From Acidobacteriota bacterium (GTDB lineage Bacteria > Acidobacteriota > Holophagae > Holophagales > Holophagaceae): a stretch of DNA of 41,166 nt. Under the pieces are notes generated by a model, which saw nothing but the letters and a program-made list of their open reading frames with translations, was not told where the DNA came from and did not search any database. The translations under genes and the position numbers were made by a program. Shown in pieces: positions 1 through 41,166 of the stretch. The stretch lies in the NCBI GenBank assembly GCA_016213735.1, contig JACQZU010000013.1, forward strand, positions 1 through 41,166, given 5' to 3'. Within the stretch, counting starts at the first letter, position 1. Each line of letters begins with the position of its first letter.

Positions 1-251
1 CCGCACTCAAAGGCTCCCATTCTCTCTATCCGGTTTTCAAAGACGCCCGAACGACCTCGCCACGCGAACTCATCCACTCACGCCCGCACGGCGCCGCCCA
101 ACAGCCCGACCTCGATCGAACCGGACGACTAGAATAACACCGCCCCCCCTCTTCGCAAGCTCAAAATTCGCGGGTTCCGCGGGATTCCGTCACAGGGGAA
201 GGCCGGAACGCGGCCCTCCTCGGACCCCACATTAAGGAGGATCATGGAGAC
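1..251. other. Intergenic region upstream of galU with a weak candidate promoter
   Basis: No convincing gene is visible. A TAGAAT hexamer at 130-135 could be a -10 element for galU, but no good -35 lies at the right distance, so the promoter call is weak. AAGGAGG at 234-240 is a strong Shine-Dalgarno sequence for galU. The first 120 bases are pyrimidine-rich on this strand and carry no feature I can name. Confidence 0.4.
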
Positions 252-1121
252 ATGACCAAGATCGAGAAGGCCGTCATTCCCGTCGCGGGCTTGGGGACGC
301 GCTTCCTGCCGGCCACCAAGGCCCAGCCGAAGGAAATGCTCCCCCTGGTGGACAAACCGGTCATCCAGTACGTGGTCGAGGAAGCCATCGCTTCGGGAAC
401 CGGAAGCATCGTGCTGATCACAGGGCGCGGGAAACAGGCGATCGAGAATCATTTCGATGTGGCCCACGAACTGGAGGAAGTGCTCCGGAAGCGGGGCCGC
501 ACCGAGGATCTGGAACAGGTCCGGGGCATCGCGAGAATGGCGGATTTCCTCTACGTGCGCCAGGGCGAACCCCTGGGCCTCGGCCACGCGGTCCTCTGCG
601 CAAGGGCCGCGGTGGGGCAGCATCCCTTCGCCCTGCTCCTGGGCGACGACGTGTTCGACGGGGAGACCCCTGCCCTGCGCAGCCTCGTGGAAGTTCACGA
701 ACGCACCGGACGCTCGGTGGTGGGAGTCCAGCTCGTCCCGGAGGACCAGGTGTCCCGCTACGGGATCGTCAATCCTCCTGCCGGTTCCGAACCGTTCTGG
801 GCCGTTGACCAGATCCTGGAGAAACCCTCCCGGGACGTGGCCCCGAGCCGTTGGGCGGTGGTGGGACGGTATGTCCTGGATCCCGAGATCTTCGAAGAGT
901 TGGCCCGCCTCCAGCCCGGCGTAGGGGGGGAGTACCAGTTGACCGACGCTCTGGCCCGACTTGCGGAGAAGGGGCGGCTGCTGGCGGCCCCCATTCCCGC
1001 AAGGCGATTCGATACAGGCAACAAGCTGGACTACCTCATGGCCAACATCGAATTCGCCCTCCAACGCCCCGAACTGGGCCCCGAACTTCGCCGCTTCCTG
1101 GAGACCCTGCTCAACGCCTGA
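252..1121 (+). CDS. galU: UTP--glucose-1-phosphate uridylyltransferase
   Basis: Makes UDP-glucose from UTP and glucose 1-phosphate in the cytoplasm, the activated sugar for lipopolysaccharide, exopolysaccharide and glycogen-type polymers. The 289-residue length is normal for bacterial GalU. Residues 12-35 hold the nucleotide-binding signature (AGLGTRFLPATKAQPKEM, then LPLVDKP). GRGKQAIENHFD follows near residue 58, then LLGDDV near 128 and EKPS near 190, all typical of the family. The start at 252 is preceded by AAGGAGG at 234-240 with an 11-base gap. An earlier ATG at 244 opens only a three-codon frame (M-E-T) whose TGA overlaps the galU ATG. The 3' end overlaps the 3' end of mnmG on the other strand by 11 bases. 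Confidence 0.95.
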   Translation: MTKIEKAVIPVAGLGTRFLPATKAQPKEMLPLVDKPVIQYVVEEAIASGTGSIVLITGRGKQAIENHFDVAHELEEVLRKRGRTEDLEQVRGIARMADFLYVRQGEPLGLGHAVLCARAAVGQHPFALLLGDDVFDGETPALRSLVEVHERTGRSVVGVQLVPEDQVSRYGIVNPPAGSEPFWAVDQILEKPSRDVAPSRWAVVGRYVLDPEIFEELARLQPGVGGEYQLTDALARLAEKGRLLAAPIPARRFDTGNKLDYLMANIEFALQRPELGPELRRFLETLLNA

Positions 1122-2985
1122 GGTGCAGGTGCAGGAGCGTGACCGCCGCGGGGGTCACGCCGGGGATGCGGCTGGCCTGGCCGAGGGTCTGGGGACGGTG
1201 GCGGGCCAATTTCTCCCGAACCTCCCGGCTGATCCCCTGGAGGTGCTCCACCCGAAAGTCGGCGGGAATGTGGACGTGGTCCCAGGCGCCCTGGACTTCC
1301 AACAGGCGGGCCTCCCGCTCACGGTAGGCGTGGTAGCGCAGGTCGAAGAGCAGCAGGTCCCGCTCCAGGCCTGGGTTCCAGCCTTCCTCCACGCCGGTCA
1401 TGGGTTCCAGGCCAGCCAGGATCCCGTCCACGTGTGCCACCCCCAGGTGTTGGCGCAGGAGCAATTCCGATAGGGTCATCCCACCCTGGAGGCGCAAGCC
1501 GGCCTCCTCCGACACCCGGCCGGCAGGACTGGCCGGGGTCACCCAGGTGGTGTCGCAGACCTCCCGAAGCCTCGCCCGTCGCGCCGAACGCGCGGCCACG
1601 CGGTCCAACTCCTCCGGCCGCAGGGCGCCGATCTCCCTTGCCGCCGGAAGGAGCCTCTCGTCCGCGAGGTCGCAGGCGAGGGACAGGCGCTGTTCCGCCC
1701 GGGCGGTCAGCATACGGTAGGGTTCGTCCGTCCCCTTGGTCACCAGATCGTCGATCATGACCCCGATGTAGGCCTGGTTCCGCCCGAGGACCACGGGGTC
1801 TTTCCCCAGGAGCCACCGGGCTGCGTTCACTCCGGCCACCAGGCCCTGGCCAGCGGCCTCCTCGTACCCGGTGGTGCCGTTGACCTGACCTGCCAACCAA
1901 AGGCCCTCGAAATCAAGCAGGCGGAGATCACGGCCGAGCTGAAGCGGATCGAAGCTGTCGTACTCGATGGCGTAGCCGGGACGGCGGATCTCGGCCCGCT
2001 CGAAGCCCGGCAGGCTGCGCACCATGGCCTCCTGCACCTCCACAGGCAGGCTGGTGCTCAGACCCGAGAGGTAGATCTCCTCCGCCTCCAGGCCCTCGGG
2101 CTCGACGAAGATCTGGTGCCGCTCCTTGTCGGGGAACTTCACGAACTTGTCCTCGATGGACGGACAGTATCGGGGGCCGACGCCCTCCACATGCCCGCCG
2201 TACATCGAAGACCGGTGGAGGTTCTCCCGGACGATGGCCTCGGTCCGGGCTGTGGTGTGGACGATGTGACAGGGGACTTGCGGCAGCTCCACCCGCCCGG
2301 AGAAAAAGCTGAAGGGGCGCGGGGGGTCGTCCCCGGGCTGGGGGGTGAGCCGACCGAATTCCACGGTGCGCTTGGCGATGCGCGGACTGGTCCCGGTCTT
2401 CAGGCGGCGGCCCCGGAGGCCGAGGGCGGCCAATTGCTGGGCCAGGTGGGTGCTGGCAGGTTCCCCCGCACGGCCCCCATCGATGCGCTGATCTCCCACC
2501 AGGATCTGTCCGTTCAGGAAGGTCCCGCTGGTGAGCACCACCGCGTCGCAGGAAAGGAGGGATCCGTCCAGCAACCGGACCCCCCGGACCTTCCTGCCAC
2601 CGGATTCAAAGACGAGGTCCCGGGCGGCGCCCTGGCGGAGGTGCAGGCCTTCGGTGGCGTCCAGGGTGAAGCGGGCGTTCTGGCGGTAACGGGCCTTGTC
2701 GGCTTGAGCCCGCGGCCCCCGGACGGCCATCCCCCGGCTCTCGTTGAGGACCCTGAAATGGATTCCGCTGCGGTCGATGAGGCGCCCCATGATGCCCCCC
2801 AGGGCATCCAGCTCCCGAACCATGTGGCCCTTGCCCACGCCCCCGATGCTGGGGTTGCAGCTCATCTGGCCGATCTGGTCCAGGTTCATGGTCAGGAGCG
2901 TCGTCCGGACCCCGACCCTCGCCGCAATGTGGGCGGCCTCGATGCCGGCGTGGCCGCCGCCGATGACGACGAGGTGCCGCTCCAC
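1111..2985 (-). CDS. mnmG: tRNA uridine-5-carboxymethylaminomethyl modification enzyme, FAD-binding subunit
   Basis: With MnmE, this enzyme installs the (carboxymethyl)aminomethyl group on wobble uridine 34 of certain tRNAs, using FAD, NADH and a folate one-carbon unit. The N-terminus has the FAD dinucleotide fold GGGHAGIEAAHIA, followed by the conserved SCNPSIGGVGKGH segment carrying a functionally important cysteine. Both family signatures are present: GPRYCPSIEDK and AGQVNGTTGYEEAAGQGL. I chose the GTG at 2985 (V-E-R-H-L-V-V-I-G-G) because GGAGG lies 8 bases upstream and the protein then has 624 residues, the usual size. The frame stays open for 70 more codons upstream, but that extension has no family similarity and runs into pssA. 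mnmE is not in the window. Confidence 0.95.
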   Translation of the reverse strand: MERHLVVIGGGHAGIEAAHIAARVGVRTTLLTMNLDQIGQMSCNPSIGGVGKGHMVRELDALGGIMGRLIDRSGIHFRVLNESRGMAVRGPRAQADKARYRQNARFTLDATEGLHLRQGAARDLVFESGGRKVRGVRLLDGSLLSCDAVVLTSGTFLNGQILVGDQRIDGGRAGEPASTHLAQQLAALGLRGRRLKTGTSPRIAKRTVEFGRLTPQPGDDPPRPFSFFSGRVELPQVPCHIVHTTARTEAIVRENLHRSSMYGGHVEGVGPRYCPSIEDKFVKFPDKERHQIFVEPEGLEAEEIYLSGLSTSLPVEVQEAMVRSLPGFERAEIRRPGYAIEYDSFDPLQLGRDLRLLDFEGLWLAGQVNGTTGYEEAAGQGLVAGVNAARWLLGKDPVVLGRNQAYIGVMIDDLVTKGTDEPYRMLTARAEQRLSLACDLADERLLPAAREIGALRPEELDRVAARSARRARLREVCDTTWVTPASPAGRVSEEAGLRLQGGMTLSELLLRQHLGVAHVDGILAGLEPMTGVEEGWNPGLERDLLLFDLRYHAYREREARLLEVQGAWDHVHIPADFRVEHLQGISREVREKLARHRPQTLGQASRIPGVTPAAVTLLHLHLRR

Positions 2986-3058
2986 GACCCATTCCTCCCG
3001 CTCCAAACATAACCCCCTGCGTCTGTGTACCGGGGCGTCTTTATGGGACAATGCGCCC

Positions 3059-3907
3059 ATGCGCCCGCGCCTGAGCCCCGAAGAAAGACGGGAGCGCCGC
3101 CGGAGGGCGGTGCAGCGCTCGAAGTTCGCGCTTCCCAGCGCCATCACCCTCTTTTCGGTGGCCGCTGGATTCTCGAGCGTGGTCATGTCCATCAACGCTG
3201 CCGGCGCCGACCCCTCGATGAACTTCCTCTACGCCGCCGGACTCCTCGTCGTGGCGGGCATCTTCGACGGCCTCGACGGCCGCGTGGCCCGGGCCACGAA
3301 CACTGCCACCGAATTCGGCGTGCAACTCGACTCCCTGGCGGATGTCGTGAGTTTCGGGATGGCCCCCGCCCTCCTGGCGTACCGCTACGCGTTCTTTCAG
3401 CTCGGGATGGCTGATTCGCTTCTGCGCTCCGTCGGCTGGGCCGCCAGTTTCTTCTTCGTGGCTTGCGGGGCCCTCCGGCTGGCCCGGTTCAACGTCCAGG
3501 TGGGCACCGTCGATCCTCGCTATTTCGTGGGCATGCCCATTCCGGTCGGAGCGGCCTGCGTGGCTTCCGTCATCCTCTGCTGGCCCACGCCTCCCGCGGC
3601 CAAGCTTGCCGCCTACCTCTTCGCGGGGGAGCTGTTCATCGTGGGCCTCCTGATGGTCTCCACCCTCCGCTTTCCGAGCTTCAAGAAGCGCTCCCATGCT
3701 CCCCGGACCGTGATGTGGACCACGGTGGGGATCATCGCCCTCATCTCCCTCCTGATCGTCTTCAGACAGCGGTTCTTCCTGGGCTTCTTCGGCCTCTACA
3801 TCCTGGTGACCCTCGGGATGAATGTCGCCTGGAGGGCCGGATGGAAGACGGTCGAGCCGCCGGCAAAGCGGGGAGAACCTGCCGAGGACGGTCCAGACCT
3901 CAGCTGA
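3059..3907 (+). CDS. pssA: CDP-diacylglycerol--serine O-phosphatidyltransferase
   Basis: Integral membrane enzyme that makes phosphatidylserine from CDP-diacylglycerol and serine, the first step to phosphatidylethanolamine. The 282-residue protein carries the complete CDP-alcohol phosphotransferase motif: D-G-L-D-G-R-V-A-R, eight residues, then G-V-Q-L-D-S-L-A-D, which supplies the metal-binding aspartates. Several hydrophobic helices follow. The N-terminus is unusually basic (about 20 residues rich in R and E). Of the two CDP-alcohol families that use serine, the motif neighbourhood (LDSLADVVSFG, then CGALRLARFN) points to PssA rather than phosphatidylglycerophosphate synthase. Start at 3059, with only a poor Shine-Dalgarno. 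It is divergent from mnmG across 73 bases. The 3' end overlaps the convergent gene at 3900 by 8 bases. No psd gene is adjacent. Confidence 0.92.
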   Translation: MRPRLSPEERRERRRRAVQRSKFALPSAITLFSVAAGFSSVVMSINAAGADPSMNFLYAAGLLVVAGIFDGLDGRVARATNTATEFGVQLDSLADVVSFGMAPALLAYRYAFFQLGMADSLLRSVGWAASFFFVACGALRLARFNVQVGTVDPRYFVGMPIPVGAACVASVILCWPTPPAAKLAAYLFAGELFIVGLLMVSTLRFPSFKKRSHAPRTVMWTTVGIIALISLLIVFRQRFFLGFFGLYILVTLGMNVAWRAGWKTVEPPAKRGEPAEDGPDLS

Positions 3908-4400
3908 CGGGGGTGACCCCTTCGGGAAGGGACAGGCCCACCAGGGCCGCGGACTTCCCGTTCCCCAGGAGCTTCCCGCCGGTTCCGGGTCCGATCGCCA
4001 GGACGGCCCCCTGCCGGGCCCCGGCCTCGCTGGTGGCCACCGTCGGGACTTTCTGGGCCGCGAGCCGCTGGATCAGGAAGGTTGCCCCCGCTTGCCCGTC
4101 CCCGGCGACTCGGTCGCCAGGAATGAGGACGAGGAGTTGTCCGTGCTGGGAGGAAACGGCCGCCACGGCCTTCCCCACGTCCTGGGGGCCCTTCACATCC
4201 ACCAGGGCGATCTTGCAGCCGTTAGCAACCGAGGCCAGCGCATCCACCTTCGCCCGGGAGGTGGCGACCTCGCAGACCACCACCCAAGTGGTCCGTTCGG
4301 GCCAGTTCTTCTTGAGGGTGGAGGCCAACTGGTCGAAGTCTCCGGCGACGGCGGGGATCGCCGCAATGCAGGCCCAGGCGGCGAGCTTGGATCGGAACAT
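3900..4400 (-). CDS. Small secreted protein, possibly related to ABC-type substrate-binding proteins
   Basis: A 166-residue protein beginning MFRSKLAAWACIAAIPAVAG, a typical Sec signal peptide with likely cleavage after AVAG. The mature part alternates strands and helices in a periplasmic-binding-protein style: VVVCEVA, IALVDVKG, LLVLIPGD, VPTVATSE. It also ends with a GQAGATFLIQRL/GPGTGGKLLG pattern reminiscent of the second lobe of the ABC substrate-binding family of unknown ligand (COG2984-like). It is about half the size of those proteins, so any such link is distant. I prefer the ATG at 4400 (GAGG six bases upstream) to the in-frame ATG at 4412. It is not obviously part of the upstream transporter unit, from which a 120-base gap separates it. 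Confidence 0.7.
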   Translation of the reverse strand: MFRSKLAAWACIAAIPAVAGDFDQLASTLKKNWPERTTWVVVCEVATSRAKVDALASVANGCKIALVDVKGPQDVGKAVAAVSSQHGQLLVLIPGDRVAGDGQAGATFLIQRLAAQKVPTVATSEAGARQGAVLAIGPGTGGKLLGNGKSAALVGLSLPEGVTPVS

Positions 4401-4520
4401 GGTGGACCTCATCGGGGGGACTCCCCCTGAGAGTGCATCGGTGTTCCCGCGTCATGGCTTTAGGGAAAATTTAGGACCCTTGCGAATTTTTCATACCCCG
4501 GGGTCGTCTTCCACGGACCC

Positions 4521-5981
4521 TCAACCCAGGACTCCCGCGATGCACGCGCTGAGGAAATTCGCCAAGGTGCCGGCCAGCATGGCCTTGAATCCCAGCTTCG
4601 CCAGGTCTCCCCGGCGCTCGGGCACCAGGGCTCCGATCCCGCCCACTTGGATGGCGATGCTGCTGAAGTTGGCGAAACCGCAGAGGGCGAAGGTCGAAAC
4701 CAGCTTGGCCTTGTCGCTGATCTGGGCGATCTCCCCCAGTTGGATGAAGGCGACGAACTCGTTGATCACCATCCGCTTGCCAAGCAGGGCGCCCACCATC
4801 CCCGCCTCGCTCCAGGGGACTCCCATCAGGAACGCGAAGGGCTTGAACACGGTGGCCAGGACGGCCTCCAGGGTGAAGGCCGGGTGAAGGGCCTTCATCA
4901 GCCCATTGACCAGGGCCACCAGGGCGATGAAGGCCACGAGCATGATGGCTACGTTGAACGCGAGGTGACCGCCCTCCGAGGCCCCCCGCGCCGCCGCGTC
5001 CAGGAGGTTGGCATCCGTGCGGGGAATGTCCACCTTCACCTCACCGGCCGTTTCGGGGGTTTCTGTCTCGGGCTCCAGGATCTTGGCCATCATGATCGCC
5101 CCGGGGGCGGTCATGATCACGGCGGTCAGCAGGTGGACAATGTCCACGCGGGCGATCTGGACGTAGGCCACCATGATGGAGCCGGACACGTGGGCCATCC
5201 CCGCGGTCATGATCGTCATCAGTTCGCTGCGGGTGAAACGGGCGAGGAAGGGCCGGATGGTGAGGGGCGCCTCGGTCTGCCCCATGAGGATCGAGGCCGC
5301 CACGGAGACGCTCTCCGCCCCGCTGACCTTGAGGAGCCGGCCCATCGCGCGCGCGGTGGCCCCCACGATCCACTGCATCACCCCCAAGTAATAGAGAACC
5401 GCGAAGATGCTCGCAACGAAGATGATGGTGGGGAGCACGACGAACGCGAAGACCATTCCCACGTGGCCGATGGTCTGGAAGCTGTCGTTGAGCACGGCGG
5501 CCCCCATGCCCTTGGGCGCGGTATCGGCGAGGGGGCCAAAGACGAAGCTTGCGCCCTCGTGGGCGTAGCTCATCAGGTGCTCGACGACTCGCCGCATGCG
5601 GTCGAAGCTCTTCCCAACGAGATTCCCCCAGAGCATCGCGCCCGCGATGGAGGCGAAAAGGCACCAGTTCAGGGAGCGGCTGCGGAACCCCACGAATCGC
5701 TGCAGGACCATGGGAAGGAACATGGCCGCCACCACGATCCATCCGAGTCCCAGGTAGGTGCCCTCCGGGCCTGCCTGACCCACCCAGAAGCCGGGCCAGG
5801 GCACCATCGCCTGGAGGCCTCGTCCGATGACCTCTCCCTTGAGAACGACCACGGCAAACACCCACTGCAGGAGAAGGGCCCAGGCCACCGTCCGCCCGTG
5901 GATCGCCTTCCGATCCCTCGACAGAAGGACTGCGAGTCCCAGGAAGAACAGCACGCCGACCAGGCCCATGAGGCGGTCCAT
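4521..5981 (-). CDS. Concentrative nucleoside transporter (CNT/NupC family)
   Basis: A 486-residue inner-membrane symporter that likely imports nucleosides with H+ or Na+. The CNT hallmark GQTEAP occurs at about residues 233-238 inside SVSVAASILMGQTEAPLTIR. The C-terminal hallmark GFANFSSIAIQVGGIGALVPERR is also intact, so the transport core is complete. Multiple hydrophobic helices cover the N-terminal third, and a charged loop (EPETETPETAGEVKVD) splits the core as in other long CNTs. The start at 5981 has GGAGG eight bases upstream; an in-frame TTG at 5996 overlaps that ribosome-binding site and is rejected. The gene starts 18 bases after the roadblock gene ends, so the two are probably co-transcribed. 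Substrate (purine, pyrimidine or both) cannot be told from sequence by eye. Confidence 0.92.
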   Translation of the reverse strand: MDRLMGLVGVLFFLGLAVLLSRDRKAIHGRTVAWALLLQWVFAVVVLKGEVIGRGLQAMVPWPGFWVGQAGPEGTYLGLGWIVVAAMFLPMVLQRFVGFRSRSLNWCLFASIAGAMLWGNLVGKSFDRMRRVVEHLMSYAHEGASFVFGPLADTAPKGMGAAVLNDSFQTIGHVGMVFAFVVLPTIIFVASIFAVLYYLGVMQWIVGATARAMGRLLKVSGAESVSVAASILMGQTEAPLTIRPFLARFTRSELMTIMTAGMAHVSGSIMVAYVQIARVDIVHLLTAVIMTAPGAIMMAKILEPETETPETAGEVKVDIPRTDANLLDAAARGASEGGHLAFNVAIMLVAFIALVALVNGLMKALHPAFTLEAVLATVFKPFAFLMGVPWSEAGMVGALLGKRMVINEFVAFIQLGEIAQISDKAKLVSTFALCGFANFSSIAIQVGGIGALVPERRGDLAKLGFKAMLAGTLANFLSACIAGVLG

Positions 5982-5999
5982 CGAAAGGCCCTCCAAGGA

Positions 6000-6359
6000 T
6001 CAGAGTTCGGCGTTCAGCTCGGTGATCGCCTGCTCCATGTGGAAACGGGCCCGCCCCAGGAGGCCGTCCCGCTGCATGACCAGCACCAGGGTGCAGCCCT
6101 CCACGGCTCCCATCATGAGGATCCAGTGGTTGTCCGTGCAGAAGGCCACTTGGCGCACCTCACCCTTGTCGAATTCCTCCACGGCCTGCGCGAGGTGCCG
6201 GCGGACGACCTTCTCGTAGGCCCCCAGGAGCTGGAGGGCCTCGTTGGGGACCTGGATGGTCCGGGTGCAGAGGGGCTCGCCGTCCCGATCATTGAAGGTG
6301 GCCGCGAAGGACTCCGGAACCCTCTCGATCAAGCGATCAAGGATCTCCTGGAAGGACAT
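6000..6359 (-). CDS. Roadblock/LC7 domain protein
   Basis: A 119-residue single-domain protein. The fold pattern is that of roadblock/LC7 proteins such as MglB: an N-terminal helix (SFQEILDRLIERVPES), a strand pair (FAATFNDRDGEPLCTRTI), a long helix, then strands VRQVAFCTDNHWILMMGAV and TLVLVMQRDG with a closing helix. Family members usually dimerise and act as regulators or GTPase-activating partners of Ras-like GTPases, but no such GTPase is in this window. The start at 6359 has AGGAG six bases upstream. It sits between a DUF2752 gene (44-base gap) and the nucleoside transporter (18-base gap). Assignment rests on overall pattern, not on a diagnostic motif. Confidence 0.8.
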   Translation of the reverse strand: MSFQEILDRLIERVPESFAATFNDRDGEPLCTRTIQVPNEALQLLGAYEKVVRRHLAQAVEEFDKGEVRQVAFCTDNHWILMMGAVEGCTLVLVMQRDGLLGRARFHMEQAITELNAEL

Positions 6360-6403
6360 GGGCGACTCCTGGGCCCCATCATGCCCTTTCCGGGGGGAAG
6401 GCG

Positions 6404-6784
6404 CTACAGCCCCCGGAAAAGCTGGAAGGCCCAGGCGAGGGCCAGGGCGGCGGCCACCCCCGCCCGCCAACCCCAGTGCGCGGGCAGGGGGGGCCATGGA
6501 CGGCCACGGATCGCCCGCCACAGATCCCAGATCGCCGCCACCGGTGAAAGCAGGACCAGGGCGGCACCCACCGGATGCCAGTGGAAGGCGCCTCCGAGGT
6601 CCCCCCTGGCCAGGGCCTGCAGGCAGCGGGTCAGCCCACAGCTGAGACAGGGGAGGCCCGTCCACCGATGGAAGGCGCAGGAGGGCAGCAACGCGGCGAT
6701 CTGCTCCGACCAGGGACGCAGGAGCAGCGCGAGTGAGAACAGGCAAACCCAGGCGAGGGCCAGAAAGGGAATGCGGGGCCCCAT
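6404..6784 (-). CDS. DUF2752 family membrane protein
   Basis: A 126-residue protein with three hydrophobic segments and the DUF2752 signature around LPCLSCGLTRCLQALARGD (C-x2-C-G-L-T-R), followed by the usual HWHPVG. The biochemical function of the family is not known to me. The start ATG at 6784 shares one base with the stop of the Yip1-like gene (TGATG), so translation is probably coupled. DUF2752 proteins often sit next to other small membrane proteins, and here the neighbour is a Yip1-like protein, suggesting a joint membrane role. Confidence 0.85.
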   Translation of the reverse strand: MGPRIPFLALAWVCLFSLALLLRPWSEQIAALLPSCAFHRWTGLPCLSCGLTRCLQALARGDLGGAFHWHPVGAALVLLSPVAAIWDLWRAIRGRPWPPLPAHWGWRAGVAAALALAWAFQLFRGL

Positions 6785-7506
6785 CAGGCCCCCAGGGGGA
6801 CGAAAAGGGCGAAGGCGAGGAACCCCAGCAGGCCGCAAGCGCAGCAGGCCACCAGGACCAAGTGGAGGACCACCGCCAGAATTCCCCGCCAGGCCTCCAC
6901 CTCATGGAAGGCTGCGAGGCTGATGCCCCGGAGGATCCAGAAATAGAGGGCAAGGACCGCCAGGGGCAGGGAGAGCAGGAGCCCGGCGATGGGAATGTCC
7001 CCCAGAAGGCTTGCAAGGGCCCCGAGAACCCCCACCGCCATGGCCTCGGATTCCGCCGAGAGTGTCCGGCGAATCCCGCGGCCCCGCTTCAGCCCCCCCG
7101 CCAACCAGAGGCAGCCATGGTCCCAGGCGGCGTTGTGCAGCCACGCCCCGAGGAGGCCCAGGGGAACCGCGAGGAGGCCCCAGAGGAGGAGGGTTCCCGT
7201 GGGCGGGAGGCTGGGGAGTTCCGCCGCCAGGCTCCGGAGGTCCTGGATCCGTACCTCCGGATTCAATCGCACGATCAGTTCCAGGGCCCGGGACCACATG
7301 GGACCCTCCAGGGTCCGCAGGCCTTGGGTGAACAGGGACAGCTTCAGGACGCCGACGCCCCAGGCCACCAGGCCCACGGGCACCCGAAGGAGGAGCATTC
7401 GACCGAGGGCGGGGCCCCAGGGGGGATCCGCCTGGGCCACCGACCGGAAGCCCACCACCGGATGCAGGGCCCTGTCCCAGAGCAGACGGGGGGTGATCAG
7501 TCCCAT
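6784..7506 (-). CDS. Yip1-like multi-pass membrane protein
   Basis: A 240-residue protein with about five hydrophobic helices. The arrangement resembles the bacterial YIP1 domain: an N-terminal cytosolic stretch, then helix pairs with AWLHNAAWDHGCLWLAGG, a charged R-G-R-G-I-R-R-T loop, and PIAGLLLSLPLAVLALYFWILRGISLAAFHEVEAWRG near the end. Function in bacteria is unclear. GAGG lies four bases before the ATG at 7506. It follows the secreted-protein gene by 59 bases and overlaps the DUF2752 gene by one base. Confidence 0.7.
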   Translation of the reverse strand: MGLITPRLLWDRALHPVVGFRSVAQADPPWGPALGRMLLLRVPVGLVAWGVGVLKLSLFTQGLRTLEGPMWSRALELIVRLNPEVRIQDLRSLAAELPSLPPTGTLLLWGLLAVPLGLLGAWLHNAAWDHGCLWLAGGLKRGRGIRRTLSAESEAMAVGVLGALASLLGDIPIAGLLLSLPLAVLALYFWILRGISLAAFHEVEAWRGILAVVLHLVLVACCACGLLGFLAFALFVPLGA

Positions 7507-7565
7507 CCAGCCTCAGCCCCGGTCCGAGGACCGCCAACCATCCGGGGAGGAGGGGGAACCATTGG

Positions 7566-8246
7566 TCACTTTTTCAGGAACAGTTTTTCGAATTCCCGGA
7601 TGGCCTGGGGATCCCCCTCCCGCCGGAGGGGTCCGAGGAACTCCCGGGGATCCACCGCCGCGACTTCTCCGAAGGTGGCGACGTTTCCGTTGATGTAGGC
7701 GATGAACTCGTCCTGCCGCTGCCGGATGTAGCCCCGGAAAGGCCTTGCGACGATTCCCAAAAGGGCACTGTCCAGGGCCGTCCAGGTCTGGAGATGGCTT
7801 TCGAAGCCCTTGGGGCCTTCCCAGTATCGGTACACGGTGAGCATGCGGGCACTGACGGCGAAGGGAGTCTTGAGCCGCCCCTGTTCGGCCCGTCCCTCGA
7901 CGAAGTAGACCCTTAAGCCCGGACGATGGAACAGAAGGTGCATGGTTCCCCGGAGTCCCCGGGTGTCGTCGATGCTCCAGGCGCCCCCCGGGTGCAGGAA
8001 GGCATAGAAGGAGGGAACGAACTGGCAGTGGCGCCACATGGCGGCCCCCAGCCGGGGATGGTCGAACAGTTCCTCCATGGCGGCCAGGCGCACCCGTTTG
8101 GGAGCCGTCCGGGTCTCGAAGACGAAATCCGCCTTGCGGACAATGTCTTCCGCGAGGGCCCGTTCCGGAGGCTGAAGCTGGTCGAAGGGGACCTGGCCCG
8201 CCAGGGGGAACCAGGCCACCAGGAGACCCGCCAGGATCATGCGCAT
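7566..8246 (-). CDS. Secreted protein of unknown function
   Basis: A 226-residue protein starting MRMILAGLLVAWFPLAGQ, a short Sec signal peptide. I do not recognise the mature domain. It is helix-rich with aromatic clusters (RHCQFVPSFYAFLHPGG, LHLLFHRPGLRVYFVEGR, MLTVYRYWEGPKGFESHL) and a basic C-terminus (EFEKLFLKK). No cysteine pair, lipobox or catalytic motif stands out. GAGGA lies seven bases upstream of the ATG at 8246. It heads the leftward run (Yip1-like, DUF2752, roadblock, CNT) and diverges from the HEAT-repeat gene across 90 bases. Confidence 0.75.
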   Translation of the reverse strand: MRMILAGLLVAWFPLAGQVPFDQLQPPERALAEDIVRKADFVFETRTAPKRVRLAAMEELFDHPRLGAAMWRHCQFVPSFYAFLHPGGAWSIDDTRGLRGTMHLLFHRPGLRVYFVEGRAEQGRLKTPFAVSARMLTVYRYWEGPKGFESHLQTWTALDSALLGIVARPFRGYIRQRQDEFIAYINGNVATFGEVAAVDPREFLGPLRREGDPQAIREFEKLFLKK

Positions 8247-8258
8247 GGAGCATCCTCG

Positions 8259-8300
8259 GAGAACCGGGGGGGTGGGGTCCCCCGGGAAGGACAGGTTCTC
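8259..8300. other. Strong inverted repeat in a divergent promoter region
   Basis: Between the divergent genes starting at 8246 and 8337, GAGAACC (8259-8265) pairs with GGTTCTC (8294-8300), and CCGGGGG (8264-8270) pairs with CCCCCGG (8279-8285) around an 8-base loop. It could be an operator, an RNA hairpin in the 5' leader of either gene, or a bidirectional structural element. There is no T-run, so it is not a classical terminator. Confidence 0.45.
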
Positions 8301-8336
8301 ATCTTCTCCCCCACCTCCAGCCGATGAAAGGGAGGC

Positions 8337-10736
8337 ATGAATGCTCCTGAGCGAAACCCGCCCCTCACCCCCATGGAAAAGTTCCGGGGGCTGTTGAGCG
8401 CCTTTGAGGATTCCGAGGCAGGCCGGGAAGGCCTGGCCCGCGGACTCCAGCAGGTGGGGCCCCAGGGGTTGGGGGAGTTGGGAGCCCGGCTGACCCGGCC
8501 CGGCACCCCCCGCACCCTGAAAAAAGCCATTCTGGCCCTGGTCTCAACTTTTGACTGGCCCGAGTGGGGGCCTCTCCTGGCCACGGCCATGCAATCCGAG
8601 CAGGACCTGGGGATATTCGACCAGGGGATCGCGGCCCTGGCCTCCCTCGGAACCCAGGATTCGGCCAAGGCCTTGGACCACCTGTCCGGCAGCCTCGGTG
8701 AAGCCCAGCGGCAGCTCATCCTCCAGCGGGAACGCTCGCGCTTGGCCATGCATCAGCCCCTGGAGTTCTACCTTGCGAGGCTCCTGGAAGGTTCGGGCAA
8801 CCCGAAATCCGCCCGGCAGGCGGCCGGGGTTCTGGCCGCGAACCTGGATGACCGGTGCCTTGAGCCCCTGCTGGCCGCCCTCCGGAAAGGGAACCCCCTG
8901 ACCCGAAACCTGTCCCTGAGGCTCCTGGACGCCTTTGGGTCGGCCGAGGTCGGGGCGGCCCTGCTCGAACGGCTCGACCAGCTCCGCCAGTCTTTCGAAG
9001 ATGCCAGCCTGGGGCAGGGAGAACGGGACCAGGCCTCCATTCAGGTGGCGGAGCTGGCGGAGGCCCTGGCGAGGAGGTGTCTGGGGGGTCTTCCCCCGGG
9101 CCGGGACCGGGTGGTCGCGGTCTTCCTGGGGTGTTTCAGGTCCCGGGCGGGCGGGTCCGCCCTCCAAGGGGCCTTGGCCAGGCTCGTGGAGCCGGGGGAT
9201 CAGGAAACACAGGGCGAGATCCTGGCCGACCCGGATCCCCGGTCCAGGATCCGGACCCTGAACGCGATCGGCGTGCGGGAGGAGGACGGCTTCGCCCCCT
9301 TCTTCCTCAAGGCCGTGGAGGATCCCTTCCTGGATGTGGCCCACACGGCCATGCACCATCTCGACAGGCTTCCCTCCGGGTTCGGGATGATCATGGATCT
9401 GTTCCATTCTCCCCAGGCAGACCGGGTCCGGAGGGCGATCCAGGTGTTCGGGGAGAACCGGTCCCGGGCCGCCGCGGAGAACCTGATGGCCTTCCTGGCC
9501 CAGGAGACCCGGGACGAACTGCTGCAGGAGGCGGTGGAAGCCCTGGGAGCCATCGTGCATCCTCCGGCCGCCGGTCCCCTCCTCGAGATGCTCCATGATG
9601 GGAAACCCCTGAACCTCCAGCTGGCGCTGACCCGCGCCCTGGGGGGCATGGCGACCCCCGAGGCCTGCCTCGGCCTGTTGGACCGGGCTCCCCGGCTGAA
9701 GATCCCGCAGGTGCTGGGGCTGGCACTGGAAGGTGTGTTCACGGCCTTTCCATCCTTCGCCCGACCTTTCCCCCTGGACCGCATCCCGGACTTGTTGGGT
9801 CTGGCGGAGCGCTGCTTCGACGAACGGGAGGGGGAAGGACAGCGCCTCCGGGCCATCTTCGCCCTCCAGGACCTGTTCGTGCTGGACCGGGCCGTCTACG
9901 AGCGATTGAAGGACCGGGTGTCGGATTTCCTCTCGGAGTTGCGCACGTCACCCTCCTGGGACCGGGAATTGAACGACAAAGTCGCGGGAGCCATCAAGGA
10001 ATTCGGTCGAAGGGCCCTGAACCTGTCCCGGCTGGAGGATCGGGAGCGAAGCCTGGTGGGTGCATTCAAGAAGCTCCCGGCGGGCGGGCAGACCCGGGTG
10101 GATGGACTGCTCCAGCTTCGCGATGCCCTGCTTGATCCGGAATTGATCCTCAGAAAGGAGCTGGCCGGAGAACTGGCCCGTTTCATCCGATCCGAATTGG
10201 AGGCTCCCGGGAAGGAGTGGCGGGAAACCGCCCGGCTGTGCGAGATCGGCGGCTTGACCGGGGAGGCCCTCCTTGTGGAGCCCATCCGGGAGGTCTTCAT
10301 CCGTGCCACGGGCCTGGGGCTGCGGGCCGCGGCCAAGGAAGCCCTCCTCCGCCTAGGCCTTTCCGAAGGGGAGATCCACACCAGGGCGCCCATCAAGTCC
10401 ATCCTGCTCCTCGAACCGAGCGGGTTCTTCCGGAAGCGTCTCCTGGGGGTCCTGGAGGGACGTGGATTCAGGGTGGCGCAGGCAGGGGACCGCCAGGAGG
10501 CGGAGTTGGCCCTGCGGAACGAGCCCGTGGATCTCCTGGTGAGCGAATTCCTGGATGCCTCGGGTGAGATGGGGGGCTGGCTGGAAGAGCAATGGCGGAC
10601 CCGACGGATCCGCGACCTGGTCCTGGCCACCACCGCCAGGTCCCTGGGCCCCCTGGGAGAGGCGCCGTGGCTCCTGGGCGTGCTGTTCAAGCCCTTCCAG
10701 GCCGAACGGCTGCTCGAGATCCTGGAATCACCCTGA
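8337..10736 (+). CDS. HEAT-repeat protein with C-terminal degenerate receiver domain
   Basis: A 799-residue, soluble, almost all-helical protein. Roughly residues 30-660 are repeated helix pairs of HEAT/armadillo type (for example ARQAAGVLAANLDDRCLEPLLAALRKG and AAENLMAFLAQETRDELLQEAVEALGAIV), a scaffold for protein binding. The last 113 residues (from 687) form a receiver-like fold: SILLLEPSGFFRKRLLGVL, VDLLVSEFLDA, LVLATTA and VLFKPFQAERLLEIL. The phospho-acceptor aspartate is replaced by glutamate (E737), and the acidic pair after strand 1 is mostly lost (E693). The threonine after strand 4 (T766) and the lysine in FKPF (K785) remain. It should not be phosphorylated normally and could be locked in one state. 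The start at 8337 has AAAGGGAGG immediately upstream. First gene of the rightward cluster. Confidence 0.85.
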   Translation: MNAPERNPPLTPMEKFRGLLSAFEDSEAGREGLARGLQQVGPQGLGELGARLTRPGTPRTLKKAILALVSTFDWPEWGPLLATAMQSEQDLGIFDQGIAALASLGTQDSAKALDHLSGSLGEAQRQLILQRERSRLAMHQPLEFYLARLLEGSGNPKSARQAAGVLAANLDDRCLEPLLAALRKGNPLTRNLSLRLLDAFGSAEVGAALLERLDQLRQSFEDASLGQGERDQASIQVAELAEALARRCLGGLPPGRDRVVAVFLGCFRSRAGGSALQGALARLVEPGDQETQGEILADPDPRSRIRTLNAIGVREEDGFAPFFLKAVEDPFLDVAHTAMHHLDRLPSGFGMIMDLFHSPQADRVRRAIQVFGENRSRAAAENLMAFLAQETRDELLQEAVEALGAIVHPPAAGPLLEMLHDGKPLNLQLALTRALGGMATPEACLGLLDRAPRLKIPQVLGLALEGVFTAFPSFARPFPLDRIPDLLGLAERCFDEREGEGQRLRAIFALQDLFVLDRAVYERLKDRVSDFLSELRTSPSWDRELNDKVAGAIKEFGRRALNLSRLEDRERSLVGAFKKLPAGGQTRVDGLLQLRDALLDPELILRKELAGELARFIRSELEAPGKEWRETARLCEIGGLTGEALLVEPIREVFIRATGLGLRAAAKEALLRLGLSEGEIHTRAPIKSILLLEPSGFFRKRLLGVLEGRGFRVAQAGDRQEAELALRNEPVDLLVSEFLDASGEMGGWLEEQWRTRRIRDLVLATTARSLGPLGEAPWLLGVLFKPFQAERLLEILESP

Positions 10737-10786
10737 GGTGCCCTTCTCCCGCGATGCCCTATGATGGAGCGGAACCCGAGACACCG

Positions 10787-12244
10787 ATGACCCTCCCGTT
10801 CCCGAGGCACGCGACCATCGCCAGCCTGTGGCTGGCCGCGGCCATGGCCTTCGCCCAGGAGCACGGGGTGGCGGAGCGCCTCTACCTCAGCGGGGACAGG
10901 GCCTACGCAGCCCGATCCTTCGCGGAAGCGCTGGAATCCTGGAACCAGGTCCTCCAACAGGAGCCCCGGTCCCCGTATGCGGCCCGGGCCCTGTACCGGA
11001 TCGCACGGCATCACGCCGACGAAGGGCGGCCCCAGCAGGCCCTTCCCCTCATCGAGAAACTGAAATCCGAACATCTGTCGAGTCCCTGGGCGGGGGAAGG
11101 AATGCTCTTGCGGGGCTCCCTCCTCGCGCAGGCCGCCCGGCGACCCCAGGACCTGCGTGAAGCCATGGGGGAGTACCACCGCGTCCTGGACCTTTTCCCC
11201 GATCTCCCGTCGGCCCCGGAGGCCCATGCAAGGCTGGGACAAGCCTGGAAGGATCAGGGCTCCTGGGGCCGGGCCCTCCACCATTTCCTCGAAGCCTCCC
11301 GGCTGGATCCCCGTTCCCTGGTGGGCCTCCAGGCCACCCTTCAGGCCGCCGAACTCCTCGACCTGACCGGCGACCTTCAAGGCTGTCTGAGGATGCTCCA
11401 GCGGGTGCGGGATCTCGGGCCAGGTACCGCCCTCGCGGAGGAGGCGGGATGGCGGCTCGCCGTGCGCATCCGCCACCGGCTGTTACGAGGGCCCTTGCGC
11501 TCCGAGGGCCCCTGGCCCGGGGGGCGGACGAAGTGGCTGAAGACTCCGACGCTCCTGGCCACGGGCCCCAAGGGGGAACTGTTCATCTACCAGGACGACC
11601 TCGACCGGGCGGCCGAACTCCGGGGTGACCAGCTTGTCCCCGTGGGGCCCACCGGGCGCAATGCCAAGGCCATGGTTGCGGGCCCGGCCGGGTCGCCATG
11701 GCTCGTGCTTTCCAAGCAGCCCGTCCTCCGGGACGAGGGGGTGCTGGGGACGGCGGGGCCCGCCGCCCCCGGCGGGGCCTTCATGGATCGCTGGGGAACC
11801 CTCTGGCTTTCCGATGCGAAAAACCCGTCCCTGCTCCTGGTGGCTCCCGACGGAAGCAGCCGCTCCATTCCTTCCCCCACCGCCGTGGCCCTCGCCCCTC
11901 TGCCCGGCGGTGCGGCCGTTCTGGCCTCGGACAGCAACCGGAGCCTCCACTTCATCAACGCCCAGGGACAACCCCAGCTCACGGTCCCCTACGGCAAGGA
12001 TCTCAGCGGGCCCTTCCGCAGCGTTCTTTCTCTCTGCTCCGATCCTCTGGGGCACATCGCGGCCATCGTGGACGGCGGCGATTTCGAGGGTGTGGTGCTC
12101 TGGGGCCCCGACGGGCAGGTGCTCCGCTCCGCCACCTGGAAGAGCCTCGGCATATCAGGGAAATTCAGGGCCATCGCCCTGGACCGCGCGGGGGGCATCC
12201 TTCTGGCGGACCGTTCCAACGACCTCCTGGTGCGGCTGATCTGA
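10787..12244 (+). CDS. Secreted TPR and beta-propeller-like protein
   Basis: A 485-residue protein with signal peptide MTLPFPRHATIASLWLAAAMAFAQ. Residues about 30-240 are tetratricopeptide-like helix pairs (AYAARSFAEALESWNQVLQQEP, AARALYRIARHHADEGRPQQAL, AEAHARLGQAW-like units). Residues about 255-485 are repeated strand units of NHL/propeller character (LLATGPKGELFIYQDD, AFMDRWGTLWLSDAKN, SDPLGHIAAIVDGGD, AIALDRAGGILLADRSN). Such proteins usually scaffold envelope complexes; no enzyme motif is visible. The start at 10787 was chosen because it opens the signal peptide; the in-frame ATG at 10754 adds 11 polar residues and also lacks a good ribosome-binding site. It lies 50 bases after the HEAT gene and 2 bases before the PEGA gene. 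Confidence 0.8.
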   Translation: MTLPFPRHATIASLWLAAAMAFAQEHGVAERLYLSGDRAYAARSFAEALESWNQVLQQEPRSPYAARALYRIARHHADEGRPQQALPLIEKLKSEHLSSPWAGEGMLLRGSLLAQAARRPQDLREAMGEYHRVLDLFPDLPSAPEAHARLGQAWKDQGSWGRALHHFLEASRLDPRSLVGLQATLQAAELLDLTGDLQGCLRMLQRVRDLGPGTALAEEAGWRLAVRIRHRLLRGPLRSEGPWPGGRTKWLKTPTLLATGPKGELFIYQDDLDRAAELRGDQLVPVGPTGRNAKAMVAGPAGSPWLVLSKQPVLRDEGVLGTAGPAAPGGAFMDRWGTLWLSDAKNPSLLLVAPDGSSRSIPSPTAVALAPLPGGAAVLASDSNRSLHFINAQGQPQLTVPYGKDLSGPFRSVLSLCSDPLGHIAAIVDGGDFEGVVLWGPDGQVLRSATWKSLGISGKFRAIALDRAGGILLADRSNDLLVRLI

Positions 12245-12246
12245 CC

Positions 12247-14286
12247 ATGCGTCCCCTGCTGCCTCGCCTCCTCCTGTTCACCCTCCTGGGGATCGCCGCC
12301 CGGTCCCAGGACCCGGCGCTCCAAGAGGCCCACCAGCAGGCCAAGGCCCTGTGGTCCAACCAGGGGGACCGGGAAGGGGCCTCGGCCAAATTCGAACACG
12401 TGGTCGCCGCCCTGAGCCCCAAGGGCAAGGACCTGGCGGATTCCTGGCGCCAAGTGCTCTGCGAGGCCCTCAACTGGCTGGCCGTGCTGGATGATCGCAG
12501 CCCCGCCCAAAAGGCCCGGGCCCTCCAGAACCTCGAGGCGATCCTCGACCTGGATCCGGATTTCGAGATCGACCGGAGCCTCACCCCGGCCCGACTCCAG
12601 GCCCAGTTCGACGGGCTTCGGGCCACCCGCCTCGTCAAACTTCGGCTGGTGCTTCAGCCCGAGGGGGGGAGCCTCCTCATGGACGGTCGGCCCACAGCCC
12701 CGGCACCATCGAAATTCGTTCCCCTGGGGGACCACGTCCTGACCTACTCCAAGCCGGGATTCGCCCCCGTCGAGAAACGCCTTCGGGCGGAAGCCAAGGA
12801 CACTCCTTCCGTGGAGTTCAACCTCGTCCGGACCAGTTCCACCCTCCGCCTCCACCTGAGCCCCGTGGGTACGGAAGTGCTCCTGGACGGGCGAAGCCTC
12901 GGCCGGGCCGGGGGCTCCGCGCCCGCGGACCTGGCCCCCCTTGCCGCCAAGGCGGGGGTGCGTCTGGAGGATCTGAGTGGCCCGTTCCTCGTGAGCGAAC
13001 TCAAGCCCGGCCGGCACATCCTGGAATTCCGGGCCCCCTGCCACCGACCCAAAAAAGTGGCGATTCCCGAGGAATACACCCAGACCTTTCAGGACGTCAC
13101 CCTGGAACCCTACGGCCTCGAATCATCCAAGGGCGCCCTCTCGGTGAGCAGCGCGTGGGAGGGGGGGGAACTCTTCCTCGACGGAACGTCCCGCGGAACG
13201 CTGCCCCAGCAGCTTCCCCTCTGCCCGGGGACCTACCAACTGGAAGTCCGCTTCCCCAGCGGGGGTTTCGCCCAAACGCTCGAAATCCAGGACGGCAAGA
13301 CCCTTCCCGTCCTGGCCAAGCCCAAACCGCGCCTGGCCTTCGTGGGAAGCGAGGCGGACCCCTCCCTGCCTGGGATGGCGCGCCTCCTTCAGCAGGCCTC
13401 GACGCTCGGGGGGAGGCTGACCGAGCTGGCCTACTTCCTGCGCGCCGGCGAGGAAGGGCCGAGGGAAATCCTCGCGCGGCTCCGGGCGGCCCGGGGCGCG
13501 GAATTGTTCCTCCGGTTCGCCCCCGGCCGGGAAGGCGGTCCGAGCCTGGACGCCGTGGTCTCCACGCCCGAAGGGGAGGAGGAACGCCTTTCGCTGCGAC
13601 CCCTGGAGCAGGACCCCCTGGGGGCCCTGGCGGCACGCCTGAACCGCTTTCCTTCCCTCGAACAGAACTGGGGCGGCATCGTGGTGGCCGACTTCCCCGG
13701 GGAGAAGGGCCCGTGGGTGCTCCAGGCGGAAGAAGCGGCGCTTCGGGCAGGCCTCCAGGTGAACGCCTCCCTCCAGGAGGTCAATCAGGTTCCCCTGGCT
13801 TCAGCCGCGGATTTCCGGGCCGCGGTGGATCGGGCGCAGGGGGAGTCCCTGACCATCGTCCAAGGAGGGAAGACCTTCAAGGTGCCCCTCACATTGGCCC
13901 CCGTGGAACTCCCCGTGGCGGATCCCCAGTTCAGCTACCCGGCGGTCCTGGCCACCCTCCGCCTCAAGCTCCTCGGGGCCAAGGGGGAGGCCGCAGCCCA
14001 ACTGCGCTTCCAGCAGGCGCTGGCATGGATGCATTTCCGGAAATGGGAAAAGGCGGTGGAGGCCCTGCGGGAGATCCGAATGACTTCCCTCCAGGGGGTT
14101 TCCCAGGGAACCGTGGAGTACTACACGGGCCTGTGCCTGCTCCGGCTGGGCACCACCTACATCCCCGAGGCCATCCAGGCCTTTACCCAGGCCCAGCGAT
14201 ACCCCAGGGCGACCCTGTTCGGACCCGACGGTCCTTCCGTGGCCCCCCTGGCGAAACAGGCGGTCGAGGATCAACGTTTGAACTAG
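12247..14286 (+). CDS. Secreted PEGA-domain protein with PDZ-like and TPR-like C-terminal parts
   Basis: A 679-residue protein with signal peptide MRPLLPRLLLFTLLGIAARSQ. After a helical N-terminal region (about 20-125) come three PEGA-like surface beta modules near 129-175, 198-270 and 297-350, each with the G-x-x-x-x-x-D-G core (GGSLLMDGRP, GTEVLLDGRSLG, GGELFLDGTSRG). Residues about 484-555 resemble a PDZ domain (EEAALRAGLQV, EVNQVPLASAADFRAAVDRA, SLTIVQGGKTFKVPLT). Residues about 580-660 are TPR-like (QLRFQQALAWMHFRKWEKAVEAL). The role is probably envelope scaffolding or sensing. It starts two bases after the TPR/propeller gene ends, so the pair is likely co-translated. Confidence 0.82.
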   Translation: MRPLLPRLLLFTLLGIAARSQDPALQEAHQQAKALWSNQGDREGASAKFEHVVAALSPKGKDLADSWRQVLCEALNWLAVLDDRSPAQKARALQNLEAILDLDPDFEIDRSLTPARLQAQFDGLRATRLVKLRLVLQPEGGSLLMDGRPTAPAPSKFVPLGDHVLTYSKPGFAPVEKRLRAEAKDTPSVEFNLVRTSSTLRLHLSPVGTEVLLDGRSLGRAGGSAPADLAPLAAKAGVRLEDLSGPFLVSELKPGRHILEFRAPCHRPKKVAIPEEYTQTFQDVTLEPYGLESSKGALSVSSAWEGGELFLDGTSRGTLPQQLPLCPGTYQLEVRFPSGGFAQTLEIQDGKTLPVLAKPKPRLAFVGSEADPSLPGMARLLQQASTLGGRLTELAYFLRAGEEGPREILARLRAARGAELFLRFAPGREGGPSLDAVVSTPEGEEERLSLRPLEQDPLGALAARLNRFPSLEQNWGGIVVADFPGEKGPWVLQAEEAALRAGLQVNASLQEVNQVPLASAADFRAAVDRAQGESLTIVQGGKTFKVPLTLAPVELPVADPQFSYPAVLATLRLKLLGAKGEAAAQLRFQQALAWMHFRKWEKAVEALREIRMTSLQGVSQGTVEYYTGLCLLRLGTTYIPEAIQAFTQAQRYPRATLFGPDGPSVAPLAKQAVEDQRLN

Positions 14287-14295
14287 GAGGCAGAC

Positions 14296-14709
14296 ATGGG
14301 CAGCATTCCGCGGGGGCAACGGGGCGAAGGGAAGGTGGGCTGCATCGCGAGCCTGATCGTCTTCCTTCTGGTGGGGGCGGCCGCCGCCAAACTTGTCCCT
14401 TATTGGTGGGATGTGGATCAACTCGCGAGCACCGCGGATGAACTCGCCTCCCGGGCGGGCACGATTGCTCCGGCCGGACAGGACGCGCGGGAGACCATCA
14501 AGGCCCAATTGCTGTCGAAGGCTCGGGAGCAGAACCTCCCCGAGGCCGCCAAGGCGGGCGCCATCACGATCTCCATCCAGCAGGGGGCGGATTTCGGGGG
14601 GATGTGCACCATCCGGCTGAACTTCTCGCGGAACATCGACTTCTACGGCATCACCAGCTACACCTGGACCACCGACAAGACCATCTCCAAGCCCTGGGGC
14701 CGCTACTGA
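14296..14709 (+). CDS. Small membrane-anchored protein of unknown function
   Basis: A 137-residue protein. A short basic N-terminus (MGSIPRGQRGEGKVG) precedes one hydrophobic helix at about 15-35 (CIASLIVFLLVGAAAAKLV). The remaining 100 residues would lie outside the membrane: a helical part (ASTADELASRAG, ETIKAQLLSKAREQNL), then strands (GAITISIQQG, CTIRLNFSRNIDFYGITSYTWT). The layout resembles DUF4845-type or pilin-assembly-like small proteins, but I cannot assign it. GGAGG lies six bases before the ATG. It follows the PEGA gene by 9 bases and probably belongs to the same unit. Confidence 0.75.
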   Translation: MGSIPRGQRGEGKVGCIASLIVFLLVGAAAAKLVPYWWDVDQLASTADELASRAGTIAPAGQDARETIKAQLLSKAREQNLPEAAKAGAITISIQQGADFGGMCTIRLNFSRNIDFYGITSYTWTTDKTISKPWGRY

Positions 14710-14759
14710 AACCGCGCGCGGGGCGTTGCCAGGGGTGAGGGGAAGCGTCACCCTTGGGA

Positions 14760-16034
14760 ATGCTCCTGTCACTTCCGAGAGACACGCTTCCGGAAGGACG
14801 GGGCCTGGGCTTCGTCCGGATCCCCGGGTCCAAATCGGCCACGAACCGCGCCTTCCTGCTCGCGGCCATCAGCCCCGGGGAAAGCCTCCTGGCGGGAACC
14901 CTGGAAGCCGAGGACACCCGGTGGATGCAAGAGGCCCTGGGGTCCTGCGGGGTTCCCTGCGAACGGACGGCTGAGGGATGGCACATCCGGGGGGGAGCGG
15001 CCCCCCGGCCGGAGAGGCCGATTTGGGTTGGAGCGTCGGGCACCACCCTGCGCTTCCTGCTCCCGTGGCTGGCCTGGGCGAGCCGGGCTCCGGTGGAAAT
15101 CCGCGGAGAGCCCCGCCTCTTCGAACGGCCCCTGGCCCCCCTGGTGCAGGCCCTGGCTCCCTGGGGAGTGGAATGGAGGCCCCATGGTGAGGGAGGAATC
15201 CTTCAGCCCGCCCCCAACCCTCCTCTGCGTCTCGAGGCGCGCGTCGAGGCCGAGCTGAGCAGCCAGTTCCTCTCGGGCCTGGCCATGACCGCGGCCGGTC
15301 TACCCGGAGGGGGCCGACTCTCCTGGGAGGGGCCCGCCGCATCCGCCAGCTACCTCCGCCTCACGGCTCAATGGCTCGAATGCTTCGGCTGCCTGAGCAG
15401 CCTGGACCCTCACCAATGGGAGATCCCCGGGGGTTGCCTCAGGGGGAGCGAGGTACGGATCCCCGGCGACTGGAGCGGTGCGGCCGCCTTCCTGGCGGCC
15501 GGGGCCGCCACCGGACGGCAGGTCGAGGTGGGAGACCTGGACCCCGAGGATGAACAACGGGACAGGGATCTCCTCGGATTCCTCGAGAGGGCCGGTTGCA
15601 CCGTGACCGCTGGCCGAGGTCGCGTCCGGGTCGCGGGGCCCCTGTGCAGGGGCTTCGAGGAGGACCTGGAGGCCTGCCCCGATCTCGGTCCGGTGATGGC
15701 GGCCCTCGCCGCCCTGGCCCCGGAGCCTTCTGTCCTGACGGGCCTCCAGACCCTCCCCCACAAGGAGTGCGACCGGCTCGAGGCCTCGGCGGACCTCGTC
15801 GCCTGGCTGGGAGGGAGGGCCCAGGTGGTGGGGGGCCACACCCTCAGGGTCCAGCCGGGCAAGCCTCCCCCGGAGCGGGCCCCCTACGACCCCCGCCACG
15901 ACCACCGGATGGCCTTCGCCGCCGCCGTGGGTGGCCTGCGGCATGGGGGCGAACTCCTGGATCCCCACTGTGTCGGGAAGACCCTGCCGAATTTCTGGGA
16001 ACTCTGGGCCGGCATGCTTCGGGGCGCTCCATGA
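14760..16034 (+). CDS. aroA: 3-phosphoshikimate 1-carboxyvinyltransferase (EPSP synthase)
   Basis: Transfers the enolpyruvyl group of phosphoenolpyruvate to shikimate 3-phosphate in chorismate and aromatic amino acid synthesis. The 424-residue protein carries PGSKSATNRAFLLAA near the N-terminus and GASGTTLRFLLP (usually GNSGTT; alanine here). It also has the PDLGPVMAALAA segment, PHKECDRLEA (usually R-x-K-E-S-D-R) and HDHRMAFA. The start is uncertain: ATG at 14760 or TTG at 14754, with GAGGGGAAG at 14737-14745 better spaced for the TTG. GGGTGA (14733-14738) can pair with TCACCC (14748-14753) around that element. The stop overlaps the next gene's start as ATGA, suggesting translational coupling to a transcription activator, an unusual neighbour for aroA. 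Confidence 0.93.
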   Translation: MLLSLPRDTLPEGRGLGFVRIPGSKSATNRAFLLAAISPGESLLAGTLEAEDTRWMQEALGSCGVPCERTAEGWHIRGGAAPRPERPIWVGASGTTLRFLLPWLAWASRAPVEIRGEPRLFERPLAPLVQALAPWGVEWRPHGEGGILQPAPNPPLRLEARVEAELSSQFLSGLAMTAAGLPGGGRLSWEGPAASASYLRLTAQWLECFGCLSSLDPHQWEIPGGCLRGSEVRIPGDWSGAAAFLAAGAATGRQVEVGDLDPEDEQRDRDLLGFLERAGCTVTAGRGRVRVAGPLCRGFEEDLEACPDLGPVMAALAALAPEPSVLTGLQTLPHKECDRLEASADLVAWLGGRAQVVGGHTLRVQPGKPPPERAPYDPRHDHRMAFAAAVGGLRHGGELLDPHCVGKTLPNFWELWAGMLRGAP

Positions 16035-19000
16035 TGCTCCGGGCCGCCTGGCTCGGGTCCTGGCCGGCACCCTGGCCCTTGGGTCGCGGGCGGCGCTGGG
16101 GCGACACGGCCTGGACCCTGGCGGCCCTCTCCCAGGCCTGGCTGGGTGGAGGCCGGGAGGGGCGCTGGCCCGTCTGGAGGTGGGGGGCCAAGATCCCCAC
16201 GGGGCCACGCCCGGCAGAGTGTCCCGACCTATTCGAAGCTCAGCCTCCCAGGCCCTGGGTCGCGCTCCTCCGCCACGGAAGTTCCGGGGTGGATCCGGGG
16301 CTGCGGGGCGCCTCCGAATCGGAGTTCCAGGCCCAGTGCTGGACGGCCCTGCTCGAGGGCGATGCCCTCCCCTGGCTGGCCGCCGGGTCCGTGTTCCTGG
16401 ACCGGGACACCCGGGCCCGCTGGATCCCTTTGATCGGGGCCGTGGACGCTGAGGGGACCCTGCACCTTCCCCCCTTCCTGGACATCCTGGTTCCGGAACC
16501 CCTTCGGAGCCTGCCGCCCACCTGGTGGGAAGGTCTCCTGGGCTCCATGGGCGGGGACGGACGAATGATTCCCACCGGGATGCCACCCCCCGAATTCGCC
16601 CTTCCCGGCCTCCAGGAGCTGCTTGGCCCCCTGGCCCTCCCGGCCCTTCCTCGGGAGGTCCGCAAGGCCCTCCCCGCCCATTCCGTCCAGGACCTCCCCG
16701 GCTTCGGGGTGGTGCTGGAACCTGGGTTGCGGGCCTGGGCACGGGCCCCGGGCGCCAGCCCCTCCGCGCTCCGCGAACTGTGTCCCGAATCCCTGGCCTT
16801 GGGGGATGCCCCTGGACCAGGCCTCAGGGAATTCCTGGAGGGCAGGCCATCCCCGGCGGGGACAACCCCGGAGGGATGGGGTCCGTGGCTCGAGGGGGAG
16901 CTCGCGGGAAACCGCCCCGGAGAAGCCCCGGGAAGCAGCGGCCATCCCACCTGGGATCGAATCCGCGTTCGCTGGGGCGGGAACTTTCCCGACAGCTCCT
17001 CCGGCTATCCCCCGGCCCCCTCCGGACTCCATCCCTGCGCGGACCCCTTCCACTGGATGGCGGTGGGGGAGCGGGCCTTCCTCTCCGATCACGACATGGC
17101 GGCGGCCCTGGAATCGTTCGCTTTGGCCCATGCGCATTTCATCCGGCTCCGCAGCCCCTTCTGGGCCCGGCGGGCCGCGGCCAACGCCGCCCATGCGGCC
17201 CTCTTCGGGGCCAGGCTCGGCAGCCTTCCCTCCTGGATGAAGGCCCAGGGTCCTTTGGAAAGCCCGGCTCGGGAATTCGACGAAGCGATGCTGGAGCTGG
17301 TCCAGGGACGGTGGGAACGGTCGGTGCGCATCTTTCGCGGCATCCTCGAGGACCACCCCGAACACTTCCCGGCTTGGTGGGGCCTCGCCCAGCGAGGGCT
17401 GGCCGCCGGAGACCGTTCCCTCGTGGAGGAATGCCTTCCCCACATCACCAATCCCTACGCCCGGACCCTGGCCGAGGCCTGGCTCGGGGACCTGTCCCCG
17501 GGGCCGCCCCCGGGCATGGATCCCGAACACGCCCTCGTCTGGCAGCTTCACCGCACCCTCCGGGGCTTGGGCCCGGAGGAGGCCTTCTGGGAGGCCTGGC
17601 GGGCCTGCCCCAACCACTGGCTGCGCCTGGAGGAGGGGTTGCTGCTGCTGGAGCGTCTTCCGGGACAGCGGACGCCGGAACACCTTCTGTCCCTTCAAGA
17701 CCTCGCCGGTCGCTCCGGCTCCACCCACCACCTGGAGCGGCTCAGGGCCCTCTGGCCTGCCGTCCTGGAACCGGGCCCGGAGCTGGATCCCCATGACCTG
17801 GTGCGGGACTGGATCCGTCGCCGGGAGCTTCCCACCTGGATCCGGTTCGGAGACCCGCCCACCGAACTGGCCACCCCGCTCAGGCCCCCCGAGGCTCTGT
17901 GCGCCCGGGCGGAGGCGGAGCCCCACCTCGCCCCCATGGAATCCGGAGGGAGGACCTGGTGGGGGTTTCCTCTTCACTGGGAGGGGGCCCCGGTGGCCAC
18001 CGTCCTCACGGAGCTGCCGGCCGGACAACCCGTGGCCCCCGCGCTGGACCTGGCCCTGCTGGCCCCATGGCTGGCGAGGCTGAGCGCCGTCCGGCCCGTC
18101 GAGGCCCAGCCCCGGGAGACGGGGATCCTCACCGATGGATCCGAACCCATGGCGACCCTCCTGGCCGAATGCGCCCGGGTGGCCCCCACCGAGCTTCCCG
18201 TGCTTCTCCTCGGGCCCACGGGTTCCGGAAAAGAATTGGTGGCCCGGGAACTCCACCGCCTCTCCGGCCGCCTGGGCCCCTTCGTCGCCGTCAACTGCGC
18301 CGCCTTCGCGGAAGGGGTGCTCGAGTCCGAACTGTTCGGCCACGTGAAGGGAGCCTTCACTGGAGCCGAGCGGGAGCGGCGGGGCGCCATCGAGAGTGCC
18401 CAGGGGGGAACGCTCTTCCTGGACGAGGTGGCCGACCTCACCCCGCGGCTGCAGTCCCTCTTCCTCCGCGTGCTGCAGGAACGTGAGGTTCGCCGGGTAG
18501 GCTCCGACCGCACCCACCAGGTGGACGTGCGTTTCCTGGCGGCCACCCACAAGCCCCTGGAGCGTCTGGTGGAGCAGGAGGCCTTCAGGCAGGACCTCTG
18601 GTACCGATTGCGGGGCTCGGTCCTTCAACTGCCCTCGCTGCGGGAGCGCCGCCACGAGCTTCCTTACCTCCTCCCCCGCCTGGTGGGAGCCATTTCGGCG
18701 CGTCTGGACCGGCCCACGCCCCCCATCGCCCCCGGACTCGGCAAGGCCCTGGCCCGCCTCCCCTGGCCCGGAAACATGAGGGAGCTCATCCACGCCACGG
18801 AGCGCGCCCTGCTGCGCTGCGGCGAGGGCCTGCTTTCCCCGGCCCACTTCCCCGAACTCCGGGTCCCCAGCGTCGAGGAAAAGGGTTGGGTGGAGGCGAC
18901 GAGGGACTTCCAGCGGCGCTTCCTGCTGGACGCCCTTCGCCAGCACCAGTTCCGGGTCTCGGAATGCGCGGAAGCCCTGGGCCTGGCCCGGCCGGCCCTC

Positions 19001-19081
19001 TATGTGGCCGCCCGGCGGCTCGGGATCGACCTCCGGGCGGAGAAGCCCCGGGTCCGGAAGCCGCGGGCGCCCCTACCTTGA
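16031..19081 (+). CDS. Very large sigma-54-dependent transcription activator with uncharacterised N-terminal region
   Basis: A 1016-residue bacterial enhancer-binding protein. The AAA+ core is complete: Walker A GPTGSGKE at 728-735, the sigma-54 contact loop GAFTGA at 774-779, Walker B (GGTLFLDE) near 795-802 and an arginine-finger region (DVRFLAATHKPL). A Fis-type helix-turn-helix lies at about 959-1003 (FRVSECAEALGLARPALYVAARRLG). The 700 residues before the core are not a standard receiver, PAS or ACT module. Residues 1-330 are Trp/Pro/Leu-rich with no family I know, about 340-490 look TPR-like (DMAAALESFALAHAHF, AMLELVQGRWERSVRIFRGIL), and about 620-700 may be a worn GAF domain. The start overlaps the aroA stop (ATGA). 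The 3' end overlaps the convergent gene by 9 bases. Confidence 0.9.
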   Translation: MMLRAAWLGSWPAPWPLGRGRRWGDTAWTLAALSQAWLGGGREGRWPVWRWGAKIPTGPRPAECPDLFEAQPPRPWVALLRHGSSGVDPGLRGASESEFQAQCWTALLEGDALPWLAAGSVFLDRDTRARWIPLIGAVDAEGTLHLPPFLDILVPEPLRSLPPTWWEGLLGSMGGDGRMIPTGMPPPEFALPGLQELLGPLALPALPREVRKALPAHSVQDLPGFGVVLEPGLRAWARAPGASPSALRELCPESLALGDAPGPGLREFLEGRPSPAGTTPEGWGPWLEGELAGNRPGEAPGSSGHPTWDRIRVRWGGNFPDSSSGYPPAPSGLHPCADPFHWMAVGERAFLSDHDMAAALESFALAHAHFIRLRSPFWARRAAANAAHAALFGARLGSLPSWMKAQGPLESPAREFDEAMLELVQGRWERSVRIFRGILEDHPEHFPAWWGLAQRGLAAGDRSLVEECLPHITNPYARTLAEAWLGDLSPGPPPGMDPEHALVWQLHRTLRGLGPEEAFWEAWRACPNHWLRLEEGLLLLERLPGQRTPEHLLSLQDLAGRSGSTHHLERLRALWPAVLEPGPELDPHDLVRDWIRRRELPTWIRFGDPPTELATPLRPPEALCARAEAEPHLAPMESGGRTWWGFPLHWEGAPVATVLTELPAGQPVAPALDLALLAPWLARLSAVRPVEAQPRETGILTDGSEPMATLLAECARVAPTELPVLLLGPTGSGKELVARELHRLSGRLGPFVAVNCAAFAEGVLESELFGHVKGAFTGAERERRGAIESAQGGTLFLDEVADLTPRLQSLFLRVLQEREVRRVGSDRTHQVDVRFLAATHKPLERLVEQEAFRQDLWYRLRGSVLQLPSLRERRHELPYLLPRLVGAISARLDRPTPPIAPGLGKALARLPWPGNMRELIHATERALLRCGEGLLSPAHFPELRVPSVEEKGWVEATRDFQRRFLLDALRQHQFRVSECAEALGLARPALYVAARRLGIDLRAEKPRVRKPRAPLP

Positions 19082-21451
19082 TTTCCGCCAATAGACCCCG
19101 ATCCCGTCGATCTCCTGGATGGGGTCGGCAATGCCCTCCGCCGCACGAAAATCCGAGATGGCCCGTTTGCAGGCGGCCACGGCCCCGTAGTCGTCCACGA
19201 TGACGAAGCCGCCAGGGGATACCTTGGCGTACAGGTTCTTCAGGCCATCCATGGTGGATTCGTACATGTCCCCGTCCAGGCGCAGGATCGACAGAGACTG
19301 GATGGGGGCCCTGGGGAGGGTGTCCTTGAACCAGCCCTTGAGGAACACCACCTGGCCGTCCAGCAGCCCGTACTTGGCGAAATTGGAACGCACTTGCTCG
19401 AGGGAAACCGCCAGGGGCGTGAAGGTGTGGTGCTGGTCCCCCCGGTCCGCGGGGTAGCGCTCCGGATCGGGTTTCGGCAGTCCCTCGAAGGAATCCGCCA
19501 CGAAGACGCGCCGGTCGCGGACGCCGTGGGCCTCCAGGATCGCCCGCAGGTAGATGCAGGCGCCGCCCCGCCAGACGCCGGTTTCGATGAAATCACCTGG
19601 GACGCCCTCTGCCAGCACCCGCTCGGCCAGTTCCCGAAGGTTGGCCATCCGCTTCTGGCCGATCATGGTGTGGGCCACGGAGGGCCAGTCGCGTCCTCCG
19701 GCGCGGAGAGCCGGGTCGAAGACGCCCCCCGACCAAGGATCCTGCGGCGCGTCCTCGTAGATGAGGTTCAGGAGGCAGCGTTCCATCAGATCCAGGTAGA
19801 GGGTTCGGGTCCGGGGGTCGGGGGACCCGGAGGAGTCCGGTGCCTTCCTCCCCGCCGGGGAAGCGGCGGGGGGTGCGGGCGCATCCCCGGCGCGCCGGCC
19901 GAAGGAAAGGGCCAGTCCCCGCTCCTGCGCCGTCAGGGCCCGCTTGCGCAGGACCACGTGCATGGCGTCGATGGCCCGCGGGGTCCGGACCAGCTCCTCC
20001 TGCCCCATGCCCTTCCCCATGAGCTGCTTCCCCAGTTCGCTGGGGATGTAGGTCAGGGACTCCAGATCGAAGCGGGCCTCGGTCCACCCCAGGTACCAGA
20101 ACCAGTCGGTGTAGTAGAGCCAGCTTCGCTCGTTGAAGGCGCGGAGGTGCGTCGGATCCTGCCAGGCGCCGTGGCTCAGGTCGTAGGGCACCTGGATCCG
20201 GAAGCGGCCCCCTTCCCGGAGCAGGACCAGGCAATTGCCCATGGCCGAGGGGAGGTCCGGCAGGTGCTCCAGGACGTCGTTCGCGAGGATTTCCTCGAAG
20301 GACCCGGGGAGCAGTCGAAGGGGACCGAAGCGGGCCGTGGCGTGGACCCGTGCGCTGTCGAGGGGCTGGCAGAGGTCCAGGAGCAGGTCCGGCCCCCAGA
20401 AGGGATTGAAGTCCGCGTTGAGACAGTCGGCCCGCCAGTCCTTGCCGCTGCCGGCGTTGAGCACGGCCGGCACGCGGGGAGCGGCCGGGGATTCCTCGGC
20501 GGCCTCCTGCATCATCCTCGCCAGAAGGTACGCCTCCGGCCGGGCGGAGATGCAGGCCAGGGCGCGCTCTTCGAGATCCCTCCGGGCCCCTTCGTCCCGG
20601 ACCAGCCCCGCACACGCCTCGGCCAGTTCACCGTAGGGCACCGCCCGAAGGCCTTCCTCGAGGTCCGAGTCCAACTCGGTCCGGGGTCCCTTTTCCGTGA
20701 CCACGGCCTTGCGGTTGGCCATGAGGTAGGAGACCCGCACCACCTCGAAAATGCTGGTTTCGTAGAAGTGGAGGTTCAGGACCACCTTGGCCCGGGCGAT
20801 GAGGGCGTCCCGCTGCGGGCCGTAGACCCCGAACACCGGGTGGACCCGGAGTCCCGCGCGCTCGAGGGCCTCCAGGACCTTCGCCCTGCGCGGGTTGATG
20901 GAACCATAGAAAAGCACGTCGATGTCCTGCTCGGCGGCGGATTGGATCCGGGTCATCTCCGGGGCGTATCCCACGGGCACGCATCGCAGTTGAGCCTGGC
21001 ACCCCGCCGCCCGGAGTGCCTCGATGTTCCGGGGGCTGTAGTCCCAGACCTCGTAGGACCCCGCCAGGGTCGAGAGCCGTCTGGTGAGCTGGGGATTGGC
21101 CTCCCCCAGCTGCTCCAGGTTGTAGAGGATGGAACCCTGGGGCAGCCCCCGGAGGGCTTCGTCCCCCAGGAGGTGCCAGCCCAGGACGAGGTTGGCCGCG
21201 CTGGCATCGAATTCGTTGACCGCCACCCGGGCCGGCAGGCCAACCTCCTCGAGTCCGGATCGGAGGGTTTCGGCGATCTCCCGGAAGGCCTCGGAATGGG
21301 GATAGCCCTCCGGCTTGGCCAGGACGATCTGAACGTGCTGGAGCACGCCGGTCCCCGGCTGGACCGGAACCCGGGAGGAGGGGCCGGGGCCATGCTTCGC
21401 GGACGCACCGGCCTGTTTCCGCTTGGATCCGGGGGGGGACTTGGGCGCCAT
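19073..21451 (-). CDS. Three-domain glycan-type protein: glycosyltransferase, methyltransferase, TylF O-methyltransferase
   Basis: A 792-residue fusion. Residues about 30-320 look like a CgeB/GT-B glycosyltransferase (IDVLFYGSINPRRAKVLEAL, KVVLNLHFYETSIFEVVRVSYLMA). Residues about 325-490 are a class I SAM methyltransferase with VLNAGSGKD at about 329-337 and an EEILANDVLEHLPD post-motif. After a Pro/Ala/Ser linker, residues about 548-792 match TylF/macrocin O-methyltransferases (GDFIETGVWRGGACIYLRAIL, VADSFEGLPKPD, LRLDGDMYESTMDGL, VIVDDYG). The role is probably synthesis and O-methylation of a surface or secondary-metabolite sugar. The ATG at 21451 has GAGGA about five bases upstream; two upstream in-frame ATGs (21457, 21478) are less well placed. 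A run of eight identical bases (21431-21438) covers codons 5-7. No other glycan genes are adjacent. Confidence 0.85.
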   Translation of the reverse strand: MAPKSPPGSKRKQAGASAKHGPGPSSRVPVQPGTGVLQHVQIVLAKPEGYPHSEAFREIAETLRSGLEEVGLPARVAVNEFDASAANLVLGWHLLGDEALRGLPQGSILYNLEQLGEANPQLTRRLSTLAGSYEVWDYSPRNIEALRAAGCQAQLRCVPVGYAPEMTRIQSAAEQDIDVLFYGSINPRRAKVLEALERAGLRVHPVFGVYGPQRDALIARAKVVLNLHFYETSIFEVVRVSYLMANRKAVVTEKGPRTELDSDLEEGLRAVPYGELAEACAGLVRDEGARRDLEERALACISARPEAYLLARMMQEAAEESPAAPRVPAVLNAGSGKDWRADCLNADFNPFWGPDLLLDLCQPLDSARVHATARFGPLRLLPGSFEEILANDVLEHLPDLPSAMGNCLVLLREGGRFRIQVPYDLSHGAWQDPTHLRAFNERSWLYYTDWFWYLGWTEARFDLESLTYIPSELGKQLMGKGMGQEELVRTPRAIDAMHVVLRKRALTAQERGLALSFGRRAGDAPAPPAASPAGRKAPDSSGSPDPRTRTLYLDLMERCLLNLIYEDAPQDPWSGGVFDPALRAGGRDWPSVAHTMIGQKRMANLRELAERVLAEGVPGDFIETGVWRGGACIYLRAILEAHGVRDRRVFVADSFEGLPKPDPERYPADRGDQHHTFTPLAVSLEQVRSNFAKYGLLDGQVVFLKGWFKDTLPRAPIQSLSILRLDGDMYESTMDGLKNLYAKVSPGGFVIVDDYGAVAACKRAISDFRAAEGIADPIQEIDGIGVYWRKSR

Positions 21452-21497
21452 GGGCATCCTCGGGGTTTTCCCGAGCATACCCGGGGCGGCGGGGGGT

Positions 21498-23297
21498 TCA
21501 GGCCCGCCGTCCGAAGCTCCGCTCCAATTCCGCCAGGGTGAGTTTCTTCAGGATCGGCCGGCCGTGCGGGCAGGTGTGGGGCACCTCGCAGGCCAGCAGG
21601 TCCTCCAGGAGCCCTGTGGCCAGCTCCGCCGGAAGGCGGTGGTGCTTCTTGATGGCTGCGCGGCAGGCCAGCTCGGCGTTCAGGTCCTTGCGGAAATCGT
21701 CCAGCTCCACGCGGCCGTCCCTTTTCATGCGCCGGACCAGGTCCCGCAAGATGCCTCCCGGGTCCCGGTCCACCAGGAAGTCGGGAAGGGCCCTCACCGC
21801 CAGGGCGTCGGGGCTGAAGGGTTCCACGTCCACCCCTGCGGCCTGGAATTCCTCCAGAAACGGCTCCAGACGAGCCACCTCCTCGGGTCCAAGCTGGATG
21901 ACCTGGGGCGGAAGCAAGGGCTGCTGGGCCGGGCGCTGACGGCGCCGGAACAGGCGTTCGTAGAGGACCCGCTCGTGGGCCACGTGCTGGTCCACGATCC
22001 ACAGCTCCGGTTCCTTCCCTTGGAGGGACTCCACCAGGAGGTAGGTGTCCTGGAAGGACCCGATGTAGCGGAAGGACGCCGCACGGAAGACCGCCTCCTC
22101 CTCGGCGACCCCCTCTTCCGCGGAACTCCCGCGGTAGAGCGTATCCAAGGGCCGCGTCTCGAAGGCATCCCTCAGGACGGCCAGCGCCCCGCCCCCGTGT
22201 TCCGACGGATGTTCCGACCAGAGCCTCGGGTGGTTCCCGTCCCGGCGCTCTCGAGCATCCTCGCCCGCTTCATCCGGACGGGGCGGCAGCTCCAGGACCG
22301 AGGGCAGGCCTCCCCGAAGGCGGGTCCAGGCCTCCCGGGTGGCCCGGCCCACCCAAGGGAAGATGCGGTGGGGATCACGGAAGCGGACCTCCGCCTTTGT
22401 GGGGTGGACATTCACGTCCACCGCCTCCGGCGGCAGGTCCAGGAAGAGCACGGCGGCGGGGTACGAGCCCTTGGCGAAGAATCCTTCCCATCCAGCCGCC
22501 AGGGCCGCCAGCAGGAGGCGGTCCCGGACGCTGCGCCCGTTGACGAAGAGGTACAGGTGGTTCCGGTCCCGGAAGCTGAGGTCCGGAGGGCTCAGGTACC
22601 CGCGGAGCATCCAGGGCGCCTCTCCGTTCCAGAAGGGCACCAGGTGTGCCAGCTTCTCCCCCAGCAGCGGTCCCAGCCGTGCCCCGGGGTCCTCCACCGG
22701 GGGAAGCCTCAGCTCTCCGGCGCGATCCGTTTGCACCGCCCAGCTCACACCTGGCGTCGCCAGGGCCAGGCGGGTCACAACCCCCCAGAGGTGCGCGTGC
22801 TCGGTGTCGGTGCTCTTCAGGAAGCGCTTGCGCGCGGGAAGCTGAGCGAAGAGGTCCCGCACCGTTGCCGTGGTCCCCCGCGACCTCGGGGCGGGCAGGA
22901 CCTCGCGGACGATCCCGAACTCTCCCCGCAGGCGGAACCCCGCCCCCTCCTCCTCCGCGCTGTGAAGTTCAAAGCGGGTCACGGAGGCGATGGAGGGGAG
23001 GGCCTCACCCCGAAAACCGTAGCTGGCGAGGCAGCCGAGATCGTCCGCCGTGCGGACCTTGCTGGTGGCGTGGCGCTCCAGGGCCATGTAGAGGTCGTCC
23101 CGGGCCATCCCCGATCCGTCGTCCGCCACGGAGAGGAGGCGCTTGCCTCCCTCCTCCCAGGCCACCTCGAGGCGGGTGGCGCCGGCGTCCAGGGCGTTCT
23201 CAAGCAACTCCTTCAGGACCGAGGCCGGGCGTTCCACCACTTCCCCGGCCGCGATCTGGTTGGCAACGTGGTCGGGGAGGACCCGGATCCTGGGCAT
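21498..23297 (-). CDS. mutL: DNA mismatch repair protein MutL
   Basis: A 599-residue GHKL ATPase that couples MutS mismatch recognition to strand incision. The N-terminal ATPase has ENALDAGA (33-40), DDGSG (59-63) and GFRGEAL (94-100). The C-terminal domain has the nuclease-type metal motif, DQHVAHERVLYE at 436-447, plus ACRAAIK and CPHGRP near the end, so this MutL is probably a nicking endonuclease, as in bacteria without MutH. The motif is normally DQHA; valine 439 replaces alanine. ATG at 23297 gives the conserved start (MPRIRVLPDHVANQIAAGEV), although the only GGAGG is 16 bases upstream. It lies 31 bases after asnA and 46 bases before the glycan gene; mutS is not in the window. Confidence 0.95.
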   Translation of the reverse strand: MPRIRVLPDHVANQIAAGEVVERPASVLKELLENALDAGATRLEVAWEEGGKRLLSVADDGSGMARDDLYMALERHATSKVRTADDLGCLASYGFRGEALPSIASVTRFELHSAEEEGAGFRLRGEFGIVREVLPAPRSRGTTATVRDLFAQLPARKRFLKSTDTEHAHLWGVVTRLALATPGVSWAVQTDRAGELRLPPVEDPGARLGPLLGEKLAHLVPFWNGEAPWMLRGYLSPPDLSFRDRNHLYLFVNGRSVRDRLLLAALAAGWEGFFAKGSYPAAVLFLDLPPEAVDVNVHPTKAEVRFRDPHRIFPWVGRATREAWTRLRGGLPSVLELPPRPDEAGEDARERRDGNHPRLWSEHPSEHGGGALAVLRDAFETRPLDTLYRGSSAEEGVAEEEAVFRAASFRYIGSFQDTYLLVESLQGKEPELWIVDQHVAHERVLYERLFRRRQRPAQQPLLPPQVIQLGPEEVARLEPFLEEFQAAGVDVEPFSPDALAVRALPDFLVDRDPGGILRDLVRRMKRDGRVELDDFRKDLNAELACRAAIKKHHRLPAELATGLLEDLLACEVPHTCPHGRPILKKLTLAELERSFGRRA

Positions 23298-23328
23298 GGC
23301 CCAGTTTACTGGTCCTCCCCCGCCCCCC

Positions 23329-24456
23329 CTACTCCAGAACGTGGATGTTCTTCTTCGAGCAGATGTCCTTCAGCTCCTTTGGCCACACGGAGACCGTCAC
23401 CTCCCCCAGGTGGGCGGTCCGGAGCAGGTACATGTAGGTCCGGGCCTGGCCGATGCCGCCTCCGATGCTGAGCGGGATCCGCTCGTGGAGGATGGCCTGG
23501 TGGTAGGGCAGCTTGAGGAAGTCGGACTGGTTGGAGATGTCCAGCTGGGTCCGGAGGGATTCCTTGGTGACCCGGATCCCCATGGAACTGAGTTCGTGGC
23601 GCCGCCGGGTGACCGGGTTCCACACCAGGATGTCCCCGTTGAGGCCGTGGGTGGATCGGCCCGTCGTGGCCGAGGTGTCCGTGACCCAGTCGTCGTAGTC
23701 CGCGGCCCTCATTTCGTGGGGGTATCCGTCCGCGAGGACCCAGCCGATGCCGATGATGAAGACCGCCGGGTACTTCTGGAGGATCGCGGTCTCCCGCTCC
23801 TTCCGGGGCAGGTCCGGATACATGGCGAGGAGGTCCTCCGCGTGGATGAAGGTGAGCTGTTCCGGCAAGTCTGGATAGCGCCCGTCCTTGAGAGCCGGGA
23901 AGCGTTCCCGGGCGTGGAGACCTGCGCCGCGGATGACCTTCCAGATCCGGAGAACGGTGTCCTTCAGGTGGTCCAGGGTCCTCAGGTCCGGAGTGATGCG
24001 GCGTTCCCAGTCCCACTGGTCCACATAGGAGCTGTGGTCGTGGTCCAGGAAGTAGTCCTTCCGAACGGCGCGCATGTCCGTGCAGATGCCCTCCCCCACG
24101 GCGCAGCCGAACTGGGCCAGGGCCATCCGTTTCCATTTGGTGGCCGCCTGCACCACCTGGGCATTGAGGCGCTGTTCCAGGCCCAGACCGCAGGGGAATT
24201 CCACCGGGGTGCGCGATCCGTCGCGGTCCAGGTAGTCGTTGACGCCGCTCTCCCGGTCCACGATGAGGGGTACCTGGACCATGTCGAGGTTCAACTCCCG
24301 GCAGAGTCCATCCTCGATGAAGCGCTTGATCTCGAACACCGCCCGCTGGGTGTCCATGCGGTTCAGCAGAGGGGAGTAGTCCTGGGGGAGGATCCTTTCA
24401 ACCTCCGCATAGGTGCTGATGCCCGGACCCGCGAGGTCGGCGGCCTTGTTGGACAT
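23329..24456 (-). CDS. asnA: Aspartate--ammonia ligase (asparagine synthetase A)
   Basis: Makes asparagine from aspartate, ammonia and ATP, with a fold like class II aminoacyl-tRNA synthetases. The 375-residue protein is slightly longer than E. coli AsnA. It carries the family segments KRFIEDGLCRELNL, QVPLIVDRESGVNDYLDRDG, VGEGICTDMRAVRKDY, HSSYVDQWDWE and the C-terminal GGGIGQARTYMYLL. AGGAGG six bases before the ATG at 24456 sets the start. It is probably co-transcribed with mutL (31-base gap). A 144-base leader separates it from the redox locus and contains an imperfect dyad (ACAAG/CTTGT arms at 24568-24588). With gdhA also present, the organism has two ammonia-linked amino acid enzymes in this window. 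Confidence 0.95.
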   Translation of the reverse strand: MSNKAADLAGPGISTYAEVERILPQDYSPLLNRMDTQRAVFEIKRFIEDGLCRELNLDMVQVPLIVDRESGVNDYLDRDGSRTPVEFPCGLGLEQRLNAQVVQAATKWKRMALAQFGCAVGEGICTDMRAVRKDYFLDHDHSSYVDQWDWERRITPDLRTLDHLKDTVLRIWKVIRGAGLHARERFPALKDGRYPDLPEQLTFIHAEDLLAMYPDLPRKERETAILQKYPAVFIIGIGWVLADGYPHEMRAADYDDWVTDTSATTGRSTHGLNGDILVWNPVTRRRHELSSMGIRVTKESLRTQLDISNQSDFLKLPYHQAILHERIPLSIGGGIGQARTYMYLLRTAHLGEVTVSVWPKELKDICSKKNIHVLE

Positions 24457-24600
24457 GGGAATCCTCCTGGATGGGGGGAAGCCCTTCGCCGAAAAGCGGC
24501 CGATTCCCGATGGGGAACCGGGGGGCTCCCGTCGCGCTGGGGATCATGCGCCCGCCCCAGGCCCCATACAAGACCTAATTGTCCTTGTTGAAAATCGCTG

Positions 24601-25050
24601 TCAGGCCGGCATTTCCAGTTTTTCCCGGCGGCCGCGAGCCCAGGCCAGCAGGGCGTGGAGCAGGTAGGCCCCCACGAACAGCAGGCTCGAAACCCCGTGG
24701 ATCCAGGCGAAGGCCGCTCTCCAGGCCGGGTCCGTCACGGCCTGGATGGCGTAGCCCGAGAGGATCATCGGGGCCATCCCCAGGGCCAGGAAGGCGCCGC
24801 TGTGACGGCCGGCATTCTTTCCGCTCCGCCACCCGGGGAACACGTGGGAGCGGAGCAGGGCGCCCAGCAGGAAGACCAGCGCAGGGGATAGGAGCAGGTG
24901 GAGGTGCTGGAGCGCGCCCTGGAGGGGGTGGGGCTCCGGTCCGAAGTCGCCGGGCCGCAGCCCGAAGTACCGGAACCAGCCGTAGGCCAGGCCGGTCGCC
25001 GCGGTGAGGAGCGTGGCCAGGTGAAGGCAGAGGCGTTCCGGGAAACTCAC
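24601..25050 (-). CDS. Four-helix membrane protein with conserved histidines, probable haem b electron-transfer subunit
   Basis: A 149-residue integral membrane protein with four hydrophobic helices resembling DUF4405/cytochrome b561-like proteins. Histidines are placed in or next to helices as expected for haem b ligands: H10 in helix 1, H49 and H51 in helix 2, H69 after it, H118 in helix 3 and H132 in helix 4. It starts with GTG at 25050, and the preceding gene's stop overlaps it (GTGA). Its place behind apbE, a porin and an FMN-binding protein suggests it carries electrons from the membrane quinone pool to the flavoprotein outside the membrane. Haem binding is inferred, not shown. Confidence 0.75.
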   Translation of the reverse strand: MSFPERLCLHLATLLTAATGLAYGWFRYFGLRPGDFGPEPHPLQGALQHLHLLLSPALVFLLGALLRSHVFPGWRSGKNAGRHSGAFLALGMAPMILSGYAIQAVTDPAWRAAFAWIHGVSSLLFVGAYLLHALLAWARGRREKLEMPA

Positions 25051-25571
25051 GGCCGCTCCGCGTACAGGATCCGGAAGAGGGCAAGGGAACGGCGGGCGGC
25101 ATCCACCAGGGCATGGGCGCTGAGGGTGGCCCCCGAGAGGGGGCGGATTCCCCGTTTGAGGGAAAGCTCCTCATCCAGTCCTCGCCCTTCGAGCTGACGG
25201 ACCCAGGCAGCCTTCGGAAGGTATTCCAGGGGCTCCCGGAAGCTCACCACCTCCACCCGCCGCAGGTGGCCGCCCGCCTCCACCGCCACCAGGACGGTTT
25301 CAGGAAGCGTGCGGACCCGGTGCGTGTCGAAGAAGGCCACGCCGAGGAATTGGTCTCCCGCCCAGGCTTCGTAGGCCACCACCCAGCCGCTTCCGGGTTC
25401 AACCTGGGCCAGGGACCTCACCCGTTGCAACTGGGCTTCGCCCAGGATGTGTTCCTTCCGGACGCTCCGGGCCCCGGGAAAGGCCAGGGCGAGACCTTCG
25501 GTGGGTGTCGGAAGGGCCGCCGCCAAGCTGAGGCTGGCGGCGCCGGTCAGGATGCTTCGGACCCCGAGCAT
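25047..25571 (-). CDS. Secreted FMN-binding-domain protein, likely flavinylated
   Basis: A 174-residue protein with an N-terminal signal or anchor segment (LTGAASLSLAAAL) followed by one FMN-binding domain of the NqrC/RnfG type. The attachment motif S146-G-A-T149-L-S lies near the C-terminus, with T149 the predicted site where ApbE links FMN through a phosphodiester bond. A strand pair (VVAYEAWAGDQFLGVAFFDTH) and the LVAVEAGGHLRRVEVVSFREPLEY stretch are typical of the fold. Its ATG at 25571 shares one base with the porin stop (TGATG), and its stop overlaps the next gene's GTG. With apbE in the same unit the flavinylation call is strong. Confidence 0.85.
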   Translation of the reverse strand: MLGVRSILTGAASLSLAAALPTPTEGLALAFPGARSVRKEHILGEAQLQRVRSLAQVEPGSGWVVAYEAWAGDQFLGVAFFDTHRVRTLPETVLVAVEAGGHLRRVEVVSFREPLEYLPKAAWVRQLEGRGLDEELSLKRGIRPLSGATLSAHALVDAARRSLALFRILYAERP

Positions 25572-26893
25572 CAGAAGTAGTAGCCCAGCGCCGCGGTGAA
25601 CTGGTTCCGCCCGGTGGAAGCGGCATTGCGGATCCGGCTGTAGTCCGCCTTCACGGCAACCTGGGGGATGGGCTTGAAGACGAACCCCGCCGTGGTGATC
25701 CGTTCATCCAGGGCCGAATCCCGGACCACGCCCGGGGCCACTTCTGCCTGCCGCTGGATCCGTTCGGCCCGGACGAAGGGGACGAGGGCCAGGCGCGAGT
25801 CGGCCCGGGCCAGGAGGTCGTAGCCGAGTTCCCAGTAGTGTCCCTGCTGCCGCGTGCCCACTTCCCGGGCCGTCCCGCTGGCCGGCAGGCCTGCGGCATC
25901 CAGGGTCAGGCGCACCGCCAGGATCCTGGCCTGCCAGCCCCGCCACTTGTAGTCGGCGTGGACGTCCACGAGCCGGGTCCCGAGCGAGGGTTGGCCGTCC
26001 GCAGGCTGGCTGTTGCCCGTGAAGAAGCTGGCTCCCACCAGGGCGCCGGGAAGGGGGGTCCAGTCCACCCGGCCCGTCAGGGCGAAACTCTCCGCGATGG
26101 ACCGGGCCCCTTGCTGGCGGCCCCCGCCGATGCCCGACTTGCTGAAGCGGGACCCGTCCAGCCCGGCCACGAAGTAGGCGCGGTAGCTCCACCCCTCGCC
26201 CCACTCTCCGTGAACGCCCGCGCCGTTTTCCCGCCAGGTGGTGGGGATGAGGGTGCGCTCCAGGGCCGGCCGGGCCGCCCCCAGGAAGGTCGGGGGCTCG
26301 TGGGTTTCGTTGATGAAGCCCACGGGGATTGGGACCATCCCCGCCCGGACGTTGAAACTCCGGTAGAGCAGGAAGTCCAGGTAGGCGAACTCCAGCTCCA
26401 CGTCGCCGGGCCGGTTAGCCTTCACGTCCGTCACCACCCCGCTGGCGTTCTTGGTTACCGTCTGGGACCCGGCCGTGTAGGCGTGCTCGAACTCCAGTTC
26501 CATGTTGAACAGGAGGTTCTCGTTGAACTTGTACCCGGCGTAGAGGATCTGCCGGTAGAAGTCCAGGCTGTTGGTCTTGGGGCTGTAGGTCCCATTCTCC
26601 AGGTGGGCCGAGAAATTCTCGTAGACCAGTTCGCCGTAACCCCCGATGGAAAGTCCCGCCTTCACGGTGTAGACCTTGGAGGCCGCCGGCGCCAGGCCGT
26701 GGCGCCGCTCCCCCGCCCCGGGCATCTCCGCCCCGCTCCGCTGGCTCTCGAGTTCCCTGGACAGGGCGTCCAGCCTGCGCTCCAGTTCCGCCACCCGCTT
26801 TTCTGTTTCGGGGGCGGTCCTCGGAGGGGCTTCCTGACCGTTCAGGGAGGCGGCCGCCAGGGCCAGGCTCAGGACTGGGAGCAGGGGTTTCAC
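25571..26893 (-). CDS. Outer-membrane porin-like beta-barrel protein
   Basis: A 440-residue protein with signal peptide MKPLLPVLSLALAAASLNGQ, a short coiled coil (TEKRVAELERRLDALSRELES, about 30-52), then a long series of alternating strands ending in a terminal aromatic strand (FTAALGYYF), as in outer-membrane barrels. Segments such as GDVELEFAYLDFLLYRSFNVRAGMVPIPVGF and the coiled coil resemble Porin O/P-like proteins. It starts with GTG at 26893, overlapped by the apbE stop (GTGA). In this operon it may admit a substrate (for example a chelated metal or an electron acceptor) for the periplasmic flavoprotein; the substrate is unknown. Confidence 0.82.
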   Translation of the reverse strand: MKPLLPVLSLALAAASLNGQEAPPRTAPETEKRVAELERRLDALSRELESQRSGAEMPGAGERRHGLAPAASKVYTVKAGLSIGGYGELVYENFSAHLENGTYSPKTNSLDFYRQILYAGYKFNENLLFNMELEFEHAYTAGSQTVTKNASGVVTDVKANRPGDVELEFAYLDFLLYRSFNVRAGMVPIPVGFINETHEPPTFLGAARPALERTLIPTTWRENGAGVHGEWGEGWSYRAYFVAGLDGSRFSKSGIGGGRQQGARSIAESFALTGRVDWTPLPGALVGASFFTGNSQPADGQPSLGTRLVDVHADYKWRGWQARILAVRLTLDAAGLPASGTAREVGTRQQGHYWELGYDLLARADSRLALVPFVRAERIQRQAEVAPGVVRDSALDERITTAGFVFKPIPQVAVKADYSRIRNAASTGRNQFTAALGYYF

Positions 26894-27834
26894 AGGGGAT
26901 CTCCGTTCGTGAGGGTCGGTCGGTGGGAGCGGAATCGGGAACTCATCCCCACCCTTCCGTCGAGGTGGAGGAACAGGGCGGCCACGCCTTCGCGTTCAGC
27001 CCAGGCGGCGCCCGCCGCGGGCCCCAGCACGTAGAGGGCGGTGGAAAGGATGTCCGCCTCCAGGGCGGACGGGGCCAGGACGGACACGGACCCCCAGGCC
27101 TCGCAGGGCTGTCCGCTGCGGGGGTCCAGAATGTGCCGGCCTCGCTCGGAACACCCGCTGGTGCTGAGACTCTCGTCGCGGAGCTGGAGCGAGACCCGGG
27201 GGCGGGTGCGGTTGGCGGGGTCCGCGATGGACACGGGCGCAGGGTCCCCCCAGGCCAGCAACTGTCCGCCGAAATCCAGGCAACCCGTGGCCACGCCGAG
27301 GGCCCGGGCCCGGCGACGCCCCGCGTCGAGGGCGTAACCCTTGAGGAAGGCCCCTTCCTCGACCCCGGCCCCCGCCACGCGGAGCCGTGCGGTCCCCATC
27401 TCGGCATCCAGGTAGAGGAGGCCGACCCCGGAGGCCTCCCGGGCTTCCAGCAGCTCCCTTGGACCCGGATTCCGCCCTCCTTCCCGGGTGCCCCAGACCT
27501 TTAGCAGGGCCATCAACACCGGATCGAAGGCCCCTTCGGTCCTCCGGGCCCACCGCTGGCATTCCCCCAGGAGCCCGAGCCACTCCGCGTCCAGCCGGAC
27601 GGGGCGCCCTCCGGCGCCGTTCAGGCGGGACCAGGAAGAGGTGGGTTCCCAGGTGGAGCATGCGGCCTCGATGCGGGCCACTTCCGCCACCAGGCCCTCG
27701 CCGGCCAGGGCGGCGGCGGGACCCGACAGCTGGATCCGGAGACGGGTCCCCATGGCGAGGACCTCCCGGTCCACCTGGGGCGTGGGGGCCAGGAGGGCGA
27801 GAAGGAGGGGGGCGGGGGCGAGGATGCGGATCAT
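26890..27834 (-). CDS. apbE: FAD:protein FMN transferase
   Basis: Attaches FMN from FAD to a Ser/Thr in the flavinylation motif of extracytoplasmic proteins. The 314-residue protein has a signal peptide (ILAPAPLLLALLAPTPQ) without a lipobox. Family motifs are MGTRLRI (28-34), GAFLKGYALDAG (161-172), CLDFGG (185-190), HILDPRSGQP (234-243) and ALEADILSTALYVLG (257-271), whose acidic residue binds Mg2+. The target is very likely the FMN-binding protein two genes downstream. ATG at 27834 gives a proper signal peptide; the in-frame TTG at 27906 lies inside the operator region and is rejected. The ribosome-binding site is weak, and an inverted repeat ends 10 bases upstream of the ATG. Confidence 0.93.
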   Translation of the reverse strand: MIRILAPAPLLLALLAPTPQVDREVLAMGTRLRIQLSGPAAALAGEGLVAEVARIEAACSTWEPTSSWSRLNGAGGRPVRLDAEWLGLLGECQRWARRTEGAFDPVLMALLKVWGTREGGRNPGPRELLEAREASGVGLLYLDAEMGTARLRVAGAGVEEGAFLKGYALDAGRRRARALGVATGCLDFGGQLLAWGDPAPVSIADPANRTRPRVSLQLRDESLSTSGCSERGRHILDPRSGQPCEAWGSVSVLAPSALEADILSTALYVLGPAAGAAWAEREGVAALFLHLDGRVGMSSRFRSHRPTLTNGDPL

Positions 27835-27844
27835 GGGTGTCTCG

Positions 27845-27861
27845 TTGAGATCAAGTCTCAA
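27845..27861. promoter_or_regulatory. Fur-like inverted repeat, site 1
   Basis: TTGAGATCAAGTCTCAA is a perfect TTGAGA/TCTCAA dyad with a 5-base centre. It lies 10 bases upstream of the apbE start and resembles a 7-1-7 Fur box (TGAGAAT-like arms). Site 2 shares the pattern TTGAGA-N5-TC-x-CAA. Regulator identity is inferred. Confidence 0.6.
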
Positions 27862-27889
27862 CAACCTGGAGATCTTGTTCAAGCTTTTT

Positions 27890-27906
27890 TTGAGAATGAG
27901 TCGCAA
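27890..27906. promoter_or_regulatory. Fur-like inverted repeat, site 2
   Basis: TTGAGAATGAGTCGCAA matches site 1 in both arms except one base (TCGCAA for TCTCAA), with centres 45 bases apart. The left arm TGAGAAT is typical of Fur boxes in several Gram-negative groups. The spacing of four to five helical turns would allow cooperative binding. Confidence 0.55.
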
Positions 27907-27924
27907 GTGTGAATTTCATCACAC
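27907..27924. promoter_or_regulatory. CRP/FNR-type operator
   Basis: GTGTGAATTTCATCACAC contains the perfect TGTGA-N6-TCACA dyad, with arms of six bases each. It directly abuts Fur-like site 2 and lies 25 bases before the start at 27950 and 72 bases before the apbE start. This suggests control by a Crp/Fnr-family protein. The family member cannot be told from the site alone. Confidence 0.6.
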
Positions 27925-27949
27925 CCTCCCCTGGCCCCAGACTTGGGGC

Positions 27950-30520
27950 ATGCGCCGTTCCGCCCTGTTGCTCATGGCCCTCCTCGGGGGTTCCAACTTG
28001 CCGGCCCAGAGGGTGCAGTCCCCCGACGCGCCCTGGCGGACGATCCGTACGGAGCACTACCGCATCCACTACCCGGAGCGGGGCTCCTTCGAGCCCTTCG
28101 CCCGGGAGGTCGCCGCCCGCATCGAGGGCATCCACGCCCAGGTGGTGGCGTGGGTGGGCTATGCCAGCCCTCGGTCCGTGGACGTCCTGATCCGGGACCC
28201 CCAGGGGGAATCCAACGGTTTCGCCTTCCCGCTCCTGGACCGACCCTTCGTGGAGCTGTGGCCCACGCCCCCCGAGCCCGAAAGTCCCCTGGGCCATGGG
28301 GCCAGCTGGCCCGAGCTGCTGGTCACCCACGAACTCACCCACATCCACCACCTGCTGCGCCCCCAGAACCGGCCCACCGCCTGGGACCGCCTCCTGGACC
28401 TTCCCCTGGGCCCTGTCGCGCGCAAGGCCCCCCGGTGGGTCAGCGAGGGCTACGCCACCCTGATCGAAGGGCGGGTGACGGGGCAGGGCCGCCCGCACAG
28501 CGCCTACCGGGCCTCCGTCATCCGCCAGTGGGCCCTGGAGGGGAAGCTGCCGGACTACGGGGCCGTCTCGGCCATGGGCGGCTTCCGGGGCGGGAACATG
28601 GCCTACCTCCTGGGCAGCGCCTACCTGGAGTGGCTGGAGCGGAAGGCGGGGGACCCCCAGGTGCTTCGGCGCTTCTGGAAGCAGCTGGCCTCCAGGAAGC
28701 GGCGAAGCTTCGACGCGAGCTTCGAGGCCACCTTCGGTTTCAGGGCCCGGGACGGCTATGACCGCTGGCGGGCCGAGGCGGTCCACGATGCCCTGGAACT
28801 CGAACGCCGCAGCCGCGCGGCGGGTCTGCTCCGGGAAGGCGCGCCCTTCGCGAAGGTGGACGGCGAAGCCACGGACCTGGCGGTGAGTCCCGACGGCACC
28901 CAACTCCTGGCCAGGGTCTCCACCGAGCGATTCCGGGGGCTGATGGTGTGGGACCTGGCCGAGACATCCGCACCGGAATTAGCCTCCGCCGCCCCGGACC
29001 CCGAGGAGGCCCCGGACGTCCGGCCCGCCCTTCCTCCTCGCAAGTCCGCCGCGCGGCTGGGTCGCGTCGAGGGGGCCGTCCCGCGCAAGCCCGTCTGGAC
29101 GAAGGACGGGGTCGTGTTCGAGTACCGCACCCCCGATGGCGAGGGTGTCCTCACGCGCCATTTCGGCCTCTGGATCCCAGGAAAAGGCTGGCGGCAGATT
29201 CCGGGTTCCGCCGCCGCCCTCCCCAACCCCTTCCTTCGCCGTGAGGCAGGGGGCATCTGGAACATCTTCCGAGGGGAGGAACCCGTCACGCGGGTGCTCT
29301 CCGCGGCCTGGAGCCCCTCGCCCACTCCGGACGGCAGGGCCCTCTTCTACGCCCAACTCGCCGCCACAGGGGTGGAGATCCGCCGCCTCGACCTGACGCT
29401 GCCCCCTCTGGCTCGGGCCGAACTCCCGGTGGACCCTTCCCCACTGGCACCCGCCACGACCCTGCCGCCCCCCGACGGGCCCAGCCTCCTTCCTCCGCCG
29501 GTCCCGCCGCCCCCCTCCTCACCCTACGGGGCCTGGGAGGAAGCCAGGAGCACCCTGCGAAGCTCGGCCGCGTGGGGTCCCAGCGGCCACGCCTATCAGC
29601 TGGGCTGGGGAGGCGGGGACATCCTGGGCCGGTTGTCCTGGCACCTGCTCGCCGGCTTCGGGAACGCCGCGGGTCCCCGGGGCGGCGTCGCGGCCCTGGC
29701 CTGGAGGGGCTGGCGCTGGGCGCCAAGCCTCCAATTGTTCAGCGCCCTTCAGCGCCCTTCCCGCCAGGGCCTGGCCCCCGTCCGGGGCCTCGACACCGAG
29801 CGGCGGGGGGCTTCCCTGTCCTTCACCTTCGAGGAGCTTGGGACCTGGCCCTTCACGTTCCGGCCTTTCGTCGTGGAGGAACGGCTGGACCCGCTGGAAC
29901 CATCCGGGCCCACAAGGGGGGGCACCCTGGGCGGTGAAGCGACCCTCCGCCGGCGCTGGGTCACGGGGGAACGAAACGCTTTCCGGATATCAGCCGGCCT
30001 GCTGGCTGCCTCCATCCGGGGCCCGAGGGAATCCGGGCCCCTCCACCGGAGCCTCCTTCGCCTCCAGGTCACCAACCCTGCCATGCCCTTCGCCGTGGAG
30101 ATCGAGGCCGGCCGTTCCGCGGCTGCGCAGGATCCATTCGCTTCCTTCTCCCTGGGCGGCCTCGAATCGGCCCTCCTGCCCCGCTCCGTTGCGCCGGGGC
30201 AGGTGCATCAGGCAACCCTTCCGGCCTTCCTGATGCGGGGGGACCGTCTCCGGCGGGGGCGCCTCGAGATCGGGGAAGGGCTCCGGGCCTACCTGGAGCA
30301 CGCCGTGGTGTGGTCCCACACGGGCATCCGCCCCCCGGCGATGCGGGTGGCCGGACTGGAATATTCCCTGGACGGCCTGCTGGCTGCCTCCCGGCTGGAA
30401 CCCTACCTGGGCCGCCTCAGCCTCACCGCGGGGTACTCCAGGATCCTGGACGGCACCGCCGCCGCCCCGACCCTCAAGGGGCGGAGCACCGCCACCCTGA
30501 GCCTCTTGCTGCGGCCCTGA
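27950..30520 (+). CDS. Secreted metalloprotease with propeller and probable outer-membrane barrel domains
   Basis: An 856-residue protein with signal peptide MRRSALLLMALLGGSNLPAQ. Residues about 30-290 form a gluzincin-type zinc peptidase resembling the Peptidase_MA_2 group: H127-E-L-T-H131 gives two zinc ligands and the catalytic glutamate, and W163-V-S-E166-G supplies the probable third ligand. Residues about 300-490 have TolB/WD-like strands (DLAVSPDGTQLLARVS, SAAWSPSPTPDGRALFYAQL). A Pro-rich linker leads to about 350 residues of alternating strands (LSFTFEELGTWPFTFRPFVVEERL, LSLTAGYSRILDG), likely a membrane barrel. ATG at 27950 is chosen for the signal peptide; the ribosome-binding site is poor. 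A 10-base sequence is repeated in tandem inside the gene at 29741-29760. It diverges from apbE and may share its operators. Confidence 0.8.
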   Translation: MRRSALLLMALLGGSNLPAQRVQSPDAPWRTIRTEHYRIHYPERGSFEPFAREVAARIEGIHAQVVAWVGYASPRSVDVLIRDPQGESNGFAFPLLDRPFVELWPTPPEPESPLGHGASWPELLVTHELTHIHHLLRPQNRPTAWDRLLDLPLGPVARKAPRWVSEGYATLIEGRVTGQGRPHSAYRASVIRQWALEGKLPDYGAVSAMGGFRGGNMAYLLGSAYLEWLERKAGDPQVLRRFWKQLASRKRRSFDASFEATFGFRARDGYDRWRAEAVHDALELERRSRAAGLLREGAPFAKVDGEATDLAVSPDGTQLLARVSTERFRGLMVWDLAETSAPELASAAPDPEEAPDVRPALPPRKSAARLGRVEGAVPRKPVWTKDGVVFEYRTPDGEGVLTRHFGLWIPGKGWRQIPGSAAALPNPFLRREAGGIWNIFRGEEPVTRVLSAAWSPSPTPDGRALFYAQLAATGVEIRRLDLTLPPLARAELPVDPSPLAPATTLPPPDGPSLLPPPVPPPPSSPYGAWEEARSTLRSSAAWGPSGHAYQLGWGGGDILGRLSWHLLAGFGNAAGPRGGVAALAWRGWRWAPSLQLFSALQRPSRQGLAPVRGLDTERRGASLSFTFEELGTWPFTFRPFVVEERLDPLEPSGPTRGGTLGGEATLRRRWVTGERNAFRISAGLLAASIRGPRESGPLHRSLLRLQVTNPAMPFAVEIEAGRSAAAQDPFASFSLGGLESALLPRSVAPGQVHQATLPAFLMRGDRLRRGRLEIGEGLRAYLEHAVVWSHTGIRPPAMRVAGLEYSLDGLLAASRLEPYLGRLSLTAGYSRILDGTAAAPTLKGRSTATLSLLLRP

Positions 30521-30530
30521 GCATCCTCCC

Positions 30531-31706
30531 ATGCTGCTCTTCCCCATCCTCTTCGCGCTGTTCCTCGGCATCCAGGTCCTCCACCGGCGGCTGCTGGAGG
30601 AGCAATTGCCGGCGGCGACCCACCGTGTCCTGCCCTGGGCCCTGATCGCGTTCCACCTGCCCCTGGTGGCCTACATGGGGCTGCGCTATGCCGGCCACGC
30701 GGACCACGGCCTGGGCCCCCTCCTGGGGCCGCCGGCCCGGGCGGCCTTCTACTTCCAGGCCCTGAGCATCCTGAACCTGCTCTTCGGGCACGGGGCCAAG
30801 CTGCTCTACCGGCTGGCCCACAGGCGGCGGGGGCCCGGGGACCCCGAGCTCCCCAGCCGGCGGGCCTTCCTCCAGGGGGCCAGCACCGCGGGCTTCGCCG
30901 CCGTTTCCGTGGGCGCGGGCTTCGGGTGGAATCAGGCCTACGGGGACCCCCAAATCTCCCGCCACGAACTCCATTGGCCCGACCTGCACCCCGGCCTGGA
31001 GGGCCTGCGGATCCTCCAGCTCTCGGACCTCCACGCCGGGCCCCTGGCCGGACCGAAAACCCTGGCGCGCTGGCGGCAGTTGGCGGAACGGGAGGGCGCG
31101 GAGCTGGTGGTGCTCACGGGGGACCTGGTGGAGGCCCTTCCCGGCGAGGCCGAAGCCTTCCACGAGGCCTTCCGGAACTTTCCGGCCCCTCTGGGCCGCT
31201 TCGCCATCCTGGGGAACCACGACTACTTCATGGACCCGCGCCCCCTTTGGGAGGGGCTCGAGCGCCAGGGCTGGCACTGCCTCGAGAATGCCCACGCCCT
31301 GGTCCCGCGGGGCGGTGCGCGCCTCGCGCTCCTCGGGATCCAGGATCCCCAGGCGCTCAACGGCCGGTGGCGGGGGATCCGCTTCGGTCCAGGGCCCCGG
31401 CCCGACCTCGCCGCCCGGGGCATCCCGGAGGGGCTCTTCCGCCTCTGCCTCGCCCACCGTCCCACCATGTGGGGGTTCGCCCGCCGCGCCGGCGCCCACC
31501 TCACCCTCGCCGGCCACACCCACGGCGGCCAGGTGAACCTGATCCCCGGCGTGAACTTCGCGAGAATGCTGGGGCCCCACACCGAGGGCCTCTACGAGGA
31601 GGGCGGCCAGCGCCTCTTCGTGAGCCGCGGCCTCGGCGTCGTGGGCGTCCCCATGCGCGTCGCCGCCCCGCCCGAACTGGTCGTCATCACCCTCCGCCGC
31701 GGCTGA
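30531..31706 (+). CDS. Membrane-anchored metallophosphoesterase (YkuE-like)
   Basis: A 391-residue calcineurin-type phosphoesterase. Metal-binding motifs are complete and in order: SDLHAG, LTGDLVE, LGNHDYF, LAHRP and AGHTHGGQ. The N-terminal 100 residues hold about three hydrophobic helices. After them lies [10 protein letters not shown] (109-118) followed by a hydrophobic stretch (FAAVSVGAG), which looks like a twin-arginine signal placed internally. The catalytic domain would then face the periplasm. Relatives include YkuE-type enzymes of uncertain substrate; a lipid or nucleotide phosphoester is plausible. It starts 10 bases after the metalloprotease gene with no clear Shine-Dalgarno, suggesting translational coupling. 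Confidence 0.87.
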
Positions 31707-31722
31707 GCCCGCCCCTTCCCGC

Positions 31723-31728
31723 TATAGT
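31723..31728 (+). promoter_or_regulatory. -10 element of tRNA-Pro
   Basis: TATAGT lies 8 bases before the tRNA 5' end, giving a start at or just before the mature end. No strong -35 is visible at 17 bases upstream. Confidence 0.5.
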
Positions 31729-31736
31729 GGAACCTT

Positions 31737-31814
<78 letters not shown>

Positions 31815-31815
31815 A

Positions 31816-31845
31816 CAGGGAGGGCCGCGGGGCCCTCCCTGTTTT
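31816..31845 (+). terminator. Rho-independent terminator after tRNA-Pro
   Basis: CAGGGAGGGCC (31816-31826) pairs perfectly with GGCCCTCCCTG (31831-31841) around loop GCGG, followed by TTTT. An 11-base-pair GC-rich stem with a T-run three bases after the tRNA CCA. Confidence 0.93.
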
Positions 31846-32197
31846 GATTCGGAAGATGGGGAGGACTCGGACCAGCTAAAAGAAAGGTCTGGGGTTAGCC
31901 CCAACGGAGGACGCACTGCGTCCGGGGGGCCTCCGCAGGTGGACAGGTGCTGCCAACCAGCCCCGGATTTGGAAGTCCGGCAGGCCCTGGGGTCCCCGTG
32001 GGTACGGATTGCGTGACCGGGTTGGCATGTCCTTGGCCGACCCTTCGCTCCCCGGGGAGCGGGCCGCCCCCCGCAGCACAGAACCGGGGGGAGGCTCTCT
32101 GCAGAAAAAGGCAAATTTTGCAGTCGGGGCTATGGGTCGTTTCATCGCCCCCCTCTCAGCACGACCGGGTTCTCCTTCGTTGCCCCTGGAGGCTCCC
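31846..32197 (+). other. Long non-coding leader before the acyltransferase-ACP-ligase genes
   Basis: These 352 bases hold no convincing gene. Several dyads are present: GGGGTTAGCCCC (31891-31902), GGACGCACTGCGTCC (31909-31923) nested inside CGGAGG (31905-31910)/CCTCCG (31930-31935), and GCTCCCCGGGGAGC (32047-32060). An A/T-rich stretch lies inside CTGCAG...TTTTGCAG (32099-32123). I could not match it to a riboswitch family. The A/T-rich part near 32100-32140 is the most likely promoter location. GGAGG near 32188 is the ribosome-binding site of the next gene. Confidence 0.4.
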
Positions 32198-32731
32198 ATG
32201 CCCTCCACCATCGGCCGCCACACCTACCACCCGGGGGACCTGCGGCTTCGCGCCTGGGCCGCGGAGGAGGAGATCCACATCGGGAACTTCTGTTCCATCG
32301 CCGACCAGGTGCAGATCTTCGCCGGGGGAAGGCATCGGGCGGACCAGGCGTCCACCTTTCCCTTCCACGCCGTGATGCTCAAGCGCCCAGGCCTGGACCC
32401 GGTGTACCAGAGCACCCGGCCCACCCGCATCGGCCATGACGTTTGGATCGGCTCGGGGGTCATGGTGATGGGCGGCGTCCAGGTCGGCCACGGCGCGGTC
32501 CTCTCTGCCGGTGCCGTCGTGGCCATGGACGTGCCTCCCTTCGCCGTGGTGGTGGGCAACCCGGCCCAGCCCGTCCGCTACCGGTTCAGCCGGGGGACCG
32601 TGGAGCGCCTGCTCCGCATCGCCTGGTGGGACTGGCCCGACGAACGGATCATCCGAAACCTGTCCTGGTTCCAGAAATCCATCCTGGACTTCGTCAACCA
32701 TTTCGACCCCCAGGGAGTTCTTCCGGCATGA
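32198..32731 (+). CDS. CatB-like hexapeptide-repeat acyltransferase
   Basis: A 177-residue left-handed beta-helix acyltransferase of the xenobiotic/O-acetyltransferase type. It shows hexapeptide-style turns (IHIGNFCSIADQVQIFAGG, RIGHDVWIGSGVMVMGGVQVGHGAVLSAGAVV) and the typical VVGNPAQPVRYRF close, with a C-terminal helix rich in W (LRIAWWDWPDERI). Members usually acetylate sugars or small molecules with acetyl-CoA. Here the adjacent carrier protein suggests the acyl donor could be an acyl-ACP. GGAGG five bases before the ATG at 32198 fixes the start; an upstream in-frame ATG region at 32009 has no family similarity. The stop overlaps the ACP start (ATGA). Confidence 0.9.
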   Translation: MPSTIGRHTYHPGDLRLRAWAAEEEIHIGNFCSIADQVQIFAGGRHRADQASTFPFHAVMLKRPGLDPVYQSTRPTRIGHDVWIGSGVMVMGGVQVGHGAVLSAGAVVAMDVPPFAVVVGNPAQPVRYRFSRGTVERLLRIAWWDWPDERIIRNLSWFQKSILDFVNHFDPQGVLPA

Positions 32732-32967
32732 GCGACCCCCATGAACTGGCCGAGTGCGTCCTGTCGGTCGTCAACGAGCCGGAGGGCGTCACCCTGGACA
32801 CCCCCCTGATCAGCAGCGGGCTCATCGACAGCCTGAACGTGGCCAAGCTCCTCCTGCTGCTGGAAGAGCGATTCCATCGGGTCGTCGACCCCGCGGAGAT
32901 CGGCGCCGACAATTTCGACACCCTTCGCCAGATGGCCGCCTTCCTGGGCCACGATGCGCGGTCCTGA
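32728..32967 (+). CDS. Stand-alone acyl carrier protein
   Basis: A 79-residue acidic helical carrier protein. The phosphopantetheine attachment serine is S35 in GLIDSLNVAKLL, with the usual upstream D-T-P-L-I-S-S and downstream FDTLRQMAAFL helix. It is not the fatty-acid-synthesis AcpP (no typical IEDLGADSLDTVEL context) but a dedicated carrier. The start overlaps the acyltransferase stop by ATGA. The 3' end overlaps the ligase start by 14 bases in another frame, so all three proteins should be made in step. Confidence 0.88.
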   Translation: MSDPHELAECVLSVVNEPEGVTLDTPLISSGLIDSLNVAKLLLLLEERFHRVVDPAEIGADNFDTLRQMAAFLGHDARS

Positions 32968-34630
32968 CCCCTCCCTTTCGCTGCTGGAGAATTTCGAGGC
33001 CGCCGCGCGGCGGCGGCCGGACCTGCCGGCCCTCACCTTCCTCGACGCCTCCCTCAACCCGAAGGTCTACACCTCCGAGGCCCTGTTCTCCCGGGCGGCG
33101 GAAGTGGGGGCGCGGTTGAGGGAACGGGCGCTTCCTCCCAAGACCCCCGTGGGAGTCCTCAGCGCCTCCCAGGAAGTGCAGGTGCTGCACTTCCTGGCGG
33201 CCCTCCACTGCGGGCTGACCCCGGCGGTGCTCACCCCGCCGAGCCGGAAGCTTCGGCGGGACTACTACATGGCCTCCCTCGCCCACGTCCTGGAAGCCTG
33301 TCATTTTGGGGCCCTGCTGAGCGATGTGGATGGGGTCTCCGCCCCTTGTCCCACCCTGGCCCCCTGGTCCTGTGAGGGGGCCCCTGCAGCCGCCGATGAA
33401 GGTGTCCTGCCCGCAGACGGGGTCTTCCTGCAGTTCTCCTCGGGAACCACCGGCCACAAGAAAGGCGTCCTCGTGCGGGAAACCGCGGTGCTCGCCCAGC
33501 TGTCCACCTACGGAGAGGCCATCGGCCTGGACGCCCAGGATTGCATCGTCAGCTGGCTGCCCCTGTACCACGACATGGGGTTCGTCGCGGCCCTCAACCT
33601 GCCCCTGGCCTGGGGCGTCCCGGTCGTGATGCTGAATCCGTTGGACTGGGTGGCCAATCCGGCCCTGTACCTCCAGGCCGTGAGCCGCTACCGCGGAACC
33701 CTGGGGTGGCACCCGAACTTCGCCTACGCCTTCATGGCGGACCGGGTGCCGGACGCGAAGCTGGAAGGCGTCTCCCTGGGTTCCCTCCGGGGACTGGTGA
33801 ACTGCGCCGAACCGGTCACCCGCGAAAGCCAGGAGCGCTTCCAACGCCGCTTCTCCCCCCTCGGACTCCGCCCGGGCGTGTTCTGGGGATGCTACGCGAT
33901 GGCCGAGACCACCTTCGCCCTGACCCATGGGACTTCCGAACGGCACGAGGACATTCTGGAGGCCAGGCCGGATGGGCCCCCCTCGAGCCTTTTCGGAAGG
34001 CCGGCGGTCTCGGTGGGACGGGCCCTGCCAGGGGTGGACCTGGTGGTGGTCGATGAGGAAGGCCGGACGCTGCCTGAAGGCCACCTGGGTGAGCTGGCCG
34101 TTCGCTCACCCTTCAACGCCGAGGGTTATTTCCGGAATCCGGAAGCCACCGCTGCGGCCTTCCGGGCCGGACGCTACCACACGGGAGACCTCGGGTACCG
34201 TCGTGGGGAGCGATATTTCGTCTGCGGACGCAAGAAGGACCTGCTCATCATCGGAGGGGTCAACGTGTATCCCGAAGACCTGGAGCAGGTGGCGGGAGGC
34301 GTGGAAGGCGTGCACCCCGGCCGGGTGGTCGCCTTCTCATCCTTCGATGCGGAGACCCAGACGGAGGCGGCCACGGTGCTGGCCGAAAGCGACCGGGCGG
34401 GCGGGCCAGAGCAGCGTGGCGTGGTGATCGAGATTCAACAACGGCTCCTGGCGGCCCTCCAGATCGCCAGTTTCAAGGTCCACCTGGTTCCCGAGGGCTC
34501 CCTGATCAAGAGCTCCTCCGGGAAGATCGCCCGCGCCGCCAGTCGAGATTGGTGGCTGGCCCGAACATCCCCTCTGGAGGGCGGGGCCTCCGGCCCCCCC
34601 CGGGGGGACGCCCCTTCCCGGCCCCGCTGA
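32954..34630 (+). CDS. Fatty-acyl-AMP ligase-type adenylating enzyme
   Basis: A 558-residue ANL-superfamily enzyme that activates a carboxylic acid with ATP and most likely loads it on the adjacent carrier protein. The P-loop is FSSGTTGHKKG (161-171), followed by LPLYHDMGFV (203-211), which is characteristic of fatty-acyl-AMP ligases and polyketide starter ligases, then YAMAETTFALTH, TGDLGYRRGERYFVCGRKKDLLIIGG and a C-terminal SSSGKIAR with K524 the likely catalytic lysine. The tail ends in a Gly/Pro/Arg-rich stretch. The start at 32954 overlaps the ACP gene. Chain length of the acid cannot be read from sequence. The gene converges with the secreted-protein gene at 34640, 9 bases away. Confidence 0.92.
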   Translation: MRGPDPSLSLLENFEAAARRRPDLPALTFLDASLNPKVYTSEALFSRAAEVGARLRERALPPKTPVGVLSASQEVQVLHFLAALHCGLTPAVLTPPSRKLRRDYYMASLAHVLEACHFGALLSDVDGVSAPCPTLAPWSCEGAPAAADEGVLPADGVFLQFSSGTTGHKKGVLVRETAVLAQLSTYGEAIGLDAQDCIVSWLPLYHDMGFVAALNLPLAWGVPVVMLNPLDWVANPALYLQAVSRYRGTLGWHPNFAYAFMADRVPDAKLEGVSLGSLRGLVNCAEPVTRESQERFQRRFSPLGLRPGVFWGCYAMAETTFALTHGTSERHEDILEARPDGPPSSLFGRPAVSVGRALPGVDLVVVDEEGRTLPEGHLGELAVRSPFNAEGYFRNPEATAAAFRAGRYHTGDLGYRRGERYFVCGRKKDLLIIGGVNVYPEDLEQVAGGVEGVHPGRVVAFSSFDAETQTEAATVLAESDRAGGPEQRGVVIEIQQRLLAALQIASFKVHLVPEGSLIKSSSGKIARAASRDWWLARTSPLEGGASGPPRGDAPSRPR

Positions 34631-34639
34631 GCCGGGCGG

Positions 34640-35794
34640 CTATTTCGACGCCAGCTTGGGGGCCATGATGTTCCAGCCGTTGCGCTGGAGGTCCATGACC
34701 TGGCCGGCGAGGCCCACGAGGAGGACCGTCTCCAGCTCGTCGCCGCCCATCTTGGTGGCGCCCGGCGGAGGGATGCTGGCGATGGCGGCGGACTTCTTGT
34801 CCTTGGCCCAGGCCAGGCTGAGGTCCCAGCTGGTCTTGCCGTCCTTCCGGTTCAGCTCTCCGGCGAAGGCGTTGATGAGGCCGTCCCCGCCGTAGCCCAG
34901 GCGCACGAAGCCAGGACCCTCGAAGCCGCGGCTCTGGTTGGCGATGGAGACGCTGGCCAGGCGGTTGCCCTCGCCGTAGCTGAAATCGAAGCGGGTGCGG
35001 ATGCCGTTGGCCTCGTTGGTGTAGACCATCACCGCGGGCAGCTTGGTGCCCTTGTCGTAGGTGAGTTCCAGCCTTCCACGCCGCCAGAAGCCCAGGGTGT
35101 CCGCCATGCTCTGCTCGCGCTTCTTGGGATCGTACTTGGCGGTGGGGGCCTCGAAGATGACCGTGCCCCGGCCGCCCTCGTCCTTGCCCAGGGCGGGCTT
35201 GAAGGTGTTGGCGGTGATGTAGACCGCCTTGATGTCCAGGAGGGTCTCGCGGAACCAGGTCATGAACGTGAGGGGCGCATCCACCGGAGGCAGGTCCACG
35301 CGGGTGGTGTAGGCGTTGCGCTCCTTGCTCCAGAGGTAGCCCCTGTTTCCCACGCGGGTCCAGGTGAGGGTCCCGAAGTCGCCGCTGAGATCGGTTTTGA
35401 AGTCCGCATTGGCGAAGTAGGTGGACTTGAGCTTGATGGAGGCGTTGCCGTTCTTGGTGGCGGCGCCCTTGACGGCGCCCTGGGTGGCGGCTTCCACCTG
35501 GGTGTTCACGGCGGCTGCGGTGAGCGTGAAGTTGAGGCTCCCCTGCATGTCCACGGCATTGACGCCCTTGTATTTCTCGCCGAACCAGGCGGCGTCCACG
35601 GCCAGGAGGACTTCTTCCAGGGTTTTGCGGGCGCCCTGGGCCTCGGCCACGGCCTTGGGGTCGGGCTTGGGGGCCTCCTTGGCGGGGGTCGCCTTCTTCG
35701 CAGGGGCCGGGGGGGCTGGCTTGGCGGAAGGGGCCCCTTGGGCCACCAGGAGGGCGGCGGCGAAGGGGAGGGTCAGGACGGACATGGGGCGCAT
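34640..35794 (-). CDS. Large secreted protein of unknown function
   Basis: A 384-residue protein with signal peptide MRPMSVLTLPFAAALLVAQGA and an Ala/Pro/Lys-rich linker (about 22-55) that may cross the cell wall or act as a spacer. The remainder is strand-rich and soluble (VKLKSTYFANADFKTDLSG, DFGTLTWTRVGNRGYLWSKER, LELTYDKGTKLPAVMVYTNEANGIRTRFDFSYGEG). It loosely resembles LolA/outer-membrane lipoprotein-sorting folds, but I cannot assign it. AGGAG seven bases before the ATG at 35794 sets the start. It lies 14 bases after the zinc-ribbon gene, so both are probably one unit. No lipobox is present. Confidence 0.8.
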   Translation of the reverse strand: MRPMSVLTLPFAAALLVAQGAPSAKPAPPAPAKKATPAKEAPKPDPKAVAEAQGARKTLEEVLLAVDAAWFGEKYKGVNAVDMQGSLNFTLTAAAVNTQVEAATQGAVKGAATKNGNASIKLKSTYFANADFKTDLSGDFGTLTWTRVGNRGYLWSKERNAYTTRVDLPPVDAPLTFMTWFRETLLDIKAVYITANTFKPALGKDEGGRGTVIFEAPTAKYDPKKREQSMADTLGFWRRGRLELTYDKGTKLPAVMVYTNEANGIRTRFDFSYGEGNRLASVSIANQSRGFEGPGFVRLGYGGDGLINAFAGELNRKDGKTSWDLSLAWAKDKKSAAIASIPPPGATKMGGDELETVLLVGLAGQVMDLQRNGWNIMAPKLASK

Positions 35795-35808
35795 GGAATA
35801 ACTCCTGT

Positions 35809-36171
35809 TCAGGCGATTGAGTGGGTGCTGCGGGCCTTTTGTTCCCGTTTCCGCTTCGTGAAGCAGGCCTTGCAGAGGGCCTCGGCGGGGTCTGCGGGCA
35901 GGAAATCGAGGTATTCCTCGCCCCCGCACTGGGCGCATCGGATCAAGGTCAGGATCGAAGTCCCACGGGCCTTCCGGGGGTGCTGGCGCCGCTGGCTCTC
36001 CTCATAGCAGTCCCGGCAGAGAAAAAATTTCTGTTCGGGTTCCAGCTCGAAGGTCCGCCCGCACTTGTCGCAGGTCTTGGTCCGCAGGCCGGAGGGGACC
36101 TGGGCCTGTCGCTTCTGCACGCGGACGGTCCCGGGCGAGGCAGGCGGGGCGGGAGGTTTCCGGACGTTCAT
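35809..36171 (-). CDS. Small double zinc-ribbon protein
   Basis: A 120-residue basic protein. Two cysteine clusters of CxxC-x(about 17-20)-CxxC type are visible: CDKC...CRDC and CAQC...CKAC, each able to bind one zinc ion. It probably binds nucleic acid or protein; family members of the CxxC-x17-CxxC kind have no known specific role. ATG at 36171 (MNVRKPP) is chosen; an in-frame TTG at 36195 is less likely. The Shine-Dalgarno is weak. It is divergent from meaB over 89 bases and upstream of the large secreted protein gene. Confidence 0.85.
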   Translation of the reverse strand: MNVRKPPAPPASPGTVRVQKRQAQVPSGLRTKTCDKCGRTFELEPEQKFFLCRDCYEESQRRQHPRKARGTSILTLIRCAQCGGEEYLDFLPADPAEALCKACFTKRKREQKARSTHSIA

Positions 36172-36260
36172 GGGGCTTGGGGAGATCCGTGGCAAAAACC
36201 CAAGGATATCAGGCCTCCCGCCCCCCGGCCAGGAGCGCCTTTCCCTGGCATCCTGGGAGC

Positions 36261-37196
36261 ATGCGCACCGCCGCCGAGCTGCTGCCCGCCCTCCTGGAGG
36301 GATCGCACAGGGCCGCGGCGCGGGCCATCAGCTGGATGGAGAACGGCCATCCGGAAGCGCGGCCCCTCATGGCCCGGCTCGGGCCCCGCCTGGGCCGGGC
36401 CACCGTGGTGGGGTTCACCGGGGCGCCCGGGGCGGGCAAGTCCACGCTCACGGACCAGCTCGCCCGGCGCCTCTTGAAGGGCGGGAGGCGCGTGGGAATC
36501 CTGGCGGTGGATCCCACCAGCCCCTTTTCGGGCGGAGCCCTCCTGGGCGACCGGATCCGCATGGGGGCGGTCACGGCCGAAGGCGGCGCCTTCGTGCGTT
36601 CCATGGCCACCCGGGGAGCCCTCGGTGGACTGGCCCGGGCCACCCAGGACGCCATCGACGTCCTGGACGCCGCCGGCTTCGATTGGATCCTCGTGGAGAC
36701 CGTCGGAGTGGGGCAGGACGAGGTGGATGTGGTGAGCTGCGTCCAGAGCTGCTGTGTGGTCCTCGTTCCCGGAATGGGCGACGAGATCCAGGCCATCAAG
36801 GCCGGGATCATGGAGGTGGCGGACATCTTCGTGATCAACAAGGCCGACCGGGACGGCGTGGAGGCCGTGGAGCAGGAGCTTCAGGTCATGAAATCCCTGG
36901 CCCCTCCGCGGCCCTGGGATCCGCCCGCCGTGCGAACCGTGGGGGCCCTCGGGCAGGGGGTGGAGGAGTTGGAAGAGGCCCTGGGCCGGCACGGCGCGTG
37001 GCTCCGGACCCAGGGCGGGCTGGAGCGGAAAGCCCTGGAACGGGCCCGCCTGCGTTTCCGCTCCCTCCTCGCCGAAGAATCCGCGCGACGCGCCCTGGCC
37101 CGAATCGGTCCGGAAGGGACGGAAGCCCTGTGCAGGGACATTGCCGCCGGGCGCCTGGACCCCTACGAGGCGGTCGCCCGGAGCCTGGCGCCCTGA
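36261..37196 (+). CDS. meaB: Methylmalonyl-CoA mutase-associated GTPase MeaB
   Basis: A 311-residue G3E-family P-loop GTPase that protects or reactivates B12-dependent methylmalonyl-CoA mutase. Motifs: GFTGAPGAGKST (51-62), DPTSPFSGGALLGDRIRM, VETVGVGQDEVDV and NKADRDG. Downstream helices (ELEEALGRHGAWL) match the dimerisation arm. The start at 36261 has GGAG just upstream with tight spacing. The cognate mutase genes are not in the window, so the GTPase is encoded separately from its partner here. The next gene starts 36 bases later on the same strand. Confidence 0.93.
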   Translation: MRTAAELLPALLEGSHRAAARAISWMENGHPEARPLMARLGPRLGRATVVGFTGAPGAGKSTLTDQLARRLLKGGRRVGILAVDPTSPFSGGALLGDRIRMGAVTAEGGAFVRSMATRGALGGLARATQDAIDVLDAAGFDWILVETVGVGQDEVDVVSCVQSCCVVLVPGMGDEIQAIKAGIMEVADIFVINKADRDGVEAVEQELQVMKSLAPPRPWDPPAVRTVGALGQGVEELEEALGRHGAWLRTQGGLERKALERARLRFRSLLAEESARRALARIGPEGTEALCRDIAAGRLDPYEAVARSLAP

Positions 37197-37232
37197 TTCC
37201 ACTCCCAGGGGCGGAAGTCCGATAAGGGTTCC

Positions 37233-38393
37233 ATGCAGGGACGGAACCCCAACCTGGAGGACCCCGGGACCATCCAGGTGATCCTGCGGCGGCTCTGCCG
37301 GGATGGGGGCCTGGTCCGCCTCCGTTTCGGCACCTGGACGGGGGAGTTTCCGGTCCAGGCGATCGACGAAGAGAACATCCTCCTCCCCCTTCCGGAGGTG
37401 CTCCGCGGCCAGTGGGGGCTCAAGCGGCACTCCCGCCTCGACGCCACGCTGGTGGACCGGGGCCGGGGCTACGAGGCCTCGCTGGAGCTGATCTCGTGGC
37501 TCCGCTTCAAGGGAGACCCTTCCTGCCAGTTCGGGTTGCCGCGGGTCCTGCGGGCCTTGGACCCCCATCGCCTCGCGGATTTCGTTCCCGAACACCCCCT
37601 GCCGTGTCTGTACTCCGACGGCGCCAGCAACGTGGTGACCGGCCAGGCCAGCGCCTTCGGCCTGGAGGGCCTGGAGGCCGGGCCCCTCGACGGCCGGGAC
37701 CCCGCCAGGGGACTCAGGATCGGCGCCTTCAGCTCCATGGAGCTCGCCCTTCCGGGGGGGCATCTGGTGCTACCGGCCACGGTGGCCTACCTGGAACGAC
37801 GCGTGGCCGGTTTCCTGTTCCACGAGCCCCCCCGGGAGGTCATGGGCCCCTACCAGGCTTGGATCCTGGAGGCCCAAAGGGCCCAGACCCGCCGGGACCT
37901 GGAGAGCCTCGGTCCGGCGGGGGAGGAGGCCTCTCCCAGGAGCATCGAAGCCTCGGCCGGGCCCAGGATCCTCGTGGCCTCGGACCGGGATCCCATGATC
38001 CTCGTGATCTCGGAAGGAGCGTTCCTCTCCGGGCGCCTGGCGGAGTCCCTGGGACGGAAATTCGGAGTGGCCTGGCTCGACCACGTCCAGGGGCACGTCC
38101 AGTCCCGCGTTGCGGAGATGCCGGGAGGGGGGAGCGGCTGGGGCCGGATCCGGATCGTCCTGGTGCACCAGCGGCTCAGGGTGGGCAGCGGGATGGACCT
38201 GGTCCGCCAGCTCGCCACGGAGGAGGGCTGCCCCCTCCCCATCCTCCTGGTGGGCTCGGAGGAGGACGCGGATCTGAAGCGGAACCGCGCCATTGCGTCC
38301 GGGGCCGTGGACTTCCTTCCCGTGGAGCCCTTCAACGCCGTGCGGATCCTCCGGGGCCTGGGGGAGACCTTGAGCATGTTCCCCGGGGGATGA
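37233..38393 (+). CDS. Protein with C-terminal degenerate receiver domain
   Basis: A 386-residue cytoplasmic protein. The first 240 residues are strand-rich with no family I can name (LVRLRFGTWTGEFPVQAIDEENILLPLP, SRLDATLVDRGRGYEASLELISWLRF); the layout recalls a PilZ/YcgR-like adaptor, but the RxxxR and DxSxxG c-di-GMP motifs are not visible. From about 244 a receiver fold follows: MILVISEGAFLSGRLAESL, IVLVHQRLRVGSGMDLVRQL, PILLVGSEEDADLKRNRAIASGAVDFLPVEPFNAVRIL. Acidic residues after strand 1 are SE, the phospho-acceptor position is histidine (H312), and the conserved lysine is replaced (VEPF, E365). It is therefore a pseudo-receiver. A purine-rich AAGGG lies before the ATG. It converges with rlmH two bases away. 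Confidence 0.75.
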   Translation: MQGRNPNLEDPGTIQVILRRLCRDGGLVRLRFGTWTGEFPVQAIDEENILLPLPEVLRGQWGLKRHSRLDATLVDRGRGYEASLELISWLRFKGDPSCQFGLPRVLRALDPHRLADFVPEHPLPCLYSDGASNVVTGQASAFGLEGLEAGPLDGRDPARGLRIGAFSSMELALPGGHLVLPATVAYLERRVAGFLFHEPPREVMGPYQAWILEAQRAQTRRDLESLGPAGEEASPRSIEASAGPRILVASDRDPMILVISEGAFLSGRLAESLGRKFGVAWLDHVQGHVQSRVAEMPGGGSGWGRIRIVLVHQRLRVGSGMDLVRQLATEEGCPLPILLVGSEEDADLKRNRAIASGAVDFLPVEPFNAVRILRGLGETLSMFPGG

Positions 38394-38395
38394 CC

Positions 38396-38857
38396 CTATT
38401 TGTGGTAGGGGCTTCCCTTGAGGATGCTGAAGGCCCGGTAGAGCTGCTCCAGGAAGAGGATCCGGGCCAGGTCGTGGGGGTAGGTCATGGGCGAGAGGCT
38501 GAGACCCCTTCCCGCCTCGGCCTTCAGCTGCGGATCGAAACCGTGGCTCGAACCCAGGACGAAGCAGAGCCGTGCGCCCTCCGAGGTCCGGCGCCCCAGC
38601 CAGTCGGCAAAGTCCACGGAATCCAGGGACTCCCCCCCCGCATCCAGCAGGACCGGTCGGAGGCGGGGCCCCAGGCGCCCCCGGAGCCGGGCGGCCTCTT
38701 CCCCCAGGGCCCGGCCGGGGTCCCGGGCGCGGGATTCGGGAAGGACTTCCAGCTCCAGCCGGACGTGCCTCCTGAGCAGGCGCCGATAGTGCTCCTCCAG
38801 GGCCTCCGTTCCCGGCAGCGTGGGACGCCCAAAGACGAGAAATGTGACGGGATACAT
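38396..38857 (-). CDS. rlmH: 23S rRNA (pseudouridine1915-N3)-methyltransferase RlmH
   Basis: A 153-residue SPOUT methyltransferase that methylates N3 of pseudouridine 1915 in helix 69 of 23S rRNA on the 70S ribosome. The C-terminal signature is intact: LDAGGESLDSVDFADWL, FVLGSSHGFDP, LSLSPMTYPHDLARILFLEQLYRAFSILKGSPYHK. The last residues YHK match the family's usual YH[KR] terminus. Length is like E. coli (155). ATG at 38857 is not preceded by a clear Shine-Dalgarno. It is divergent from the lipoprotein gene across 63 bases. Confidence 0.95.
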   Translation of the reverse strand: MYPVTFLVFGRPTLPGTEALEEHYRRLLRRHVRLELEVLPESRARDPGRALGEEAARLRGRLGPRLRPVLLDAGGESLDSVDFADWLGRRTSEGARLCFVLGSSHGFDPQLKAEAGRGLSLSPMTYPHDLARILFLEQLYRAFSILKGSPYHK

Positions 38858-38920
38858 ACGGATTCCGGTGGCGGGGGCGGAGGGAGACGGTCACCATCCT
38901 CTCATGTGACGGGAGGCGTT

Positions 38921-39577
38921 ATGGCCAAGCTCGGTTTCTTCGCGGGCGTCCTTGCCCTGGCGGTGATCCTGGGCTGCGAAAGCAAGCCGACGGAGAAGGT
39001 GCCCACCACTCCGCCCCTCGCCCCCGCGGAGGCTCACCTCGTGCTGAAGAACCTCCAGTACGTGGGTCTCCGGAAGGACCTCAAGCACATTCCCATCCTC
39101 GCCCCGGTGAACCCCGACATCGTCTTCGGCTCCGCCTGGTGGTTCCACCAGCACGCGGGGAAGATGGGCATCGCCCTGGACGAGAAGGAGCTGGTCGACC
39201 TGGACATGCTGGAATTCCTGAACATGGGCTACATCTCCACCCAGCCCCTGAAGGATTTCCCGGCCGGGGAGAACAAGATCGACAATTTCCCGGCCAAGAG
39301 CGCCACCTACGACATCTCCAAGGCCCGGAAGGTGTACAACGCGGGGCTCTACCGCCTCCTCAAGGGGGTTCCTCCCGACATGTGGGGCGACCTCGTGGTC
39401 ATGGAGAACAAGCCGGACACCTCCAACGTCAAGCTCCGCCAGCTCACGTTCGGCTACAAGGGCACGCCGGTCATGATCGTGGCCGCCCTCGAGCGGGAGG
39501 ATGGGAAATGGGCCGTCACCTACATCCAGTTCAAGAAGTGGCCCGAAGAGCTCAAGAAGATGGTGCAGGCCTCCTGA
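38921..39577 (+). CDS. Lipoprotein of unknown function
   Basis: A 218-residue protein with signal peptide MAKLGFFAGVLALAVILGC and a lipobox ILGC, so it is likely lipid-anchored after cleavage before C19. The mature part has a short Pro-rich spacer (KVPTTPPLAPAE), then a mixed fold (LKNLQYVGLRKDLKHIPILAPVNPDIVFGSAWWFHQHAGK, GDLVVMENKPDTSNVKLRQLTFGYKG). I do not recognise the family. GGGAGG four bases before the ATG at 38921. It stands alone before gdhA with a 156-base gap that shows no clear promoter or terminator to me. Confidence 0.8.
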   Translation: MAKLGFFAGVLALAVILGCESKPTEKVPTTPPLAPAEAHLVLKNLQYVGLRKDLKHIPILAPVNPDIVFGSAWWFHQHAGKMGIALDEKELVDLDMLEFLNMGYISTQPLKDFPAGENKIDNFPAKSATYDISKARKVYNAGLYRLLKGVPPDMWGDLVVMENKPDTSNVKLRQLTFGYKGTPVMIVAALEREDGKWAVTYIQFKKWPEELKKMVQAS

Positions 39578-39733
39578 GGGCGGCCCGCCCCTGCAGGACC
39601 CGCGGCGTGTCCGTCAGGCGCGTGCGGCATTCAAAACCCGATCGCTTCCCCGGCGCGCCTCCTGGATTCGGACGATCCAAGCGGGGCCGGACGGAGTGCC
39701 ACCATTCCAACCTCAAGGAGAGGAGCTCTTTCC

Positions 39734-41020
<1,287 letters not shown>

Positions 41021-41025
41021 ACATT

Positions 41026-41083
41026 TCCTGGGGGCAAACGGCGGCTTCGCCGCCTGGGCCCCCAGACCCCGCGCACCCCCACG
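41026..41083. repeat. Tandem repeat copy 1 (83-base period)
   Basis: This 58-base segment is identical to 41109-41166. It contains a compound hairpin: CTGGGGGC (41028-41035) pairs with GCCCCCAG (41058-41065), and inner GGCGGC (41040-41045) pairs with GCCGCC (41049-41054). It then runs into the terminator stem's left arm. Confidence 0.95.
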
Positions 41084-41107
41084 GCGCAACCGCGGGGGTG
41101 CTTTCTT
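41073..41107 (+). terminator. Rho-independent terminator of gdhA
   Basis: GCACCCCC (41073-41080) pairs with GGGGGTGC (41094-41101), with an inner CGG/CCG extension (41082-41084 and 41090-41092) and a short loop, followed by TTTCTT. It lies 52 bases after the gdhA stop and straddles the boundary of repeat copy 1. Confidence 0.85.
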
Positions 41108-41108
41108 C

Positions 41109-41166
41109 TCCTGGGGGCAAACGGCGGCTTCGCCGCCTGGGCCCCCAGACCCCGCGCACCCCCACG
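41109..41166. repeat. Tandem repeat copy 2, truncated by the window end
   Basis: Exact copy of 41026-41083, starting 83 bases later. The window ends inside the copy, so the number of units is unknown. It also carries the compound hairpin. Confidence 0.95.

Follow-up and report, generated by a model that had tools for sequence, protein, structure and literature searches.

Our results suggest that a four-gene operon of a member of the Holophagaceae (Acidobacteriota bacterium, assembly GCA_016213735.1) likely encodes a ferric reductase module for iron assimilation, which would respond to iron and act together with FeoAB. The window, i.e., the whole stretch of DNA that was analysed, comprises 41,166 nucleotides, and the operon occupies positions 24601-27834 of its minus strand as four open frames. 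The operon and two palindromes, which we consider candidate iron boxes, are as follows, the operon being given in the order of transcription:

26890..27834, minus strand: apbE, operon gene 1, 314 aa with a signal peptide; extracytosolic FAD:protein FMN transferase (Pfam PF02424, 1.1e-51)
25571..26893, minus strand: porin, 440 aa, GTG start; N-terminal coiled-coil-like helix followed by an outer-membrane beta-barrel
25047..25571, minus strand: periplasmic FMN-binding (RnfG-like) protein, 174 aa; flavinylation site SGAT with Thr149
24601..25050, minus strand: four-helix membrane protein, 149 aa, GTG start; predicted diheme cytochrome b
27845..27861, no strand: candidate iron box 1, palindrome TTGAGA-TCAAG-TCTCAA, a perfect 6-5-6
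27890..27906, no strand: candidate iron box 2, palindrome TTGAGAATGAGTCGCAA, one mismatch; Fur-box-like TGAGAAT-G-AGTCGCA

The original prediction of four genes joined by short overlaps was borne out by the frames and the junction letters, which read GTGA between apbE and the porin, TGATG between the porin and the FMN-binding protein, and GTGA between the latter and the membrane protein. The identification of apbE was likewise upheld: its product matched the full length of PF02424 (profile positions 1-266 of 266) with 176.4 bits, well above the curated cut-off of 25.6, and D261 and other residues of the ApbE family were invariant. ApbE is single-copy in the 3.6 Mb genome and the FMN protein is its sole FMN_bind member; the operon is therefore the genome's only flavinylation system.

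The FMN protein by itself scored 16.2 bits against PF04205 (E 0.016; cut-off 22), whereas all 19 of its aligned relatives matched FMN_bind, with a best value of 1.7e-12. The profile of these relatives retrieved PDB chains of RnfG (2.1e-13). Searches with the single sequence returned no match, either against the PDB with phmmer or in a scan of genome contigs. The predicted flavinylation motif is present: SGAT spans residues 146-149, T149 is invariant in the 19 relatives, and of 79 homologues 78 have Thr at this position and one has Ser. The threonine motif, and probably the FMN_bind fold, are shared with the FMN-binding subunits RnfG and NqrC. Unlike these subunits, the protein is stand-alone and secreted, and no Rnf or Nqr complex surrounds its gene.

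The last protein had been proposed to carry histidines within its helices, and this was confirmed. Four helices are predicted (model pLDDT 90); all of 40 close relatives retain H49, H51, H69, H118, and H132, and among 19 sequences the four invariant histidines of the second and fourth transmembrane helices are H51 and H69 (helix 2) and H118 and H132 (helix 4). H51 and H118 are predicted to lie on the periplasmic side and H69 and H132 on the cytosolic side. These two transmembrane pairs are thus placed for two bis-histidine haems, and the protein is predicted to be a diheme cytochrome b. Its sequence matches fall short of curated thresholds, which weighs against this reading: Ni_hydr_CYTB matched over part of the profile with 27.3 bits (3.7e-06), below the curated cut-off of 30.1, and PF14358 (DUF4405) matched weakly with 14.5 bits, below the cut-off of 26.7. 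No Pfam match to the NapH, MsrQ, PepSY, DsbD, or NQR/RNF-like classes was obtained, and the profile of this protein found no match in the PDB. The best structural matches of the model include HyaC, CybB, and FdnI, with Z values of about 10, which are not decisive for a helical bundle.

The porin of the window has no Pfam match of its own, and its profile search returned only chance coiled-coil matches. Eleven of 13 homologues, however, matched Porin_O_P (PF07396; best 2.9e-10), and its AlphaFold2 model (pLDDT 84.1) shows barrel strands whose best Foldseek matches are the 16-stranded porins OmpU, PorB, OmpT, and OprP (E about 1e-11 to 1e-12, down to 1.2e-12). The model thus resembles 16-stranded porins, among them OprP. 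Porin_O_P (OprP/OprO) and general porins are the nearest known proteins, from which the window porin differs by the missing Pfam match, the N-terminal coiled-coil-like helix, and its own motifs ExExEH and NExHEPP. Its conserved charged residues include E132/E134/E136/H137, H198/E199, and H312. The DUF3570 protein, which has about 420 residues and is also encoded with apbE (PMC8238504), is close to the porin in size. DUF3570 carries its own FMN at [S/T]GA[S/T] motifs (PMC8238504); the porin contains no such motif, which rules it out as a flavinylated protein of this kind.

The original prediction had proposed a survey of synteny among porin, FMN_bind, and apbE genes. Relatives of the FMN gene were collected at 150 non-redundant loci, which belong to Acidobacteriota and to about a dozen further groups, the loci of Proteobacteria being drawn from genome contigs and plasmids only. 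The linkage is conserved: an outer-membrane barrel was found in 136 of the loci (directly 5' of the FMN gene in 124), the small membrane protein in 145, and apbE in 115. The linkage of porin, FMN protein, and membrane protein is far beyond chance. The view that a dedicated porin is the unusual part of the operon is not upheld, as across phyla the FMN gene usually has a barrel gene next to it on the 5' side; for the same reason, a local insertion of the porin is ruled out. The operon is present in the Geothrix family, including G. fermentans. In four Holophagaceae genomes it lacks the porin, which counts against the scheme proposed below. A mirror-tree comparison of FMN protein and porin gave r = 0.90 over all loci and 0.51 within Holophagaceae, which is not above the value for FMN protein and ApbE and adds little.

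In several other phyla the set adjoins, or lies within, clusters of feoB, dtxR, feoA, and fur. The order is FTR1-FeoB-DtxR/FeoA-porin-FMN-membrane protein in a Nitrospiria bacterium, porin-FMN-membrane protein-DtxR-FeoA-FeoB in KSB1, and FeoB-porin-FMN in Ignavibacteria, while in three loci of Acidobacteriota FeoB and DtxR lie just upstream of apbE. Fur-family genes were found in 17 loci, and FeoB in seven against about 0.4 expected by a crude estimate; the identities of iron genes were confirmed by Pfam on a subset. Feo, DtxR, or Fur genes were present in 24 of 108 non-Holophagaceae loci within the stretch seen, a figure that counts against the iron reading. So does the finding that no iron gene adjoins the operon in Holophagaceae, where the only link to iron is the promoter box.

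Allowing at most one mismatch, the 17-bp box TTGAGA-N5-TCTCAA has five sites in the window genome: two before apbE, one before feoAB, and two elsewhere. The two sites of Geothrix oryzisoli precede apbE and feoA, and of the three in a third genome one precedes apbE, one feoA, and one lies elsewhere; the reversed-pattern control yielded no site. One further box adjoins a bacilliredoxin-like gene. Across Holophagaceae, the core TGAGA-N5-TCTCA is perfect in 28 of 35 apbE promoters and matches at nine of ten positions in the other seven, against a background of 2.3% of 240-bp windows with nine or more matching positions. Nine or ten of the ten positions also match in feoA promoters of seven of eight genomes, although some of these boxes overlap the start codon and their right half may be partly coding-driven. 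The window genome encodes two FUR-family proteins and has no DtxR-family match. In Holophagaceae, the apbE palindrome is thus shared almost exclusively with feoAB, and the operon is probably controlled by Fur.

The sequence evidence points to the following scheme. ApbE would flavinylate the periplasmic FMN protein at Thr149, and the four-helix protein would stack two bis-histidine b haems across the inner membrane. Cellular electrons, with quinol as their probable donor, would pass through this cytochrome b to the Thr-linked FMN, and the FMN protein would reduce periplasmic Fe(III), free or as a small chelate, to Fe(II). The porin would let the ferric substrate cross the outer membrane, FeoB would then import Fe(II), and with ample iron a Fur-family protein would probably act on the TTGAGA-N5-TCTCAA palindromes to repress the operon. 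We infer the haem, the covalent FMN, the electron donor, the direction of electron flow, the porin substrate, and the binding of Fur to the box. Iron is proposed as the metal because Feo, DtxR, and Fur neighbours occur in other phyla and the promoter palindrome is common to feoAB. A chain from membrane cytochrome through a flavinylated periplasmic protein to a metal, as originally predicted, is thus sustained by the motifs, the invariant histidines, the predicted fold, and the synteny, but the context favours iron assimilation through FeoB over the respiration of a metal chelate.

It is nevertheless conceivable, if rather improbable, that the chain is respiratory or dissimilatory, as originally suggested, and gains energy by discharging its electrons to an acceptor outside the cell, be it Fe(III) or something else. 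The Geothrix family, which carries the operon, is known for Fe(III) reduction, and flavinylated proteins have a part in respiratory chains of other systems (PMC8238504). However, the promoter box shared with feoAB and the Feo, FTR1, and DtxR neighbours in other phyla argue against this reading, as do the presence of one FMN domain without a multihaem partner seen in the operon and the lack of the FMN gene in six or more genomes from the genus to which G. oryzisoli belongs. Very unlikely is a supply of electrons to a periplasmic multicopper oxidase or diheme cytochrome c peroxidase with iron only incidental. In three lineages, including Geothrix limicola, a multicopper oxidase gene separates the porin gene from the FMN gene, and in Ideonella and some Acidobacteriota the porin gene follows a CCP_MauG gene, but these genes occur in only three and six of the 150 loci, respectively, and neither is in the window operon. 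Where a relative's unit does include such an enzyme, the electrons may go to that partner, which weighs against the main scheme. The weakest candidate replaces iron uptake by oxidative-stress repair under a Fur-family regulator of the PerR or Zur type, or by the redox handling of a different chelate or metal, such as copper or manganese; for this one could invoke the breadth of the Fur family (PerR, Zur, Mur) and the box beside the bacilliredoxin-like gene, but feoAB, the ferrous-iron importer, is the other main box site in all three genomes scanned genome-wide.

Ferric reduction for assimilation would place the operon near several described systems. Extracytosolic electron-transfer clusters associated with flavinylation (NapH-, MsrQ-, PepSY-, DsbD-, and NQR/RNF-like; Meheust et al. 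2021, PMC8238504) and DUF4405/FezC cytochromes (Huang et al. 2024, PMC11334425) also combine ApbE, an FMN-binding protein, and a haem-type membrane protein. Some clusters of these kinds have a connection with Fur or with iron transport, as the window operon may, and flavinylation gene clusters have been linked to iron transporters (PMC8238504). In contrast to the five classes of PMC8238504, which are defined by their own Pfam/KEGG matches, the membrane protein of the window is short, has four helices, and is nearest to cytochrome b561/HyaC types. The porin is a regular member of the set described here, unlike the clusters of both studies, in whose main texts the words porin and FeoB are absent; in the papers searched for a combination of flavinylation, porin, and FeoB, this porin-containing set is not described. 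FsrB of Bradyrhizobium, a periplasmic ferric-siderophore reductase, similarly reduces Fe(III) outside the inner membrane with Fe(II) entering through FeoAB (PMC10760861); the likeness drawn here is one of function, and the paper makes no mention of FMN.

A more speculative and rather doubtful extension is that the barrel and the flavinylated protein form one device, in which ferric iron passes from the barrel directly to the FMN protein, or the FMN protein docks on the barrel, and reduction occurs on periplasmic entry. If true, this would constitute reductive iron import without a siderophore receptor or TonB in a dozen phyla. Under the assimilatory scheme itself, a porin would enter a flavin-based iron pathway, a component that we did not find described. 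FeoB, the iron route of many bacteria, needs Fe(II), and the reductase making it is often not known; in Bradyrhizobium, the use of inorganic iron requires a reductase upstream of FeoAB that is not yet identified (PMC10760861). The set of porin, FMN protein, cytochrome, and ApbE constitutes a concrete candidate for such an Fe(II)-making reductase in about a dozen phyla.

The genome that carries the window (3.59 Mb, 28 contigs, 97% complete) belongs to the Holophagaceae (Acidobacteriota), a family that also holds Geothrix. The four-gene unit of the original prediction is real: its coordinates were confirmed, and every junction is a stop/start overlap.

27834-26890, minus strand: apbE
26893-25571, minus strand: porin
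25571-25047, minus strand: FMN-binding protein
25050-24601, minus strand: membrane protein (149 aa)

A plus-strand gene begins upstream and an unrelated same-strand gene follows, which indicates that the operon is self-contained.

The original prediction considered the porin to be the unusual part and proposed a synteny survey. The loci that we gathered comprised 20 of near relatives, 60 spread over Acidobacteriota, five on plasmids of named Alpha- and Betaproteobacteria and 80 on named genome contigs; the latter include Geothrix fermentans, G. oryzisoli, G. limicola, Deltaproteobacteria, Myxococcota, Nitrospiria, KSB1, Ignavibacteria, Aquificaceae, Kiritimatiellales, Methylococcaceae and Campylobacterales. 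The FMN gene was present in 150 loci once duplicates were dropped; these were chosen by similarity to the window's FMN protein, and the counts apply to its family, not to FMN_bind at large. A same-strand outer-membrane barrel was found in 136 of them (130 of the window's porin type, using an iterated profile that could take in other porins, and six DUF6662 proteins), lying directly 5' of the FMN gene in 124, and several of the 14 barrel-less loci were truncated by contig ends. The small membrane protein was detected in 145 loci (103 window-like and 42 of a second type) and apbE in 115. The core of the set is the porin/FMN/membrane-protein trio, whose linkage is conserved across phyla; the porin belongs to what is conserved and is not unusual. 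Four Holophagaceae genomes (loci L034, L036, L038 and L039) have kept an apbE-FMN-cytochrome operon without the porin.

The window porin had no Pfam match as a single sequence, and 11 of 13 relatives matched Porin_O_P. Its AlphaFold2 model is a barrel (pLDDT 84), which Foldseek groups with OmpU, PorB, OmpT and OprP; there is also an N-terminal helix of coiled-coil type, and charged residues are strongly conserved at E132/E134/E136/H137, H198/E199 and H312. In L042, L043, L075, L076, L131 and L132, the position 5' of the FMN gene that the porin usually takes is filled by the DUF6662 protein, probably another outer-membrane barrel.

ApbE matches its family over the full length, and no second member was found genome-wide; the FMN protein is the sole FMN_bind-type protein found in this genome; alone it scores below the Pfam cut-off, and its family matches FMN_bind and RnfG structures. 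The predicted flavinylation residue, T149, does not vary among 19 relatives, and position 149 is Thr in 78 and Ser in one of 79 sequences. The membrane protein yielded a confident four-helix model (pLDDT 90), and four of its histidines are invariant both across 19 and across 40 sequences: helix 2 carries H51 and H69, helix 4 H118 and H132. Among its best structural matches are HyaC (hydrogenase cytochrome), CybB (superoxide oxidase) and FdnI (formate dehydrogenase), with Z values that are only suggestive since the protein is a helical bundle. Given the basic loop joining helices 2 and 3, the basic C-terminus and the positive-inside rule, H69/H132 would face the cytosol and H51/H118 the periplasm, and the two predicted haems would be stacked across the membrane.

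The second membrane-protein type (e.g., L236:6480-6989) has no Pfam match, conserves HFH and THL in one helix, and replaces the cytochrome in Deltaproteobacteria, Myxococcota, Aquificota, Nitrospiria and Methylococcales. In three lineages (L030, L035 and L080, Geothrix limicola and relatives), the porin and FMN genes are separated by a multicopper oxidase gene, L035 having two porins besides. A diheme peroxidase gene occurs in 6/150 FMN loci, with CCP_MauG directly 5' of the porin-FMN pair in L041, L078 (an Ideonella dechloratans plasmid), L134 and L139. These oxidase and peroxidase genes suggest that the electron chain can be adapted in some relatives. In L032, the gene inserted between porin and FMN (5781-6899) encodes a secreted protein of 372 aa that has no Pfam match and resembles the TIGR03118 family.

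Neighboring genes and promoters constitute two independent lines of evidence that point to iron. The gene order is FTR1, FeoB, DtxR-FeoA, porin, FMN, membrane protein in a Nitrospiria bacterium (L236); porin, FMN, membrane protein, DtxR, FeoA, FeoB in KSB1 (L244); and FeoB, porin, FMN in Ignavibacteria (L246). In Acidobacteriota, the region upstream of apbE contains FeoB and DtxR (L087, L102, L117) or Fur-family regulators. Outside Holophagaceae, FeoB, DtxR or Fur was found nearby in 24 of 108 loci, and FeoB loci numbered seven against approximately 0.4 expected by a crude estimate.

Among Holophagaceae apbE promoters, 28 of 35 present a perfect TGAGA-N5-TCTCA palindrome and the other seven match 9/10 positions, a level reached by 2.3% of 240-bp background windows, apbE promoters included. 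The box is also found at the feoA start in seven of eight genomes, in some cases overlapping the start codon. Scanning whole genomes for TTGAGA-N5-TCTCAA with at most one mismatch yielded five sites in the window's genome: apbE is preceded by two (27845 and 27890) and feoAB by one, and the remaining two adjoin genes for a small secreted protein and a bacilliredoxin-like protein. G. oryzisoli has only the apbE and feoA sites, a third genome has these and one more, and the reversed-pattern control yielded none. The candidate apbE/feoA box is similar to the gammaproteobacterial Fur box, TGANAATNATTNTCA. The window's genome encodes two FUR-family proteins and presented no match to the DtxR family. 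A perfect TTGAGAATTATTCTCAA box (G000:C6:132902-132918 in the window's genome; L167:3403-3419) lies just 5' of P0005, a 169-aa secreted protein without Pfam match whose gene is a possible further member of the candidate apbE/feoAB regulon. A one-mismatch box (G000:C10:21696-21712; L286) adjoins a gene with the motif NSVCGCAAA, bacilliredoxin-like (BrxA/B).

The operon most probably encodes a ferric reductase that serves iron assimilation. The electron-transfer reading of the original prediction, in which the acceptor was perhaps a metal chelate, was right in outline, and neighbors and promoters sharpen its purpose to iron uptake. We infer the flavinylation, haem, donor, direction and cargo of this model: electrons would pass from a donor, probably quinol, through the inner and outer haems of the four-helix protein to FMN on T149 and on to Fe(III) in the periplasm, the porin would admit ferric iron or small chelates, and the Fe(II) formed would be passed to FeoB. 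Flavinylation-based extracytosolic electron transfer is described in PMC8238504 and PMC11334425, and the set is a variant of it. The main texts of both papers mention neither porin nor FeoB; by the defining tests, the window's membrane protein falls outside the five published flavinylation classes and outside DUF4405. The reductase for inorganic iron upstream of FeoAB is stated to be unknown in PMC10760861, and the reductase predicted here would work like the periplasmic reductases feeding FeoAB described there.
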